Positions 1-64,000 of a DNA stretch of 64,000 nt are shown here, in pieces. A model generated the notes under the pieces. It made no database searches. It was not told the DNA's origin and saw nothing but the letters and a program-made list of their open reading frames with translations. A program made the position numbers and the translations under genes. How positions within the stretch are numbered: position 1 is the first letter of the stretch; every line of letters starts with the position of its first letter. Source of the stretch: Paraeggerthella hongkongensis (lineage in GTDB: Bacteria > Actinomycetota > Coriobacteriia > Coriobacteriales > Eggerthellaceae); assembly GCF_003340345.1 (NCBI RefSeq), contig NZ_PPTQ01000004.1, positions 124,001-188,000 on the forward strand, read 5' to 3'.

Positions 1-659
1 ATGACGCGGTCAGCCGGCCCTTCGGCAAACCGCATGTTTTCCCAATACCGCGCGAACTCGGCTGCAAGCGACTTGGACATGGGGACGAAGCGGTTCTTCT
101 CCCCCTTCGCGTGCCGAATCGCAAGGACGTCATCACGCATATCGACGTCGCAGGCAGCGAGGTTGAGGGCTTCGCCCAGCCGCAGGCCGCATCCGTAAAG
201 GGTTCGGAACAGCATGGGGACGACGAGATGGCGATCGGGATAGCGCTTGTCATAGGGTATGGCGTCGAATATGCGGGCCAATTCCTGAATTTCGGCATGC
301 GTGAAGATGTAGGGTTGGAAATCCGACGAGCATTTTGGCAGCATGTTGTTGGGGAGGACGTACGCGTCGTACCCGTTGGATTGCAGGAAGAGTCCGAAAT
401 TCCTGATCATGCTCGCACGGTTGTGCCTCGTGCCCATGGCTTCTTCTCCGCGGGGCTCGATCCATTGGAGGACGGCTTCGCGGGGAAGGACGCTATCGTC
501 TCCAGCCGGTCTGTATGCCTCCGCCGCTTCTGAAATGCTTCGGAGCATGTAGATCTTCCCTACGTCCACTTTGTAGCCCATGGACCGCTTGTGGTTGACG
601 AAGTCGATGCACAGCTCCGCATTCGGGCCGTTGATTTCGATTCGGTCTATAGACGGCAT
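1..659 (-). CDS. Tyrosine recombinase, partial (C-terminus beyond left edge)
   Basis: The reverse strand is open from an ATG at 659 to the window edge, giving at least 219 residues with no stop. The first ~120 residues look like a SAM-like core-binding domain, and the catalytic domain then begins with LYGCGLRLGEALNL, which carries the first catalytic Arg of the tyrosine recombinase family. KGEKNRFVPM follows, matching the beta-hairpin Lys region. The HxxR and Tyr motifs would lie outside the window. The start overlaps the end of the upstream recombinase gene by 13 bp, so the two are probably translationally coupled. Two or three recombinases in a row are typical of RIT or Tn554-like elements. 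Family is clear; element type is inference. Confidence 0.85.
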   Translation of the reverse strand, partial: MPSIDRIEINGPNAELCIDFVNHKRSMGYKVDVGKIYMLRSISEAAEAYRPAGDDSVLPREAVLQWIEPRGEEAMGTRHNRASMIRNFGLFLQSNGYDAYVLPNNMLPKCSSDFQPYIFTHAEIQELARIFDAIPYDKRYPDRHLVVPMLFRTLYGCGLRLGEALNLAACDVDMRDDVLAIRHAKGEKNRFVPMSKSLAAEFARYWENMRFAEGPADRV

Positions 660-1822
660 GGCGGCACCTCCAGGGCGACCGAGCGTAAGCGCTCGATGTC
701 GATATCGAGATAGGGCCGTGCAGAGTCGATCTGCGATTGCCCGAGGACCGAACCGATGATTTTGTAGTCGGTTCCGCCGTCCATCATCGTCGTGGCGAGT
801 GAGTGGCGTATGGCGTGCGATCCGTGGCGGCGGCCTACCACGTCGATTCCGGCTCGAGCGCAAAGTTCGGTGATTTTCGAATAGATAGCGCCGGCGCTGT
901 TATAAGGTCGATATGGCTTTACTTCTGTTAGGAACACCGTGTCGAACCCCGATTCGGGGCGTTCGTTCTTTAAGTAATCTAGCAAAGCCATCTTCACGGG
1001 GTGAGTCATTAAAACGATCTGCGTCTCCCCGCTTTTGCTTTGCGCGAAGCGGATCTCGTCGATTGCCCAGTCGATGTCATTGAGCGAAAGGCGTATGACG
1101 TCTTTCGCTCGGAACCCATAGGTGACGAACAATAGAACCAGGGCCGTTTTCATCTTCGGGCGGCGAGGGCTTGCGGCTGCGGCATCCAAAAGGCATGCCA
1201 GCTCTTCGGCTGTGAACCAAGAAGGCAGTTGGGGAGCGGCTTTTGCGATTCGGCCTGTCAGCGCGTTTTCAGGCGAGTGACCCAGTTCGCGTACGGTGGA
1301 CACGTATGCAAGGAAATCACGAAGCCGAGTTACGGTGACGGAAACCGATTTGGGCGCCTGGCTCTCCCTTGCGTCGAGAAGGAAAGCCGTTACGTGCTCC
1401 GGCAAAAGCTCTTCGATACATCCGATTTTGCCATCAATGAAATACAGGAATTTTCGCGCGGCGTTCAAGCGGCAGCGCTTCGTGTCTTTCTTGAGCCCCC
1501 GCTCGGTAAGATGATCGCGATACCCTTCGACAAGGTAAACAAAGCGGGCCGGGCAAGGATAGCGATAGTCTGCCCTGCAGTAAAACATGCCTATCCGGTC
1601 GAACTCGACAAGCCGACGGATGGGTAAACATAAGGAAGAGGGGGCATTGGCGAGCGCGCGTGTTGCTAACTTCTCTGAATACTGGTCGTCGCCCGAATCT
1701 TTGGCGAAACGCTCCAGGTACGCCCATCCCTTCACATACCGCTCGATGATGCTTGGAGAGTAGCCTTCGGCCTCCATATAGCGACGAGCTCTGCCGACAA
1801 TCTCACTTACGGTCTGTCCCAT
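647..1822 (-). CDS. Tyrosine recombinase/integrase, first of an overlapping pair
   Basis: This 391-residue protein has an N-terminal core-binding domain (about 1-180) and a C-terminal catalytic domain. Motifs in order are FVTYGFRAKDVIRLSL (catalytic Arg), QSKSGETQIVLM (Lys hairpin), SHAIRHSLATT (HxxR-H) and SARPYLDID (nucleophilic Tyr). The usual LGHS box reads LGQSQ, so the third His/Trp position is Gln. The ATG at 1822 was chosen over upstream in-frame codons because AAAGGATGG sits just before it. The gene ends 13 bp inside the next recombinase, giving a tandem arrangement like RIT elements or Tn554 tnpA/tnpB. Role: site-specific DNA strand exchange, probably moving the element that carries it. 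Confidence 0.88.
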   Translation of the reverse strand: MGQTVSEIVGRARRYMEAEGYSPSIIERYVKGWAYLERFAKDSGDDQYSEKLATRALANAPSSLCLPIRRLVEFDRIGMFYCRADYRYPCPARFVYLVEGYRDHLTERGLKKDTKRCRLNAARKFLYFIDGKIGCIEELLPEHVTAFLLDARESQAPKSVSVTVTRLRDFLAYVSTVRELGHSPENALTGRIAKAAPQLPSWFTAEELACLLDAAAASPRRPKMKTALVLLFVTYGFRAKDVIRLSLNDIDWAIDEIRFAQSKSGETQIVLMTHPVKMALLDYLKNERPESGFDTVFLTEVKPYRPYNSAGAIYSKITELCARAGIDVVGRRHGSHAIRHSLATTMMDGGTDYKIIGSVLGQSQIDSARPYLDIDIERLRSVALEVPPCRL

Positions 1823-2002
1823 AAACCATCCTTTCACGTTGGGAATAGAGACAGACCTATTGTGGCGATAAATTATGTGAAGTAGTAATGTCCTATAAAG
1901 AAACCTTGAACAGCTAAGACTTGCAATCACTAAACATAATATTTACTTCTTGAGCACTTTGCATAAACGGTTTTATGGACAGCTAGTGATAACATGTACA
2001 AG

Positions 2003-2022
2003 ATTTAGCTTCGAAGCTAAAT
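2003..2022. repeat. Perfect 20-bp palindrome ATTTAGCTTC/GAAGCTAAAT
   Basis: The sequence is its own reverse complement with no spacer. It lies 180 bp upstream of the first recombinase start, where the terminal repeat of a recombinase element or a regulator-binding site would be expected. Function is inferred from position only. Confidence 0.6.
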
Positions 2023-2051
2023 AGTCGCAGGGCCGATGCCGCTGCGATTGC

Positions 2052-2090
2052 AAACGTGCCGTCAGAATTTCCTGGCGGCACGTTTCGTTT
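2052..2090 (+). terminator. Stem-loop followed by T-rich stretch (orphan terminator-like)
   Basis: A 14-bp stem with one G-T wobble (AAACGTGCCGTCAG with CTGGCGGCACGTTT) and a 6-nt AATTTC loop is followed by TTTCGTTT. No annotated gene ends here in the + direction, so it either closes an unannotated short transcript starting near 1990-2000 or is part of a mobile-element end. Confidence 0.4.
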
Positions 2091-2200
2091 GGTAACGTCA
2101 TGGTCTTCGTCGCGGGCTTTCGCATTGCTTGGCTTACAATGTGCTCGCGTACGTGAGCTTCTTTGCCGAGCTTGTCCATCGAGCAAAATGTAGGTGATAC

Positions 2201-3661
2201 ATGCATCGCGGAAAAGAGAAAAGCCCTAAAACGCTGCGCCTTGTGAGCGCGCTCCTTCTTGTCATTGCGTTGTTGGGGCTGGTTAATGCGTTGGTCCTGC
2301 TTTTTAACGTCGACGCTATCATCCAAGATCCCGAAAGCGTCAGGCAGTTGTTCGACGGGCAGGCTCTTGATAACGAGACCGTTATCTTGTTCGTGGCGGT
2401 AATCGCAGGCGTAGGCATAGCGGAATCCTTGCTGCAGATTTTTTCAGCTGCGATGGGTTTTCGCGCCGCGCATGGAAAAGCTCCTGCCGAAACGTGCCAG
2501 GTTCTTGGTTTAGGGCTGATTGGCGCCGCGCTGATCTCCTCGTTGGCCACGGGTCTGCTTTCGGGCTTTACGTACCAGCATATTGTTTCGTCTGCGGCTT
2601 CCGTGATCTTGCCCGTTCTGTATTACGCGGCGGCTCGTCGTGCCACCGCGGAAACGTTTTGGCAGGGCATCAAAGAAGAGCAAGACCATGAGGACGAAAA
2701 GGCCGAAGTCGATTCGGCGGCTTCGCATGCTTTCGAAGCTCCTTGCTCGTACCGACTTGAAGGGCGACTGGTTCCTGTTGCCGATTCCGACCAGGCGGAC
2801 GTGTTCATTGTGGGCAGGGATCCCGCGCTGTGCGGCGAGGCGTGTTCGTCTGACGACTTTGCAGAGAATCTCGTGCGTCATTGCCATGCAGACGTGCTGC
2901 CGTCGAACGTGAGCGGAACCCTTTTGCTTCCGGTTGACATGCTTCCCGAGGAGGTGAAGAAGCACGCCGCGCGCCCCCTTGAGGCTGCATACGTGTTGGA
3001 CGAGGGGCGCTTGGTTTTTGCGACCGAAGACCCGTTGTTTCCCGTGCTGTTCAAGCTGTACGTCGATCGGCAAACGTTTGAAAAGACCAGTTCAGCCGCA
3101 GTTCTATTCGAGTTTTTGCGCTATCTCATCGGAAACGACGCAACGTATCTTAACGAAGTTCTCGAGCGTTTGGACAAGCTTGAGGAGAACACGTCCGAAG
3201 AGGTCAACGAGATACCGAAAGACTTCGAGGAATTCGTGATGTCGTTGCGCCGTTCGCTTCGGGAATTGCTGCGCTTCTACAAGCAGTATTCTCACATGGG
3301 GCGAACCTTGGCAACGGCGCGCAGCTCGGCGCTTACCGAGGATGATCGTGCGCTGTTCACCATACTGGCCGATCAGTCTCAACGGCTTGCCGACGACACG
3401 CAGGATTTGCTGGACTATGCTCTGCAAATCAAAAACCTGTACCAGGCGAAAATAGACGTACGGCAAAACAAGGTCATGCAGATTCTTACTGTGGTCACAT
3501 CCATATTCATGCCCTTGACGCTGATAACGGGATGGTACGGCATGAATTTCAAGGTTATGCCCGAACTGGGCTGGAGCATGTCCTACTTCGTCTTGATAGC
3601 GGTGGCTATCGTGATCGTGACGGTGGAGATAATCATCTTCAAGCGCAACAAGTGGTTCTAG
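2201..3661 (+). CDS. CorA-family divalent cation channel with extra N-terminal membrane domain
   Basis: The 486-residue protein ends in the CorA signature: a long helical stalk (about 290-425), then two membrane helices with the YGMNF filter motif between them and a basic C-terminus KRNKWF. This marks it as a Mg2+/Co2+/Ni2+-type channel of the inner membrane. Unusually, residues 1-145 carry about four further hydrophobic helices before the cytosolic domain; ordinary CorA proteins lack them and are 310-370 residues long. The start is set by AGGTGA seven bases before ATG. It is monocistronic and converges on the flavoprotein gene through a shared terminator. Ion specificity cannot be read from sequence. 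Confidence 0.85.
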   Translation: MHRGKEKSPKTLRLVSALLLVIALLGLVNALVLLFNVDAIIQDPESVRQLFDGQALDNETVILFVAVIAGVGIAESLLQIFSAAMGFRAAHGKAPAETCQVLGLGLIGAALISSLATGLLSGFTYQHIVSSAASVILPVLYYAAARRATAETFWQGIKEEQDHEDEKAEVDSAASHAFEAPCSYRLEGRLVPVADSDQADVFIVGRDPALCGEACSSDDFAENLVRHCHADVLPSNVSGTLLLPVDMLPEEVKKHAARPLEAAYVLDEGRLVFATEDPLFPVLFKLYVDRQTFEKTSSAAVLFEFLRYLIGNDATYLNEVLERLDKLEENTSEEVNEIPKDFEEFVMSLRRSLRELLRFYKQYSHMGRTLATARSSALTEDDRALFTILADQSQRLADDTQDLLDYALQIKNLYQAKIDVRQNKVMQILTVVTSIFMPLTLITGWYGMNFKVMPELGWSMSYFVLIAVAIVIVTVEIIIFKRNKWF

Positions 3662-3702
3662 CGGTTTGAGTTGACTGGCTCGGCGGCGTTCTTGTGCAGG
3701 CT

Positions 3703-3768
3703 GCGCGCCCGGCTTGGAGCGGGCGGGGTTGCTGCAAAGCCCCGTCCCCTCCAAGCCGGGCGCGCTTT
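3703..3768. terminator. Strong bidirectional terminator hairpin
   Basis: Perfect 17-bp arms (3703-3719 and 3749-3765) enclose a second GC-rich stem. It lies between two convergent genes, so it can stop transcription from both sides. Confidence 0.8.
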
Positions 3769-3794
3769 CGCTTCGGCAGGGGCGCGCCCGGAAT

Positions 3795-5588
3795 TTACTT
3801 ATCGGTCTTGCCGTCCTGGCTCATGATGCCGCCAGCTGCCATGAATCCTCCTACGAATGCAAGTCCCAGATCGGCGTACATGCCGGTGAGGGGCTTGCCG
3901 GCGGGGTTGCCCTCGCCCGAAGAACCGCCTGCGGTATGCCATCCTGCGTACAGGCCGGGAATCGGCTTGCCATCCGTGCTTACCACTTGCATGTGCGGCG
4001 TGATGCGCAAGCCGGTTTTCGAGCCGAATACGTGCCCGCCCAGCTTCGCTCCGTAGAACGGGGGCTCGTCTATGGCGATCATCCACTCGGACGGGTACGG
4101 ATAGGTTGCGCTGTAATCTTCGCCTTTCGCGCACGCTTCGTTCCATTGCCGTACCGCATCGGTGAGCACGCCTTGCCCGAGTTCAAGCTTTGCTTCCAGC
4201 TCTTCTATCGTGTCGCACTTGAAGACGGCTCCCCCGTCGATCATTTGCTGGAATCCGGTGTGCCAGTCGCGCAACCATTCGGGCACGCGGTCGATGAAGG
4301 GATCGTTGGCTGCCACTATTTTTGCCTTTCGGCAAATAACCTGCCCGAAGAAGTTGTCCTGCACCAGTTGGTCGAATTTCGAATCAAAGCAGCAGTACGT
4401 TTTTCCGCCCGGTTGACTCATCTCGATGGCGGCCGTGTCGCACAACCCTGCCGACGACGGAGGGGCGTCGGTGGTGTACGGGTAGCTGGTGGCCGACGTG
4501 GATATGAAGGGTACGCGCTGGCCGTCGCGGTTGATGCGCAGCCAGGGCTGCCTCAATGCTTGGTTGCCGTCTTTGTTGATGTGGGAGTCCATCATGGTGT
4601 CGAACTCGTCGTAGTCGCGCCACCACACGCCTCCGTCGAACGCACCGGTTGAATCGTATCCCGAAAGGTCTGCGCCTACGCCTTGTCCCATGCGGATGCA
4701 TTCTCCGGTGCCGTTCGGCGGGGTGGCGATGTTCGCTATGCCGGGCAAGCAGGTGGCGGAGTACTTGGCCATCATGGCGCGGTTCATTTCCATGCCGCCA
4801 GCCGTCAGCACCACGGCGCGCGTCGCTCGGACGAAGCGCTCCTCTTTCCGCTGCGTCGTCTTGACGCCCAGCACGCTTGTCCCGTCGAAAACGAGCGCGT
4901 CAACGTTGCAGCCGACGCGGATGTCGACGCCCGCGTTCCGAGCGGTTTTCTCCAGCTCTTGAAATGGGATGAGGTTGACGTTGATTCCGTTCGTGGGCGT
5001 GGACATGCCCTCCCATTCCAGCAGTCCGTTTCCGGCAGGCGAGGGATTCATGGGCACCCACTTTGCGTTTGCCTTTTCGTTCATCCAGTCGATGCACTTC
5101 GGTCCTTCGGCGGCCATAGCTCGAAGAAGATCGGGATCGCCCGTCATTTGCTGGCAGTCCATGACGAATTCTACGATGTTGTTCACGTCGTAGGGGTACG
5201 ACGGGTAGGCCCAGTGAGCAGCTTCGGCTTGCTTGTGCCCGCCGAAGTTGGAGAACACCGACGAGTGCTTCGAGTTGCCTCCTGTTTCTTCGTTGCGCTC
5301 CAGCATGAGGACGCGATAGCCCGCTTGCGCCAATCGAATGGATGCGTTCATTCCTCCCGCGCCCGATCCCACCACGACGACCTCGGTTTCCTCGTCCCAT
5401 GTTGAAGGGGGCTCCACCGGGTCGATGGGCGCCGCGGCTGCTTCAAAGTTTGCTTGCGCTCCCGTGCCCGCTGTAGTTGCGGACATGGAGGCGCCGCCCT
5501 GCGGCGAGCATCCTGCCAAGCCTGCAAGCGCGCCGGTTCCTCCCAAGATCGCGGCGCCTTTCAGAAAGCTTCTACGGTCAAGTTCCAT
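3795..5588 (-). CDS. Tat-exported FAD-dependent fumarate-reductase-like oxidoreductase
   Basis: This 597-residue protein begins with a twin-arginine signal (RRSFLKG) followed by a hydrophobic stretch and a lipobox LAGC, so it is probably a Tat-exported lipoprotein. The FAD_binding_2 domain starts at about residue 70 with the dinucleotide motif VVVGSGAGGMN and ERNEETGGNS, and ends with a GG-rich FAD contact region near the C-terminus. Relatives are flavocytochrome-c/fumarate reductase and urocanate reductase flavoproteins, which are greatly expanded in Eggerthellaceae and reduce organic electron acceptors outside the membrane. The acceptor is unknown. AAAGGGG precedes the ATG. The divergent LysR gene next door is the likely regulator. 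Confidence 0.85.
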   Translation of the reverse strand: MELDRRSFLKGAAILGGTGALAGLAGCSPQGGASMSATTAGTGAQANFEAAAAPIDPVEPPSTWDEETEVVVVGSGAGGMNASIRLAQAGYRVLMLERNEETGGNSKHSSVFSNFGGHKQAEAAHWAYPSYPYDVNNIVEFVMDCQQMTGDPDLLRAMAAEGPKCIDWMNEKANAKWVPMNPSPAGNGLLEWEGMSTPTNGINVNLIPFQELEKTARNAGVDIRVGCNVDALVFDGTSVLGVKTTQRKEERFVRATRAVVLTAGGMEMNRAMMAKYSATCLPGIANIATPPNGTGECIRMGQGVGADLSGYDSTGAFDGGVWWRDYDEFDTMMDSHINKDGNQALRQPWLRINRDGQRVPFISTSATSYPYTTDAPPSSAGLCDTAAIEMSQPGGKTYCCFDSKFDQLVQDNFFGQVICRKAKIVAANDPFIDRVPEWLRDWHTGFQQMIDGGAVFKCDTIEELEAKLELGQGVLTDAVRQWNEACAKGEDYSATYPYPSEWMIAIDEPPFYGAKLGGHVFGSKTGLRITPHMQVVSTDGKPIPGLYAGWHTAGGSSGEGNPAGKPLTGMYADLGLAFVGGFMAAGGIMSQDGKTDK

Positions 5589-5788
5589 GGTCGATTCCCC
5601 TTTCCCTGCGTTGTTCGGCTCCCCAGCCGAGTTGAAGCACGCCGTCCTATTCGCGGGTCGAGCGAGTTTGCTTTCGATGCCGCACGGCGCGTATCGCCAT
5701 CGTATGCCCGGTTCCTCGCCCGCACCTGAAGCCTTTTCGCATAGGGCGAAGGTATTTTTGGGGCGCTGTCCAAAACGGGTAAGAGGGT

Positions 5789-5804
5789 GTAAAATTTTCT
5801 TTAC
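5789..5804. promoter_or_regulatory. Candidate LysR operator in divergent intergenic region
   Basis: GTAAA-N6-TTTAC is an interrupted dyad with the T-N12-A spacing seen in LysR boxes. It lies 35 bp before the LysR-type gene, in the 250-bp spacer shared with the divergent flavoprotein gene. Assignment is by position and symmetry only. Confidence 0.35.
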
Positions 5805-5838
5805 AACTGTTCGTCGTTGGACCAGGGAGGGGACACCG

Positions 5839-6777
5839 ATGGATACACGGTATGTGGAAGAGTTTTTGGTTTTTGCCGAAGATGCGAACTACTCAGCGGC
5901 TGCAAAAAGGCTGTTCATCACGCGTCCGACGTTAACCGAGCATATTCACGCGCTTGAAGACGAGCTTGGATGCTTTCTGGTGGGGAGATCTCAAGGCAAG
6001 GTGGTCTTGACTCCTGCGGGAAAGCAATTCGTGCAGTCGGGAGCGAAGCTTCTGGACTTCGTTCATGCTCTGGTGGACGACTATCAAAACATGGCCGACA
6101 ATCTTTTGACGGTTACGGTTGCCCAGACCAATCTGCCTTGGCTGGAGACCATCTTGTACAAGGCGCGCTGCGAAGTGCAGCGTCGCTATCCTATGAAGCG
6201 CATCGACATCGTGACGGTTAACGGACCGTGCAGCACGGTCGAGGCGCTTAGGGATGCAACGAACGACATTGTGGTTGCAGGCGCGAAAAGCTATGTTTCC
6301 AAGGACGATCGCGGCGCGTATCCCGAAGGCATCCAGGGATTTCGCTTGGGGTCAGAGGAAATCCGACTGCTTGTTACGCAGGGAAACCCGCTGTTCGATC
6401 AAGATGTTGTTCGCGCTCGTGACCTGGACGGGATGGCCGTCATGCTGCCTCCCGACATCTACCGGGGCTATATCCGCGATGGGGTGGCGGACCGGTTTCG
6501 TTTGCGCGGCGCCGACGTTGATCTGAAGACCATGGGGTTCTCCGACCATTTCGAGTACTTCACGTACGATTTCAAAGACAGCATCGGCGTGGTTCCCACG
6601 ACGCTCGTTCCCCGGTTCGGGCTTGACGAACGGGAGGAATGCCGCACGTTCGTCTTGGAGGATCTGCCGCTGCGCACCGATTTCTACGCACTGTATACCG
6701 ATGAATTCGCTCGCTCCGAAAACGGGTCGCTGTTGGTGGCCGCTATGACCAAGCTGGCTGCCGCGTCTGCTCGGTAA
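5839..6777 (+). CDS. LysR-type transcriptional regulator
   Basis: The 312-residue protein has the length and layout of LysR regulators. A winged HTH occupies residues 1-60 (NYSAAAKRLFITRPTLTEHI is the helix-turn-helix), with a linker helix to about 90 and a substrate-binding domain to the end. The ATG at 5839 follows GGGAGGGG; the frame is open further upstream, but those starts lack a ribosome site and would spoil the N-terminal HTH. It is divergent from the Tat flavoprotein gene, the usual arrangement for a LysR activator of its neighbour, so the inducer may be that enzyme's substrate. Confidence 0.9.
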   Translation: MDTRYVEEFLVFAEDANYSAAAKRLFITRPTLTEHIHALEDELGCFLVGRSQGKVVLTPAGKQFVQSGAKLLDFVHALVDDYQNMADNLLTVTVAQTNLPWLETILYKARCEVQRRYPMKRIDIVTVNGPCSTVEALRDATNDIVVAGAKSYVSKDDRGAYPEGIQGFRLGSEEIRLLVTQGNPLFDQDVVRARDLDGMAVMLPPDIYRGYIRDGVADRFRLRGADVDLKTMGFSDHFEYFTYDFKDSIGVVPTTLVPRFGLDEREECRTFVLEDLPLRTDFYALYTDEFARSENGSLLVAAMTKLAAASAR

Positions 6778-6792
6778 AGCCCCCTTGCTTCA

Positions 6793-6813
6793 ATGCTACT
6801 CTTTTAGTAGCAT
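6793..6813. promoter_or_regulatory. Short perfect hairpin ATGCTACT/AGTAGCAT
   Basis: An 8-bp perfect stem with a CTTTT loop lies between the LysR gene and the NrdD-like gene. It could be a weak terminator or an operator; nothing in the sequence decides. Confidence 0.35.
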
Positions 6814-6861
6814 ATACGAATGCACGACAACCTCACCGCATGAGCAAAAAGGAGCACACGC

Positions 6862-7212
6862 ATGACTCAGGCAACCAAGCAGACCATCGACGGCGTTGAC
6901 GTCTCGATCGAATACACGAGCGTATCGGACGCCCCGGTTACCGACGCGGAGATTCGCGCCTACATCGATCGGGGTAACGCGCAGCACCCGAACAGCTCTG
7001 TGACCAGCCTTGATCTTGAAGTTGATGGCCAGGACGTGGGCATTCGCTACGGATTGGCACCCGTTCCGTTCGATCGCATTCGTCGCATTACCGGATACTT
7101 GGTGGGCACCATGGACCGCTGGAACGACGCGAAGTCTTCTGAAGAGCACGATCGCGTGAAGCACGGCGTTGCACGCGACGAGCGCTCGTTCGCCTGCGCG
7201 AACGGCTGCTAG
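6862..7212 (+). CDS. Small protein matching the C-terminal motif of anaerobic ribonucleotide reductase NrdD
   Basis: This 116-residue protein carries RITGYLVGTMDRWNDAK followed by EEHDRVKHG, which matches the conserved C-terminal segment of class III ribonucleotide reductases (RV-GYL---R-N--K--E---RVKH). The catalytic barrel is absent, and the glycyl-radical and zinc-site cysteines of full NrdD are not recognisable; the end reads FACANGC. It is therefore a stand-alone NRDD-like domain. It might bind nucleotides or partner a full NrdD encoded elsewhere, but function is unknown. AAGGAG precedes the ATG. No operon partner is evident; nhaA follows after 105 bp. Confidence 0.6.
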   Translation: MTQATKQTIDGVDVSIEYTSVSDAPVTDAEIRAYIDRGNAQHPNSSVTSLDLEVDGQDVGIRYGLAPVPFDRIRRITGYLVGTMDRWNDAKSSEEHDRVKHGVARDERSFACANGC

Positions 7213-7305
7213 CAATTTCGTACCACGCTGCGCGCTCGGGGTTTCCGGCGGGCGAAAAAATCGTATTCGTTGACGGGTCGCGACATTTGTTTGCGACTCG
7301 TTTCG

Positions 7306-7311
7306 TATACT
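7306..7311 (+). promoter_or_regulatory. -10 box TATACT placed for a leaderless nhaA transcript
   Basis: TATACT ends six bases before the ATG at 7318, and there is no Shine-Dalgarno sequence. Transcription would start at or next to the start codon. No good -35 is visible. Confidence 0.5.
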
Positions 7312-7317
7312 AAAGCA

Positions 7318-8817
7318 ATGACCGCGATGAAAGATACCACTGTGAAAACCCCGCAGCCTTCAGACGACCGAGCCGAGCGGCGCGAGCCGATCGGCTCTTC
7401 CGAAGATACGACGGCTCCCGCATGCTTGAGCGGCGATCCTTCGTGCGCCCCTACCGAGCGCATCCTGGAACCCGAAGTGCGCGGGCACCATCGCCGGCGT
7501 CGCAAGCTTTTGGAGTTCACGCACTCGTCCACCCGGGCTACCATGCTCATGTTGGCCGCTGCCGTGGCCGCGCTCGTTATCGAGAACACGCCCATCCTTC
7601 CGTACTTCGCCGAGTTTTGGCATTCGTTCAATATCGGGTTCTCGCTGGGCGACTTCGCGCCCCATCTTACGCTGGAGCACTTCATCAACGATTTCCTTAT
7701 GGCGATCTTCTTTTTGCTGGTAGGTTTGGAAATCAAGTTCGAAATGACGGCGGGAGAGCTGACGAACCCTCGCAAGGCGCTGCTTCCCATCGTTGCCGCT
7801 GCGGGAGGGGCCGTGCTGCCGGCGCTTGTGTACTTGGCGGTGAACGCCGGCAGCGGCGCGATGCAGGGCTGGGGCGTTCCCATGGCCAACGACATCGCGT
7901 TTTGCCTGGGCATCCTTGCCCTTTTGGGAAATCGCATTCCGTCGGGGCTGCGATCGTTTTTGTCTACGCTGACCATTGCCGACGACATGATCGCCATTTT
8001 GGTCATCGCCGTGTTCTATACGGCCGATCTGAGCATCGTGTGGCTTGCGGGCGGCTTGGCGCTGTTCGCCGTGCTCATCTTGTTCAATCGCCTGCACATC
8101 TACGATCTGCCTCCCTACCTGCTGGTGGGCTTGCTCATGTGGGTGTGCTTCCTCATGTCCGGCGTGCACGCCACCATCGCGGGTGTTTTGCTCGCCCTGG
8201 TCATGCCGGCGCGCTCGCAGGTCAAGCTGGATCGCGCGCCAAGCTGGTTCGAGGCTCGTGCCCGCCGCGCCGACGAGCGCTACGACCCAGGCGAGCCCGA
8301 TATCGTGCAGAAAGAGTACCTGAACGAGCTTAAGGAAATCGGCCGCGTTTCGCGCTTGTCCATCCCGCCCGTCACGCGGCTCGATCATCACCTGCACGTT
8401 CCCGTGTACTTCTTCATCCTGCCCCTGTTCGCGTTCTCGAACGCCAGCGTGGTGCTGGTGGGAATGGACCCGATGGCCATCATTGCGAACCCCGTGACCA
8501 TCGGCGTGTTCTGCGGCTTGCTGTTCGGTAAACCGCTGGGAATTTTCCTGGCAACGTGGATCACGGTGAAGCTGAAGCTGTCCGATCTTCCGCGCGGCGT
8601 GAACTGGGGTCACATCGTTGGCGTGTCGGTTCTGGGCGGTGTGGGGTTCACCATGGCCATCTTCGTGACGAACCTGGCGTTCGTCGACGCCGCCACCATC
8701 GCCGTGGCGAAAGCGGCCATTCTGGCGGCGTCGCTCATTGCGGGCATCGCGGGCTTTCTGGTGCTGCGCAAGGTCACCGACGAGGCTGAGGCTGAATTCG
8801 AGGTGGAGGGGGCGTAG
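7318..8817 (+). CDS. nhaA: Na+/H+ antiporter NhaA
   Basis: This 499-residue membrane protein has the NhaA fold of 12 helices. TIADDMIAIL carries the paired Asp residues that bind Na+/H+ (Asp163-Asp164 in E. coli), and LIENTPIL, PMANDIAF and GKPLGI are also family motifs. It is longer than E. coli NhaA (388) because of a hydrophilic N-terminal tail of about 65 residues and a loop of about 40 residues near 300-340. Role: sodium extrusion in exchange for protons at the cytoplasmic membrane. The ATG at 7318 was chosen because a TATACT box lies just upstream; a second ATG follows at 7327. It converges on mscL. Confidence 0.93.
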   Translation: MTAMKDTTVKTPQPSDDRAERREPIGSSEDTTAPACLSGDPSCAPTERILEPEVRGHHRRRRKLLEFTHSSTRATMLMLAAAVAALVIENTPILPYFAEFWHSFNIGFSLGDFAPHLTLEHFINDFLMAIFFLLVGLEIKFEMTAGELTNPRKALLPIVAAAGGAVLPALVYLAVNAGSGAMQGWGVPMANDIAFCLGILALLGNRIPSGLRSFLSTLTIADDMIAILVIAVFYTADLSIVWLAGGLALFAVLILFNRLHIYDLPPYLLVGLLMWVCFLMSGVHATIAGVLLALVMPARSQVKLDRAPSWFEARARRADERYDPGEPDIVQKEYLNELKEIGRVSRLSIPPVTRLDHHLHVPVYFFILPLFAFSNASVVLVGMDPMAIIANPVTIGVFCGLLFGKPLGIFLATWITVKLKLSDLPRGVNWGHIVGVSVLGGVGFTMAIFVTNLAFVDAATIAVAKAAILAASLIAGIAGFLVLRKVTDEAEAEFEVEGA

Positions 8818-8883
8818 CGCGCGGCCCGTGCGCGCCCAGCGCCCCTTTTGGCGTTTGCCCTGCGGTTGCGGCGCGCGATGCGC

Positions 8884-9336
8884 TTACTTCGCAACGATGG
8901 TCGGTTTTGCCGGCTCGGGCAGTTCCGCGGTGCAGTGGGCGCAGCGGGTTGCCCCTTCCGCCACTTCTTCCAGGCAATACGGGCAGTGCGGAGCCTTCGT
9001 TTCCTCGACGGTCTTTCCACGTTTCGCAAACGATTGCATCTTGTTCAGCCCCTTCACGATAAGGAACACCACTAGCGCGATTATCAGGAACTGGATGACC
9101 GCGCCTATGAAGTTTCCGTATGCGATGGCCGAATCCCCGGCGCCCAGGGGGATGAACAGCTTCATGTCGGAGAAGTTGACGCCGCCGATGAATGCGGACA
9201 CGATGGGCATGATAAGGTCTTGCACCACGGAGTTGACGATGGCGGTGAATGCGGTGCCGATAACCACCGCTACGGCAAGATCCATCACGTTGCCCCTGTT
9301 GATGAACTCTTTGAATTCCTCCAAGAACTTCTTCAC
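8884..9336 (-). CDS. mscL: Large-conductance mechanosensitive channel MscL with C-terminal zinc ribbon
   Basis: The 150-residue protein opens with the MscL N-terminal helix (FLEEFKEFINRGNVMDLAV), followed by two membrane helices separated by an outer loop. After the second helix it carries CPYC-N9-CAHC, a treble-clef or rubredoxin-like zinc ribbon of about 20 residues that E. coli MscL lacks. Function: pressure-gated emergency pore under hypo-osmotic shock. The start is GTG, set by AAAGGA six bases upstream. It is divergent from the menaquinone operon. Confidence 0.93.
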   Translation of the reverse strand: MKKFLEEFKEFINRGNVMDLAVAVVIGTAFTAIVNSVVQDLIMPIVSAFIGGVNFSDMKLFIPLGAGDSAIAYGNFIGAVIQFLIIALVVFLIVKGLNKMQSFAKRGKTVEETKAPHCPYCLEEVAEGATRCAHCTAELPEPAKPTIVAK

Positions 9337-9412
9337 GGCCGTCCTTTCTGCTTAAAAGCGGTAGCTTGCGTGACGCTTCCAAGCGCCTTTCGTCAGTATA
9401 GAGGGGTCGTGC

Positions 9413-9418
9413 TAGAAT
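9413..9418 (+). promoter_or_regulatory. Candidate -10 box TAGAAT for the men operon
   Basis: TAGAAT lies 65 bp upstream of menF in the divergent mscL/menF spacer. A convincing -35 is not visible. Confidence 0.35.
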
Positions 9419-9483
9419 GCCATGGTTGTAGCAACAATGAAGCAGGTCCGAAACCTTTTCGGATAGTCACGGATGGAGGCGCC

Positions 9484-10740
9484 ATGACGCGGGTTTACTC
9501 GTATACCAAGCCGATCGAGGCCGATATGGTGGATGCGTTTTGCGTGCTTCAGAGGGGGTTCACCGATCAGTTCGTGTACTACTGCAAGGATCGGCCGATT
9601 CGTTTCATGGGGTTGGGCCGCTGCATTGCGCTGCCGTCGCTGGCCGACGTGGAGTGCGATCTTGAAGGTCCCGCAGCGCAGCAACCCGTGTTCTTTTCCT
9701 TCAACCGTTTCGATGCCGAGAATCCGTCGCCTACCGACGAGCTGTTCGAGGCCTTTCCTCGCTTGCGGTTCATGTTGCCGGAAATCGTGCTGATAGAAAC
9801 CGAAGAGGGCGTGCATTTGCAGGTGAATTCGCTCGGCCCCGTGTATGCCGGGCGCATCGAGCGCTTCGAGCGCCAGGCTCTTTCGGCCCCCAAGCGCCGC
9901 CGCGAAACCATTCCCTATCGCGTGGAGCCCGACTCGCGCGAGGCATGGCGCGAAGCCGTGGGCGCCGGCCTGGCTGCTATCGAGCAAGGACGCGTGGACA
10001 AAGTGGTGCTGTCCCGCCGACAGAAGCTGGTTGCCGACCGCCCCTTTTCGTCAAAGGATCTGCTGGTCAACCTCATTGACGGCGAGGCTCGCGGCACGGT
10101 GCTCCTGTACCGGTACGCCGACGTGTTCTTCTGCGGCTGCACGCCTGAACTGCTCGTGCGCAAGCGCGGTGCCGAAGTTGAGAGCATGTGCCTGGCCGGT
10201 ACGTGCCCGGCCGGCGCGACGGAGCAGGAGCGCGCCCATCTGGCCGATGCGCTGATGGGCGACCAGAAGAACCGGGCGGAGCACGACTACGTGGTTCGGT
10301 TCATCCGCGAAGTGTTCCGCCGCACGTGCTACGACGTGGACGTGCCCGCCAACCCGGGCATTCTGCCGCTTACGCATGTGCAGCACCTGTTCACGCCCGC
10401 GCGCGCTCGCATGCTCGAGGGCGTTGACCTGTGGACGATGATGGGCGACCTGCACCCAACCCCGGCGGTTGCGGGCACGCCGGTGGGCGAGGCCCAGATG
10501 CTCATTCGGCGCATCGAGGAGTACAACCGGGGCTTTTTCGCGGGGGCGTGCGGGTACGTTGATGGTGCAGGCGACGGCGAGTTTTCCGTTGCGTTGCGCA
10601 CGGGCGTGTTCGACGGCGAGATAGGCTGGGTGTACGCTGGCTGCGGTATCGTGGCTGGTAGCGACGCCGACGACGAGTACGACGAGATCGGCATGAAGCT
10701 GAAGACGGTTCTCAGCGCCTTTGAAGGGAGCCAGGCATGA
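9484..10740 (+). CDS. menF: Isochorismate synthase MenF
   Basis: This 418-residue chorismate-binding enzyme converts chorismate to isochorismate, the first committed step of classical menaquinone synthesis. Family motifs visible are KVVLSRRQKL, GTCPAGATEQER, LTHVQHLFTP, HPTPAVAGTP and FFAGACGYVD, in the order seen in MenF/EntC/TrpE proteins. The N-terminal 150 residues are less conserved, as usual. GGAGG lies five bases before the ATG at 9484; the frame is open further upstream, but that would overlap the divergent mscL. Its stop overlaps the menD start (ATGA), so translation is coupled. Confidence 0.95.
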   Translation: MTRVYSYTKPIEADMVDAFCVLQRGFTDQFVYYCKDRPIRFMGLGRCIALPSLADVECDLEGPAAQQPVFFSFNRFDAENPSPTDELFEAFPRLRFMLPEIVLIETEEGVHLQVNSLGPVYAGRIERFERQALSAPKRRRETIPYRVEPDSREAWREAVGAGLAAIEQGRVDKVVLSRRQKLVADRPFSSKDLLVNLIDGEARGTVLLYRYADVFFCGCTPELLVRKRGAEVESMCLAGTCPAGATEQERAHLADALMGDQKNRAEHDYVVRFIREVFRRTCYDVDVPANPGILPLTHVQHLFTPARARMLEGVDLWTMMGDLHPTPAVAGTPVGEAQMLIRRIEEYNRGFFAGACGYVDGAGDGEFSVALRTGVFDGEIGWVYAGCGIVAGSDADDEYDEIGMKLKTVLSAFEGSQA

Positions 10741-12614
10741 GCGAGGCGAAAGGGCGGGGCCAGCGCCTTGTTTCGTCCGAGTATAAGCCGGCGGCTTCGT
10801 CTTGCTATCTCGACGGCGTGGAGTTTTTGGCGGCGTTTTTCGACGAGCTCAGTTGCTGGGGCGTGCGAGACGTGGTGGTGAGCCCCGGATCTCGTTCTAC
10901 GCCGCTTTCGATGACCGCGTACGAGCTGTCGCGCCGCGTGCCCGAGCGCATGCGGGTGTTCGTCGACGTCGATGAGCGCGGGGCCGCGTTTTTCGCGCTT
11001 GGCATGGCGAAGGCGACCGGCCGGCCGGTCGCCGTGGTGTGCACGTCGGGGTCGGCGGTGGCGAACTACTATCCCGCCGTTCTTGAGGCGGAGTCCTCGC
11101 GCGTGCCGCTGATCGTTTTAACGGGCGACCGCCCGCCGCGCCTGCAGGGATTGGGCGCGCCGCAAACGTGCGACCAGCTCAATGCGTACGGCAGCCATGT
11201 TCGCGCGTTCAGGCAGATGCCCCTGCCCTCCGCCGACCCTGCGGCCGTGGGTTTTGCCCGCCAGGCGGCGCGCGAAGCGTGCATCGCGTCTCTGGGCGAA
11301 GGGGTGCTTCCCGATGAAGGCCTCCGATTGGCGGCAGCATGCTGGGGCGGCCCCGTGCACCTCAACTTTCCGTTCGACGAACCGCTCAAGCCCGACCTTT
11401 CCGCGGAAGGGGTGTTTGACGTCGGCAGATCTTTGTCGGAGGCGTTCGGGGTCATGCGTCCGCGTGCATCGTTCGGCATGCAAGATGCCGTACGCGTTTC
11501 TTCGTTGCTTGCCAACCGCCGCACGCTCGTGTTGGCGGGGGAAGGCTCGTGCGCAACGGAGTTCGAGGCGCGCAAGGTGCTTGCGTGGGCCGAGGCGTTC
11601 GACCTCCCCGTTTTGGCAGATCCGCTTTCCGGCCTGCGCTGCTTTGCGGATAACGTGGTGATCGACAACTACGATTCTCTGTTCGGCGTTGGCGGGTCGG
11701 TCCCCGAAGAGCGCGCTCCGCAGGCGGTTATCCGCTTCGGGCGCTTCCCGGTGTCGAAGAAGGCGACGCAGATGGTGGCGTCGCTTCGCCCGATGCAGAT
11801 CGTCGTCGATCCGCTTGAGACGCGCGATTGCAATGCAGCCACCGATCTGTTCGTGCGTTGCAAGCCGGTCGAGTTCGCGGGGTCGTTGCGCGTGGCTTGC
11901 GACCTGGGGACCATCGATCATGAGCCTTCGGATCGGCAGCGGGATTTCGCAGGCGCTTGGAAGGCCGCGAACGATGCGGCGCGAAGCTGCTTGCTCGCGG
12001 CTGATTCCGTGGAGGCGGGCTTCGAGGGCGCGTTCGTGCGGCGCGTCGTGGAGCTTGCGCCTGCCGGGTCGTGTTTGTTCGCAGCCAACTCCATGAGCGT
12101 GCGCGCCGTTGACACGTTCTGCCTCAAGGGCAACAAGTCCTTGACGGTGCTGTGCAATCGCGGGTTGAACGGTATCGACGGCACGGTGTCCACGGCGCTG
12201 GGCGCTGCTCAATCGTTCGCGCAAACGACGCTGCTCACGGGCGATCTTACCCTGCTGCACGACGTGAACGCCCTTGCCCTGCAACGCGAGCTGCGCGTTC
12301 AAGCGGCGCAGGGCGGCGGTTCGCCCAGCATCGTGATCGTGCTGCTCAACAACAACGGCGGCGGCATCTTCGACATGCTGCCCCAGAAATCCGACGAGGA
12401 CTACTTCGAGCGGCTGTTCCTCACCCCGCAAGACGTCGATTTCGCCGCCGCTGCGCAAGCGTTTCGCGTGCCCTATCGACGCGCCGAGACCGTTTCGCAG
12501 TTCGACGAAGCGTACCGGGCATGCCTTGGCGTTCCCGGCATCAGTCTGATCGAGGTTCCGGTTCCCCTGGAAGGCCTGCGGGAGCGATACGCGCCGTATT
12601 GGAATCTTTTCTAA
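10737..12614 (+). CDS. menD: SEPHCHC synthase MenD
   Basis: The 625-residue thiamine-diphosphate enzyme adds a succinyl-semialdehyde unit from 2-oxoglutarate to isochorismate. Its N-terminal domain has the substrate loop VVSPGSRSTPLSMTAYE with the catalytic Glu region, and the C-terminal Mg2+/ThDP site includes LNNNGGGIFDMLPQ, a MenD hallmark. It is somewhat longer than the usual 550-580 residues because of a charged N-terminal tail of about 25 residues. It starts inside the menF stop codon, so the two are co-translated. Confidence 0.95.
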   Translation: MSEAKGRGQRLVSSEYKPAASSCYLDGVEFLAAFFDELSCWGVRDVVVSPGSRSTPLSMTAYELSRRVPERMRVFVDVDERGAAFFALGMAKATGRPVAVVCTSGSAVANYYPAVLEAESSRVPLIVLTGDRPPRLQGLGAPQTCDQLNAYGSHVRAFRQMPLPSADPAAVGFARQAAREACIASLGEGVLPDEGLRLAAACWGGPVHLNFPFDEPLKPDLSAEGVFDVGRSLSEAFGVMRPRASFGMQDAVRVSSLLANRRTLVLAGEGSCATEFEARKVLAWAEAFDLPVLADPLSGLRCFADNVVIDNYDSLFGVGGSVPEERAPQAVIRFGRFPVSKKATQMVASLRPMQIVVDPLETRDCNAATDLFVRCKPVEFAGSLRVACDLGTIDHEPSDRQRDFAGAWKAANDAARSCLLAADSVEAGFEGAFVRRVVELAPAGSCLFAANSMSVRAVDTFCLKGNKSLTVLCNRGLNGIDGTVSTALGAAQSFAQTTLLTGDLTLLHDVNALALQRELRVQAAQGGGSPSIVIVLLNNNGGGIFDMLPQKSDEDYFERLFLTPQDVDFAAAAQAFRVPYRRAETVSQFDEAYRACLGVPGISLIEVPVPLEGLRERYAPYWNLF

Positions 12615-12690
12615 TGGGAGCCGACGCGCGTGCGCTGCGCCGGTCCAGCCTGTTGAACCGGTTCAGATGCCCGCTTGCGCCATGCGGTTC

Positions 12691-12762
12691 GGAGGTACGA
12701 TGAGCGAAGTCTTGCAGCACGAGTTCGGAGATGCGATGAGCGAGGTTTTGCAGCATGAGAGC
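12691..12762 (+). repeat. 36-bp tandem duplication of the menH ribosome site and start
   Basis: Bases 12691-12726 and 12727-12762 match at 29 of 36 positions. Each copy has GGAG followed by ATGAGCGA and codes for MSEVLQHE, so the gene has two consecutive ribosome sites and in-frame ATGs at 12700 and 12736. Confidence 0.8.
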
Positions 12763-13638
12763 AGCTTCGATGTGCGCGGCGTGCGCTACCGCTACCTGAT
12801 CTGGACGGGGGCTTGCCGGTCGCTTCCCCCGGTTATCTTGCTGCATGGGTTTTCCCAAAGCGCCGACTCGTGGGATCAAGTTGCCCCCTTGCTTGCTTGC
12901 CACCGCACGGTATATGCGCTTGACCTGGTTGGACATGGAGGGTCGGCCGCTCCTGCGGATTCGTTTTCCTATGCGCTGCAAGCTCAGGGGGAGGCTCTGC
13001 TTTCGTTTGCCGCGCACGCGGCGGCGGAAAACGGCCGGCGCCGCCCTGCGGTGATCGGGTATTCGATGGGCGGTCGTATTGCACTGTCTTCCCTGGTTGG
13101 ACAGCCGGAAGCGTTCTCTCGTACGGTGAGCTCGCTTGTTCTGGAAAGCGCTGGGCTCGGATTCGCCACCGATGCCGATCGTGCTTGTGCGGCAGATCGC
13201 GATGCGGCCAATGCCTCCCGCTTGCGGGAGCAGGGCCTGAAGGCGTTCATGGATGCATGGGAGCGTCTTCCGCTGTTCGCTTCCCAACGACGTTTGCCCC
13301 CGAACGTGCGGTCGCACGTGCGCGCCGGACGGCTCGCTAATGACGCGGAGGCGCTTGCGCGTACGTTCGAGCATGCCGGCCAGCATTCTATGCCAACGCG
13401 CAAAGAGGTGCTTTCCGCGCTGGCTACTGTTTGCGACCAGGGAGTTTCGGTTCAGTATCTGACCGGGTCGCTCGATCGGAAGTACTGTGCGCTGTCCGAA
13501 GAGCTGCGCTGCGTTCCCGACGTTGCCGTCGAGGTAGTTCAAGGTTCGGGACACAACGTGCATCTGGAGGCGCCCGCGGATTTCGTTCGATGCGTCGAGG
13601 CGTTCCTGGCGCCCGCGCCCCTCAGGCCGCGCGCATAG
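12700..13638 (+). CDS. menH: Alpha/beta hydrolase, probable SHCHC synthase MenH
   Basis: The 312-residue protein has the alpha/beta hydrolase layout: oxyanion loop LLHGFSQSADSW, nucleophile elbow GYSMGGR and late His in GSGHNVHLE. Within a menFD-menB cluster this is the expected 2-succinyl-6-hydroxy-2,4-cyclohexadiene-1-carboxylate synthase, which eliminates pyruvate from SEPHCHC. ATG 12700 follows GGAGGTACG; a duplicated signal places a second usable ATG at 12736, so the first 12 residues (MSEVLQHEFGDA) may be dispensable. Specificity is assigned from context as well as motifs, because the family is broad. Confidence 0.85.
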   Translation: MSEVLQHEFGDAMSEVLQHESSFDVRGVRYRYLIWTGACRSLPPVILLHGFSQSADSWDQVAPLLACHRTVYALDLVGHGGSAAPADSFSYALQAQGEALLSFAAHAAAENGRRRPAVIGYSMGGRIALSSLVGQPEAFSRTVSSLVLESAGLGFATDADRACAADRDAANASRLREQGLKAFMDAWERLPLFASQRRLPPNVRSHVRAGRLANDAEALARTFEHAGQHSMPTRKEVLSALATVCDQGVSVQYLTGSLDRKYCALSEELRCVPDVAVEVVQGSGHNVHLEAPADFVRCVEAFLAPAPLRPRA

Positions 13639-14481
13639 CGTTGTTGGTTTTTGCTTTGCGGCGTAGGTGCGAAGCGTCCGCTCGCGCGGGAGGCGCGGTG
13701 TTTACGGGTGCGCCCATGGGGGAGGGGTGCGCGCCTCCCGGTGCCCCTGCTCCTGCGCGCCCTTGCGCCAGCGGTCGGCGACGTCCTGAGCCAGCTCGAT
13801 CGGCCGCGCCTCTGCTCCCTTGCCGACCGTCCGCCTGCTCCGCGTATGGGGAGCGCGCACGAAAAACCCCTGTCGCTGGCAGGTTTTGACGGTTTGAGGT
13901 CGATTGATCTGGCAAGGCAGGTGCTCCGGAAAAGGCAGCTTGGTAGATCGAGGCTGTGAGCAGGCAAAACGAAAAGCAGGTCGAACTTTGGCAAACGCGC
14001 CGCTCGACTCGACGACCTCAAACCGTCAAAACCTGCCAGCGAAGGCGGTTTTTCGTGCGCAAGCCTCTTTCCGGGTGCGGGGTTGCGGCTGGGTGCTGCC
14101 GCTGACGGGGTGCGACGGTTCTGACAGGGCGCCCTGCCGCCAACAAGGCGCGGCAGCGGCGTGCGGCGACGGCAGGACGCGGCGTGCGGCAGCGCGTCCC
14201 GGCGCTGCCAGCAGGCCCCGGCGGTTCTGACAGCGCGTGGTAGCGGAGGGCTTGCGAGAGCGGTCGAACGGGCGCTGCTCGGCGCGCGGCTCGCCACGGC
14301 GGCCTGGCTTGTGCGCGACGGCGGGCGTTTTCCGCTGATTCCCCAGGTTGCGTCGTTTCTTTCCGGAGATATTCTGCGGAGACGTGCGTCTTTTCCCATT
14401 ACGCGTTACTATAAGCCAATCCAACCGAAAACCTCCCATACGGCGTGCTCGGCTGATCGAGCGCGTAATGAAAGGACGGCC
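13639..14481. other. 843-bp gene-free gap inside the men cluster
   Basis: No credible coding region is present. The gap is mainly occupied by a 206-bp inverted-repeat element (13855-14060) and very GC-rich sequence with a repeated CGGTTCTGACAG (near 14115 and 14222). AAAGGACGGCC just before 14482 is the menB ribosome site. No clear terminator is seen between menH and menB. Confidence 0.6.
13855..14060. repeat. 206-bp inverted-repeat element (MITE-like)
   Basis: Arms 13855-13902 and 14013-14060 are 48 bp each and match at 45 of 48 positions; both include GGCAGGTTTTGACGG or its complement. They flank 110 bp of non-coding sequence. The size and long terminal inverted repeats resemble a miniature inverted-repeat element, but no target-site duplication was established. 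Confidence 0.65.
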
Positions 14482-15321
14482 ATGAGCGATACTGCGTGGC
14501 AGGCGGGCAAATCGTATCGAGAAATCGTGTACGAGACGTGCGACGGCATTGCCAAAATCACCATCAACCGGCCCGAACGTCGCAACGCCTTCACTCCGCT
14601 CACCGTTACGGAGCTTTACGACGCGTTTAGCGTGGCACGCGACGACGCTTCGGTCGGCGTCATCATCCTGACGGGCGCGAATCACGGCGGCCGCCCCGAA
14701 GACGAGGCGTTCTGCTCTGGCGGCGACCAGAAGATTCGCGGCAACGGCGGCTATGTGGGCGAGGACAACATCCCGCGCCTCAACGTGCTTGACCTGCAGC
14801 GTCTCATCCGCGTTGTCCCCAAGCCCGTTATCGCCATGGTCAACGGCTACGCCATCGGCGGCGGTCACGTGCTGCACATTTTGTGCGATCTGTCCATTGC
14901 GGCCGAAACGGCCAAGTTCGGCCAGACGGGTCCGAAGGTCGGCAGCTTCGACGCTGGTTACGGCGCGGGCTATCTGGCCAACATCGTAGGCCAGAAGAAG
15001 GCGCGCGAAATCTGGTACCTGTGTCGGCAGTACACGGCGGCCGAGGCTTTGGACATGGGCCTGGTCAATAAGGTGGTTCCCTTCGACCAGCTCGAGCAGG
15101 AGTGCGTGAGCTGGGCGCGCGAAATGCTGCAGTTCAGCCCCACGGCTCTGCGATTCATGAAGGCGTCGTTCAACGCGGCCACCGACGGCTTGGCGGGCAT
15201 TCAGCAGCTTGCCGGCGATGCGACGCTTCTGTATTACACTACGGACGAGGCGAAGGAAGGTCGCGACGCGTTCAAGGAGCATCGCGCGCCCGACTTCACT
15301 CAGTTCCCGAAGTTTCCCTAA
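14482..15321 (+). CDS. menB: 1,4-dihydroxy-2-naphthoyl-CoA synthase MenB
   Basis: This 279-residue crotonase-fold enzyme closes the second naphthoquinone ring from o-succinylbenzoyl-CoA. It has NRPERRNAF at the N-terminus, [10 protein letters not shown] (a MenB hallmark), the oxyanion region [13 protein letters not shown], and [13 protein letters not shown] with the conserved catalytic Asp/Tyr region. The length matches the family. AAAGGACGGCC precedes the ATG. It sits downstream of the inverted-repeat gap and 107 bp upstream of the menE-menC fusion gene, so it is probably in one transcription unit with it. Confidence 0.96.
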
Positions 15322-15428
15322 GATGGTGAATCCTGGCGTGCGACGGCGTTCGCGCGCCAGGCGCGATGATAGTGCCTGGCCGTTGCGGCCAGCGACGAAG
15401 TGCTTGAGAGGCGGGGCGGAGTGCGGCG

Positions 15429-18251
15429 ATGATCGGCGCATTTGAAAGCATGGTGCGGCAGTGCCCGCAACGTACGTGCTTCACGTACGTTGACGAAGCG
15501 GGTGCGGAGCTGTCGTTTTCGTATCGCGAAACGCGGATGCTGTCTGCGGCCATCGCGCGCAACTTGCAGTCCCATGGAGCGAATCCAGGAGACTGCCTTG
15601 TCGTCGATCTGCCGAACTGCCCTGCGTACGTGTTCCTTATGCTGGCCGCTGCGTACGGCGGCTTCACACTGATAGCGCTCAACAACCGTTTGACGAGCGC
15701 CGAGAAGATGAGTCGCGTCATGGAGGTGGAGCGCACGTCCGATGCGCGCATCGCCGCACGTATCGACGAGGGCAACGTGAAGCGTGTACTCGATCGGGCG
15801 TCGGCGCTTCTTGCCGGCGAAGAATCGACCGCGTCGCCTGCGTCGCGCGCTGCCGCTCGGCCGAGTCGACCGACGTTCTCCACGCTTGTTGCGGCCGCTT
15901 CGGCCGAGGCTCGCTCGACGAAGGCCCTGGGAAGGGCGGGCACGGGCAGGGCTTCCGCCCGTCGACGCGACGCCGTTGCTCGCCAAGATGCTCTTGAGGG
16001 CATCATCCACTTTGCCGAGCATGCCGCGCACGTGTTCGATTCCAGCATGCGAGCCGTGATCATGTTCACCTCGGGAACGACCGGCCGCGCAAAAGCAGTA
16101 CCTCTCACCTGGGATAACGTGTGCCGTTCCTCGGAGATATCCAACACCGCCCTCAACCGTCGGGCCGAAGGGCTGTGGCAGGCCGCGCTGCCGCTGTACC
16201 ACATAGGCGGGTTCCAGGTGGTGGTTCGCAGCTTTTTGAACAACAACAGCTTCGTGCTGTACCGCCGCTTCGATCCCGACCGCCTGTTGGGCGACGCTGC
16301 AAGCAAGGGCGCTACGCACGTGTCGGTGGTGGACAAGATGCTGCAGGATCTGCTTGCTTCGAGCCGTGCGGAAACGCTGAAGCGCTACGCTTGCATTCTT
16401 TTGGGCGGCGGAGCAACGAACCCGCAAACGCTCGAGCGCTCCTGTGCGCTTGGTCTTCGCGTGTACGCAAGCTACGGCATGACCGAGACTTCAAGCCAGA
16501 TTGCCCACGCCCAGGTCACGTCTTCGTTCCAAGGCGGACTGCGCCTGCTTCCCGGTTACAAGGCCCGCATTGTCGATCCGGGCGAGGATGGCTTCGGCCG
16601 CTTGGCGGTGAAGGGCCCCGGTGTGTTCGCGGGGTACCTGAACGCCCGCGCAGCTCATACGGTGGACGGGTACTTCCTCACAGGCGATACCGCTGCCATG
16701 TACCAGGGCTCCATCTACGTGAAGGAGCGCACCGAGGACATGTTCGTCTCGGGCGGGGAGAACATCTATCCCGCCGAGATCAAGGAACGGCTTCTGCGCG
16801 TTCCGGGGGTCGCCGATGCGCATGTGTTCGGGGTTCCCGACGAGCGATGGGGACGCCGACCCGTGGCGTTCGTGGAGCGCGAGCGGGCGCAGGAGGCATC
16901 AAGGTCGTCTGCGCTGGACAACTGCCGATTCGCGCATGCCGTGCGCGCTCATCTGGCGCCGCGGCTCTCGAAGCTGTACCTGCCGAAGCACGTGTGCGTG
17001 CTTGACGAGTTTCCGCGCAGCGGCATTGGCAAGGTGGATCGCGCTGCCCTCGAAAGGCTGTACGACCAGCGCATCGAGGTGGTGCGCGTAACCCTGCACC
17101 GCATTCGCCTGCCTTTCGAGCGCCCCTTTAAAACTCCGAAGGGCGTGATGGCTCAGCGCGAGTCCATCATCGTGGAAGTGACCGACCATGCCGGCCGTAC
17201 CGGGTTGGGCGAGTGCGTCGCGTTCCCGACGGACTGGTATCTACCGGAAACGCTCGATCAGGATGCGCGGATTCTGCGGGACGTGCTGGCGCCTCTTGTG
17301 CTGCGCGCGACGATGCTCCATCCAAGCGAGACATCCGCCCTGTTTGCCACGCAGCCTGAATCGGCTTCGTTTCCCTTGGCGTGCGGCGCCATGGAGCCTG
17401 CCCTATGGGATTTGTACGGCAAGATAGTCGGCAAGCCGTTGTGGCAGCTCATAGGCGGGTCGAACAAGAAGTCGCCGCGCATCGGGGGACCGCTGTCCGC
17501 CTCCGTTTCCGCCGGGGCGGTTTTGGGGTTGGCCTCCGAAGCCGACACGGTGGCCTCGGCGCGCCGTTGCGTGGAGGCGGGCTACCGGCGCGTGAAGCTG
17601 AAGGTGGCTCCCGGTACGCTTGGATGCGTGCGCGCGGTGCGCGAGGCGTTCCCCGACCTCGCCATTACGCTTGATGCGAACCAGAGTTTTTCCGATCGCG
17701 ACGCGGACGAGCTGCGCGCGCTCGACGCTTGCAACGTGGCTTGGATCGAGGAGCCGCTTGATCCCCGTCGCGTTTCGGGGTCGGATTCCTCAGATATCTT
17801 CACCCGGCTGGCGCGGCTGCAAAGAACCATGCGAACCCCGTTGTGCCTTGACGAGTCGATTGCCCGTCCGGCGGATCTTGCCCGCGCGCTTTCGCACCCC
17901 GAACTGAAATGCTATGCCGTGAAGATCGGCAAGTTCGGAGGCGTGCAGCCTGCGCTCGATTTTGTGAACGCAGCGGCTGAGCGCGGCATAGACGTATGGA
18001 TGGGGGGCATGTACGACACGGGCATCTCCAAGCGTCTGCATGCTGCGTTCCAGACGCTGCCCAACGTTACGGCGCCGGGAGACATAGGGTCGACCGCTCG
18101 ATATTTCTTGCATGACGTGACCGATCCTCCGTACACGGCTGAACGCGGCCTGGTCACGTTGAACCGGGAAGGCAACCCATACGGCATAGGATGCGATCTT
18201 AACCGCTCGGTTCTGGCGAACGTGCTTGTTGGTCGGACAGCGGTCGAATAG
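15429..18251 (+). CDS. menE-menC: Bifunctional MenE-MenC: o-succinylbenzoate-CoA ligase fused to o-succinylbenzoate synthase
   Basis: One uninterrupted 940-residue frame joins two enzymes. Residues 1 to about 545 are an AMP-forming ligase: P-loop MFTSGTTGRAKA at 212, YGMTETSS at 349, a GDTA adenylate contact, and a final GIGKVDR lysine loop. An Ala/Arg/Ser-rich stretch at about 125-195 looks like a low-complexity insert. Residues about 555-940 are an enolase-superfamily MenC: KLK at 723-725, Asp749 in DANQ, Glu774-Glu775 in EEPL, Asp808 in DES and Lys832 in KIGK. The protein would therefore dehydrate SHCHC to OSB and charge it with CoA, the two steps before MenB. GGAG precedes the ATG. Confidence 0.93.
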   Translation: MIGAFESMVRQCPQRTCFTYVDEAGAELSFSYRETRMLSAAIARNLQSHGANPGDCLVVDLPNCPAYVFLMLAAAYGGFTLIALNNRLTSAEKMSRVMEVERTSDARIAARIDEGNVKRVLDRASALLAGEESTASPASRAAARPSRPTFSTLVAAASAEARSTKALGRAGTGRASARRRDAVARQDALEGIIHFAEHAAHVFDSSMRAVIMFTSGTTGRAKAVPLTWDNVCRSSEISNTALNRRAEGLWQAALPLYHIGGFQVVVRSFLNNNSFVLYRRFDPDRLLGDAASKGATHVSVVDKMLQDLLASSRAETLKRYACILLGGGATNPQTLERSCALGLRVYASYGMTETSSQIAHAQVTSSFQGGLRLLPGYKARIVDPGEDGFGRLAVKGPGVFAGYLNARAAHTVDGYFLTGDTAAMYQGSIYVKERTEDMFVSGGENIYPAEIKERLLRVPGVADAHVFGVPDERWGRRPVAFVERERAQEASRSSALDNCRFAHAVRAHLAPRLSKLYLPKHVCVLDEFPRSGIGKVDRAALERLYDQRIEVVRVTLHRIRLPFERPFKTPKGVMAQRESIIVEVTDHAGRTGLGECVAFPTDWYLPETLDQDARILRDVLAPLVLRATMLHPSETSALFATQPESASFPLACGAMEPALWDLYGKIVGKPLWQLIGGSNKKSPRIGGPLSASVSAGAVLGLASEADTVASARRCVEAGYRRVKLKVAPGTLGCVRAVREAFPDLAITLDANQSFSDRDADELRALDACNVAWIEEPLDPRRVSGSDSSDIFTRLARLQRTMRTPLCLDESIARPADLARALSHPELKCYAVKIGKFGGVQPALDFVNAAAERGIDVWMGGMYDTGISKRLHAAFQTLPNVTAPGDIGSTARYFLHDVTDPPYTAERGLVTLNREGNPYGIGCDLNRSVLANVLVGRTAVE

Positions 18252-18302
18252 CTTTATCCAAAATGTTGCATAACCGTCTGTTCGGAAAGCGATGCAGTGG
18301 GG

Positions 18303-18308
18303 TATGAT
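18303..18308 (+). promoter_or_regulatory. -10 box TATGAT for the APC permease
   Basis: TATGAT lies 33 bp upstream of the start, with a weak TTCGGA sixteen bases before it. Confidence 0.4.
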
Positions 18309-18341
18309 GCACGGTATCGTACAAAGAGGAACGGGGATTTC

Positions 18342-19871
18342 ATGAGCGCACCCGCAGCGAATCACGCGGCCGCATCAACTTCTGCGGCGGGATCTGGCAG
18401 CATTACAGGAGTGGACGGGTCCTCTGGATCGTCGCAAATTCATGGCAACTTAGGAATATTTCGCCTGGTCACTACTGTTATTACGCTGATTGTCGGCGGC
18501 GGTGTATTCACGCTGGCGGGCGATCAGGCCGCTGGCGGCGCAAGCGGCGCGGCTATCCTTACGGCATGGAGCATTTCCGGTATCGGCGTGCTGTGCCTGG
18601 TGATGACGTTTTATGCACTCTCTCGCATAAAGCCTCAGCTAAAGGGTGGAATTTACAGCTACGCAAGCGCCGGTTTCGGCGACTTTCTGGGGTTCAACAG
18701 CGCGTGGGGTTACTGGATCAGCGCGCTTTTGTGCACGGTCAGCTTCTCTGCGTTGCTGTTCGGCGCCCTCTCGTACTTCTTCCCCATTTTCGGCGGCGGA
18801 ACCAATCTGCCTTCCGTGATCGGGGCCAGCGTTCTCATCTGGTTCTACGTGTTCTTGGTGTCGCGCGGCATCAAAGAGGCTACAGGCGTGAACGCCGTCA
18901 TCACCATCAGCAAGTTCGTGCCTATTTTCGTCGCCATCACGGCCATCATCTTCTTGCAGAAGTTCGATCCGGCGGTGTTCATGGCAAACCTCACCACGGG
19001 TTCCGATCCGGGGCTTCCCTTCTTCGACCAGGTGAGCAGCACCATGATGATCACCATCTGGGTGTTCGTGGGCATCGAGGGCGCCGTGGCCATTTCCGGG
19101 CGCGCCAAGAAAGAGCGCGACGTGGGCAAGGCCACTATTATCGCGTTCGTGTGCGTGTTGGCAATCTACCTGATGGTCAGCATGCTCAGCATGGGCGTGA
19201 TGCCGCTTTCCCAGCTTGCCCAGTTGGAGAACCCGGCTTTGGCGGGCGTCATGGAGTACGCCGTTGGCCCGTGGGGCGCCATGCTCATCAACGGCGGCGT
19301 TGTGCTGTCGCTGGTGGGGGCCATGCTGGGATACACGGTGCTGTCGAGCGAGTCCCCGTATGAGGCCGCCGAACAGGGCGTGTTCATCAAGGCGTTCGCG
19401 AAGACCAACAAAAAGGGCGCGCCTATCGTGACGCTGGTGGTCACGAACATCATCATCGAGGTGTTCCTGGTTCTCATGCTGTTCTCGGACAGCACCTACC
19501 AATTCTTCTACACGCTTTCGGCGGGAATGATCCTGCTTCCGTACTTGTTGTCGGCGGCGTACTTCGCCAAGATCACGTTCACCGAGCCCGGGGCGTTCAA
19601 GGGCCGCATCGGCGGCAACATCGTTTTGTGGCGCATTTTCGGAATCATCGGCGTGCTGTACAGCTTCTTTTTGGCGTGGGCAAGCGGGGCGGTGGGCCTT
19701 ACCATCATGTCGCTTTTGTACGCGCCGGGCATCCTGATGTACATCAAGGGCAAAAAAGAGCGCAACGAGCCTTATCTGGTAAGCCTGCGCGACAAAGTGG
19801 TGGTGGCCGTCATCCTTTTGGCTGCGGCGGTTTCCATCGTTCTGATCGCAACCGGGCAGGTTGTTATCTAA
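18342..19871 (+). CDS. APC-family basic amino acid/polyamine antiporter (ArcD-like)
   Basis: The 509-residue protein has a Ser/Ala-rich hydrophilic N-terminus of about 40 residues, then 12 predicted membrane helices beginning with the APC motif LIVGGGVFTLAGDQAAGGASG. Other family motifs are LKGGIYSYASAGFG and FVGIEGAVAISGRAKKERDVGKAT, the latter typical of the arginine/ornithine and lysine/cadaverine exchanger branch. Function: substrate exchange across the cytoplasmic membrane, possibly arginine/ornithine. No arginine deiminase genes are adjacent, so the substrate is not settled. GAGGA precedes ATG 18342. Confidence 0.82.
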   Translation: MSAPAANHAAASTSAAGSGSITGVDGSSGSSQIHGNLGIFRLVTTVITLIVGGGVFTLAGDQAAGGASGAAILTAWSISGIGVLCLVMTFYALSRIKPQLKGGIYSYASAGFGDFLGFNSAWGYWISALLCTVSFSALLFGALSYFFPIFGGGTNLPSVIGASVLIWFYVFLVSRGIKEATGVNAVITISKFVPIFVAITAIIFLQKFDPAVFMANLTTGSDPGLPFFDQVSSTMMITIWVFVGIEGAVAISGRAKKERDVGKATIIAFVCVLAIYLMVSMLSMGVMPLSQLAQLENPALAGVMEYAVGPWGAMLINGGVVLSLVGAMLGYTVLSSESPYEAAEQGVFIKAFAKTNKKGAPIVTLVVTNIIIEVFLVLMLFSDSTYQFFYTLSAGMILLPYLLSAAYFAKITFTEPGAFKGRIGGNIVLWRIFGIIGVLYSFFLAWASGAVGLTIMSLLYAPGILMYIKGKKERNEPYLVSLRDKVVVAVILLAAAVSIVLIATGQVVI

Positions 19872-19888
19872 TTTTCCGCGTTCGAGTG

Positions 19889-19955
19889 CGCGCGTTCCTT
19901 TACACTGGTTCGCAGTAGAAATGCGGCTGGCGGCCGCATGGTAAGGGAACGCGCG
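19889..19955. repeat. Interrupted inverted repeat upstream of xpt
   Basis: CGCGCGTTCCTT (19889-19900) pairs with AAGGGAACGCGCG (19943-19955) with one bulge, enclosing ATGCGG/CCGCAT. It follows the permease stop and precedes the xpt ribosome site, so it may act as a terminator or leader structure. No purine-riboswitch signature was recognised. Confidence 0.4.
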
Positions 19956-20000
19956 GCTTTGTGCTGCGCGACGGACAATCGTGCAAGTACGGAGGAGAAC

Positions 20001-20579
20001 GTGGAACTGCTGGAGGAACGCATCAGGCGTGATGGGGTGGTGAAGTCGGAGGGCGTCCTGAAGGTGGACAGCTTCCTGAACCATCAACTGGACATTGATC
20101 TCTTCGATGAGATGGGCGCCGAGTTCAAGCGGCTGTTCGCTGATGCTCCCGTAACGAAGATTCTTACCATCGAGGCTTCCGGCATTGGAATAGCCTGCGT
20201 GGTTGCTCGGCATTTCGGGGTGCCGGTGGTGTTTGCGAAGAAAGCTCAGTCGATCAACCTGGATGGCGAGATGTACACCACGTGCATCCAGTCGTTCACG
20301 CACGGTCGCGTGTACGACGTCATCGTGTCCAAAAAGTTCTTGGGGCCAAACGACCACGTTCTGATCATCGACGACTTCCTGGCTAACGGGTGCGCGCTGA
20401 ACGGGCTGATCGAGCTTGTGGACGAAGCTGGCGCAACGGTCGAGGGCATTGGCATTGCGGTCGAGAAGGGCTTCCAGCCGGGCGGCGCCGATCTGCGCGA
20501 ACGCGGGTATCGCCTGGAGTCGCTTGCCATCGTCGAGAGCATGGATCCGGAAACGGGCGAGATCGGGTTTCGCCGATGA
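20001..20579 (+). CDS. xpt: Xanthine phosphoribosyltransferase
   Basis: This 192-residue type I phosphoribosyltransferase salvages xanthine (and perhaps guanine) to the nucleotide using PRPP. The PRPP loop is [25 protein letters not shown] and [10 protein letters not shown] are typical of the Xpt family, and the length is exact. The GTG start at 20001 is set by GGAGGAGAAC directly before it; upstream in-frame ATGs lack such a signal. Its TGA overlaps the permease ATG (ATGA), giving a salvage-plus-uptake operon as in Firmicute xpt-pbuX. Confidence 0.93.
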
Positions 20580-22009
20580 AGACGTTCGCAACCGAGAACC
20601 TGTTCAAGCTTGACGGCGACATCCCCTTGCTTCGAGCCGTTCCTTTTGGCGTTCAGCATATCCTTGCGATGTTCGTCGCCAACCTCGCGCCCATCGTCAT
20701 CGTGGCCAGCGCCGCCGGCTTGAGCGACGGGCAGACCGGCACGCTCATCCAAAGCGCCATGCTGATTGCGGGCATCGGCACGCTCATTCAGCTGTTCCCG
20801 TTGTGGCGCGTGGGGTCGGGATTGCCTATTGTCATGGGCATCAGCTTCACCTTCGTGACGGTGCTGTGCGGCATCGTGGCCACGTACGGCTACAACGTGG
20901 CTATTGGCGCCATCATCATCGGTGGCATCATCGAGGGCGTTTTGGGCCTGTTCGCGCGGTATTGGCGTCGCATCATATCGCCCATCGTTGCGGCGGTGGT
21001 GGTGACGTCCATCGGGTTCTCGCTTTTGGGCGTGGGCGCTGCTTCGTTCGGCGGCGGCAACGGCGCGCCGGACTTCGGTTCTCCGCAAAACTTGCTGCTG
21101 GGAGCCATCTCGCTTGTTTCGTGTCTGGTGTTTCAGGTTCTGGCCAAAGGCAAGACCAAGCAGTTGTCGGTTTTGTTCGGCCTGATCATTGGCTATGTGG
21201 TTGCGTTGGTGCTGGGCGCGGTCGACTTCAGCGGCTTCAAGGGGCTTAGCTTGTTCGCATTCCCCCAGTTCATGCCGTTTGCTCCGGAGTTTAATCTGGG
21301 CGCCATCGTTTCGGTGACGCTGATCTTCCTGGTGTCGGCTACCGAGACCATCGGCGACACGTCGGCCCTTACCATGGTGGGCCTGAACCGCGAGGTCAAA
21401 GAGAAGGAGCTTTCGGGCTCGATCGCTTGCGACGGTTTCGTCAGCTCGTTGTCGGCGTGCTTCGGGTGCCTGCCCATCACGTCGTTCTCGCAGAACGTCG
21501 GCCTGGTGGCCATGACGAAGGTTGTGAACCGCAAGGCCATCGCCACGGGCGCGGCCATCATGATTTTGGCGGCGTTTCTGCCGGTCATCAGCGCGGTGTT
21601 CTCGTCTTTGCCCGAGGCGGTGCTGGGCGGTTGCACCATCATGATGTTCGGCAACATTATCGTGAGCGGTTTTCAGATGATCGCGCGGGCGGGTTTCACG
21701 CAGCGCAACATCTTGATCGCCGCGCTTTCGCTGGCGGTTGGCATTGGCTTTACGCAGGTGGCGGACTTGTTCGCGGTGTTCCCGGAGCTGATCCAAAGCG
21801 TGTTCGCGCAGAACTGCGTGGCTATGGTATTCCTGGTTGCCGTAGTGGCGAACCTGGTGTTGCCCAAAAACATCAAAGTGGAGGGAGATCCGGGGGCGGC
21901 TGATTCTATCCAGGGCGACTCGCCTGTTGAGGGTGCCGCTGGGGAGGGGGTTGCTTCAGCCGGGGCGCCCTCGCAGTCTGCTGGCGCGGGAGATTTAGCG
22001 CGCGCCTAA
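20576..22009 (+). CDS. pbuX: NCS2-family xanthine/uracil permease
   Basis: The 477-residue NCS2 transporter has about 14 hydrophobic segments. Family signatures include [19 protein letters not shown] at the N-terminus, [12 protein letters not shown] (the substrate/cation-binding TM8 region) and [16 protein letters not shown] (TM10). It imports a nucleobase with protons. Pairing and four-base overlap with xpt make xanthine the likely substrate. A hydrophilic, Gly/Ala-rich C-terminal tail of about 40 residues looks disordered. Confidence 0.88.
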
Positions 22010-22490
22010 CATACGACGAAGCGAAGCGAGCGTCGTCGGACCTTGCGGGGTCCGACGGCGCTCGTGCGTGATGGGCGCCGCGCCGCGCCGGGCGCGGGTG
22101 TCGGGTACGCGCATCGGGCGCGGCGGAGGCTGTCGGCGTCGCTGCAGGGATATTGTCGCCCGAAACGTACGGTTTTGCCGCGAAAACCGTACGTTTCGGG
22201 CGACAATGCGTTCTTCGTCGTGCGCTCGGACCCGCGACCCGCGCTCGGACCCGGGGCCGCGAACCCGCGACCTGCGCCCGGACCCGACACCCGCGACCCG
22301 CGCCGCGGCCCATGCCCTTGCGGCCCCTGGTTGTCCTTTGGTAACACTTCTGTATAAAGCGTAGTTTTTCACTCAGGCTCTCCTGCGAACTGGTACAAAT
22401 AGTAGGGACAGCAAAAGCGCTGCTTGGCAGGTGGCCTAGGAAACCGCCTTCAGCAGACATTGACAACCGAACCTAAGGAGACCAGCTTTA
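22010..22490. other. 481-bp repeat-rich intergenic region
   Basis: No gene is supported. The region holds a 9-bp stem CGTCGGACC/GGTCCGACG (22034-22057) just after the pbuX stop, a perfect 25-bp-arm hairpin (22152-22207), and a GC-rich patch (22226-22310) with repeated CGACCCGCG-like units that are too irregular for a CRISPR. AAGGAGA at the right end is the ribosome site of the next gene. Confidence 0.6.
22152..22207. repeat. Perfect 25-bp inverted repeat with 6-nt loop
   Basis: Bases 22152-22176 are the exact reverse complement of 22183-22207, with GCCGCG between them. Each arm contains CGAAACGTACGGTTTT or its complement. There is no T-run, so a simple intrinsic terminator is unlikely. A REP-like element, a large operator or a processed RNA hairpin are alternatives. 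Confidence 0.75.
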
Positions 22491-23810
22491 ATGCCTGTTG
22501 CGTTAAGCCTTTTTCTTGTCCTGTTCTTTCTCATCATGAATGCGTTTTTCGTCGCCGCCGAGTTTTCGCTCGTTCGCGTGCGCAAATCCCAGGTTGAGAT
22601 CCTTGTCGAAGAGGGTCGTCCCGGCGCCAAGTACACCAAATTGGTCGCCGACAACGTCAACGCGTACCTTTCCGCTTGCCAGCTGGGCATCACCCTTGCC
22701 TCGCTCGCGCTGGGCTGGCTGGGCGAACCCGCCGTTTCCGCGCTCATTTCTCCGCTGCTTTCGGCGTTCGGTCTGCCCGAGGCCGCCATTCACGCTATCG
22801 CCATCGCCGTTGGCTTCATCATCATCACGGCGCTGCACATCGTGGTGGGCGAGCTTATTCCGAAGTCGCTCGCTATTTTCTCAACTGAAAAGTACTCCCT
22901 GCTCACGGCCACGCCGCTTGTGTGGTTCTACCGTCTGACCTACCCGGTCATGTGGCTGTTCAACACCATTACGAACGGCGTCATGAAAATGCTCGGTCAT
23001 GATGCAGCCAGCGAGCACGAGGTGTACACCGACGAAGAAATCAAGCTGCTGATCGACGAGAGCACCGAAAGCGGCCTGATCGATCCCGAGCAGAACGCCT
23101 ACGTGGACAACATTTTCGACCTGGGCGACAAGGACGCCGAGGCTATCATGACCCCGCGCACCGACCTCATCTGCATCGACCTGGAGGATTCGCTCGAGGA
23201 GAACATGCAGCTGGTGCAGCGCTACAAGTACACGCGCTACCCGGCATGCCGCGGGACGAAGGACCGCATCGTGGGCTTCGTGCATGTGAAGGACCTGTAC
23301 ACGCTGTCCGAACATGCAACGGTGGACGACCTGCGCATCCGAACGATTCAGGCCGTCCCCGAGGGCGTGCCCATCGCCAAGCTGCTGCAGACGCTGCAGG
23401 AAAAGCGTACCAAGATCGCGGTGGTCATCGACGAGCACGGCGGTACTGCCGGTATCGTTACCATGAGCGACATCATGGAACAGATCGTGGGTCGCATCGA
23501 CGACGAGTACCAGCACGGCGACACCGACGAAGTGGTGAACATGGAAGACGGCAGCTACCTGGTGGACGGTTCGCTGCCTATCGATGAAGTGGGCGATCTG
23601 ATCGGCTTCAAGCCCGTCGAGTCGGAGGAGTGCGAAACGGCGGGCGGCTTGCTGCTCACGCTGTTCGACCGAATTCCCGACGAAGGCGACTCGGTGTCGG
23701 TCGAAGGCGGCGGCAAGAAGGCGTCGTTCACCGTTGTGGACATGGACCGCCACCGCATTGACAAGATTCGCCTTGTGCTGGAAGACCTGCCGGAGGGCGA
23801 AGACGAATAA
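22491..23810 (+). CDS. CNNM/CorC-family membrane protein (DUF21 plus CBS pair plus CorC_HlyC)
   Basis: The 439-residue protein starts with a DUF21/CNNM membrane domain of 3-4 helices (FFVAAEFSLVRVRKSQVE, QLGITLASLALGWLGEP, HIVVGELIPKS). Two CBS domains follow (about 205-330: AIMTPRTDLICID; IAVVIDEHGGTAGIVTMSD) and then a C-terminal CorC_HlyC domain. Homologues are often called hemolysins but act in magnesium or cobalt efflux. AAGGAGA precedes the ATG. Convergent with the amidohydrolase through a shared terminator. Confidence 0.9.
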   Translation: MPVALSLFLVLFFLIMNAFFVAAEFSLVRVRKSQVEILVEEGRPGAKYTKLVADNVNAYLSACQLGITLASLALGWLGEPAVSALISPLLSAFGLPEAAIHAIAIAVGFIIITALHIVVGELIPKSLAIFSTEKYSLLTATPLVWFYRLTYPVMWLFNTITNGVMKMLGHDAASEHEVYTDEEIKLLIDESTESGLIDPEQNAYVDNIFDLGDKDAEAIMTPRTDLICIDLEDSLEENMQLVQRYKYTRYPACRGTKDRIVGFVHVKDLYTLSEHATVDDLRIRTIQAVPEGVPIAKLLQTLQEKRTKIAVVIDEHGGTAGIVTMSDIMEQIVGRIDDEYQHGDTDEVVNMEDGSYLVDGSLPIDEVGDLIGFKPVESEECETAGGLLLTLFDRIPDEGDSVSVEGGGKKASFTVVDMDRHRIDKIRLVLEDLPEGEDE

Positions 23811-23818
23811 CGCGCATC

Positions 23819-23854
23819 AAAAAGAGGGCTCGCAATTCTGCGGGCCCTCTTTTA
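23819..23854. terminator. Bidirectional intrinsic terminator
   Basis: A 14-bp stem (AAAAGAGGGCTCGC with GCGGGCCCTCTTTT, one wobble) has an AATTCT loop and A/T tracts on both flanks. It lies between two convergent genes. Confidence 0.9.
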
Positions 23855-23873
23855 CGAAAGCGTGGTTTCTCGG

Positions 23874-24665
23874 CTACCCCACCTTCACGCCGGCGAACCG
23901 CTCGGCGTTGTGCCAAAGCATGTTCTCCAGCTCGTCTTCGCTGAAACCTGCGGTAACAAACTGGTCGTATTCGGCGGCAGGATCCCACATGGGGAAGTCC
24001 GACCCGAACATGATGCGGTCGGTGCCCCACATGCGCGCCAACTCCACGGTGCGGCGTTGTCCCAGGAAGAACTGCGAACTGGACGCGTCCACGAACAGAT
24101 TCTCGTTGTGCAGGATGTCGTAGCCTACGTCGTAGCGCGACCAGCAGCCGAAATGCGCGGCATCCACCACAAGGTCGGGGAACGTCTTCAGGACGTTCAG
24201 CAGCCGCTGTGGATGCGAATAGTCGTATCGGTAGTCGCCGGTATGCAGCACAATAGGCATGCGGCCTTCTATGATTTCGTACACGTTCATAAGGCGCGGG
24301 TCGTCCATATTCACATGCTGCGTGTCGGGGTGCAGCTTCATGCCGTGCAGACCCAGGCCGATGGCCCGCTCGATTTCCCTTTCGGGATCCGGGTAATCTT
24401 GGTGCATGGTCATGAAACCGATGAACTCAGGATGCAGCTGGCATTGCTCGGCGATGAAATTGTTGATGGTTTCCACGCTGCCCGGCGTGGTGGCCACCGA
24501 ATGTACAATGAAGTGCGTGATGGGCGCACGCTCCTTCGAGGCCAGCAGGTGCTCCACCGTGCCTTCGCCGTACATGTCGATGACGTAGAAGTCCCCGATG
24601 GCGTCGACGGCGCGCGAGGCGATTTTATCCGGGTAGATGTGGGCGTGGGCGTCGATGACGGCCAT
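23874..24665 (-). CDS. Amidohydrolase-related metal-dependent hydrolase (COG2159 type)
   Basis: The 263-residue protein has the TIM-barrel layout of amidohydrolase-2 proteins: the metal motif DAHAHIYP right at the N-terminus, GMKLHPDTQ, IVLHTGDYRY with a metal His, AHFGCW and FGSDFPMWDP with the catalytic Asp. The ATG at 24665 puts DAHAHIYP at residues 5-12 and has AAGGAG ten bases upstream; the frame runs further back without a better signal. Relatives are decarboxylases and hydrolases of uncertain substrate. It is a single-gene unit. Confidence 0.82.
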   Translation of the reverse strand: MAVIDAHAHIYPDKIASRAVDAIGDFYVIDMYGEGTVEHLLASKERAPITHFIVHSVATTPGSVETINNFIAEQCQLHPEFIGFMTMHQDYPDPEREIERAIGLGLHGMKLHPDTQHVNMDDPRLMNVYEIIEGRMPIVLHTGDYRYDYSHPQRLLNVLKTFPDLVVDAAHFGCWSRYDVGYDILHNENLFVDASSSQFFLGQRRTVELARMWGTDRIMFGSDFPMWDPAAEYDQFVTAGFSEDELENMLWHNAERFAGVKVG

Positions 24666-25008
24666 GGGCTCGTGCTCCTTTGCAATGTGCGGTTTGTGCG
24701 GTGCGACGTTGGGCAACGTATGCGGCGCATCGCTGTCCAAGAGCCGTGCAACTTTCGATTGTAGAACATCGCGGTTTCGGGCGCATTAGGCAGAAGGGTA
24801 TTTCTGGGTGTCACTTTGCATTGGTCACGAGGAAAAAGGGCCGAAAGACTAGCACTCGAAGCAAAAGAGTGCTAACTTTTTCGACAGTGACTTTAACAAG
24901 CTCCCGTACGCCTGAAACGGCGATGTTGAACCGCTTGAGGGCGCGGGACGCCTATCGTGCGCGCGGTGATGGCGAAGCGCCGCACACCGATGAGAAGGGA
25001 ACCGAACT
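24666..25008. other. 343-bp divergent spacer carrying the groEL control region
   Basis: No gene is supported. The spacer contains the CIRCE operator (24849-24875). No groES reading frame is present here or elsewhere next to groEL. Confidence 0.7.
24849..24875. promoter_or_regulatory. CIRCE operator (HrcA binding site)
   Basis: CTAGCACTC-N9-GAGTGCTAA matches the CIRCE consensus TTAGCACTC-N9-GAGTGCTAA at all but the first base. It lies 134 bp before groEL, so groEL is almost certainly repressed by HrcA and heat-induced. Confidence 0.95.
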
Positions 25009-26595
25009 ATGTCCAAAGACATTGCTTTCGACAACGAAACCCGTGCGAAAATGGCCGCTGGCGTGAACAAGCTGGCTGACGCCGTAAGGGTGACGATCGG
25101 CCCCAAGGGCCGCTACGTTGCCATGCAGAAGGAGCACGAGAAGCCGAACGTTTCCAACGATGGCGCAACCGTGGCGGCCAACGTCGACCTTGAGGATCCC
25201 ATCGAGAACATGGGCATGAAGATCGTGCGCGAGGCTGCTGTGGCGGCCAACAACGATGCGGGCGACGGCACCACGACGGCAACCATCCTGTCCGACGCCA
25301 TTGTGAGCGAAGGCGTGCGCTGCGTTATCTCGGGTTCCGATCCGCTGGCGTTGCGCCGCGGCATCCAGCGCGCCGCAGACGCGGTGGCGCAGGAGGTGCT
25401 CAAGGACGCCGTCGAGGTTTCCACGCGTGAGCAGATAGCTGAGATCGCAACGGTTTCCGCAGGAGATCGGATCATCGGCGAAAAGATCGCCGAGGCCATG
25501 GACGCTATCGGCAAAGACGGCATCATCTCTGTGGAGAAGTCCCAGAACTTCGGCATCGAGGTGAAGATCCTCAAGGGCATGATGTTCGACAACGGCTTTA
25601 TCTCCCCTTACATGGCCGATGATCAGGGCCGTTTGGAAGGCGAGCTGAAAGAACCCTACATCTTTCTGACCGATCAGCGCCTGGGCGACAATTTCGCCGA
25701 CATCGTGCCCGTGCTGGAGGAGGTCATGCAGTCCGGCCACCCGCTGCTGATCGCCGCCGAGGACGTGCGTGGCGAGGCGCTGAACGCGCTGCTCATGAAC
25801 CGCCGCCGCGGCACGCTGATCAGCGTTGCGGTAAAGGCGCCCGCTTTGGGCGACCGTCGCAAGGCGGAGCTTGAGGACCTGGCCATTCTTACCGGCGGCG
25901 AGGTCATTACTCCCGATCGCGGCCTGTCGCTCTCCGATGCGCGCAAGAGCATGCTCGGTCGCGCTGCAAGCGTGCAGATCACCAAGGACCGTACGACCAT
26001 TCTGGGCGGCAAGGGCAAGCCCGAGGACGTTGAGCAGCGTTGCGCGCAGCTGCGCGCCGAGATCGAGCGCACGCAGATCGACTACGATCGCGACGTGCTG
26101 CGCGAGCGCTTGGCGAAGCTGTCTAGCGGCATCGCGGTGATGGAAGTGGGCGCTGCTACCGAGTCCGAGATGAACGAGATTCGCAGCCGCATCCAGGACG
26201 CCTTGCTGGCCACGCGCTCTGCCGCCGAGCAGGGCCTGGTAGCTGGCGGCGGCGTGGCGCTGCTGCAGGCTGCCGCTGTGCTGGACGATCTGAAGTGCGA
26301 CGACCCCGAGGAGCAGCTGGGCGTGGACATCCTGCGCAAGGCGCTCGAAGAGCCGCTGCGCGCGCTTGCCGAGAACGCGGGCTACCGCGGCGACGTTGCG
26401 GTCGAGACGGTCAAGGAGCTGCCGCAGGGCCATGGCTTGGATTGCATGACCGGCGAATACGGCGACATGATTTCTCGCGGCATTGCCGATCCCGCCAAGG
26501 TGACGTGCACGGCGTTGCAGGCTGCGGCTTCCGTTGCGTCCCTGATCCTGATCACGAACGCGTCGGTGAGCGACATGGTTCCCGAAGAGGACTAG
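25009..26595 (+). CDS. groEL: 60-kDa chaperonin GroEL
   Basis: This 528-residue chaperonin has the ATPase motifs VTIGPKGRYV, NDGATVA and DAGDGTTTA, the apical substrate-binding domain in the middle, and EQGLVAGGGVAL with the nucleotide contact near residue 410. The C-terminus ends SVSDMVPEED and lacks the flexible GGM repeats of E. coli GroEL, so the cavity-facing tail differs. Several residues normally conserved (for example KGRYVAMQKE for KGRNVVLEK) point to a divergent paralogue. No groES lies next to it. The CIRCE site upstream shows HrcA control. GAAGGGAACC precedes the ATG. Confidence 0.95.
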   Translation: MSKDIAFDNETRAKMAAGVNKLADAVRVTIGPKGRYVAMQKEHEKPNVSNDGATVAANVDLEDPIENMGMKIVREAAVAANNDAGDGTTTATILSDAIVSEGVRCVISGSDPLALRRGIQRAADAVAQEVLKDAVEVSTREQIAEIATVSAGDRIIGEKIAEAMDAIGKDGIISVEKSQNFGIEVKILKGMMFDNGFISPYMADDQGRLEGELKEPYIFLTDQRLGDNFADIVPVLEEVMQSGHPLLIAAEDVRGEALNALLMNRRRGTLISVAVKAPALGDRRKAELEDLAILTGGEVITPDRGLSLSDARKSMLGRAASVQITKDRTTILGGKGKPEDVEQRCAQLRAEIERTQIDYDRDVLRERLAKLSSGIAVMEVGAATESEMNEIRSRIQDALLATRSAAEQGLVAGGGVALLQAAAVLDDLKCDDPEEQLGVDILRKALEEPLRALAENAGYRGDVAVETVKELPQGHGLDCMTGEYGDMISRGIADPAKVTCTALQAAASVASLILITNASVSDMVPEED

Positions 26596-26625
26596 TGCTC
26601 GAATTCGCGTTCCTTGCATTCTGAT

Positions 26626-26660
26626 GCCGACCCGCGCTCATGTGCGGGCCGGCGTTTTTT
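26626..26660 (+). terminator. Intrinsic terminator of groEL
   Basis: GCCGACCCGC pairs with GCGGGCCGGC (one mismatch) around an 8-nt loop, followed by six Ts. Confidence 0.9.
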
Positions 26661-26791
26661 ACGGGGCGGTTCCGTGCGACAAGGGCGGGATTCATGGTGA
26701 AGGTGCTTTACTGCCTTCGGGTTCGGAGTTTTCATCACGGTGTTCTCACGCGATGCCCTCGGCGAGTTCTCGCAGATTCGCCCATCCGTGC

Positions 26792-26797
26792 TACACT
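26792..26797 (+). promoter_or_regulatory. -10 box TACACT six bases before ATG (leaderless)
   Basis: TACACT-TTTCCC-ATG leaves no room for a ribosome site. The upstream 140 bp hold nothing else recognisable. Confidence 0.5.
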
Positions 26798-26803
26798 TTT
26801 CCC

Positions 26804-27439
26804 ATGACTTCCTACACCACCATAGAAGGGCGGGCAACCGCCGAGATCGAAGAGAAGAAGAGTCGGTTCATCGCCAGCTTGGCCCACGTGGAAACCGAGG
26901 AGGAGGCGCTCGCCTTCCTCGAGGAGATTCGCGCGGCGAACCGCATGGCGCGCCATAACGTGTACGCGTACGTACTGCGCGAAGGCGGCGCGGGCTCGTC
27001 GGGCCGCGTGCGGTACTCCGACGACGGCGAGCCTCAGAAGACGGCCGGCCTTCCCACCCTCGAGGTTGTTCAGCACGCAGGTCTTACCGACGTCATCGTG
27101 GTGGTCACGCGCTACTTCGGCGGCGTGCTGCTGGGAACGGGCGGCCTGGTGCGCGCTTACACGCAGGCGACGCAGGCGGGCGTCGAGGCGGCGCAGCTCG
27201 TGGTGGTTTCGCGCTGCGTGGACATTCGCATTCGCACGGCGTATGCAAAGTACGACCAGCTGATGCGCATTGCGGCGGATTGCGGCGCGAAGGTGCTCGA
27301 TACGGTGTACGACGATGCCGTTACCCTGCAACTGCGCATGCTCGACGGCACGCAGGACCCGCTGCTGAAAAAACTGACGGAACTGGAGCGCGGACAGGAA
27401 AACGTTACGGTGAGCGACCCCTTGGAGGCTGCGTTCTAG
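26804..27439 (+). CDS. yigZ: YigZ/IMPACT-family protein (UPF0029)
   Basis: The 211-residue protein has the two-domain YigZ architecture: an N-terminal IMPACT domain with KKSRFIAS, ARHNVYAYVLR, YSDDGEPQKTAG and RYFGGVLLGTGGLVRAYTQA, then a ferredoxin-like C-terminal domain (UPF0029). Eukaryotic IMPACT regulates the GCN2 kinase. The bacterial role is not established, though ribosome or nucleic-acid binding has been proposed for the fold. A -10-like TACACT lies six bases before ATG 26804 and there is no Shine-Dalgarno sequence. Confidence 0.9.
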   Translation: MTSYTTIEGRATAEIEEKKSRFIASLAHVETEEEALAFLEEIRAANRMARHNVYAYVLREGGAGSSGRVRYSDDGEPQKTAGLPTLEVVQHAGLTDVIVVVTRYFGGVLLGTGGLVRAYTQATQAGVEAAQLVVVSRCVDIRIRTAYAKYDQLMRIAADCGAKVLDTVYDDAVTLQLRMLDGTQDPLLKKLTELERGQENVTVSDPLEAAF

Positions 27440-27598
27440 CCACCTCTCGCTCGGCGCGTTCGCGCCCGCCGAGCTCGCACGCCCCGCGCCCATCGCGCCC
27501 CGCGCCTGCATACCGCCCGCCCTTCGCGCTCTGCCGTTGTTGCCATCGCGGTGCCGTGGTGACCCCGGCATCTGAGCGCCCTTTGGACGCATCTGCTC

Positions 27599-27604
27599 TA
27601 TAAT
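27599..27604 (+). promoter_or_regulatory. Consensus -10 box TATAAT seven bases before ATG (leaderless)
   Basis: TATAAT-GTCCCCC-ATG places the transcription start at the kinase start codon. It is a perfect -10 hexamer, with no evident -35. Confidence 0.6.
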
Positions 27605-27611
27605 GTCCCCC

Positions 27612-29531
27612 ATGGCGCGCAACCAGCAACTCATATTGAATCGATACCGGCCGATCGCGGAAGCGGGGGCGGGTGGTTTCGGCACCGTGCAGGTGGCGTG
27701 GGATACGCGCATCCAGCGCCGCGTCGCCATCAAGTGCATCGAACTGGATGACGTGGATGCCGCTCGCGCTGCTCTTCCGGGGGCGAATGCAGCGCCGTTG
27801 TCGAACGCTTCGCGCGATGCGGTTTACGACGATCCTCTGTTTTCCGATGACGAAGACGAGGCGCTGTTTTCCCAGGTTGGCGCTTCGGTGGATCTGTTGG
27901 AAGATGCCCCGCTCGTGCGTTCTCTTGCGCATATTCCGGGTTTGGACGAAGCGCGCACGGCGGCCATGCTTACCGATGCGAGCATTGTGGCGGTGTACGA
28001 TTTCGAGGTGCAGGACGCTACGGCATACCTCATCATGGAATACGTCGAAGGCATGTCGTTGAGCGAACTGCTTCGTCGACATGGCGACCGTTTGACCCTC
28101 GATATTGTGGCGGCGGTATTCTCGGCGGTGTCGCATGCGCTTGAGGTGGCGCACAGCAACCAGGTGCTTCACCTGGACATCAAGCCCGACAACATCCTGA
28201 TCAACCATCAAGGTCAGGTGAAAGTGACCGATTTCGGTCTGGCGACGCTAGCGGATGCTTCGGGTTTCGGCGCGGCTGGAGGCGGCACCATCGGCTACAT
28301 GCCGCTTGAGCAAATGCGGCAGGAAAACCTGGACGTGCGCTGCGACGAATGGGCGTTGGCTTCGGTCGCGTACGAAATGCTCACGGGAGAAAATCCGTTC
28401 CTTGCGTCCGATTTGAAGCGTGCCGAGCTTGCAATCGAGGATGCGGAGCTCGTGTTGCCGTCGTTGTGTTGGGAAGGGCTTGACCCCGCAATTGACGACG
28501 TGGTGTTTTACGCGCTCGACCCCGATCGCGAAGAACGCTACGCAACGATTTCCGATTTCGCAGAGGAACTTGAGCCGTTCCTGGGCGATTCAAAGCGCGG
28601 CGTTCGCGAGCTTGCAGCTATTGTCGGATATGCCGATGAGCAGGATGAAGAACCTGTCGAGGACGAGCCTTGCCTTCCGCGCGTGCCCTTGCGCGAGCGC
28701 TTCACGCCGCTGCATCGTGCGATTGCGACCCATGCGGTGGGCGGTGCGGGCAGCGCGCTGCTGGCGTTCGTGGCGCTTTGGAACATGCCGCAGACAAGCG
28801 GTTTCGCGAATCCGCTGTTCTGGGGCGTCTTCGCGCTCATCGTGCTTGCGGGTGCGTTGCGGCCGCACCTGGGCGCGCTGCTCGGGTATTTCGCGCTGGC
28901 CGCCATGTTCATCGTGCAAGGCGTTCCGGCGGCAGGGTGCGTGCTGCTGGCGGCTGCGGCCACATGGTGGTACTTCGTTGGGCGCGAGGGGGACGCCGAA
29001 GCGAACGCTGCTTTGGCGGTGCCGCTCGCGGGCGCGTTCGGTTTGGGGCAGCTTGCGCCGTTGGCGGCCGGACTGAGCCTGGCTCCCGTGCGGGCTATGG
29101 GGACAGCCGCGTTCTCGGTGCTGGTCGCCGTCATGCTGGCCGCCTGCGGGTCCCATAACCTTCTGAGCTGGGACGTGCTTGCGAACTGGAACGTGGGCGC
29201 GCGCAGCGACCTGGCGGGCACCATGGGCGCGCTGCTCGTGCAGCCTCCGCTTTGGTGCGTTGTCGGCAGTTGGATCGCGTCGGCCGGCGCGCTGGCCGCG
29301 ATTCGCTTGCGGCCGACGCGCGCGTTTGCGGTTCTGGGCACGTGCGTGGCCGGTGCGCTTCTGCTTGGAGGCGTCGTTGTTGCGGCATGGGTTGCATCGG
29401 GTCAGGTTACGTGGATGCCCTCTCTCGGGAATCTGGGGTTCACCGCGATATCCATTGCGTTGGCGCTTGCGGCGTGCGTGTTCGTGCCCTACCCCGTGTA
29501 CTACGACGAAGACGATTGGGCGGAAGAATAA
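27612..29531 (+). CDS. Membrane Ser/Thr protein kinase (Hanks type)
   Basis: In this 639-residue protein the kinase domain spans about 5-330: glycine loop AGAGGFGTVQVAW, Lys41 in VAIK, catalytic loop LHLDIKPDN with Asp189, DFG at 207-209 and TIGYMPLEQM as the activation/P+1 segment. The HRD Arg is replaced by Leu (HLD). An acidic insert of about 60 residues sits between Lys41 and helix C. Residues about 375-620 form roughly 9-10 hydrophobic helices, so the kinase is anchored by a polytopic domain rather than by one helix with PASTA repeats. The ATG at 27612 follows a perfect TATAAT; an ATG nine bases earlier overlaps that box. Confidence 0.9.
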   Translation: MARNQQLILNRYRPIAEAGAGGFGTVQVAWDTRIQRRVAIKCIELDDVDAARAALPGANAAPLSNASRDAVYDDPLFSDDEDEALFSQVGASVDLLEDAPLVRSLAHIPGLDEARTAAMLTDASIVAVYDFEVQDATAYLIMEYVEGMSLSELLRRHGDRLTLDIVAAVFSAVSHALEVAHSNQVLHLDIKPDNILINHQGQVKVTDFGLATLADASGFGAAGGGTIGYMPLEQMRQENLDVRCDEWALASVAYEMLTGENPFLASDLKRAELAIEDAELVLPSLCWEGLDPAIDDVVFYALDPDREERYATISDFAEELEPFLGDSKRGVRELAAIVGYADEQDEEPVEDEPCLPRVPLRERFTPLHRAIATHAVGGAGSALLAFVALWNMPQTSGFANPLFWGVFALIVLAGALRPHLGALLGYFALAAMFIVQGVPAAGCVLLAAAATWWYFVGREGDAEANAALAVPLAGAFGLGQLAPLAAGLSLAPVRAMGTAAFSVLVAVMLAACGSHNLLSWDVLANWNVGARSDLAGTMGALLVQPPLWCVVGSWIASAGALAAIRLRPTRAFAVLGTCVAGALLLGGVVVAAWVASGQVTWMPSLGNLGFTAISIALALAACVFVPYPVYYDEDDWAEE

Positions 29532-29564
29532 CCTGCTTATCGTACTGTTGGGCAGGCTTCGTAC

Positions 29565-29570
29565 TATAAT
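29565..29570 (+). promoter_or_regulatory. -10 box TATAAT of the acetamidase gene
   Basis: Perfect -10 hexamer 32 bp upstream of the start codon, leaving a leader with GGAAAGGA as ribosome site. The -35 is weak. Confidence 0.5.
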
Positions 29571-29602
29571 CGAGCCGAAAACCTGCGAGGAAAGGAAAAC
29601 CC

Positions 29603-30499
29603 ATGCAGCAACTGGGAGACGAGCGTGTTCTGTTCGCGTTTGCGCGCGATTTGGAGCCGGCGCTTACCGTGGAATCGGGCGAGACGGTGCGTATTCGCAC
29701 GAAGGATTGCTTCGGCAATCAAGTTCGGACGTCCGATGACGCGCTTGACGAAATCGATTGGGACGCCATCAATCCGGCTACCGGCCCTGTTTTCGTGAAG
29801 GGCGCTCGTCCGGGCGGTGCGCTCAAGGTGGTTATCGAGAACATCGAGCTGGACGACCAGACCGCTTCGTGCACGGGCAAGGACGAAGGCGTGTGCGGCG
29901 ATCGGTTCGATGCGTGGAGCACGCGCCTGTGCGCCATCAAGAACGACGAGCTGGTGTGGAACGACAAGCTGTCCATTCCGCTGAATCCCATGATCGGCGT
30001 TATCGGCGTTGCTCCGGCGGGCGACCCGGTGAACTGCGGAACACCAGGGAGCCATGGCGGCAACATGGACAACACCGCCATTACCACGGGAGCCACGCTG
30101 TACTTCCCGGTGGCGGTGGAGGGCGCGCTGTTCGGCTGCGGCGACATGCACGCCGCCATGGGCGATGGCGAGATCAGCGTTTCGGGCGCGGAAGTGGCCG
30201 GCTACGCTACGGTCACGCTTACGGCGCTGCCCGATCTGCACGTGACGGACCCCATCATCGAGAACGAAACGCATCTGGGGATCATCGCATCCGCCGAGTC
30301 GCTTGACGCCGCCGCGGATCGCGCGGTGCACGAGATGGTCGATTTGCTGCACGATCGCACGGGCACGCCCCAGGACGAGTTGGTGATGCTGTTGTCCCTG
30401 GTCGCTGACGTGCAGGTCTGCCAAATGGTCGACCCGGAAAAGACCGTGCGCTTCATGGTGCCGAAGTACGTGCTGGAAGCGCTGGAGTTCAGCTTGTAG
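29603..30499 (+). CDS. Acetamidase/formamidase family protein
   Basis: This 298-residue protein matches the FmdA/AmdA family: TGPVFVKGARPGGALKVVIE, NPMIGVIGVAP, TPGSHGGNMD and YFPVAVEGALFGCGDMHAAMGDGE are the family's conserved blocks, the last three carrying the metal-site residues (His, Asn/Asp). Function: hydrolysis of short amides to ammonia and a carboxylate, substrate unknown. GGAAAGGA precedes ATG 29603. It lies just upstream of the exporter/amidohydrolase pair but with its own -10 box and a 170-bp gap, so co-regulation is possible but not shown. Confidence 0.88.
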   Translation: MQQLGDERVLFAFARDLEPALTVESGETVRIRTKDCFGNQVRTSDDALDEIDWDAINPATGPVFVKGARPGGALKVVIENIELDDQTASCTGKDEGVCGDRFDAWSTRLCAIKNDELVWNDKLSIPLNPMIGVIGVAPAGDPVNCGTPGSHGGNMDNTAITTGATLYFPVAVEGALFGCGDMHAAMGDGEISVSGAEVAGYATVTLTALPDLHVTDPIIENETHLGIIASAESLDAAADRAVHEMVDLLHDRTGTPQDELVMLLSLVADVQVCQMVDPEKTVRFMVPKYVLEALEFSL

Positions 30500-30508
30500 C
30501 GAAGCGAT

Positions 30509-30546
30509 GCACGAAGATGCCCTTGTTCCTTTGCGGCGTCTTCGTG
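30509..30546 (+). terminator. Stem-loop after acetamidase gene
   Basis: GCACGAAGATGCC pairs with GGCGTCTTCGTGC (one wobble) directly after the stop codon. There is no T-run, so it may be a Rho-aided or weak terminator. Confidence 0.5.
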
Positions 30547-30559
30547 CTTCCTGCTTGTA

Positions 30560-30605
30560 ATGACAGAGAACAATTACCGTTGAAACGGTAATTGTTCTCT
30601 GTCAT
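30560..30605. repeat. Perfect 21-bp-arm inverted repeat with TGAA loop
   Basis: Bases 30560-30580 and 30585-30605 are exact reverse complements. The centre contains TTACCG-N6-CGGTAA, which recurs upstream of the second MFS gene. Confidence 0.85.
30574..30591. promoter_or_regulatory. Shared operator TTACCG-N6-CGGTAA, copy 1
   Basis: The same dyad plus the right flank AATTnTTCT occurs at 36036. It lies 32 bp before the TACAAT -10 box of the first MFS gene; copy 2 lies 31 bp before its own TACAAT. A site centred near -54 suits an activator. The regulator encoded at 34120-35967 is the obvious candidate. Confidence 0.65.
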
Positions 30606-30623
30606 CTCCCCCTTATTCGTTCC

Positions 30624-30629
30624 TACAAT
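30624..30629 (+). promoter_or_regulatory. -10 box TACAAT of first MFS gene
   Basis: Located 44 bp upstream of the chosen start, with no convincing -35, as expected for an activated promoter. Confidence 0.5.
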
Positions 30630-30672
30630 GCATGGTGTTGAACGAACTGTCACTATACAAGGGGGTATGCAC

Positions 30673-32352
30673 ATGGCAGCGAAACCGGCCGCTTCGGCGG
30701 CTCAGGCGAAAGACGGGGCCTCGAAATTCCTGGTCCTTCCCATCATTATTCTCATCATGGCCCAAATGGGCACGTCGGGAGAGAACAGCGCTCTCAGCCT
30801 GGCGAACACGGAACTAGTTAACCAGCTGGGCGCGACGGTTCCCGATATTCAGCTGGCCAACATGGTCTATTCTCTCATGGCCGGTGCGCTGATGATCGCC
30901 GGCGGCCTGCTGGGAACCGTTATCGGCTGGAAGCGCAACTTCCGCATGGGCGCGTTGCTCTGCGCGGCCGGAGAAATCCTCATGGCGTTCTCTCCGAACA
31001 TGCTCGTGTTCATCTGGGGAGGCCGCGTGCTCGTGGGCTTCGGCGCCAGCTTCATGATTCCGTCGGTGCTCGGCTTGATTCCAAAGATCTACCAGGGTAA
31101 AAACCGCGTGCAGGCGTACGGCTGCATCGGCGCCGCTTCCGGCTTGGCCGCCGTGCTGCCCTTGCTTTTGGGCGTGCTCATGGAGATGGCAGGCTTTCGC
31201 ATTACGTATGTGGTGCTGGGCTGCTACTTCCTGGTCGTGTTTCTGCTTTCCTTCAAGCTCCCTGCCATCGAGGAAGGTGGCGAGCGCGCGAAGTTCGACG
31301 GCGTGGGCACCGGCATTGCTGCAGGCGGCCTGTTCCTGTTCCTCGTTGGCCTTTCCCGTATTTCGGTTTGGGGCCTGTTCGAGCCTTTCGAGGCTGCTCC
31401 GTTCACCATTTTCGGCATGTCCCCGGCTCTGCCGATGACGCTGCTCGGCCTGTTGATGCTGGTCGCACTCGTGTTCGTGGAGAAGCGCATCGAGAAGAAG
31501 AACGGCAGCGCGCTGCTTCCGCAGGTGTTCCTCAAGACGCCGCAGGTGCTTGCCGGCTTGGTCGCTTCGGCTCTGACCTTCTTCTTCATGGGCATCCAGT
31601 CCATCCTTCTGGCGCCGTATCTGATGCTGGTCGCCGGCTGGTCTCCGGTCACCATGGGCGCCATGTCCCTTATGGTGGGCATTCCCACCTTCCTGCTCTC
31701 GCTCGGTATTCCGAAGCTGTTCCCGAACGCCAATCCGCGCCGCGTGCTGCAGCTTGGCTACATCGTCATGGCTGGCTCGCTTGTTCTCATGTGCTTCTCG
31801 ATTTCCGAGGCGGGCGTCGGTTTTGGTATGTACGTTGGATTCTTCCTGGTGGGCGTTGGCGCCGGCATTTCCAGCTCCCATACGAACAACGTGGTCGCGC
31901 TGGCTCTCAATGACCGCGACGCAGCGCAGTCGGGCGGCATTCAGACCACGATGCGCAACGTGGGCCAGGCCATCGGCGTTGCCGCGCTGGGCGCCGTGCT
32001 GCTGTTCGGCATTACGTCCAACATCGACTCCGCCATGAAGGCCGATCCCACCATCACCCCGGAGGTTCGCCAGGCTGTGTCCCAGCGTTCCATCACGCTC
32101 ATGAGCGACGAGAGCTTCCTGGCTACTATCGACGACATCGAGATGAGCGATGCGGAGCGCGAGAGCCTGGCCGCCATCAACGCGACGGCGCGCGTGGACT
32201 CCACCAAGACCGCCTTCATCGTGGCTGCCATCATCATGGCTGCGGGCTTGCTGACAACGCCGTTCATCACGGTCCTTCGCAAGGAAGAGGAAGCGGAGAC
32301 ATCGGCTCGGCCTGCAGCTCTTGTGGCCGATGAGCTTGAAACCGCTCGATAG
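30673..32352 (+). CDS. MFS transporter, DHA2-type (14 helices), first paralogue
   Basis: The 559-residue protein has about 14 membrane helices, the DHA2 pattern of drug/metabolite exporters. Motifs include GGLLGTVIGWKRNFRMG (loop 2-3), WGGRVLVGFGASFMIPSVLGLIP (helix 4, motif B-like) and SGGIQTTMRNVGQAIGVAALG (helix 13). It is a paralogue of the transporter at 36136: they share the opening IIILIMAQMGTS/VIVLAQIGTS and the TPSVLGLIP/IPSVLGLIP block. ATG 30673 has AAGGGGG seven bases before it; ATG 30667 is possible. The amidohydrolase gene follows after 35 bp, so the two form an operon. Confidence 0.85.
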   Translation: MAAKPAASAAQAKDGASKFLVLPIIILIMAQMGTSGENSALSLANTELVNQLGATVPDIQLANMVYSLMAGALMIAGGLLGTVIGWKRNFRMGALLCAAGEILMAFSPNMLVFIWGGRVLVGFGASFMIPSVLGLIPKIYQGKNRVQAYGCIGAASGLAAVLPLLLGVLMEMAGFRITYVVLGCYFLVVFLLSFKLPAIEEGGERAKFDGVGTGIAAGGLFLFLVGLSRISVWGLFEPFEAAPFTIFGMSPALPMTLLGLLMLVALVFVEKRIEKKNGSALLPQVFLKTPQVLAGLVASALTFFFMGIQSILLAPYLMLVAGWSPVTMGAMSLMVGIPTFLLSLGIPKLFPNANPRRVLQLGYIVMAGSLVLMCFSISEAGVGFGMYVGFFLVGVGAGISSSHTNNVVALALNDRDAAQSGGIQTTMRNVGQAIGVAALGAVLLFGITSNIDSAMKADPTITPEVRQAVSQRSITLMSDESFLATIDDIEMSDAERESLAAINATARVDSTKTAFIVAAIIMAAGLLTTPFITVLRKEEEAETSARPAALVADELETAR

Positions 32353-32387
32353 ACAGGGAATACACGGAAGTAAGGAGGGCATGCGTT

Positions 32388-34010
32388 ATGAAGACGCTGT
32401 ATTGCAACGGAGATTTCGTTCCCATGACCGATGCGAACGCCACGTTCGAGGCGCTGCTGGTTGAGGACGACGGCACCATCGCGTTTGCAGGCGCCCTAGA
32501 TGAGGCGCGCAATCGCGCGGGCGATGCTCGGGAAATCGATCTTGAGGGAAAGACCGTGCTCCCGGGATTCATTGACCCCCATAGCCATTTGACGGGTACC
32601 ACGCAGTACATCTCCACGGCAAGCTTGTCGGAATGCACGTCGTTCGACGACATCGTGAACGCGCTGACCGCCTTTATCGAGAAGCGCGGCATTACGGCCG
32701 ATGGCGTGGTGATGGGCACGGGGTATGACCAGAACTTCCTGGTCGAAGGCCAGCATCCGACGAAGGACGTGCTTGATCGGGCGTCTCGCGAGATCCCTAT
32801 TTTCATCGTCCACGCGTCGGGTCACATGGGGGTCGCGAACTCCCGATCGCTCGAACTGGTAGGCGTCACGGCTGAAACGCCTGATCCCGAGGGGGGTCTG
32901 TACGGACGCGTCGAGGGCAGCATGGAGCCGAACGGCTACGCTGAGGAGCCTGCCACGCTGTTCAACTTCTACGCCATGTGCCAGCCCCGCATGAACTTGG
33001 ACGTCCCGGCGATGTTTGATGAGATGCAGGATTACTATCTTGAGAACGGCGTAACCACTGCGCAAGACGGTGCCACGCAGCCGGATTTCGCGGATATGCT
33101 GGCTGCATTCGCCCGTGCGGGAAAGATGAAGCTCGACATCGTGGGCTACCCTATGGACGGCCACGGCGTCGAGGGCATGCTCGAGCGCAATGCTGACTTC
33201 GACAGCCAGGATTATATCGGCCATTTCCGCTTGGGCGGTATCAAGATGTTCTTGGACGGATCTCCGCAGGGCCGTACGGCTTGGATGACCCAACCTTACG
33301 AACCGGGCGAAGACGGAGCCACTGATTACGTGGCGTACGGTACTATGAGCGATGACGAGGCGTATGCGTTTATTCGCAGCGGCATCGACACCAATCACCA
33401 AGTGCTGTGCCACTGCAACGGCGATGCCGCAGGCGATCAGCTCATCGCCCAGTACAAGCGTGCGCTCGAAGATTCGCCGAACCCGAACAAGCATAAGCTG
33501 CGCCCGGTCATGATCCATTGCCAGACGATTCGCCAAGATCAATACCAGGCTATGGCTGAAATAGGGATGATCCCCAGCATCTTCACATCGCATATTTGGT
33601 ATTGGGGCGACATTCATCTCAACAACTTCGGCCAGGCTCGCGGTGGTCGCATTAGCGCCGTGCGCGACGCTTTGGACGCGGGCCTTCCGTTCACGTTCCA
33701 TACCGACGTGCCCGTTGTTCCCCCGAAGATGCTGGAAACCGTCTGGTGCGCGGTCAATCGCATTACGAAAGCCGGCGTCCAACTGGATGAAAGCCAGAAA
33801 ATAGACGTTTTCGATGGGCTGAAAGCTATCACCATAAACGGTGCGTACCAATACGGTGAAGAAGACCGCAAGGGTACGCTTGAGGTGGGAAAGCTTGCCG
33901 ACCTAGTCATTCTTGATGCGAATCCGCTCAAGGTGGATCCGATGGACATCCGCTCCATAAAGGTTCTCGAAACCATCAAAGAAGGCACGTCGGTTTACCG
34001 CTGCGCGTAA
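32388..34010 (+). CDS. YtcJ-like amidohydrolase (Amidohydro_3)
   Basis: This 540-residue protein has the composite-sandwich plus TIM-barrel layout of the Amidohydro_3/YtcJ group: VLPGFIDPHSHLTGT with the HxH metal motif at about residue 64, LGGIKMFLDGSPQGRTAWM, CHCNGDAAGDQ, MIHCQTI and FHTDVPVVPP with the catalytic Asp, ending in LEVGKLADLVILDANPL. Members cleave amide or cyclic amide bonds of varied small molecules. AGGAGGGC precedes the ATG. Cotranscription with the MFS gene suggests processing of the exported or imported compound; substrate unknown. Confidence 0.88.
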   Translation: MKTLYCNGDFVPMTDANATFEALLVEDDGTIAFAGALDEARNRAGDAREIDLEGKTVLPGFIDPHSHLTGTTQYISTASLSECTSFDDIVNALTAFIEKRGITADGVVMGTGYDQNFLVEGQHPTKDVLDRASREIPIFIVHASGHMGVANSRSLELVGVTAETPDPEGGLYGRVEGSMEPNGYAEEPATLFNFYAMCQPRMNLDVPAMFDEMQDYYLENGVTTAQDGATQPDFADMLAAFARAGKMKLDIVGYPMDGHGVEGMLERNADFDSQDYIGHFRLGGIKMFLDGSPQGRTAWMTQPYEPGEDGATDYVAYGTMSDDEAYAFIRSGIDTNHQVLCHCNGDAAGDQLIAQYKRALEDSPNPNKHKLRPVMIHCQTIRQDQYQAMAEIGMIPSIFTSHIWYWGDIHLNNFGQARGGRISAVRDALDAGLPFTFHTDVPVVPPKMLETVWCAVNRITKAGVQLDESQKIDVFDGLKAITINGAYQYGEEDRKGTLEVGKLADLVILDANPLKVDPMDIRSIKVLETIKEGTSVYRCA

Positions 34011-34039
34011 TCTTTCATTCCGCGCAGCACGCAATGCCG

Positions 34040-34070
34040 AAAACGGGTTTTGCCCCAAAGCCCGTTTTAC
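34040..34070. terminator. Intrinsic terminator of the MFS-amidohydrolase operon
   Basis: AAAACGGG (34040) pairs with CCCGTTTT (34061) around a loop that includes TTTTGCCCCAAAG. A and T tracts on both sides allow bidirectional use between convergent genes. Confidence 0.75.
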
Positions 34071-34076
34071 CTCCTG

Positions 34077-34102
34077 GAGCCCGCACGATTCCGTGCGGGC
34101 TC
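34077..34102. terminator. Second hairpin between convergent genes
   Basis: A perfect 11-bp stem GAGCCCGCACG/CGTGCGGGCTC with an ATTC loop lies just beyond the regulator's stop codon. Confidence 0.6.
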
Positions 34103-34119
34103 GCTGCGTAGCGGGAAGG

Positions 34120-35967
34120 TTAGGCGGGGAAATATGCCGTCAAGGCATCTTGGGAAACCTGGCGTTCGGTGAGTATTCGCTTGAACTGCTCGGTTAACGA
34201 AGATACGGCGCTGCGATCGTTTTCCGAAACCAACAGTACCGCCACCGTCTTTACAAGTGCGCCGATCAAGTTGAAGTTGTCCACAGGAAAGAACACTGCG
34301 CAGGTCGAGAGCACTTTGGCGCTGAACAAGGGAAGAACCAGGGTAGACCCCGAAGCAAAGAACGATGCCTCGAACAATCTTGCAAACTGCTCGTTCTTCA
34401 TGTCGAGAATTTTCCGATCCGCCAGCTCCCGGTGCACCTCATGGGCCAACTCCCTCATGTCGTCTGCTTGCGTAACAGCGTCGACCTCTATACAGTGCAG
34501 CTGCGTTTCAAGGTCGTTATTGAGCATGGGGATGGATGTCATGATGCGCATGATGTCCTGCTCGTCGATGGCCTCGGAAACGGTGATCGTGGGGAACGTG
34601 CTATCCAGTGGCTCGAACGATATAAGGAAGTCGAAGCGACTGGATAGCGCTGTCGATTCAGCGGGGGACTGCTCCACATCGTTTTCCGTAATTACGTCTA
34701 CGATTCTGATTTTTGATGCAAGCTTCTCGATGCGGTATTTGCCGTACGCTGCCTGCTCGACCCCTGCATTCACCACAAGGCCTACGCGGAACACGCGCTC
34801 GGTATGCACGTGGTCAAGGTATTCGAGCAACGCCATGATGATGCGGGTGTAGTCGGCCCCAAAGACATTGAAGTCTTGCAATTCAGGTGCGTCGTGCAAT
34901 GCTTCGGATAGCAGCAGAAAGCCGTCCATGTTGTCGTATTTCACTACGTGTTCGATGGGTCCGGGAATGGAGAGGTTGCAGGATTTCCTTAAAAGGGCGC
35001 CGTCTGTCAGTACGAGCAGTCGTTGGCGCAGCGCGTGGTCGGGTGCTTGCCCGAAACGCTGCTCGAAGGTTCTTTCAATGCGCTCTACCGCCTCGATGGT
35101 GCGAGGGGCCGGCTCGTACTCTTCAATGTTTCGCCTGCTCCATTGCCAGGTGCCGCAGGAGAACAGGTTGGATGCCAGCGCTATCTCGTGGTCGTTGACG
35201 GGCATTCCCAGGTGCCGCTCGAACCGGGTTTTCAGCTTGCGAGCAAGTTGGGGGTGGGCTGCTTTGAACTCGGATGACTCGTTGAGCGTGTGGCCAAGCC
35301 TCAAGCGGGCGCACATCACTTTGAGGTAGAACGACGTTTGCTGCCGTGAGTTCTTCGAAAGCTGCAGCCCCATTTCCTGCTCGGCCTCATCGGCTACGGT
35401 CTGCAAAAAGCGCGCATCTTGCCCCATGAACGTTGGCTCGATGCGGTTTTGCATCATGCGTCGGTCAAGCTTGTAGAAAAAGTACTCTATAAAGAACCGT
35501 ATCGCAACCTCGGATCCTTCGATGCTGAGCCTGTCTTTCTTGCGGATGGACAATCGAAACGACTTCAGCATGAAGCTCCACCATTTCATGTCCATTTGAA
35601 GTTGCTGCTTGTTCGTAAACAGGCTGTGCGCAAGGGAGTCTACGGTAAAAGCCTTTGGCGAGCAGGTGATAAGGAGAATCCCGCGGTAAAACCGCTCCAG
35701 GCGAGGTCTCATTTCGATGGCGTTGTCGGCGACCATGGCTTCAAGACGACTTTGCTCGCCGCGTGCGAGGGCCATACGGATGCCGTTGCCGCGCTTGCTG
35801 CGTATGCGCGAAGCGAATCCGGCGTGTGCAAGGTGCTCGTTTACGACCTTTGCGTCGGTGCGCACGGTTTTTTCCGAACAGCCGATGATGCGCGCCAGCT
35901 CTTCAACGGGCGTGTAGTGATCAAGATACAGCAGGTGATTCAGCAGCATGCTTTGACGCACGTTCAT
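34120..35967 (-). CDS. PRD/Mga-like transcriptional regulator with degenerate PTS domains
   Basis: The 615-residue protein begins with an HTH (residues 1-65, YTPVEELARIIGCSEKTVRTD), followed by a long helical Mga/PRD-like region (about 80-380), an EIIB-like domain (about 395-490, RVGLVVNAGVEQAAYGKYRIEKL region) and an EIIA-like tail. This is the BglG/MtlR/Mga layout. The EIIB Cys position reads Asn (VVNAG for VVCPxG), and the usual phosphorylatable His of the second PRD is not evident, so PTS phosphorylation probably does not control it. ATG 35967 follows AAGGACCGCC; upstream in-frame starts lack a signal. It is divergent from the second MFS gene and convergent with the first operon, whose promoters share an operator. 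Confidence 0.8.
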   Translation of the reverse strand: MNVRQSMLLNHLLYLDHYTPVEELARIIGCSEKTVRTDAKVVNEHLAHAGFASRIRSKRGNGIRMALARGEQSRLEAMVADNAIEMRPRLERFYRGILLITCSPKAFTVDSLAHSLFTNKQQLQMDMKWWSFMLKSFRLSIRKKDRLSIEGSEVAIRFFIEYFFYKLDRRMMQNRIEPTFMGQDARFLQTVADEAEQEMGLQLSKNSRQQTSFYLKVMCARLRLGHTLNESSEFKAAHPQLARKLKTRFERHLGMPVNDHEIALASNLFSCGTWQWSRRNIEEYEPAPRTIEAVERIERTFEQRFGQAPDHALRQRLLVLTDGALLRKSCNLSIPGPIEHVVKYDNMDGFLLLSEALHDAPELQDFNVFGADYTRIIMALLEYLDHVHTERVFRVGLVVNAGVEQAAYGKYRIEKLASKIRIVDVITENDVEQSPAESTALSSRFDFLISFEPLDSTFPTITVSEAIDEQDIMRIMTSIPMLNNDLETQLHCIEVDAVTQADDMRELAHEVHRELADRKILDMKNEQFARLFEASFFASGSTLVLPLFSAKVLSTCAVFFPVDNFNLIGALVKTVAVLLVSENDRSAVSSLTEQFKRILTERQVSQDALTAYFPA

Positions 35968-36035
35968 GGCGGTCCTTCTTCGGTGTTCTGTCCGTCTGGC
36001 TGATGCGAGGGTGCGGGTGCACCGACACATCAATT

Positions 36036-36053
36036 TTACCGAAGATGCGGTAA
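36036..36053. promoter_or_regulatory. Shared operator TTACCG-N6-CGGTAA, copy 2
   Basis: It lies between the divergent regulator and MFS genes, 31 bp before a TACAAT -10 box. The right flank AATTCTTCT matches copy 1 (AATTGTTCT) at all but one base, while the N6 spacer differs, as expected of a protein-binding dyad. It could also control the regulator gene. Confidence 0.65.
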
Positions 36054-36084
36054 TTCTTCTACAGAAGGCGCGAAAAGGCGTGGG

Positions 36085-36090
36085 TACAAT
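36085..36090 (+). promoter_or_regulatory. -10 box TACAAT of second MFS gene
   Basis: It implies a transcript start near 36097, which rules out the in-frame TTG at 36094 and favours GTG 36136. Confidence 0.5.
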
Positions 36091-36135
36091 GGGTTGAGCG
36101 ACGTGTTCAGCCAGCAGATAGCAGGGGGTGCTGAC

Positions 36136-37755
36136 GTGGCATTGGGGAATAACTCTCGTGTTCGAGCTGCGGATAGGGTCGAAGGAGCGCCGTTTCTTGT
36201 AGCTCCTCTTGTGGTTATCGTTCTTGCTCAAATTGGAACGTCAAGCGACAACGCTGCGCTTGGCATTGCCGTACAGCAGCTGGTTGGCGCGCTTGGGGCG
36301 ACCGTTGCCGATGTGCAGATGGCAAACCTCGCTTACTCCCTTATAGCGGGATCGTTCATGATCGCTGGAGGCATGGTGGGGGTGGTTGTCGGATGGCGCA
36401 AGACGCTGCGCATCGGCTTGGTTCTGGCTATCTTGGGAGAGATTGTAGTAGCGCTTTCTCCGAATATGGGCGTGTTCACTTGGGGAGGGCGCTCGATCGT
36501 CGGTTTGGGCGCAAGTTTCATCACGCCGTCGGTGCTTGGCTTGATTCCCGCATTGTACGAGGGCCGCGCTCGGGCGACTGCATTCGGATTCGTGGCTGCT
36601 GCATCGGCTGTTTCCGCTTTGGTTCCCATCCCTTTTGGTCTTCTGCTTGATACTGCGGGATTCCGCGTAACGTTCGGCGTGATCGCGGCTTATTTCGCGA
36701 TCGTGCTTGTTTGCACGCGCTTGCTTCCGAACCTTTCGAAACCGGATGCTTCCATGAGCATTGATGTGGGCGGTATTGTGCTGGCAGCTAGCGGTTTGGC
36801 TTTCTTGTTGTTCGGCATCGCGCGCGTGTCTTCGTGGGGGTTCGTCGAGCCGTTGTCGGAATGTCCCTTCACTATTGGAGGGATTGCCCCTACGCTGCCT
36901 GCGATAGCTACAGGTTTGTGCCTGCTTACTTGCTTGGTGCTGTTCGAGCGCAGACGAGAGTCCCAGGGAAAGGCCGCATTGCTGCCCTGCGCGTTCGTGG
37001 ATGCGCCGTGTGTCCGCGCAGGATTGCTCGCGGTGGGGGTGCCGTTGTTTTGCATGGGGGCTCAGGGAATCATCGTGACGCCGTACCTGCAGCTTGTAGC
37101 TGGATTCAGCGCGCTTCAGACGGGCTTGCTCTCGCTGCTTTCGGGCATCCCCATGCTCTTGTGCGCCATGCTGGTGCCAAAGCTCGTGAAGAAAACTCGC
37201 CCTCGCTTGGTCATTCGCGTTGGGTACGGCTTGATTATCGCGGGTGCATGCAGCATGGCGCTTTCGTTTGAGCCGCACGGCGTAACGCCGCTGCTGTTCT
37301 TCGCCACTTCGTTGGTTGGAGCTGGGCTGGGCGTTGTCAATTCTCAGGCGAACAATGCGGTGGCTTCGGTAGTCGATCCCGTTGCCGCTCAACAATCGGG
37401 CGGCATTCAGGGCACGGCGCGTAACGTAGGCATGGCGCTCGGGACGGCGATCATGGGGTCTTTACTGCTCGTGACGATGCAGGTTGGCGCTTCTGCTGAA
37501 TTGAGCGCGCTTGAGGGAGACGCCGTGGGTTCTGCGGCCGTTATGATCCAGGAAGAGATTTCGTTCTGCGACGATGCCACGTACGAGGAGTTTGCCGTTC
37601 GATCAGGTGTCGAAGGCGGCGACGAAAAGGTTGTTGTGGAGTCGCTTGCCGCCGCACGCTGCAACGCAGCAAGCGTGTCGATGTTCGTACTTGCTGGGAT
37701 TGTGGGCGTAGCCTTTATCGGCACCCGTCATATAGTTCGAGAGTTGCAGGGATAG
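36136..37755 (+). CDS. MFS transporter, DHA2-type, second paralogue
   Basis: The 539-residue protein with about 14 helices is clearly related to the transporter at 30673 (shared VIVLAQIGTS, GGMVGVVVGWRKTLRIG, WGGRSIVGLGASFITPSVLGLIPALYEG and QSGGIQGTARNVGMALG). The extracytoplasmic loop before the last helix contains several Glu/Asp and two Cys. The GTG start at 36136 has AGGGGG before it and fits the predicted transcript start; an upstream TTG at 36094 would precede that start. It is divergent from the PRD regulator and carries the same operator as the first exporter. Confidence 0.84.
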   Translation: MALGNNSRVRAADRVEGAPFLVAPLVVIVLAQIGTSSDNAALGIAVQQLVGALGATVADVQMANLAYSLIAGSFMIAGGMVGVVVGWRKTLRIGLVLAILGEIVVALSPNMGVFTWGGRSIVGLGASFITPSVLGLIPALYEGRARATAFGFVAAASAVSALVPIPFGLLLDTAGFRVTFGVIAAYFAIVLVCTRLLPNLSKPDASMSIDVGGIVLAASGLAFLLFGIARVSSWGFVEPLSECPFTIGGIAPTLPAIATGLCLLTCLVLFERRRESQGKAALLPCAFVDAPCVRAGLLAVGVPLFCMGAQGIIVTPYLQLVAGFSALQTGLLSLLSGIPMLLCAMLVPKLVKKTRPRLVIRVGYGLIIAGACSMALSFEPHGVTPLLFFATSLVGAGLGVVNSQANNAVASVVDPVAAQQSGGIQGTARNVGMALGTAIMGSLLLVTMQVGASAELSALEGDAVGSAAVMIQEEISFCDDATYEEFAVRSGVEGGDEKVVVESLAAARCNAASVSMFVLAGIVGVAFIGTRHIVRELQG

Positions 37756-37756
37756 A

Positions 37757-37794
37757 GCAAGGGGGCAGGGTCGTGAATGACCCTGCCCCCTTGC
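37757..37794. terminator. Bidirectional terminator-like hairpin
   Basis: Perfect 16-bp arms (GCAAGGGGGCAGGGTC and its complement) with a GTGAAT loop lie between convergent MFS and kinase genes. The T-run is poor. Confidence 0.7.
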
Positions 37795-37820
37795 GTCCCT
37801 CGCCTCGCTCTGCCCTGGTT

Positions 37821-38690
37821 TTACAGAAGCCCGCAAACCTTTCCCAACAAGGGCTCGAAGCTGACGCCCCGGTCTTTGAATTCGGGCTGCTTCGCGCTGA
37901 CGATCATGGCGTCGTGCACGAAGTCGCCGGCGAACGCAACTGCTTCGGCCAGGCTGCGACCAGCCATAACGGCTGCCAGCAGGCACGAAGCGTACAGGTC
38001 GCCCGTTCCGTGCAGCATGTAGGGAAGGTACTCGTTGCGCACTTCCACCGTATCGCAGTCTGCTCCGCCCACGAAGTTGCGTATGCAGGTTTCCCCTTCG
38101 CGCTGAATGCCTTTCAGCACAACGTGCTTCGCGCCCTTCGCCACCAGCGCGTCGATCATGCGCTTGGCTTCGTCGTCCGAAATGTCGGTGCCGCGCCACT
38201 CTTCGCCCAAGATGATGGCCGCTTCGGTCAGGTTGGGGGTCAGGATGTCCGCTCCGCACGCCAGCTCGGCCATGGCGGCGCAAAGCTCCGGCGTGTACGT
38301 GGGGTAAACCTTACCGTGGTCGGCCATGACGGGATCGACCACGCGCAGCGCGTTGGGATACATGGCGTACAGGTCCCGAATGCGGTCGACCTGCTCCGGC
38401 GCGCCTAGAAAGCCCGAGTACACGGCATCTATTTCCACGCCGATCTTTCCCCAGGCGCCCAGGTAGTCTTCCAGCATTTCGGTGGTGTCGTGCATGTACC
38501 AACCCGGAAAAGCCGTGTGGGATGAAAACAGCCCCGTCGGAACGGGGCATACGTCGCATCCGGCCGCGGACAGCACGGGGATGGCCACGCCGAGCGAGCA
38601 TTTGCCGTAGCCGCACAAATCGTGCACGGCGGCAACGCGAGGAATGTAGTCGCCTTCGCGACGGTACAAATACGTATCGGACTCTGACAT
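37821..38690 (-). CDS. pdxY: Pyridoxamine/pyridoxal kinase
   Basis: This 289-residue ribokinase-fold protein phosphorylates vitamin B6 vitamers. Family features are VAAVHDLCGYGKCSL at the N-terminus (substrate loop), SGFLGAPEQ, VVDPVMADHGKVY, ILTPNLTEAAIIL and the catalytic anion-hole motif HGTGDLYAS. The length and the position of VVDPVMADHG match the PdxK/PdxY family. ATG 38690 follows AGGAAGG. It is a single gene, convergent with the second MFS gene. Confidence 0.9.
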   Translation of the reverse strand: MSESDTYLYRREGDYIPRVAAVHDLCGYGKCSLGVAIPVLSAAGCDVCPVPTGLFSSHTAFPGWYMHDTTEMLEDYLGAWGKIGVEIDAVYSGFLGAPEQVDRIRDLYAMYPNALRVVDPVMADHGKVYPTYTPELCAAMAELACGADILTPNLTEAAIILGEEWRGTDISDDEAKRMIDALVAKGAKHVVLKGIQREGETCIRNFVGGADCDTVEVRNEYLPYMLHGTGDLYASCLLAAVMAGRSLAEAVAFAGDFVHDAMIVSAKQPEFKDRGVSFEPLLGKVCGLL

Positions 38691-38812
38691 GGATGGACCT
38701 TCCTGTTCGAGTTTCGCCGTCGGACAAGAGGGCTTCGGGCTGCGTGCAGCCACTGAGCCTTCATGCCTATGGTGAAGCTATGCGGATCGGTTGACGGGTC
38801 GAAAACGACGGA

Positions 38813-39010
38813 TTACTTGCTTTCGTCCTCGTCATCGTCGTCGAAAAACGACCAATCGTCTTCACCGGGTTCCCGGTTGACGAACGTTTTGCGCGTACGG
38901 CGTTCCATGATGATGCACGCGATAAGGCTGATGACAAGTCCTGCGCCCACCAGGCATCCAATGCCGGCGTACGTTTCGAAAAGAAAGTGGTACAACGCAC
39001 CGAAATCCAT
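38813..39010 (-). CDS. Small single-pass membrane protein with acidic tail
   Basis: The 65-residue protein consists of one long hydrophobic segment (about 12-36, GIGCLVGAGLVISLIACII), a short basic patch (ERRTRKTF) and an Asp/Glu-rich C-terminus (DDDDEDE). The topology suggests the N-terminus outside and the charged tail in the cytosol. GAGGT precedes ATG 39010; the frame continues upstream, but without a signal. It is divergent from the hybrid histidine kinase with a 148-bp spacer. Function unknown; an accessory role to the sensor kinase is speculative. Confidence 0.6.
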   Translation of the reverse strand: MDFGALYHFLFETYAGIGCLVGAGLVISLIACIIMERRTRKTFVNREPGEDDWSFFDDDDEDESK

Positions 39011-39077
39011 GATTACCTCGTTGTTCTGCCCGTGGCGATCGCTGTCGCCGCGGAAGGTTTGCACTCCAGCGTTAGAG

Positions 39078-39083
39078 TATACT
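39078..39083 (+). promoter_or_regulatory. -10 box TATACT upstream of sensor kinase
   Basis: Located 75 bp before the start of the hybrid kinase gene, in the divergent spacer. The -35 is not clear. Confidence 0.4.
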
Positions 39084-39158
39084 ATGCCCAACCGATTCCG
39101 ATATGGGTTGGTTCCGAGATTCCTTTATTCTTTTCGCTCATCAAAGAAGGGCGTGTGC

Positions 39159-41834
39159 ATGTCGGCTGTGAACAGGGGGAAGGGAGAGCGCCGCGCAATT
39201 GCGACGGCTGTCTCTGTTGCGGCCGTCCTCCTTGTGATCGTGGCCGTGTTCAGCCTGACCGCGTTCATCGATCAGAAGCTCAACGAAAGCGCCGAGCAGC
39301 AAGTGGTCACCTTCACCGAGCAGGCTGCGGGAAACGTGTCCGATCGCGCGGTCATGATGGAGGACGCGATCGGCGCGTTTACCGTGCAGTCGTCCGATCC
39401 GCAGGCTCTTCTTCCGGCTCTTTCGGCGTTGCAGGAGCGCTTGGGCTTGGCGGGCGCCGCCTTCGCGGGCATGGACGGCACGGGCGTGGAAAGCGACGGC
39501 TCGCCGTTCAGCGTCGATCAGATCGAAGGGCCTGAAACGGCCTTGTCCCAGGGCGACCCGTCGTATTCCGGAACCTTCACAACCCAGGACGGCGTTCGCG
39601 TGCGCACGGTGCAGCGCCCGCTGTACATCGACGGCCAGCAGGTGGGCGCGCTGTATGCGCAGATTCCATTGAGCCTGTTCGCCATGCCCGAGCATCTGGA
39701 CATGTTCGACGGGCGCGGCTACTTTATTCTGTTCCAGGCCGACACGGGCGAGATCCTGGTTCCTCCCGCCGACAAAACCAAAACCGTTCTGCCTCCCGAG
39801 GCCAATCTGTACGAGTTTCTGGATGAGGCTTCTCGGTACGAAGAGCCCCTGTCTCTTGCATCTCCGGAAAGTTTGAACAACGCTCTTTTGTCGCTTCAGG
39901 CTCGGCAGGGAAGCGACCTGGAGGGCCTGTTCAATATCGTGTACGACCGCTCAAGCGGTTTGGTTACCGCGCCGGTTGACGGCAAGGTCTCGTACGTGTG
40001 CGTCGCTCCGGTAAGCAAAGGTCCTTGGTACGTGTGCAGCGTGGTGCCGGTCGAAAACGTGCGCGCCGAAGCGGCGGTGGTCACCACCACGTTCCAGGCG
40101 GTGTTCGGAATTGTCATGGTGTGCCTTATCGTGGCGGGCTTCATGGTGTTCGCCGCGTATCGCCGCCGGGTGCGCGAGCGAAACGTTGCCATGATGGCCC
40201 AGCTGTACCGCGCGCTTTCCGACAGCGTGGACCTTGCCGTTAACCTGTACCATCCCGAGGATCGCCAGGTTACGCCTATCGTGGCGAAATCGGCGGACAT
40301 CATCGGCTACGCGCTGGACGATTTCCTGAAAAACGAGCGCTTGGCAAGCGAGATGGGGCTTTCCGAAAAAGGAGTCGATCTGTTCAACCGAATCAGAAAA
40401 GGGCTGGTCGACGAATTCGAGCACGGCGAATTCTCGTTTCGCAGCACGCGCACAGGCTCTGCCCGCTGGGTTGCCTATTCGGTTCGGCCGCTGGTGTTCG
40501 AGGGCAAGCAGCAGGTGCTTATCGTTTTGCGGGACTCCACGCCCGACAAGCAGATTCAGCTGTCCATGAAGGATGCCATGAATGCTGCAGAAGCCGCCAA
40601 CCAGGCAAAATCTGATTTTCTTTCGCGCATGTCGCATGAGATTCGCACGCCTATGAACGTGATTATCGGCATGCTCCAGATTGCGCGCGGCAACGTGGAC
40701 GACCCCGAGAAAATGCGCGTGAACCTTGCCAAGATCGGCACGGCGTCGGATCATTTGCTGGGCTTGATCAACGACGTTCTGGACCTTTCGAAGATCGAGA
40801 ACGGGAAGATGACCCTTGCCAGCGATCCCTTCCGTCTAGCCGACCTGCTCGATCATGTGGAGGAAGTTATTCGCCCGCAGTGCGAGCAGCGCAGCCAGGA
40901 GCTCACGGTGCGCGGGCCTGCTTGTGCGGACGCCGTGTACGTGGGCGACACGGTGCGTTTGAAGCAGCTCCTGATCAACCTTTTGTCGAACTCCGTTAAG
41001 TACACGCCCGAGGGCGGCCACGTGAAGCTTGAAACGAACGCCGCCGCTGCTCCGGTCATGGGGTATCGTCAGGTGGTGTTCGTGGTGTCCGATGACGGCA
41101 TCGGCATGTCGGAAGAATTCGTCGAGCGCATGTTCGAGCCGTTCGTCATGGAGGGCCGTTCGCACGAGCAGGGCACGGGGCTGGGCATGTCCATCGTCAA
41201 GAATGTCGTAACCATGATGGGCGGATCGATTGAGGTTGACTCCGCTATAGGGAAGGGCACGACATTCACGGTTACGTTGAGTTTGCGAATCGCGTTCGAG
41301 GCTGAGCTCAAGTCGTTTGAAGACGACGCGCGCGACCGTGGCTCTAGCGGGCCTTCGACCCCTCGCAGCGATGCTCCCGACGAAGAGGGGTCGCTTTCCC
41401 TTGCGACGCTTTCCGCCCCTCGCGCCATCGAGCGCAGCGAGCTCGAAGGGCTGCGCGTGCTGATTGCCGAAGACAACGATCTGAATGCGGAAATCGCTTG
41501 CGAGCTTTTGGCGGCAGAGGGTCTTTCCATCGAACGCGCACGGGACGGCGAGGAGGCATGTGCCCTGTTCGAGGCGTCTGACGTGGGGCATTACGACGTG
41601 GTGCTCATGGATGTGCAGATGCCCAAGATGAACGGCTACGACGCCACGCGTTGCATCCGTGCCCTTGATCGCGAGGACGCGCGTACCGTGGCTATTGTGG
41701 CTATGTCGGCGAATGCGTTTTCCGAGGACGTGAACGCGTCGCTTGCCAGCGGCATGGACGCGCACCTTTCCAAGCCCATCGAGGTTCGCCGCGTTCTGTC
41801 TACCATCGTGGAGTACACGCGCAAGCGCCGTTAG
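39159..41834 (+). CDS. Hybrid sensor histidine kinase/response regulator
   Basis: In this 891-residue protein the first membrane helix (about 12-35) and second (about 313-333) enclose an extracytoplasmic sensor domain of about 275 residues that resembles a Cache-type domain. A PAS-like region follows (about 345-465), then HisKA with SRMSHEIRTPMN (phosphoacceptor His493), and HATPase_c with LLINLLSNSVKYTPEGG (N box), DDGIGMSEE and EQGTGLGMSIVKN (G boxes). A C-terminal receiver starts VLIAEDNDLNAE, with phosphoacceptor Asp818 in VLMDVQMPKMNGYDA. No separate DNA-binding regulator lies next to it. AGAAGGG precedes ATG 39159. Confidence 0.92.
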   Translation: MSAVNRGKGERRAIATAVSVAAVLLVIVAVFSLTAFIDQKLNESAEQQVVTFTEQAAGNVSDRAVMMEDAIGAFTVQSSDPQALLPALSALQERLGLAGAAFAGMDGTGVESDGSPFSVDQIEGPETALSQGDPSYSGTFTTQDGVRVRTVQRPLYIDGQQVGALYAQIPLSLFAMPEHLDMFDGRGYFILFQADTGEILVPPADKTKTVLPPEANLYEFLDEASRYEEPLSLASPESLNNALLSLQARQGSDLEGLFNIVYDRSSGLVTAPVDGKVSYVCVAPVSKGPWYVCSVVPVENVRAEAAVVTTTFQAVFGIVMVCLIVAGFMVFAAYRRRVRERNVAMMAQLYRALSDSVDLAVNLYHPEDRQVTPIVAKSADIIGYALDDFLKNERLASEMGLSEKGVDLFNRIRKGLVDEFEHGEFSFRSTRTGSARWVAYSVRPLVFEGKQQVLIVLRDSTPDKQIQLSMKDAMNAAEAANQAKSDFLSRMSHEIRTPMNVIIGMLQIARGNVDDPEKMRVNLAKIGTASDHLLGLINDVLDLSKIENGKMTLASDPFRLADLLDHVEEVIRPQCEQRSQELTVRGPACADAVYVGDTVRLKQLLINLLSNSVKYTPEGGHVKLETNAAAAPVMGYRQVVFVVSDDGIGMSEEFVERMFEPFVMEGRSHEQGTGLGMSIVKNVVTMMGGSIEVDSAIGKGTTFTVTLSLRIAFEAELKSFEDDARDRGSSGPSTPRSDAPDEEGSLSLATLSAPRAIERSELEGLRVLIAEDNDLNAEIACELLAAEGLSIERARDGEEACALFEASDVGHYDVVLMDVQMPKMNGYDATRCIRALDREDARTVAIVAMSANAFSEDVNASLASGMDAHLSKPIEVRRVLSTIVEYTRKRR

Positions 41835-41982
41835 TTCGCTTTTCCGCCGTACGTCCCGGCGCGCTGCCGCGTGCTGCCGCTGGTGCCGTGCGCCCCCGAC
41901 GCGCTGCCGCGTGCTGCTGCGGTGCGCTTCCGCGTGCTGCTGCGGTGCGCTGCCGAAAAGAACGAGTTTTGCGGCGATTTTC

Positions 41983-42016
41983 CGCCTTCGAGAGGGTTTC
42001 TTCTCGAAGGCGTTTT
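41983..42016 (+). terminator. Intrinsic terminator of the sensor kinase gene
   Basis: Perfect 11-bp stem CGCCTTCGAGA/TCTCGAAGGCG followed by TTTT. Confidence 0.85.
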
Positions 42017-42255
42017 GCATCTCACCAGGTCACAAAGCTGCTAGGGGCTTTTATCCTGGTTTGAGGACCAGCAAAACTCGCTCATTTTGACAGCGCGTCG
42101 GGGCGTGCGGTTTGCGGGCGCGGCCGGGTCGCGCGGGCATGCGGCCGGGTCGCGCAAGCCCTCGGCGCACGGCTGGGGGATCGGGCATCCGGGCTCGAAG
42201 GCGGGCTGAACATGCCAACGGCGTGAAGGACCGGCAAGCTGCGCCGGGCGTGAGG

Positions 42256-42261
42256 TATACT
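42256..42261 (+). promoter_or_regulatory. -10 box TATACT of serS
   Basis: Located 38 bp before the start codon, leaving a short leader with AAGGAG. No T-box structure was recognised. Confidence 0.5.
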
Positions 42262-42299
42262 GGTCCAATTATCGTATCCAACCAAGAAGGAGCGCTACC

Positions 42300-43589
42300 A
42301 TGCTCGACATCAAGTTTGTCCGCGACAACCAGGAAGCGGTCGCTGAAGCGATGAAGAACCGCAATGCTTCATGGGATGCGTCGCGCTTCTCTCAGCTTGA
42401 CGAAACGCGCCGCGCGGCCATCGCGAAGGAAGAAGCGCTGCAGGCCGAGCGTAATGCCGCATCCAAATCTATCGGGGCCATGATGGCCGCAGGCCAGAAG
42501 GACGAGGCCGAAGCCGCGAAAGAGCGCGTGCGCGCCATCAACGAAGAGATCGCCTCCATCGGTAAAGAGCGCGAAGCCGCCGACGCCGACCTGCGCGAGC
42601 TCATGATGCGCACGCCCAACATGCCGGCCGACTCCACGCCCGTAGGCCAGAGCGAAGACGACAACCCCGAGGTGCGCCGCTGGGGCACGCCCCGCGATTT
42701 CGCCGCTGAAGGCATCGAGGCGAAGCCGCACTGGGACCTTGGTCCTGAACTGGGAATCATCGACTTCGAGCGTGGCGTGAAGCTGGCCAAGAGCCGCTTC
42801 TACCTGCTGGGCGGCCTGGGCGCTCGCCTGGAGCGCTCGCTCATCAACTTCATGGCCGACACGCATGCCAGCCGCGGTTACAAGGAATGGTGGTGCCCGG
42901 CTATGGCGAACGGCACCACGCTTACGGGCACGGGTCAGCTTCCGAAGTTTGAAGAGGACCTGTTCAAGACTACGAACGGCCTGTACCTCATCCCCACGGC
43001 CGAGGTGCAGCTGACCAACATCCATGCGGGCGAAGTGCTCGACGCCGACCAGCTTCCCTTGCATTACTGCGCGTTCACGCCGTGCTTCCGCGAAGAGGCG
43101 GGCAGCGCGGGTCGCGATACGCGCGGAATCATTCGCGTGCATCAGTTCAGCAAGGTGGAAATGGTGAAGTTCGCGAAACCCGAGGAAAGCTTCGACGAGC
43201 TTGAGGGCATGGTTGCCGATGCCGAGCATATCCTGCAGAAGCTGGAACTGCCGTATCGCGTGATCAGCCTGTGCACGGGCGACATCGGCTTCTCCGCCGC
43301 CAAGACGTACGACCTTGAGGTGTGGCTGCCCAGCTACAACGGCTACAAAGAGATATCCTCCTGCTCGAACTGCGTTGATTTCCAGGCGCGTCGGGCGAAC
43401 ATCAAGTACCGCGATCCCGAGAACTTCAAGGGCACGCGCTACCTGCACACGCTGAACGGTTCCGGCTTGGCAGTGGGCCGCACCATGGCCGCCATCATCG
43501 AGAACTATCAGCAGCCCGACGGTACCATCAAGGTTCCCGACGTGCTGGTCCCCTATATGGGCGGCGTTGAGGTCATTGCGCCGGAATAG
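42300..43589 (+). CDS. serS: Seryl-tRNA synthetase
   Basis: The 429-residue class II synthetase charges tRNA-Ser. The N-terminal 110 residues form the long coiled-coil arm that contacts the tRNA variable arm. The catalytic core has motif 2 ([21 protein letters not shown] region), a serine pocket ([13 protein letters not shown]) and motif 3 ([17 protein letters not shown]). The length is typical. AAGAAGGAG precedes ATG 42300. The membrane-protein gene 35 bp downstream is probably cotranscribed. Confidence 0.97.
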
Positions 43590-43623
43590 CAATTTCCAGG
43601 CGTTGTAGAGGAGTAACGCAAGC

Positions 43624-44937
43624 GTGGTAACGAAACGCAAGCGCACCGTTGAATCGAAGAAAAAGCCGGGAGATACCGGCAAGGTCGCGCGGGTTGAAGA
43701 ACCCGCGCGCCGCGTTGCGCCGAAAAAAGTTGAGGCGGCGGATGATCGATCCGTCAAAGAGCAGGCGCCGAAGACGCCGTCCGCCAAGAAACCAGCCGGC
43801 AAAGATGCGGCGGCCAAAACCCCTACGCCGCGCAAGCCGAAGCGCGTGAAGGGCAAGCCCTCGGTCAAGGCTGCCGGCAGGCCGGTTGCCAAGCCCGCCG
43901 CGAAATCCGTTTCGGCTCCGAAAGCCGCCCCGGTTTCGAAAGCTGCTCCTGCGTCGGCTCCGACGTCGGATCCCGCAGCCTCTTCGTCGACGCCTGCGTC
44001 CGCCCAAGATGCTCGGACCGCGGTACCGGCTTCCAAGGAAGCCGGCCGTCCCGCGCAGGCATCGGCTTCCCAAAGCGTCCCCAAATCTGCCCCCAAGCCT
44101 GTGTACAAGTCCGGCGCACAGGCGTATGCCCAGCCGGGCGCCAAGCTTTCGAACGAAGGCGATCCCGCCGACGCTTCCGATCAGATTGGGAGTCAGCGCA
44201 AGAGGGCGAAGACGACGAAGTCGTTCAAGCTTCGCTGGCCAGCGGTTGCGGCGTTGTCTGTTTTGGCAGTATTAGTGCTGATCGTTGGCGTGTTTTCGTG
44301 GGATCGATGGCTGCGTTACAACGATGCGGCCGAGTTTCAGGGCGAATGGCGCACGCCCGGCTCTACGGCGGTCGTCGTTATTGACGGCCAAACCATCAAG
44401 CTTACTCCCGATGTGTCGTACGCCTATACTTTGGATGCGGGCGCCAAGACCATCTCGTTTACCTTCGGGAACATGCAGGGCGAGGGCCGCTATCGTTTTT
44501 CGCTCGATCGGTCCCAGCTGGTCATCACCGACGGAAAAGAGTACACGTGGTTCTCCACGCTGATCGACGATATCGGTTGGATGTTTGATCAGGCGTTGCG
44601 CTCGTTGCAGGACCAGCCTGCCGAGAGTCCGACGCCAGACGAAAACGTGACGGTGCTCGATCGTTTGTCGGGCGACGCTTCGGCTTCCCCGCGCGAAGGA
44701 GCTCCCGTTGCTTCGGGCGAAGACTCTGCTGCGAGCCAGGACGCAGATGCGAACGGAGGCGAGGGTGCATCCGGCGATGCGGACGCGCGCGCTGCCGAAG
44801 GAGCGGCATCCGCCGATGGGGCGGGCGCTGCCGAAGGAGCCCCTTCGGTCGAAGGCGCAAACTCGACCGGCACCTCGAGCCCGGTTGATCCTGAAACCGC
44901 TGCCCCTTCGCAGCTTTTCGATGTGCGCGATGTCTAG
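43624..44937 (+). CDS. Single-pass membrane protein with basic Ala/Pro/Lys-rich cytosolic tail
   Basis: This 437-residue protein is not recognised. Residues 1-195 are low-complexity Lys/Ala/Pro/Ser and strongly basic, followed by one membrane helix (about 200-222, VAALSVLAVLVLIVGVF). A small domain of about 100 residues with alternating beta pattern (FQGEWRTPGSTAVVVIDGQ onward) lies outside, and the last 110 residues are Ala/Gly/Ser/Asp-rich and acidic. The basic tail could bind nucleic acid or the membrane. The GTG start at 43624 follows GAGGAG at ten bases. It ends overlapping the next gene. Confidence 0.7.
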   Translation: MVTKRKRTVESKKKPGDTGKVARVEEPARRVAPKKVEAADDRSVKEQAPKTPSAKKPAGKDAAAKTPTPRKPKRVKGKPSVKAAGRPVAKPAAKSVSAPKAAPVSKAAPASAPTSDPAASSSTPASAQDARTAVPASKEAGRPAQASASQSVPKSAPKPVYKSGAQAYAQPGAKLSNEGDPADASDQIGSQRKRAKTTKSFKLRWPAVAALSVLAVLVLIVGVFSWDRWLRYNDAAEFQGEWRTPGSTAVVVIDGQTIKLTPDVSYAYTLDAGAKTISFTFGNMQGEGRYRFSLDRSQLVITDGKEYTWFSTLIDDIGWMFDQALRSLQDQPAESPTPDENVTVLDRLSGDASASPREGAPVASGEDSAASQDADANGGEGASGDADARAAEGAASADGAGAAEGAPSVEGANSTGTSSPVDPETAAPSQLFDVRDV

Positions 44938-45424
44938 TTCTCGGATTCACTGCGGTCGCGATGCAGCGCCCCTGTCGTCTTCCGGCCCTTTTCGCGCTCC
45001 CAAGCTTTCCCTTGAGCGCTTGATCGTTCGGGCCGATCGCGTTGTATGCGACGTGCTGCTGGCGCCGGGATCGCCGCGTATGACCTCGCCGGCGCTCATG
45101 GCTTGCGTGTGCCGGGCGTACCCGAACCTTCCGCGTCATGCGTGCGTGAACGATGCGGGCGACACGTTCGCGGACGTCATGAACTGCACGTCGATCCCGC
45201 ACCTTCTGGAGCATTTGGTCATCGACGAGCAGGCTCGATCGGCTTCCTCTCAGGCGCCGTCCAATGCGTCGACCGACGTCGGGCCGGTGTTTGTCGGGAC
45301 AACCGAGTGGACGGACGAATTCGCGGGCCGAGCGCGGATCGAAGTGAGCTTCACCGACGATTTGGTTGCTTTGCGGGCTTTTCGCGACGCGGCCCGTTTT
45401 CTGAACGAGATGGTGGTACCCTGA
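44930..45424 (+). CDS. Small protein resembling the N-terminal domain of cyanophycin synthetase
   Basis: The 164-residue protein starts inside the previous gene's stop region (ATGTCTAG), so it is coupled to it. It contains YPNLPRHACVNDAGDTFADVM, then IPHLLEHLVIDEQ, a loop, and VGTTEWTDEFAGRARIEVSF with DAARFLNEM at the end. The order (Pro-Leu, His..Glu-His, G-T-W, then a beta strand ending in an Ala-rich helix) recalls the N-terminal domain of CphA, but no ATP-grasp or Mur-ligase domain follows. The similarity is by eye and modest; a CphA search would settle it. An in-frame ATG at 44921 is an alternative start. Confidence 0.5.
   Translation: MSSSRIHCGRDAAPLSSSGPFRAPKLSLERLIVRADRVVCDVLLAPGSPRMTSPALMACVCRAYPNLPRHACVNDAGDTFADVMNCTSIPHLLEHLVIDEQARSASSQAPSNASTDVGPVFVGTTEWTDEFAGRARIEVSFTDDLVALRAFRDAARFLNEMVVP
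45417..45422 (+). promoter_or_regulatory. Possible -10 TACCCT six bases before ATG
   Basis: TACCCT-GACCCC-ATG resembles the leaderless pattern of nhaA and yigZ, but the hexamer is weak and overlaps the end of the previous gene. Confidence 0.3.
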
Positions 45425-45428
45425 CCCC

Positions 45429-46715
45429 ATGACTACAGCTCATCTGACATTTGACCAAACTGATGACAAGATAGCCGATCGCGTCAAGAAAATGCGATCG
45501 TCCGCCGTGCGCGACCTGTTTGCGGCTGCCACGCGTCCCGATGTCATCAGCCTGTCGGGCGGCATGCCCGATGTATCGCTGCTGCCCCAGGCTTCCATCA
45601 AGAAAGCCGTGCGCGCCGCATGCGATGACCAGCGCTCCGTTGCCTTGCAATACGGCGCAACCGATGGTCGCAAAGAGACGAAGCAGGTGTTCTGCGATCT
45701 CATGCGCGATATAGGCGTGCGAGCCAAGCCTGAGAACATCCTGATCACGTCCGGTGCGCAAGAGGCGCTCGACCTCATTTCCAAAGCGTTCATCAATCCG
45801 GGCGACATCATCTTGGCCGAAGGCCCCACGTACCTGGGCGCGCTTCAGGCGTTCAGCGCGTACGAGCCGGACGTTCGCTGCATCGCGTTCGACGAAGAAG
45901 GCATGCGCACGGATCTGCTGGAAGCCGAGCTGAAGCGTATCGGCAAGGGCAATCCGCGCCTCAAGTTCTGCTACACCATTCCCAATTTCCAGAACCCCGG
46001 CGGCGTGACCATGTCGGCCGCGCGCCGCAAGCGTTTGCTGGAACTGGCCGACGAATACGGTTTCATGGTGGTCGAGGACGACCCGTACGGGCGCTTGCGC
46101 TATGACGGGGGCCACATGGTTCCGCTCAAGGCCATGGATGATCGCGTGGTGTACCTGGGAACCATTTCCAAGGTGTTCGCTCCGGGGTTGCGCACGGGAT
46201 GGATCGTGGCGCCGCGGGACGTGCTGGCGAAAGTCAACCTGGTCAAGCAGGGGACCGACCTGTGCGGAAGCTCGTTCGATCAGGTGGTCGTAGAGCATTA
46301 CTTCACCGATACCCCGTGGCAAAAAACGCTGCAGAAGTTCGTGCAGACGTACCATGTGCGTCGCGATGCGATGCTGTCTGCGCTTGAAGAGTATTTCCCG
46401 CCGGAGGCCTCGTGGACGCGTCCCGAAGGCGGCTTTTTCGTGTGGGTGACGCTTCCCGATTACTTCGATACCGGCAGCATGCTGAGCGAGGCGCTGGAAG
46501 CGGGCGTGACGTACGTGCCGGGAGACAGCTTCTTCCCGGGCGCGGTTGCGGGCAAGAATTCCATGCGTATCAACTTCAGCTTCGAAAGCCCCGAGAACAT
46601 CGCGGAGGCTGTTCGCCGCTTGGCTCACGTGATCGAGGACCGTTTGGAGCTGTACCGTGCATTCCTGGAGGCCGGCGCCATCAAGGCTCCGTCTGCCAGC
46701 CAGCCGACGGACTGA
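45429..46715 (+). CDS. PLP-dependent aminotransferase, class I/II (2-aminoadipate/LysN-like)
   Basis: This 428-residue fold-type I aminotransferase has the PLP Lys248 in GTISKVFAPGLRTGWIV, the Asp/Tyr pocket in VVEDDPYGRLRYDGG, the phosphate contact TSGAQEALDLISKAF, and a late Arg in NSMRINFSFE. The opening RSSAVRDLFAAATRPDVISLSGGMPD and the overall pattern match the MocR-like aminotransferase branch without the DNA-binding domain, which includes 2-aminoadipate and branched-chain transaminases. The amino donor is not determinable. There is no Shine-Dalgarno signal before ATG 45429. Confidence 0.88.
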   Translation: MTTAHLTFDQTDDKIADRVKKMRSSAVRDLFAAATRPDVISLSGGMPDVSLLPQASIKKAVRAACDDQRSVALQYGATDGRKETKQVFCDLMRDIGVRAKPENILITSGAQEALDLISKAFINPGDIILAEGPTYLGALQAFSAYEPDVRCIAFDEEGMRTDLLEAELKRIGKGNPRLKFCYTIPNFQNPGGVTMSAARRKRLLELADEYGFMVVEDDPYGRLRYDGGHMVPLKAMDDRVVYLGTISKVFAPGLRTGWIVAPRDVLAKVNLVKQGTDLCGSSFDQVVVEHYFTDTPWQKTLQKFVQTYHVRRDAMLSALEEYFPPEASWTRPEGGFFVWVTLPDYFDTGSMLSEALEAGVTYVPGDSFFPGAVAGKNSMRINFSFESPENIAEAVRRLAHVIEDRLELYRAFLEAGAIKAPSASQPTD

Positions 46716-46770
46716 CGCCCTTGCAACGTTGGCGCACCAGTGATTTTGAGAACCGATTGTAGGAGCAAAC

Positions 46771-47766
46771 ATGGGCCTGAAAGTAGCAGTTTTGATGGGC
46801 GGCGCTTCGTTCGAGCGCGAGTTTTCCCTGGCCAGCGGCAAGCATGTGTGCGCAGCTCTTGAGGAAGCTGGCCACAAGGTGGTTCCCTTGGACACCACGT
46901 CCGACCTGGTGCCCACGCTTCGAAGCGAGCGCCCCGACGTATGCTACAGCGCGCTGCACGGAAAGCACGGCGAGGATGGCACCATTCAAAGCTTGCTCGA
47001 ATTCGTGGGCATTCCCTTCGTGGGCTCCCCGGCTAGCGTGTGCCAGCGCACCTGGAACAAGGACTCGCTGCATTCGGAGATGGCCACGTATCGCGCCATC
47101 ACCGGCGATGCTCCGGTTGCTTCGTGGCCGCAGGGTCTTTACATCGCTCGCGACGCATTCAAGAGCATGGGCGCTGCAACGGCGCTCGACCTGGTGGAAG
47201 ACCGCGTGATCGGCGGTTATCCCGTGGCGGTCAAGCCTGCTCACGGCGGGTCCGCCATGGGCGTGCATCGCGTGGATTCGGTGGATCAGCTTGGCGAGGC
47301 TATCTTGGACGCGTTGTCGTTTGACGAGGCCGTGGTCATCGAACAGTGGGTCGAAGGCGTCGAGATGGCCGTGTCCGTGCTGGGCAACGGCTGGGATGCG
47401 TACGCCTTGCCGCCGGTCGAGATCGTTGCGAAGAGCGGCATGTTCGACACCGAAGCTCGCATGACTCCCGGTGCGGTCGAGTATTTCGCGCCTGTGCGCC
47501 CCGCTTCTCTTTCGCAGGACGAGGCGGAGGCTCACGCCATTCGTGCGGAAATAGAGCGTGCGGCCCTCGAGGTGTATCGGGCCTACAACGTGCGCGACCT
47601 TGCCCGCATCGACCTCATCTGGGACGGTGCTCAGGCGCGCGTATTCGAAGTGAACGTGTCTCCGGGCATGGCGGAGTCGTCCTTGTTCCCCGCCGCGTGC
47701 GCCGCAGCAGGGCTTTCGCTTCCGGCTGTGCTTGACGAGTTGGTCAACAACGCGCTTGCTCGATAG
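46771..47766 (+). CDS. ddl: D-alanine--D-alanine ligase
   Basis: This 331-residue ATP-grasp enzyme joins two D-alanines for peptidoglycan. It has the N-terminal VAVLMGGASFEREFSLASG, the YSALHGKHGEDGTIQSLLE substrate region, GSPASVCQRTWNKD, VKPAHGGSAMGVHRV (ATP lid), IEQWVEGVEMAVSVLG, and FEVNVSPGMAESS, where the family usually has EVNTLPGM. That last variation is the only notable change. AGGAG precedes ATG 46771. It may be cotranscribed with the aminotransferase 55 bp upstream. Confidence 0.93.
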   Translation: MGLKVAVLMGGASFEREFSLASGKHVCAALEEAGHKVVPLDTTSDLVPTLRSERPDVCYSALHGKHGEDGTIQSLLEFVGIPFVGSPASVCQRTWNKDSLHSEMATYRAITGDAPVASWPQGLYIARDAFKSMGAATALDLVEDRVIGGYPVAVKPAHGGSAMGVHRVDSVDQLGEAILDALSFDEAVVIEQWVEGVEMAVSVLGNGWDAYALPPVEIVAKSGMFDTEARMTPGAVEYFAPVRPASLSQDEAEAHAIRAEIERAALEVYRAYNVRDLARIDLIWDGAQARVFEVNVSPGMAESSLFPAACAAAGLSLPAVLDELVNNALAR

Positions 47767-47818
47767 CGCGGAACAGGGTAGGCAAGCAAGACGACGGAGC
47801 GTTTTCTACAGTTCAGCC

Positions 47819-47848
47819 AAAAGGGGAGTCCGGGCGACTTCCCTTTTT
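47819..47848 (+). terminator. Intrinsic terminator downstream of ddl
   Basis: AAAAGGGGAGTC pairs with GACTTCCCTTTTT (one bulge), ending in five Ts. Confidence 0.85.
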
Positions 47849-47956
47849 CGTTTCGTCGGCCTGCTCTTTTGCTGCATCCGCCTTCGCCACTCAACAAACC
47901 GGCAACCGAATAATAGAGCGCTGATGTTTTCCTATCCGGGCGGGTAAGGGTGCGCC

Positions 47957-47962
47957 TATAAT
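47957..47962 (+). promoter_or_regulatory. -10 box TATAAT of the YtxH-like gene
   Basis: Perfect hexamer 34 bp upstream of the start codon. Confidence 0.55.
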
Positions 47963-47996
47963 AGTTGCACAGACAAACGTCCAAAAGGAGGCCGTT

Positions 47997-48527
47997 ATGG
48001 GCAACAAATTCGGAGTTTTTCTCGCTGGCGGACTCGCTGGCGCTGTGATCGCGCTGCTGTACGCTCCCCGTTCGGGCCAGGAGACGCGTGCTCTTGTGAC
48101 CGATAAGGTGAACGCCGCATGGGGCGAGGCTCAGGAGTTCGGCACCCAGGCTGCCGGCAACGTTCAGCATGTGTACCAGGATGTTGCCAGCAAGGGCCAG
48201 CAGTTCGCTCAGGACGCGCAGGCAAAAAGCCAGGAGCTGTACGGCCAGGCCAGCGCTCGCGTGCAGGAGGCTGCCGACAACATCAAGCCCGCGTTCTCTC
48301 AGAAAAACGACGAGCTTCGCGACAAGATCGAAGCTGCTCGTCAGCGCATTGCATCCCAGGTAGCAAAGAACGCGGAAGAGGCTCAGGCAACTGCCGCCGA
48401 GACTATTCCGGTTGCAGCGGATACTGCCCATGACGTGGTCGACGCTGCACAGGACGCCGCAGAAGAGGCCGTTGATGCCGCTGCTGACAAGGCGCAGGAT
48501 GCTGCCGACAAGGTCGCCGGCGAATAA
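47997..48527 (+). CDS. YtxH-like small envelope protein
   Basis: The 176-residue protein begins with the YtxH pattern: one hydrophobic N-terminal helix GVFLAGGLAGAVIALLYAPRSGQETR, in which the membrane helix and the LYAPRSG motif are diagnostic. The rest is a long, highly charged Ala/Gln-rich helical tail with heptad-like repeats (DAAQDAAEEAVDAAADKAQDAA), similar to LEA or apolipoprotein-like stress proteins. Probable general-stress envelope factor; molecular role unknown. AAAGGAGG precedes ATG 47997 and a perfect TATAAT lies upstream. Confidence 0.82.
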   Translation: MGNKFGVFLAGGLAGAVIALLYAPRSGQETRALVTDKVNAAWGEAQEFGTQAAGNVQHVYQDVASKGQQFAQDAQAKSQELYGQASARVQEAADNIKPAFSQKNDELRDKIEAARQRIASQVAKNAEEAQATAAETIPVAADTAHDVVDAAQDAAEEAVDAAADKAQDAADKVAGE

Positions 48528-48552
48528 AGCGACGCGAGATATAGGCGAGGTG

Positions 48553-48606
48553 AAGCGGTTGCGCGGATCAAGCGGTCGGAAACGGTCGCGCCGCGCACCG
48601 CTTTTT
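48553..48606 (+). terminator. Intrinsic terminator of the YtxH-like gene
   Basis: AAGCGGTTGCGCGG pairs with CCGCGCACCGCTT (one bulge) and is followed by five Ts. Confidence 0.75.
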
Positions 48607-48686
48607 ACATATAGATGGTAGCGAAGGCGCCGGGACTGCGGAGGAGAAGCCGCGCCGTGCGCCCGATCGTTGCGGAGAAGAAGGTT

Positions 48687-49646
48687 ATGGCAAGCAAACT
48701 TATCACGACCGACGAACTCACGGGGGTTCGCGTCATTGGCGGGAAGAACGGCACGAAGCGCATTGGCAAAGTGCGTCGTTTCGTGTTTCACCCGAAGGAA
48801 AAGCGCTGCGTCGGCTTCATCGTGAAGCGCCCCGACCTTCTATGGATGTTCCGACGGAAGGACAAGTTCGTGTCCATAGAGGGATACGACCTGGTGGATG
48901 GGCGTATTTCCATTCGCAACGTCCCTGAGGCGACGGATCGCGCTGCTTGCAAGGCGCTTGGCGTCGACTGGGACGAATGCGTGCTCTGGATCGGCCTGCC
49001 CGTGATGACTGAAAGCGGCGACGCGTTCGGAACGGTGGGCAACGTCACGTTCAACCGCATTACGGGAGAGGTTGTTTCGTTCGATACCGATTCCGGCGCT
49101 ACTGCAAACGCGCTCTTGGGCAAGCGCACTGTTTCGGCGGACCTTATCAAAGGCTTTCGCCGCGGCATGGGAGCGGCCCTTGCGCAGGTTGGGCAAGAAG
49201 GCGTGGCTTCCGACGACGTCGTGCTGGGGGCCATCATGGTTTCCGACGAGGTGAAAGATCTTGCAGCTGAGGGCGGAGTTGCCGAAAAGGCAGGTCAGGC
49301 TACGGCTGTTGCGATGGACAAGGTTCATACGACCGTCGACAAGGTGAAGCCGGTTGCTTCCGAGGCGGCTAAGAAAACGGGCGAAGCCGTGAACAAGGGC
49401 GCCTACGCCACCGGGAAGCAGATTGCGAAATCCAAGACGATGTTCTCCGATTTCAAGGATGAGTACGACAAGGCGCGCGGCCCGAAGCCGAGCAAGCAAG
49501 AGAACGCCATCGAAAAGACGGCAAGCCCCTCCCCGTCAGTTGCCGAAAAGCAGCCGGCCAAGCAGCCTACGAAGAAGCCCGCGCCCAAGAAGAACATGTT
49601 CGCGGAGTTCAAGGATGAATTCGACAAAGCACGTCACGAGGATTAA
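48687..49646 (+). CDS. PRC-barrel domain protein
   Basis: This 319-residue protein has two PRC-barrel-like modules at the N-terminus (about 5-85 and 95-180: GKNGTKRIGKVRRFVFHPKEKR; DAFGTVGNVTFNRITGEV). A Lys/Ala-rich helical linker follows and a duplicated C-terminal motif, MFSDFKDEYDKAR (near 257) and MFAEFKDEFDKAR (near 304), 47 residues apart. PRC barrels are RNA-processing or assembly modules; this arrangement is common in Actinobacteria without known function. ATG 48687 has AGAAGGTT before it. Its TAA touches the next gene's ATG, so the two form an operon. Confidence 0.8.
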   Translation: MASKLITTDELTGVRVIGGKNGTKRIGKVRRFVFHPKEKRCVGFIVKRPDLLWMFRRKDKFVSIEGYDLVDGRISIRNVPEATDRAACKALGVDWDECVLWIGLPVMTESGDAFGTVGNVTFNRITGEVVSFDTDSGATANALLGKRTVSADLIKGFRRGMGAALAQVGQEGVASDDVVLGAIMVSDEVKDLAAEGGVAEKAGQATAVAMDKVHTTVDKVKPVASEAAKKTGEAVNKGAYATGKQIAKSKTMFSDFKDEYDKARGPKPSKQENAIEKTASPSPSVAEKQPAKQPTKKPAPKKNMFAEFKDEFDKARHED

Positions 49647-50468
49647 ATGGGCAATCATACAGAAGATCACGACTCTCGGTTTGATACGGGAAAGCTGAAG
49701 CAGAAAGCGGCTGAGCGCAAGCAGGAGCTGCATGAGAAGGCCGAGCAGGAAGTTACTGTGCGCGGCCATAAAATGGAGAAGGGCGACATCTTCAAGTTCG
49801 TTGGCCTGATCGGGTTCTTCGCGATCATGGTTTTGATCTGCGTGCTTCTGTGGCCGTACGTTCACGACGTGTTCGAACCCGGCGGCATCGATCGCATCAT
49901 AAACGACGTGCGCGGCGCGGGTCCGGTTGGATTCCTTATTCTGCTAGGGCTTCAGTTTCTTCAAATCGTGGTGGCGTTCATCCCCGGCGAGGTTGTTCAG
50001 ATTGCGGCTGGCATGCTGTACGGCCCTTGGATCGGCGGGCTGATCATCCTGACGGGTTGCGTCATATCGAGCGCTTTCATTTTCTCGCTCGTACACAAGC
50101 TGGGCGCGCCGTTCGTGCAAAGCATGGTGCCCACGCAGTATTTGGATAAGTTCCGCAGGTTCGAGTTGACCGGCAAATTGAACATCGTCGTGTTCATCTT
50201 GTTCCTGATTCCCGGCCTGCCCAAAGACGTGTTCACGTACTTGGTGCCGCTGACGGATATGCGCATGCGCACGTTTCTCATTCTTTCGAATATAGGGCGC
50301 ATTCCCGGAATCATCGTGTCTACGTATGCGGCTGACGGCCTGGTGGACGGGCGCTTCATGGAGAGCGCCATCATATTCGTGGTGGCCGGTGCCATCGCCG
50401 TGCTGGGCATTGTTTTGCGCGACCCCATCATGCGCTTTTTGGAGAAGCGCTCGAAGGGCAATCGCTAG
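49647..50468 (+). CDS. TVP38/TMEM64-family membrane protein
   Basis: The 273-residue protein has a charged N-terminal helix (1-45), then about five or six membrane helices with the VTT-domain core: QFLQIVVAFIPGEVVQIAAGMLYGPWIGG, FSLVHKLG, and LNIVVFILFLIPGLPKDVFTYLVPLTDM, where the GLPKDVFTY motif is typical. Members are DedA-like and may act as lipid scramblases or transporters. The ATG directly follows the stop of the PRC-barrel gene, with GAGGA in the upstream coding sequence, so translation is probably coupled. Confidence 0.87.
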   Translation: MGNHTEDHDSRFDTGKLKQKAAERKQELHEKAEQEVTVRGHKMEKGDIFKFVGLIGFFAIMVLICVLLWPYVHDVFEPGGIDRIINDVRGAGPVGFLILLGLQFLQIVVAFIPGEVVQIAAGMLYGPWIGGLIILTGCVISSAFIFSLVHKLGAPFVQSMVPTQYLDKFRRFELTGKLNIVVFILFLIPGLPKDVFTYLVPLTDMRMRTFLILSNIGRIPGIIVSTYAADGLVDGRFMESAIIFVVAGAIAVLGIVLRDPIMRFLEKRSKGNR

Positions 50469-50648
50469 CGGTTCTCTTGCGCTGCGCGGCGGGCGTTTTC
50501 GAGTCTGCGGGCACGGGCTGCTTCGCATACCTTAAGAAACTATGAGGACGTTAACGATATTATGACGGAACCCTCTGCGACGTTACGTCGCGCTCTACTA
50601 TGACGTTGAAGAACAACGATGTTGAAACGCAGGACGAAAGAGGTCGCT

Positions 50649-51557
50649 ATGACCAAGAAAAAACCTTTGAACAGCGCCGAGGACGCGGTTGCTGCTGCGG
50701 AAGCCGAGTTGAAGGCGGCCCAGGAAAAACTTGAGGCGGCAAAAGCGCGGCTGGCTGCCGAAGCGAACGACGAGAAGAAGGCGGATGGGCTCGATGCCGC
50801 CGAGGCGTCTGTTGAAGAGCCTGTTGAGCAGGAAGCCGAAGTTGACAAGGTCGTGGACGTGGTTGCAGTGGAGGCTTCGGCCTGCGTCCCAGATGATGCC
50901 TCGACCGCTTCGGCCGACGACGAATCCGCGGTCTTAGTTGAGGAAGTCGAGACGATCCAGGAAGCCGAGCCGGTCGAGCCGATGGGGACGGCCGAGCAGG
51001 AGAGCGCCCCGTCTGCTCCGGAGCCTCCCGCGTCCCCGGCGTCCGAGAATCCCCAGTGGGTTCCGTATTCGAGTGCGCAGGTCCCCCCGTACGGGGTCCC
51101 CGCACAGCAGCCTTCTTACGGCGCACCGCAAACCGCACCGCAGGTGCCTGCGAGCGGTTCTTATGGCGGGTCCTCATCTCAGCAGCCTGGTTACGCTGCG
51201 CCCCAGACGCCGCATGCCGGTCCTGGCGCCGTGCCGCCGCAGCAGCCCTATTACGGGTATCAGCAGCCGTACTACCAGCAGCCGTACGCGCAGCCTGTTG
51301 TGGCTACGAAGGATCATGTGGCTGCCGGTTTGCTGGCCATCTTCTTGGGATGGTTGGGCATTCACAAGTTCTACTTGGGGTACAACACTTCCGGTTTCGT
51401 CATGCTGGGAGTTTCTATCTTGGGCGGAATCCTTACGCTGTCGCTTGCGTGCTGGGTGATCTGGGTCATCGCTATCATCGAGGGCATCATTTACTTGACG
51501 AAGTCGCAATCTCAGTTCGAGCAGATCTACGTCCTCAATAAGAAGGAATGGTTTTAG
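50649..51557 (+). CDS. TM2-domain protein with coiled-coil and Pro/Gln/Tyr-rich linker
   Basis: This 302-residue protein starts with a short Ala/Lys/Glu coiled coil (about 8-40), an acidic stretch (to about 130) and a Pro/Gln/Tyr-rich linker with PYYQQPYAQP-type repeats. It ends in a TM2 domain (about 220-285: AIFLGWLGIHKFYLGYNTSGFVMLG, then a second helix), in which the Gly-x-x-GxHxFY-G pattern is diagnostic. Function unknown. AAAGAGG precedes ATG 50649. It follows the envelope-gene cluster by 180 bp and is probably independent. Confidence 0.85.
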   Translation: MTKKKPLNSAEDAVAAAEAELKAAQEKLEAAKARLAAEANDEKKADGLDAAEASVEEPVEQEAEVDKVVDVVAVEASACVPDDASTASADDESAVLVEEVETIQEAEPVEPMGTAEQESAPSAPEPPASPASENPQWVPYSSAQVPPYGVPAQQPSYGAPQTAPQVPASGSYGGSSSQQPGYAAPQTPHAGPGAVPPQQPYYGYQQPYYQQPYAQPVVATKDHVAAGLLAIFLGWLGIHKFYLGYNTSGFVMLGVSILGGILTLSLACWVIWVIAIIEGIIYLTKSQSQFEQIYVLNKKEWF

Positions 51558-51661
51558 CGCATCGGCGGTCCGCTGTTTGCCCGCGGTTGCATTGCTTCGC
51601 CGCTCGTCCAAATGTTCAGGGGTTTTTCCATGAATAGGGGCGGGCGGCTTTTCTTTTTCGC

Positions 51662-51667
51662 TAGAAT
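51662..51667 (+). promoter_or_regulatory. -10 box TAGAAT of the aldolase gene
   Basis: Located 75 bp upstream of a gene with a near-perfect ribosome site (AAGGAGG). Confidence 0.4.
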
Positions 51668-51742
51668 GGCGGTATCGATAAGGCCTAAGCGCAGGAATTC
51701 GCGCACCGCCTTCCCGAATAAGGATCCTATAAGGAGGAAATC

Positions 51743-52681
51743 ATGCCCAAAATCACTCGTGACCAGGTGAGAGTTCCGGCTGACGTCATGCCGGAATCCC
51801 GTGACGAGTACATTGAGAACTACATGAAGGCTACCCGTGGCACGGGTCGTCTCATGCTGTTCGCGTGCGATCAGAAGGTCGAGCATCTGAATGCCGACTT
51901 CTACGGCGAGGGCATCGACATCGCCGACGCTCAGCCGGAGCACCTCTTCGAGATCGGTCGTCAGGGCGTGTGCGGCGTGCTGGCTGGCCAGCGCGGCCTG
52001 ATCGCGCAGTATGCTGCCGATTATCCGGAGATCAACTACCTGGTGAAGATGAACTCCAAGACCAACCTCGTTGGCGTGAAGCAGGACGATCCCTATTCGC
52101 CGCAGCTGCATGATCTGGATGCTGTGCTGGCTATGCGCGAAGCTGGCGTGAACATCGTGGGTCTGGGTTACACGCTGTACCTGGGCAGCGAGTACGAGTC
52201 CACCATGATGGCCGAGGCTGGCGAGCTGATCGCCCAGGCTCACGCAAACGGCATGCTGGTAGTGCTGTGGATCTATCCGCGCGGCAAGGCCGTCGCGGCA
52301 GAGAAGGACCCGGATCTGATCGCCGGCGCCGCTGGCGTGGCGCTGTGCCTGGGTGCCGATTTCGTCAAGGTGAACCCGCCGAAGCCCGAAGACGGCCGCA
52401 CTCCGGCCGAGGCTCTGAAGGTTGCCGCCATGGCTGCCGGCCGCACGGGCCTTGTGTGCGCGGGCGGTTCGACGGTTGACGCCGAGACGTTCCTGACCCA
52501 GCTGCACGACCAGATTCACATCGGCGGTGCCTGCGGCAACGCGACCGGCCGCAACATCCACCAGCGCTCGCTGGCGGAGGCCGTGCGTTTGACGAAGGCC
52601 ATCAGCGCCATCACGCTGGCCGACTACTCCGTGGAGGACGCGCTCGACGTCTTCAACGGCGACGAGGATTTCTCGCTGTAA
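51743..52681 (+). CDS. fbaB: Class I fructose-bisphosphate aldolase, DeoC/FbaB (archaeal) type
   Basis: The 312-residue TIM-barrel enzyme cleaves fructose-1,6-bisphosphate through a Schiff base. The predicted Schiff-base Lys209 is in ADFVKVNPPK, and FACDQKVEHLN, LVKMNSKTNL, VVLWIYPRGKAV and GGACGNATGRNIHQR (phosphate-binding Gly loop) are characteristic of the DhnA/FbaB family. Codon use is strongly biased and AAGGAGG precedes ATG 51743, both signs of high expression, as expected of a glycolytic enzyme. Monocistronic with a strong terminator. Confidence 0.92.
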   Translation: MPKITRDQVRVPADVMPESRDEYIENYMKATRGTGRLMLFACDQKVEHLNADFYGEGIDIADAQPEHLFEIGRQGVCGVLAGQRGLIAQYAADYPEINYLVKMNSKTNLVGVKQDDPYSPQLHDLDAVLAMREAGVNIVGLGYTLYLGSEYESTMMAEAGELIAQAHANGMLVVLWIYPRGKAVAAEKDPDLIAGAAGVALCLGADFVKVNPPKPEDGRTPAEALKVAAMAAGRTGLVCAGGSTVDAETFLTQLHDQIHIGGACGNATGRNIHQRSLAEAVRLTKAISAITLADYSVEDALDVFNGDEDFSL

Positions 52682-52704
52682 GTTTCGCCGCATAGAACAT
52701 GCCG

Positions 52705-52732
52705 ACGGGCCCCTTTCGAGGGGCCCGTTTTG
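52705..52732 (+). terminator. Strong terminator with TTCG tetraloop
   Basis: Perfect 10-bp stem ACGGGCCCCT/AGGGGCCCGT closed by TTCG and followed by Ts, directly after the aldolase gene. Confidence 0.95.
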
Positions 52733-52958
52733 CGTGCGCCGGGAATAGCGCTCTTGGCGTGCGGGGCGCGCGGGGGATGCGCGGGGCGTGGGGTTCGCGC
52801 AGGTTGCGGATCGCGCGTGGGGCGTGCGGCGGCGTCGTTCTCCCACGTGGATCGCGCACCCCGTGGTGAGCCCCCCCAAAAAAATCTGGGCGCGAATCGG
52901 GACCTGTAACAATTTCAGACGTGGAAAAGCCGCGTTTTAACAGCGGACATACGCTTTT

Positions 52959-53109
52959 TGGCAGAGATTGGGAGGTTTGTGGCTCCTGAACGCGAGAAAT
53001 TCCATCTATAGCGAACAAGTAATCGCATAATGCCTGGTCGCAGATTTTATCTTCCCTTTTTGTGCGCGCCGTCGCGCACAAAAAGCCACAAACCTCGGAA
53101 TCTCTGCCA
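52959..53109. repeat. 26-bp inverted repeat enclosing a 13-bp perfect hairpin
   Basis: Arms 52959-52984 and 53084-53109 match except for two central positions (GGG versus CCG). Inside the right half, 53056-53085 form a perfect 13-bp stem CTTTTTGTGCGCG/CGCGCACAAAAAG with a CCGT loop. RNA from either strand would fold strongly. Confidence 0.65.
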
Positions 53110-53127
53110 TTTTCGAGCCTTCCGCGG

Positions 53128-53213
53128 GCAGGTTGCGGCAGCGTCTCGATTTTTTGGGCGCGAATCGGGGCCCGTGACAGAGAACAGGTTGCCGAATGCA
53201 GGTTGCGGCAGCG
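53128..53213 (+). repeat. 16-bp direct repeat GCAGGTTGCGGCAGCG
   Basis: Identical copies at 53128-53143 and 53198-53213, 70 bp apart, inside the larger repeat region. Confidence 0.7.
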
Positions 53214-53308
53214 CCTTGTCGGCAAAAGGCATGGTCGCGTTTTGGGGTTTAGCCGATTGGCGGCTTCGTGCGCTCGTGAAATTGTCACAGGGGGTCCCGA
53301 TTCGCGCC

Positions 53309-53338
53309 CGCTTCCGCAGCGCGGCCGCTGCGGAAGCG
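53309..53338. repeat. Perfect 13-bp hairpin CGCTTCCGCAGCG/CGCTGCGGAAGCG
   Basis: A four-base CGGC loop separates exact complementary arms. It lies 62 bp beyond the stop of the LuxR remnant on the - strand and could have been its terminator. Confidence 0.6.
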
Positions 53339-53399
53339 GTTCGCAACTACCACCCCGCTCTGTATCCGCCGTCCCGCCCGCGTCCGCGCGGGGATGGAC

Positions 53400-53471
53400 T
53401 CACTCCGCTTGATCGGTGAACAGGTCGATGGTCTCCTGCTTCGAGTGCACTTCCAGTTTCGCATAGATGTA
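53400..53471 (-). pseudogene. C-terminal remnant of a LuxR-family regulator
   Basis: The reverse strand reads YIYAKLEVHSKQETIDL followed by FTDQAE and a stop. IYAKL-VHSKQE is the typical recognition-helix and C-terminal helix sequence of LuxR/GerE DNA-binding domains. Upstream of the Tyr the frame hits TGA at once, and the rest of the gene is missing. The remnant ends exactly where the flavoprotein remnant begins on the other strand, so one deletion explains both. Confidence 0.75.
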
Positions 53472-54571
53472 TCACCGTCGAGAATTGCGGTAAGACCATC
53501 GACTGGTTGGCAGATCGTGTGGGCGTCTCTTTCCTTGACAGGATAGACATTTACTACGGGCCGTTGCAGATGATGCATAACGTGGACGGCGCGGGCGGCG
53601 GTTTCGCGATTGCCTTCTCGGCTTGTCTTGACGATTTGGGCGTGCAGGTTGAGAAGGGCACGAAGCTGGTGGAAGTGCTTCTGGATGCCGAAGGGCGCGT
53701 TGAAGGCGCGGTTGTGGAGTCCAAGGGCAAGCAGCGACGCATCAAGGCAAAGGCGGTTATGCTGGCAACGGGCGGGTTTGCCCACAATGCCGAGCTGGCT
53801 GCTCGGTTCGATCCCGAAAAAACCGGCACTTTCGGCATAGGGCATCCTAACTGCGAAGGCGATGGCTTGGTGGCGGCATCAAATTCCGGAGCGCTTCTGT
53901 CGCACATAAACCACATGATGTGCATCCTCAAGGATTACACCATCATGAGCGAACACGAGGGAACCTCGGCCAGTGCGAACTTGAATGGGTTCACGAATCT
54001 CCCGAACATGATTTTGGTTGGCTCCGACGGCAATCGATTTGTTGACGAGACCAGCAAGGGGTACATGAGCCAAGATCTCAACAGCCCTATTTTCGACAAG
54101 ATGCATCGTGACGGTGCGGGGTATGTGTGGGAGATATCCGACGAGGCCACGGTTGCAGCTGCTGGTGGCAAGGTGGTTCGCGGCGAAGGTCTTGAGTACG
54201 TGAAGGGCTCCGATGCCGCAGAGCTTGCGAAGAGCATGGGCGTCGATTCGACCGCCCTTGCCGCTACGATCGATGCATACAATGCCGCGGTTGACGCTGG
54301 CGTAGACAAGGAGTTCGGCGGCTTCCCCACGACTAAGCTGGTTGCGCCGTATGTGGCTGTTCCCGTGGTTCCGTGCGAAATCATTACGTATGGCGGCGTT
54401 GCTCGAAGCGAAAAAGCCGAGGTCCTGCGTGCTGACGGACAGATTATTCCCGGATTGTTCGTAGGTGGCGAGGCAAGCTGCAATTCCGCCTACATGGGAT
54501 TCACGCTTTCCAATTGCTTTACCTGGGGGCGCATCGGCGGGCAGAGTGCCGCTTCGTATATTCAGAGCTAA
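53471..54571 (+). pseudogene. 5'-truncated FAD-dependent fumarate-reductase-like flavoprotein
   Basis: Homology-like sequence starts at ITVENCGKTIDWLADRVG and continues for about 366 residues to a normal C-terminus (GGEASCNSAYMGFTLSNCFTWGRIGG, the FAD/adenine contact end). The N-terminal third is gone: no Tat signal and no GxGxxG nucleotide-binding motif, which such proteins (500-600 residues) need. No ribosome site precedes the first usable start (TTG 53507). The body shows no frameshift or stop, so the loss looks recent. Probably non-functional. Confidence 0.75.
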
Positions 54572-54628
54572 TTACCCTCCTCCCTCCCTTCAGCGAAAAG
54601 GTCTACTTTCCCAGATCTTCTTCGCTGG

Positions 54629-54665
54629 GCAACCGCGCACGCAGGTCGTGCGCGGTTGCTTTTTT
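54629..54665 (+). terminator. Intrinsic terminator after the truncated flavoprotein gene
   Basis: Perfect 13-bp stem GCAACCGCGCACG/CGTGCGCGGTTGC with a CAGGT loop and six Ts. It belonged to the intact flavoprotein gene. Confidence 0.95.
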
Positions 54666-54672
54666 GCGAACA

Positions 54673-54772
54673 GGTGCGCGTCCGCTGCCCGCCCTCGTCG
54701 CCGTCCCAAGAAGCTTGGCGACGCTGCGAAACTGCTGGGTGCGCGTCCGCTGCCCGCCCTCGTCTCCGTCCC
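54673..54772 (+). repeat. 35-bp direct repeat, 65-bp period
   Basis: Copies 54673-54707 and 54738-54772 differ at one base and contain GCGTCCGCTGCCCGCCCTCG. They lie just after the terminator in non-coding sequence. Confidence 0.75.
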
Positions 54773-54971
54773 CGCCCGCCTGTGTCCATCGTGGCGGTCG
54801 AAACCCCAGATGCATTTCTTTGGCCGAACGCCGACATAGTTCGATGCACGATCGTGTTATGGTTCAAGGCGACGATACGCCGCCCTCCTCAAGGGCGCAC
54901 GGTGCAGGGCGGAATCCATGCGCCCAGGTCATCGACATGTCGCGCGTGAAATTCGCATACGAGGAGGTTGC

Positions 54972-56300
54972 ATGATGGATGACAGGCTGCTTCGCAGGGG
55001 CGCATGCGCGCTTGCGTTGGTTTTGGCAGCAGGCACGGTTTTGGCGGCATGCTCGAACTCGAACGGCGGCGTTGTGTCTTCGTACGACGGCGTGGCAACA
55101 GTGCTGCAAGCCGCTCTTCCGCAAAAACCCGCTGCCGACGACTATGAAGCTCAGAGTAAAGTGCTCGAAGACAACAAGCTTGATCAGGCGTTCCTCGATA
55201 ACCTGAGCACGTTTTCCTACCGGAGTGCACCTGCCGTGCTTGCGGAGGCGTCCGAAGCAAACGAGAACTACTCGCCCGCAAGCCTTTACTACGCTCTGGC
55301 GATGACGCAAATGGGAGCCGCAGGCAGCACGCAGGACGAGATCGCGGCCTTGCTCGGTGCGGACAACGTCGACGTTACCGCGCAGCAGTGCGGTAATTTG
55401 CTGCGTCTGCTCGCCGCCGATCAATACTCGAACGTCAAGCTGGCCAACTCCGTATGGATGTGCCCCGACGCCGAATTCAACCAGGGGTTCGTCGACGTCA
55501 TGCGCGATCAATTCTACGCATCGTTGTTCCAGACGGATTTCGGCACCCCCGAAGCGGACAAGGCGATGGGGCAATGGGTTGCCGATAACACCGAGGGAAC
55601 GCTGGCTCCGCAGTTCAAAAGCGAGAGTCAGCAGCTGATTTCCCTGATCAACACCGTGTATTTCAAAAGCGAGTGGTCAAAGGCATTCGATGCCGAATCC
55701 GTTTCCCCCGAAACGTTCAACGCCGAAACCGGAAAAGTGACGGCGGATTTCATGGTTCAGCGGCTTGACGGACCTCAGGAGATTCGCGCGACCGATACGT
55801 ACACGCGCGCAAGTTTGGGCTTTGCGGACGGAAGCCAGATGACGTTCGTGCTCCCGGCGCAGGGCGTGCATGCTCGGGATTTGCTGGCCGATGCCGCCGC
55901 GCTCGAAGAGGCGTTCACGGCTGATTCGACTGGAGAAGCGTTCGTAACGTACCATGTTCCGAAGTTTAGTTTCGACAGTTCGTACGACTTGGTTTCATCG
56001 CTGAAAAAGCTTGGCGTGAACAGGGCTTTCAGCGACCAGGCGGATTTCTCGAACCTTACCGACATCCCGGCGTACGTATCAAGCGTGGCGCAGGAGAGCC
56101 ACATCGGGCTTGACGAAAACGGCGTCGAAGCCAGCGCGTACACCAAGGTCGACATCATGGCCATGTCAGCCCTTCCGGATCCTGCGGTTGTGGGCGAACT
56201 GGATTTCAACCTGGATCGCCCGTTTTTGTACGAGATCAAATCCAAGCAAGGGGCGGTGCTGTTTCTGGGCATGTGCGGGGACCCTTCTGCAGGGAAGTAG
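54972..56300 (+). CDS. Lipoprotein serpin (serine protease inhibitor)
   Basis: This 442-residue protein has a lipoprotein signal (lipobox VLAAC, Cys27) and a linker, then a full serpin domain (about 75-440). Serpin hallmarks are YSPASLYYALAMTQMGAAGST (helix B/C), LINTVYFKSEWSKAF (s3A), YHVPKFSFDSSYDL, the hinge GVEASAYT at 384-391 and DRPFLYEI (s4B/s5B). Counting from the hinge Gly as P15 puts P1-P1' at Met398-Ser399, as in alpha-1-antitrypsin. It would trap serine proteases outside the cell. GAGGAGGTTGC precedes ATG 54972. A large subtilase is encoded 2 kb downstream. Confidence 0.92.
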   Translation: MMDDRLLRRGACALALVLAAGTVLAACSNSNGGVVSSYDGVATVLQAALPQKPAADDYEAQSKVLEDNKLDQAFLDNLSTFSYRSAPAVLAEASEANENYSPASLYYALAMTQMGAAGSTQDEIAALLGADNVDVTAQQCGNLLRLLAADQYSNVKLANSVWMCPDAEFNQGFVDVMRDQFYASLFQTDFGTPEADKAMGQWVADNTEGTLAPQFKSESQQLISLINTVYFKSEWSKAFDAESVSPETFNAETGKVTADFMVQRLDGPQEIRATDTYTRASLGFADGSQMTFVLPAQGVHARDLLADAAALEEAFTADSTGEAFVTYHVPKFSFDSSYDLVSSLKKLGVNRAFSDQADFSNLTDIPAYVSSVAQESHIGLDENGVEASAYTKVDIMAMSALPDPAVVGELDFNLDRPFLYEIKSKQGAVLFLGMCGDPSAGK

Positions 56301-56378
56301 CTCGCCAGTACGCAGGTGTACATAATTCGATACTGTGTTGTAAATAAGAATTTGTCTCATTAAGGGGCAACAATCCTT

Positions 56379-56392
56379 CTTACCCTGGTAAG
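56379..56392. promoter_or_regulatory. Candidate operator CTTACC-CT-GGTAAG upstream of katA
   Basis: A 6-bp dyad lies 52 bp before the catalase start. It does not match the PerR or Fur consensus, so the binding protein is unknown. Confidence 0.3.
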
Positions 56393-56443
56393 ATCGTCGC
56401 AACAAGACAGGCGATTCTCAACCAGAAAAGAAGGAGCCCTCCC

Positions 56444-57997
56444 ATGACCGACCAGTTCGACACCACCAGGCTTACCAACGAAGTCGGAAATCCCGTCGCC
56501 GACAACAACCACACGCTGACCGCAGGAGAGCGCGGCCCCATGATGCTCCAGGACAACTGGATGATCGAGAAGCTGGCGCATTTCGATCGCGAGGTTATCC
56601 CCGAGAGGCGCATGCATGCGAAGGGGTCGGGCGCGTACGGCACGTTCAAGGTGACCGGCGACATCACGCGCTACACGAAGGCGAAGGTGTTCCAGCCCGG
56701 AGCCGAAACCGAGGTGTTCGTGCGCTTCTCGACGGTGGCGGGCGAGCGCGGCGCGGCCGATGCCGAACGCGATATTCGCGGCTTCGCCATGAAATTCTAC
56801 ACGCCCGACGGCAACTGGGATCTCGTAGGCAACAACACCCCGGTGTTCTTCCTGCGCGATCCTAAGAAGTTCATCGACCTCAACCACGTGGTGAAGCGCG
56901 ACCCGCACACCAACATGCACTCCGCCCAAAGCAACTGGGATTTCTGGTCCAGCTTGTCCGAAGCGCTGCACCAGGTGACCATCGTCATGTCGGATCGCGG
57001 CATCCCGGCCAGCTACCGCCACATGCACGGTTTCGGCAGTCATACGTTCAGCCTGATCAATGAGGAAAATCAGCGTGTGTGGGTGAAGTTCCACCTCAAG
57101 ACCAACCAAGGCATCAAGAACCTCACCAACGAAGAAGCCGGCCAAATTATCGCAGGCGACCGCGAAAGCCACCAGCGCGACCTGTTCGGCGCTATCGAGC
57201 GCGGCGAGTTCCCCAGCTGGCGCTTCTGCGTTCAGATCATGGACGAGGCTACGGCGAAGAACTACAAGGAGAACCCGTTCGACATCACGAAGACGTGGAG
57301 CCAGAAGGAGTTCCCGCTTATCGAAGTGGGCACGCTCGAGCTGAATCGCAACCCGCAGAACTACTTCGCCGAGGTGGAGCAGGCTGCGTTCGCGCCGACG
57401 CACTTGGTGCCGGGCATTGGACTGTCGCCCGACAAGCTGCTGCAGGGCCGCCTGTTCGCATACGGCGACGCGCAGCGCTACCGCCTGGGCGTCAACCACA
57501 ACCACATTCCGGTGAACAAGCCGCGCTGCCCCTATGCCGAGTTCCACCGCGATGGAGCCATGCGCACGGACGGCAACTTCGGCAGCACGATTGGCTACGA
57601 GCCTAACAGTTACGGCCAATGGCAGCAGCAGGCGGATGCGGCCGAGCCGCCGATGGACCTGTTCGGGCCGATGGATGCATGGGATCCGGCGGACGACCCG
57701 ACCGACGACACCTTCTATCAGCCGGGAGACTTGTATCGCCTGATGGAAGAGCCGCAGCGCGCCGTGCTGATCGCGAACACGGCGGCCGACATGAACGGCG
57801 TGACCGAGAACATTCGCTTGCGCCATGCGGCCCACTGCTACAAGGCCGATCCCGAGTACGGCGACCGTCTGGCCGACGCGCTGGGCGTGGACATAGCTCG
57901 CGTGCACGAGTTGGCTGCGATGACGCACGAGGAACGCATGGCCGCTACCGGCCAGCAGGTTCCGGCTCGCAAGAAGGGCGGGGAAGCGCGCGCCTAG
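56444..57997 (+). CDS. katA: Monofunctional haem catalase KatA
   Basis: The 517-residue clade-3-like catalase dismutates hydrogen peroxide. Active-site residues are His58 in [12 protein letters not shown], Asn131 in [12 protein letters not shown] and the proximal haem Tyr340 in [35 protein letters not shown] is the catalase signature. The length matches small-subunit catalases. AAGAAGGAG precedes ATG 56444. The 144-bp upstream spacer is AT-rich. Presence in an anaerobe points to oxygen-stress defence. Confidence 0.97.
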
Positions 57998-58027
57998 CTC
58001 CCAGTTCCTTCACCTTGCGCGCCCGAA

Positions 58028-58043
58028 TGTTTCACGTGAAACA
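58028..58043. other. parS: parS centromere site TGTTTCACGTGAAACA
   Basis: This 16-bp palindrome is exactly the parS consensus bound by ParB/Spo0J in most bacteria. It sits at the centre of a 24-bp perfect palindrome (58024-58047) in intergenic DNA. In most genomes such sites cluster near the replication origin, so the window may be origin-proximal. Confidence 0.93.
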
Positions 58044-58092
58044 TTCGTTCGCTATCAAGAGGGTTGATTCTTACATTGCTTTCCCATATACG

Positions 58093-58130
58093 GCCGCTTC
58101 TGCTTGCTCCTTTGCAGAAGCGGCTCGTTT
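58093..58130 (+). terminator. Intrinsic terminator downstream of katA
   Basis: Perfect 11-bp stem GCCGCTTCTGC/GCAGAAGCGGC followed by TCGTTT. Confidence 0.8.
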
Positions 58131-58333
58131 CGCGTGGCGTCGATAGGCAAGCCCGCAGGGTCCCGATGGCGCTGCCGAGTTGCTTAGGCGATGACGCGCC
58201 TGCTTCGTCTGCTTCGAGTATGCGCCGATCGGGGTATATTCGCGCATTGCCTTCGCGCTCGGCCTTACGTGTGCGGGGTCTTCTTGCTACTATGGCACCA
58301 TCCGACTTCGCCTTTCACAGAGGGATGGACCAC

Positions 58334-61300
58334 ATGGGACGACTTTTTTCGCTCGTTTTGGCCGCAGTGCTTGCATGTTCGGCGGTCCCCGCGTTTGCCG
58401 ATCCCCCTTCAGCGCCGAGCGATAACCCGATGGTCGGCATCGGCAGCGAAGCGCGCTCGATCGACGACCTGCTGCAGGCGGGCGATTATGCGCCTGGGCG
58501 CGTGCTCGCTCGTGTAACAAGCGAGTTCGCTCCCGTTACTCCGCGCTCGAACTACTCGAACGATGCTGCTTCTTGGTCGGCGGAGTCGCTGTTCACGTAC
58601 GAATCAGGCGCCTACGAGCCCGCAGCGCGCATGCTGTCGGAAAGCGAAGCGCCTGCGGACCAGGTGATTCTTATTCAGTCCGATACCATGACGACCGAGG
58701 ATCTCCTGCGTCAGTTGGCGGGGGCTCCGGGCGTGGTGGCCGCCGAGCCCGATTACGTGCGCACGATCAGCGACCCTGAAAACGCGCCTTCCGCCCGACC
58801 GGAACCATCCCTCGGCGCAGCGCGCGCCGCCGACTCTGCCGAGGCCGCGACCAACGACCCGCTGCTTGACCAGCAGTGGCAGCTGTCTTCCACCTCCGAG
58901 GCGCCGGGCGGTTCTAATGTGCGGACGCTGTGGCAGGAGCTGGGCATTCCCGAAAAGTCGTCCGAGTTGAAGAGCGTTGTGGTTGCCGTGGTCGATACGG
59001 GCGTGGACTACACGAACCCCGATCTTCGAGACGTCATGTGGAGCAACCCCGGAGACATCGGCTTGCCCGGCGAGAAGGGAAGCGCCGGCTACAACTTCGG
59101 CGACGGCGTCGACGATCCCATGGATGTCAACGGACATGGCACGCACGTGGCGGGCATCGTTGCGGCTGCGAACAATAACGCCGAAGGCGGTTCCGGAGTG
59201 GCGCCCAATGTCCGAATCATGGCGCTTCGCATCGCTGATGCAGCGGGGCAACTTCCCTCTTCGGCCCAGATAGGCGCCTATAGCTACTTGAAGCGGGCAG
59301 CTCTCGCCGGCGTGCCGGTCGTGGCTGCGAACGATTCCTGGGGAGGTATGGGCGTCAGCGGCATTCTTGACAGCGTGATGGATGATGCGTATCGCAGCGC
59401 TAATGTCTTGTCGGTGTGCGCATCGGGGAACGAATCTCTCGATAACGACCGATCGCCCGGCAATCCTTCCGGTGGTTCTTCGGAGGGCGTCATTGCCGTG
59501 AACGCCGTTGACCGCCAAGGTGCGCTCGCAGCCTTTTCCTCGTACGGTGCGGCGACGACCGATCTGGCGGCGCCTGGCGATGCTATCTTGTCAACCGTGC
59601 CGGTAGGTCAAGGAATAGTCGATCTCGAGGACAAAGACCTTGTTGTCTTGCAAGACGATTTCGAGAAGCCTGACGGCCTCTTCGCGTTCGACGTGGCCGG
59701 AGATGCTTCGGCGTCGGTCGTGCGCACCGATGAGGTATGGGCCGGGTCCGCCGCATCGGGGCACAGTCTGCAATGGAGCGTGCCTGCTGCGAAGGCAGGC
59801 CAAGAGGCGCATGTCGTGCTGACTCCCGCCGATGGGGCATGGGCGGATCAAACGGCGGGCGCGTCGTTCGAGGACGCGCACTATCTGGCGTTTGACGCGA
59901 AGGTGACTGATTCGACCGCGTCCGGCTCCGCGCGCATTCTGCACGTGTACCTGTCGTCGACTGATCCGGACAATCCTTGGATCGAGCTGTCTCCGGGTAA
60001 AAATCTGGCCGTTTCCTACGACTCATGGTCGACTGTCGCAGCGCACATTCCCGACGAGGCGCGCGAATCGATCGATTGGAAGAATCTGTCCGTCAAGATC
60101 ACGCGCAACCTGGTGCCGTTCGACGAGGGGTCCGACCTCCTGTTCAACATCGATAACGTCTCGCTGATAACTTCGATCATTCCGTACGACAATTTGAGCG
60201 GAACCTCGATGGCCGCTCCGGTGGTGAGCGGCGCCATCGCTTTGCTGGCAGGGAAGTTTCCCGATGAGGATGCATCGACGCTGCGTGCTCGCGTGCTGGG
60301 CGGCGTCGAGCGCACCACGAAGCTTGCCGGTACTTGCACCTCGGACGGCAAGCTTGACCTTGTGCGCGCGGCAACCGATCCGTATCCCGTTGTGGATGCG
60401 CTCGAGCCCGCCGCGCGTGAAGCCGCAGCTGCTCACGCTACGGCGACCATCCGAGGGAGCTGGTTCGGCGATGCTGAAGGGCGCGTTCTCCTTGATGGCG
60501 AAGAGCTTGCCGTGACGGCGTGGGGCGATCAGGGCATTGCCGTCGCGCTGCCCGAACAGCTTGAGGCGAAGATGCGCTACGTGCAGGTGGTGCGTGCCGA
60601 CGGCGCATCGGGAAGGCACCTTCTTCTTGTGGGGCAAGAGGAGCCTCCGGTCTACTATGAAGATTTGCCTGCTCCTAACTTTCAAGATTTGGGGATAGCG
60701 GATGCTGAGCAATCGACTTCGTGGCAGGTGGCGTCTGCGAACGCGACCGTATATGCAGCAAGCGAGAAAGCGGTCACGATGCAGGGGGACCAGTCGGTTT
60801 TCGTTTTGCTGGCGTACGACCCGCTTGCCAAGACGTGGTCGGTCGAGCGTGCGCTCGACGGCGTGTTCGATCATCCGTTTCTCATGGCGGCGCATGGCGA
60901 CGTGCTTTACCTGTTCGATCCGGCCAAGTACCTGCTGTACCAATACGATACGGTTGCCCGTACGCTGAGCGATCCGCTTGACTGCTCGTCGCTGAAAGCC
61001 TGCGTGGATCAGGGAACTGAGCTTGTGTTCGGCGGTGTGGCATGCGACGGGGCATCGCTGTGGTTGAGCGGCGGGTGCTTGCCTGATGGCACCGCCGTGA
61101 CGCTTGCCGCGCGCATCGACGTGCGAACGGGCCAGGCAACGGCTCTGCCTCCCCTGGGCAGCGGGCGCGTCACGCCCGTCGTGCACGTGCTCGATGGAAC
61201 GTTGACGGTGGCGGCAGGCAATGCATCGGTCCAGCCTAGCAGCCTGGTTGGCTCGGTCGAGCAGCTTCGCGAAGGCGCTTGGAAGGCGACGGACGTTCCG

Positions 61301-61798
61301 GATGCCGTCGAGAGCCTTCAGAGCGGGGCCGTTGCCTCGGCGGTGCTTCCGAGCGGCGTGGGCATCGATGGCGTCGCGACCAAGGGCGAGCGACTTGTTT
61401 TCACGGGGCTCGTCAGCGCAGATGACGCAGGTGCCGACACGTACGTGTTCGATCCGGCAACGGGCGCATGGCAGGCGGTGCGCGAGCGCTTTTCGGCAGG
61501 GAAGATGGTCTACGGCGGCGCCACGGTGCTGAATGACGCGCTTTACGTGCTGGGCGAAGACGTGCTTTCCGGCTCAACCGTGTTTAAGCGCCTGGCGCTC
61601 GAGGCGGCTCCCGAGCCCACGCCGCCCACGCCTCCGGTGTCTCCGACGACGCCCGCGTCGCCTGAGAATGGGGCCGGGGCGGATCCGAAGGCGCTCGTGC
61701 GCACCGGCGACGTTGTGCCGCTTGCGTCGACCGCGATCTTGGGCGTGATTGCGATCGCCTGCGGCACGCTTGCGTTCGCGCATCGCAGGCGCCGGTAG
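58334..61798 (+). CDS. Cell-surface S8 subtilisin-like protease with inserted domain and TGD-type sorting signal
   Basis: This 1154-residue protein has a signal peptide (about 1-24, ending FADPP) and an S8 propeptide-like region (to about 170). The S8 domain has catalytic Asp221 (VVDTGVDYT), His268 (NGHGTHVAG) and Ser625 (SGTSMAAP). About 170-190 residues of beta-rich sequence (about 420-605) are inserted just before the Ser motif. A long beta-propeller/kelch-like region follows (about 780-1095). It ends with a Pro/Thr spacer, LVRTGD (1121-1126), one helix and RRRR, a sortase signal in which LPxTG is replaced by LVRTG. ATG 58334 has AGAGGG about ten bases before it; ATG 58325 is also possible. 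Confidence 0.9.
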   Translation: MGRLFSLVLAAVLACSAVPAFADPPSAPSDNPMVGIGSEARSIDDLLQAGDYAPGRVLARVTSEFAPVTPRSNYSNDAASWSAESLFTYESGAYEPAARMLSESEAPADQVILIQSDTMTTEDLLRQLAGAPGVVAAEPDYVRTISDPENAPSARPEPSLGAARAADSAEAATNDPLLDQQWQLSSTSEAPGGSNVRTLWQELGIPEKSSELKSVVVAVVDTGVDYTNPDLRDVMWSNPGDIGLPGEKGSAGYNFGDGVDDPMDVNGHGTHVAGIVAAANNNAEGGSGVAPNVRIMALRIADAAGQLPSSAQIGAYSYLKRAALAGVPVVAANDSWGGMGVSGILDSVMDDAYRSANVLSVCASGNESLDNDRSPGNPSGGSSEGVIAVNAVDRQGALAAFSSYGAATTDLAAPGDAILSTVPVGQGIVDLEDKDLVVLQDDFEKPDGLFAFDVAGDASASVVRTDEVWAGSAASGHSLQWSVPAAKAGQEAHVVLTPADGAWADQTAGASFEDAHYLAFDAKVTDSTASGSARILHVYLSSTDPDNPWIELSPGKNLAVSYDSWSTVAAHIPDEARESIDWKNLSVKITRNLVPFDEGSDLLFNIDNVSLITSIIPYDNLSGTSMAAPVVSGAIALLAGKFPDEDASTLRARVLGGVERTTKLAGTCTSDGKLDLVRAATDPYPVVDALEPAAREAAAAHATATIRGSWFGDAEGRVLLDGEELAVTAWGDQGIAVALPEQLEAKMRYVQVVRADGASGRHLLLVGQEEPPVYYEDLPAPNFQDLGIADAEQSTSWQVASANATVYAASEKAVTMQGDQSVFVLLAYDPLAKTWSVERALDGVFDHPFLMAAHGDVLYLFDPAKYLLYQYDTVARTLSDPLDCSSLKACVDQGTELVFGGVACDGASLWLSGGCLPDGTAVTLAARIDVRTGQATALPPLGSGRVTPVVHVLDGTLTVAAGNASVQPSSLVGSVEQLREGAWKATDVPDAVESLQSGAVASAVLPSGVGIDGVATKGERLVFTGLVSADDAGADTYVFDPATGAWQAVRERFSAGKMVYGGATVLNDALYVLGEDVLSGSTVFKRLALEAAPEPTPPTPPVSPTTPASPENGAGADPKALVRTGDVVPLASTAILGVIAIACGTLAFAHRRRR

Positions 61799-61842
61799 TC
61801 TCGTTCGCGGATCCGTGCGATCGCGCAAAGCCGTGAAAAGCG

Positions 61843-61878
61843 AGTACCCCGCAAAGCCGAAGGGCCTTGCGGGGTACT
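61843..61878. terminator. Hairpin between the protease gene and tRNA-Leu
   Basis: Perfect 12-bp outer stem AGTACCCCGCAA/TTGCGGGGTACT. It lies between convergent transcription units and just past the tRNA 3' end, with a poor T-run. Confidence 0.7.
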
Positions 61879-61890
61879 TGATGAGCGAGA

Positions 61891-61974
61891 TGGTGCCCGA
61901 GGCGAGAGTCGAACTCGCACGTCGTTAGACAACGGTTTTTGAGACCGCCGCGTCTGCCATTCCGCCACTCGGGC
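61891..61974 (-). tRNA. tRNA-Leu (anticodon CAA)
   Basis: The reverse strand folds as an 84-nt class II tRNA with acceptor GCCCGAG/CTCGGGC, D-arm GTGGCGGAATGGCAGACGC, and anticodon stem GCGGT/ACCGT around CTCAAAA (anticodon CAA, reads UUG). A long variable arm and T-arm GCGAGTTCGACTCTCGC follow, and CCA is encoded. The long variable arm fits tRNA-Leu. Confidence 0.97.
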
Positions 61975-62265
61975 GCAGCATGAAAGTATACCCGAAGCTT
62001 GGCGACCCGTCGAGAAAAAACTCGGCATGTTCGCACCGCTATTCGCTCCGCACACCGTCGCACCTCTGTCGCGCTCCCGTTCGCTCCCTTTTCGCCGCGC
62101 GCGGGCAGAGCGCCCGCTGCCCGAACGACAATCGGTTAACAGGTGCACGTCTATCTGGCGCAGGATCTTGCCAAGGCTCATAATGAGGACACGTACCGTT
62201 GGCGGCACCATGCAAGCGAGCCTCGCCGCCAATTTCAGCGCACTCGACAGAGAGGCGGAATCTTT
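61975..62265. other. Spacer between tRNA-Leu and dipeptidase gene
   Basis: A 291-bp divergent spacer. No gene is supported. GAGAGGCGGAA at its right end is the dipeptidase ribosome site; no convincing promoter boxes were assigned. Confidence 0.5.
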
Positions 62266-63678
62266 ATGGATCAAATGGAACTCGCTCAAAAAATCGATGC
62301 ATACCTCGAGGACAATTGGGAGGCGATGGTCGGCGACATCGAAACGCTCGTTCGCATTCCCAGCTTCGAGGAACTAGACAAGAAAGCCGAGGGCGCTCCC
62401 TTCGGCCCCGGTCCGAAGCAGGCGCTTACCGCAGCGCTCGAACTTGCTTCCGACATGGGTTTTGAGACCCATGATGCAGAAGGCTACATCGGGTTCGCGG
62501 ACTTTCCCGGCGCAAGCGAAACGCAGATCGGCATCATCGGCCACATGGACGTCGTGCCCGCGGGCCCGGGGTGGACGTTCGAGCCGTATGCCGTCACGCG
62601 CAAAGAGGGCTACCTGGTAGGGCGCGGCACGTTGGATGACAAAGGTCCCAGCGTGGTGGCGCTGCATGCCGTGAAGTTCTGGAAAGATCAGGGTGTGGAA
62701 TTCCCCTACACCGTCCGTTTTCTTTTCGGCGCGAACGAGGAATCGGGCATGGCGGATGTGGCGTACTACCACAAGCATTACGATGACCCGGCATTTTTGT
62801 TCACTCCCGACGCCGAGTTCCCTGTGTGCTACGGCGAAAAGGGCGGTTTCGACGGCGTGATATCCAGCAAGCCCCTTCAGGAATGCGCGCGCGTGATCGT
62901 TTCGTTCGAGGGCGGCGCAGCCACCAACGCCGTGCCGGGCATAGCCCATGCCGTGGTGAAGGCGAGCGCAAGCGAGCTGCCAAACACCGACCGCATTACC
63001 GTAAGCGAAGCCGGCGAAGGCCTGGCCCGCTTGGAGGCGTCCGGCAAAGGCGCCCATGCGTCGATGCCTGACGAAGGGGTCAATGCTATCGGCCTTATTG
63101 TGGACTACCTGCTGGAGCAGGGCTTGTGCAGCGCCGACGAGCGCGCCTTCCTCGAGCTTGACCAGAAGCTTCTGAACCATACTGACGGCAGCGGTGTGGG
63201 CATTGCCACGTCGGACGAGTACTTCGGTCCGCTGACCGTTGTGGGGGGCACCATCAAGCTGGAAGACGATCGGTTCGTGCAGACGCTCGACAGCCGTTTC
63301 CCCACGTCGATTACGGCTGATGAGATAACCGACCGGCTGCGCAAGCTGACCGACGAAATTGGCGGCACGTTCGAAAGGACGCTGCTTATGGAGCCGTTCT
63401 TGGTGGAGCCGGATTCGCCGGTCATCCAAGCGCTGCTCAATGCGTACAACGAGGCAACCGGCGAGGATGCCAAGCCGTTCACCATGGGCGGCGGGACGTA
63501 CGCCCGCGAGTTCAAGAGCGGCGCTAGCTTCGGGCCCGAGAAGCCTTGGGTCGAAAATCCCGAATGGGTGGGCATGATGCACGGCCCCGACGAGGCCGTC
63601 AGCGAGGAACTGCTCAAGCAGTCTTTCAAGATCTACGTGCTTACGCTTGATAAGCTGATGAAGCTCGACCTGCAATAA
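62266..63678 (+). CDS. pepV: M20-family dipeptidase (PepV-like)
   Basis: The 470-residue metallopeptidase has the two-zinc M20 site: His93 in GHMDVVPAG, Asp in GRGTLDDKGP, the catalytic Glu pair in ANEESGM, TPDAEFPV and a late His in MMHGPDEAV. The PGWTFEPYAV and GRGTLDDKGPSVVALHA blocks and the length are those of PepV/Xaa-His dipeptidases, with a lid domain inserted at about 190-390. Cytosolic peptide breakdown is the expected role. AGAGGCGG lies before ATG 62266; the frame extends upstream without a better signal. Confidence 0.92.
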   Translation: MDQMELAQKIDAYLEDNWEAMVGDIETLVRIPSFEELDKKAEGAPFGPGPKQALTAALELASDMGFETHDAEGYIGFADFPGASETQIGIIGHMDVVPAGPGWTFEPYAVTRKEGYLVGRGTLDDKGPSVVALHAVKFWKDQGVEFPYTVRFLFGANEESGMADVAYYHKHYDDPAFLFTPDAEFPVCYGEKGGFDGVISSKPLQECARVIVSFEGGAATNAVPGIAHAVVKASASELPNTDRITVSEAGEGLARLEASGKGAHASMPDEGVNAIGLIVDYLLEQGLCSADERAFLELDQKLLNHTDGSGVGIATSDEYFGPLTVVGGTIKLEDDRFVQTLDSRFPTSITADEITDRLRKLTDEIGGTFERTLLMEPFLVEPDSPVIQALLNAYNEATGEDAKPFTMGGGTYAREFKSGASFGPEKPWVENPEWVGMMHGPDEAVSEELLKQSFKIYVLTLDKLMKLDLQ

Positions 63679-63690
63679 CGGTAATGGATG

Positions 63691-63728
63691 CGACGCCCCG
63701 GCGGCTTTCGGCAATCGCCGGGGCGTCG
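63691..63728. terminator. Hairpin between dipeptidase and phosphatase genes
   Basis: Perfect 13-bp arms (CGACGCCCCGGCG and complement) with a 12-nt loop directly after the dipeptidase stop. There is no T-run. Confidence 0.65.
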
Positions 63729-63751
63729 TGCGCAAAAAGGAGAGGAAGCAG

Positions 63752-64000
63752 ATGGTCGATTCCGTTCCGGACGATTTTTATCCCGCCCTTGGCATAGCGG
63801 ACGCCGAGGGCTTCGAGCGGGCAGATGACGGGCGCATCGAGTTCGAGGGTCTTCCGAACACGCGTGACTTGGGAGGCCTCCCTTCGGTTGACGGGAGGTT
63901 CGTCAAGCGTGCGCGCCTGCTGCGCTCGGGCGCTCTTGCGCGCGCCACCGAGCGCGATTTGAAGGTTCTTGCGGATGAGTTCGATCTTCGTACGGTGGTG
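63752..64000 (+). CDS. Tyrosine-phosphatase-like protein, partial (right edge)
   Basis: The 83 visible residues include FEGLPNTRDLGGLPSVDGR followed by RARLLRSGAL, the characteristic N-terminal segment of the Y_phosphatase3 (PF13350-type) family of bacterial tyrosine/dual-specificity phosphatases. The CxxxxxR active-site loop lies beyond the window. AAAAGGAGAGGAA precedes ATG 63752. It follows the dipeptidase gene by 73 bp. Confidence 0.8.
   Translation, partial: MVDSVPDDFYPALGIADAEGFERADDGRIEFEGLPNTRDLGGLPSVDGRFVKRARLLRSGALARATERDLKVLADEFDLRTVV

Follow-up and report, generated by a model that had tools for sequence, protein, structure and literature searches.

The window, the whole stretch of Paraeggerthella hongkongensis DNA analysed in our study (64,000 nucleotides), belonged to a 2.86-Mb genome and was found to contain a serpin gene, a catalase gene and a subtilase gene on one strand (Table 1). 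The sequence GAGGAGG was present directly 5' of the serpin ATG. The serpin matched PF00079 with 225.4 bits over profile positions 3-370 of 370, where the curated Pfam cut-off is 27 bits, and the NCBIfam search returned no model for it. The features of a bacterial lipoprotein, namely a signal peptide, a lipobox and a Cys at its +1 position (LAAC27), were present, and Cys27 was invariant in the 14 rows of alignment A1. The lipoprotein serpin described in a first-pass annotation was thereby confirmed, and the protein is probably lipidated at Cys27.

Table 1. Positions of the features of the serpin locus in the window
Feature	Position	Strand	Basis or remark
Lipoprotein serpin gene	54972..56300	+	442-aa open reading frame with a PF00079 match
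Signal peptide and lipobox L24-A-A-C27	54972..55052	+	Sequence; Cys codon 55050-55052; lipidation presumed
Linker from lipid anchor to serpin domain, residues 28-77	55053..55202	+	PF00079 match starts at residue 78
Serpin domain, residues 78-438	55203..56285	+	PF00079, E = 1.6e-66; model similar to solved serpins, best Z 45.3
Reactive-loop hinge P17-P8, E382-T391	56115..56144	+	Counting and phmmer alignment
Predicted P1-P1' bond Met398-Ser399	56163..56168	+	Hinge count; alignment to conserpin with the alpha-1-antitrypsin loop
Catalase	56444..57997	+	PF00199, 5.3e-184; between serpin and subtilase
S8 subtilase, predicted to be exported	58325..61798	+	PF00082, 2.4e-39; outside the conserved setting of the serpin

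The catalase gene had gone unmentioned in the first-pass annotation, which had described the gene behind it as a wall-anchored S8 protease. The S8 assignment stood, as the catalytic D, H and S motifs were present together with the PF00082 match, and the signal peptide placed the start of the subtilase near 58325 instead of 58064. The anchoring was weakened: the C-terminal tail contained a hydrophobic span and RRRR but LVRTG in place of LPXTG, and the one sortase match in the genome reached 23.6 bits, below the Pfam cut-off of 26.6. The subtilase is thus only likely to be wall-anchored.

The serpin and the subtilase were 78 and 70% identical, respectively, between the window and the other genome of the genus (G001). 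A fragment of an FAD flavoprotein (flavocytochrome c-like; 354 aa, with the N-terminal half missing) was present at 53507-54571. It was 98.9% identical by tblastn to residues 387-752 of a 752-aa frame in the other P. hongkongensis genome, far above the identity of either neighbour.

Reactive loop and structure model

The hinge of the reactive loop was ENGVEASAYT. Counting from Glu382 as P17 placed Met398 at P1 and Ser399 at P1', and the phmmer alignment, gapless from hinge to P1', placed this pair opposite the Met-Ser of a conserpin carrying the alpha-1-antitrypsin loop. Both routes therefore led to the bond that the first-pass annotation had predicted by counting, and the length from P17 to P1 was identical in the aligned relatives. 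The hinge had likewise been called inhibitory, and its residues agree with a predicted inhibitory type: P17 Glu and P15 Gly were followed by small or uncharged residues, among them P12 Ala, P10 Ala and P8 Thr. Set against the hinge consensus quoted in PMC8233489 (ExGTEAAAA), the sequence departed at P14 (Val), P11 (Ser) and P9 (Tyr).

In the close clade of 14 sequences, P1 was Met in 12 and Thr in two, and P1' was Ser in 12 and Ala in two. At P2, the window serpin contained Ala, and 10 of the 14 sequences contained Glu. Among the 26 other serpins of the family, P1 was Met (8), Thr (6), Gly (5), Ser (3), Ala (3) or Glu (1); outside Eggerthellaceae (n = 68) it was Ala (29), Ser (18), Gly (8), Thr (7), Met (2), Cys (2), Val (1) or Lys (1). 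The loop from P8 to P6' was highly conserved in the six Paraeggerthella and Gordonibacter sequences, with 13 of 14 columns invariant vs 134 of 298 core columns. Only three of 350 windows of loop length, that of the loop itself counted in, reached 13 invariant columns. The sole variable column was P2, where the other five sequences contained Glu. Across all 14 clade sequences the loop was not conserved beyond the core (2/14 invariant columns vs 76/297). The loop was thus constant within the nearest genera and shifted among more distant ones, with P1 remaining Met or Thr.

The shutter position (residue 374 in the window) contained Gln where conserpin contains His, so that the shutter His of inhibitory serpins was not kept. 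The same Gln was found in all 14 close sequences, in 9/26 other serpins of the family and in 67/68 relatives from outside Eggerthellaceae, and we did not take it as excluding the protein from the inhibitory class.

The AlphaFold2 model, built with 63 sequences, had a pLDDT of 87.8 and showed a serpin fold, the best match among solved structures covering 354 aligned residues at 2.4 Å rmsd. Residues 384-396 formed an inserted strand, and residues 397-407 and 18-32 were below pLDDT 50. The top structural matches were mostly cleaved, latent or loop-inserted serpins; therefore, the model shows the relaxed form. It is consistent with an insertable loop cut near residue 398. The first-pass annotation had proposed structure prediction of the loop as a check, and the model supplied the inserted strand but, at low confidence over 397-407, did not fix the P1-P1' bond.

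Distribution of the serpin and the catalase beside it

Of 138 genomes of the family Eggerthellaceae, 38 contained a serpin, as did 112 of the 395 from the order as a whole. The statement of the first-pass annotation that bacterial serpins are uncommon did not hold in this group. Serpins are common in the order, whereas three other actinobacterial families are given as the chief holders of serpins in the main text of a survey (PMC6718151). The contig search with alignment A1 found 167 relatives, of which 80 were kept; the contig search with the single serpin protein as query found none. In a quick-method tree of 106 rows, with SH-aLRT as its only support, the window fell in a clade of 14 rows (98) inside a set of 92 rows with Bacillota serpins, and the rows from Bacillota and elsewhere outside the family, having been retrieved with patterns from the close clade, are no fair sample of serpins at large. 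A second, distant lineage of Eggerthellaceae serpins (14 rows; e.g., G064, G041, and G061) was separate from this set, and several of its members contained Met/Thr-Ser at P1-P1'. One locus (L059 of G041) contained tandem serpin genes with different loops, the P1-P1' residues being Ala-Ala in one and Met-Ser in the other.

The common gene order was aldolase, catalase, serpin, tRNA-Leu(caa) and M20 peptidase. In Paraeggerthella, the catalase was found 3' of the serpin and the subtilase ahead of the tRNA. The tRNA-Leu(caa), at 61891-61974 of the window and also in loci L031-L046 and L141-L143, followed the serpin region in 12 of the 14 loci scanned. The content between the aldolase-like gene and this tRNA varied among genomes, as in an insertion hot spot; in G088, the stretch ahead of the tRNA contained other genes, including an IS110-type transposase and an FAD protein. 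With the tRNA considered as a candidate integration site, direct repeats were sought in this part of the window, and no clear att pair was seen among the 20 of 31 repeat families listed.

Catalase was present in 18/138 genomes of the family, that is, in all 14 serpin genomes of the close clade vs 4/124 others. The distance between serpin and catalase in the clade was up to 1.5 kb in 9 of 14 genomes, up to 5 kb in 10 and up to 10 kb in 12; G067 and G069 kept both genes apart from each other. Among the family's remaining 24 serpin genomes, only one contained catalase, and outside the family the co-occurrence of the two genes was below expectation (2/74 vs 19/183, p = 0.045; the Fisher p values ignore kinship). 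Met at P1 was found without catalase in G075, G093, G100, G105, and others, and Thr at P1 with catalase in G054 and G087. The only within-genus contrast noted was between G087, with both serpin and catalase, and G088 and G089, with neither. For a serpin-catalase operon, the promoter scan found 0 where 0.9 were expected by chance, and terminator matches were at chance level (4 found, 4.2 expected).

One explanation of this linkage is that in the gut lineage of Paraeggerthella, Gordonibacter, Eggerthella, Raoultibacter, and Rubneribacter a lipoprotein serpin with Met at P1 and the catalase beside it protect the cell jointly, as a two-gene shield against neutrophils, in which the serpin would trap elastase-type proteases and the catalase would remove the peroxide that oxidises the P1 Met. 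If true, oxidation by peroxide would switch the inhibitor off, and the catalase would prevent this. We consider such a shield highly improbable and held the link back because the clade represents a single lineage with a common gene order, because catalase was found in only one of 24 serpin genomes elsewhere in the family, and because the two genes co-occurred below expectation outside it. That the catalase tracks the serpin clade can be explained by inherited gene order.

Inhibitory function and candidate protease targets

Met at P1 suits enzymes of the elastase, chymotrypsin, and subtilisin types. We propose that the protein is probably an inhibitory serpin, held by a lipid anchor on the outer face of the membrane and directed against serine proteases from outside the cell. 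A protease of the chymotrypsin/elastase or subtilisin type, either a host digestive or neutrophil enzyme or one from another gut microbe, would cleave the exposed loop at the Met398-Ser399 bond or close to it; after cleavage, the loop would enter sheet A and trap the protease as a dead covalent complex, so that surface proteins would be spared. The inhibitory reading is supported by the PF00079 score far over its cut-off, the hinge residues, the constant length from P17 to P1 and the inserted strand of the model, as well as by the loop conserved in six sequences and the invariant lipobox Cys. It also has a precedent, since Bifidobacterium longum and Eubacterium siraeum possess gut serpins that act on neutrophil elastase according to a review (PMC8201313). 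It is weakened by the departures of the hinge from the consensus, by the shutter Gln and by a loop that was unremarkable across the 14 sequences. The protein could plausibly act against proteases of the host or the gut.

The first-pass annotation had suggested that the serpin could protect the cell from its own protease, namely the neighbouring subtilase, and PinA, a serpin of Clostridium thermocellum, inhibits subtilisins (PMC8201313). Both proteins are predicted to be exported, and in G000 and G001 the two genes were close together on the same strand. These two Paraeggerthella genomes were, however, the only ones in which the subtilase adjoined the serpin, and the catalase gene sat between them. 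An S8 domain was found near the serpin in one (G001) of 39 loci searched beyond the window, 30 of them long, and the best relatives of the subtilase, in G021 (52%), G064 (48%), and G067 (42%), were not beside a serpin: G021 was without a serpin, and in G064 and G067 the two genes were more than 300 kb apart. Serpin and S8 genes did not co-occur either in the family (S8 in 25/38 serpin genomes vs 59/100 others, p = 0.56) or with the close clade (10/14 vs 74/124, p = 0.57), by Fisher tests that take no account of kinship. No S8 match was found in G068, G069, and G070 of the Gordonibacter group (completeness 82% for G068 and 99% for the others), yet their loop from P8 to P6' was letter for letter that of G001; this unchanged loop also supports the inhibitory reading. 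On locus, co-occurrence, and loop evidence the neighbouring subtilase was therefore rejected as the target; it is unlikely to be the selected one, and a guard against it is very unlikely. An older protease of the same cell, for example a surface protease of the trypsin family, is a somewhat better but still unlikely target. One PF00089 match was found in each of the 14 clade genomes, and an invariable target would account for a loop that stays constant; the presence of such a possible target in every genome weakens the case for an external one. The presence of this protease does not require a serpin, since PF00089 was found in 11 of 14 control genomes and serpins in three, and the protease is only probably HtrA-like.

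The bond used by an inhibitory serpin may also differ from Met398-Ser399, being Ser399-Ala400 or several bonds depending on the protease, and we consider this rather unlikely, though less so than the two targets just described. The clostridial relatives contain (A/S)-(A/M/L)-P one residue nearer the hinge, and aligning the ALP motif would make Ser399 the P1 residue; neutrophil elastase and proteinase 3 are reported to cleave siropins at the P3-P2 and P6-P5 bonds (PMC5127057), and residues 397-407 appear disordered in the model. Hinge length favours Met398, a position with Met or Thr in all 14 close sequences. That the protein is a non-inhibitory serpin with another role is strongly doubted. 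The shutter Gln, P14 Val, and P9 Tyr hint at it; the small or uncharged hinge residues and P8 Thr were kept in the relatives, however, and the loop was conserved in the six Paraeggerthella and Gordonibacter sequences. We therefore retain the inhibitory lipoprotein serpin as the preferred reading.

The lineage includes common gut and clinical anaerobes, and gut serpins that act on elastase-type enzymes are of interest for gut inflammation. Its P1 residue is mostly Met, unlike that of the counted clostridial relatives, and the serpin is a clean, testable candidate.

Comparison with known serpins

By 2021, four serpins from the gut had been functionally characterised, according to a review of that year (PMC8201313). 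Among the literature matches listed, taken at the level of titles and the starts of abstracts, no title dealt with a serpin from any of the genera Eggerthella, Gordonibacter, and Paraeggerthella. Serpins of bacteria, including gut bacteria, that target elastase-type enzymes have been described (PMC8233489; PMC8201313), and the Paraeggerthella serpin adds a member to this group.

Outside the family, the serpins closest in the tree were lipoprotein serpins of gut Clostridia (e.g., L069-L140), which were 34-43% identical and in many cases contained a lipobox. They differed in P1, which was Ala, Ser, or Gly in 55 of the 68 outside sequences, and in a shorter loop, the distance from P17 to PF being commonly 32 residues vs 35 or 37. 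The serpin of Bifidobacterium longum (SerpinBL) is likewise from a gut actinobacterium, and its reported elastase-type targets are those proposed here (PMC8201313); the likeness is one of description rather than of compared sequences. Siropins 1 and 2 of Eubacterium siraeum, compared by description rather than by alignment, are also gut serpins and act on neutrophil elastase and proteinase 3, whereas subtilisin was not inhibited (PMC5127057). Siropin 1 was predicted to be intracellular and siropin 2 extracellular, in a passage that does not mention a lipoprotein, whereas the Paraeggerthella serpin contained a lipobox. Miropin (PDB 5ncs, 5nct, and 5ncu) and tengpin (2pee, 2pef, and 2vh4) had the same fold as the model (Z 38-42) and were among the best profile matches, behind synthetic conserpins; they were about 24-25% identical over the aligned part, and their loop sequences were unlike that of the Paraeggerthella serpin. 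The analogy with human alpha-1-antitrypsin drawn in the first-pass annotation held for the Met-Ser pair at P1-P1', which the alignment via conserpin-AATRCL places in common, and did not extend further: P2 is Pro in alpha-1-antitrypsin and Ala or Glu in the serpins of the close clade, the primed side was eight residues longer than in the conserpin with the alpha-1-antitrypsin loop, and the Paraeggerthella serpin is a bacterial lipoprotein.
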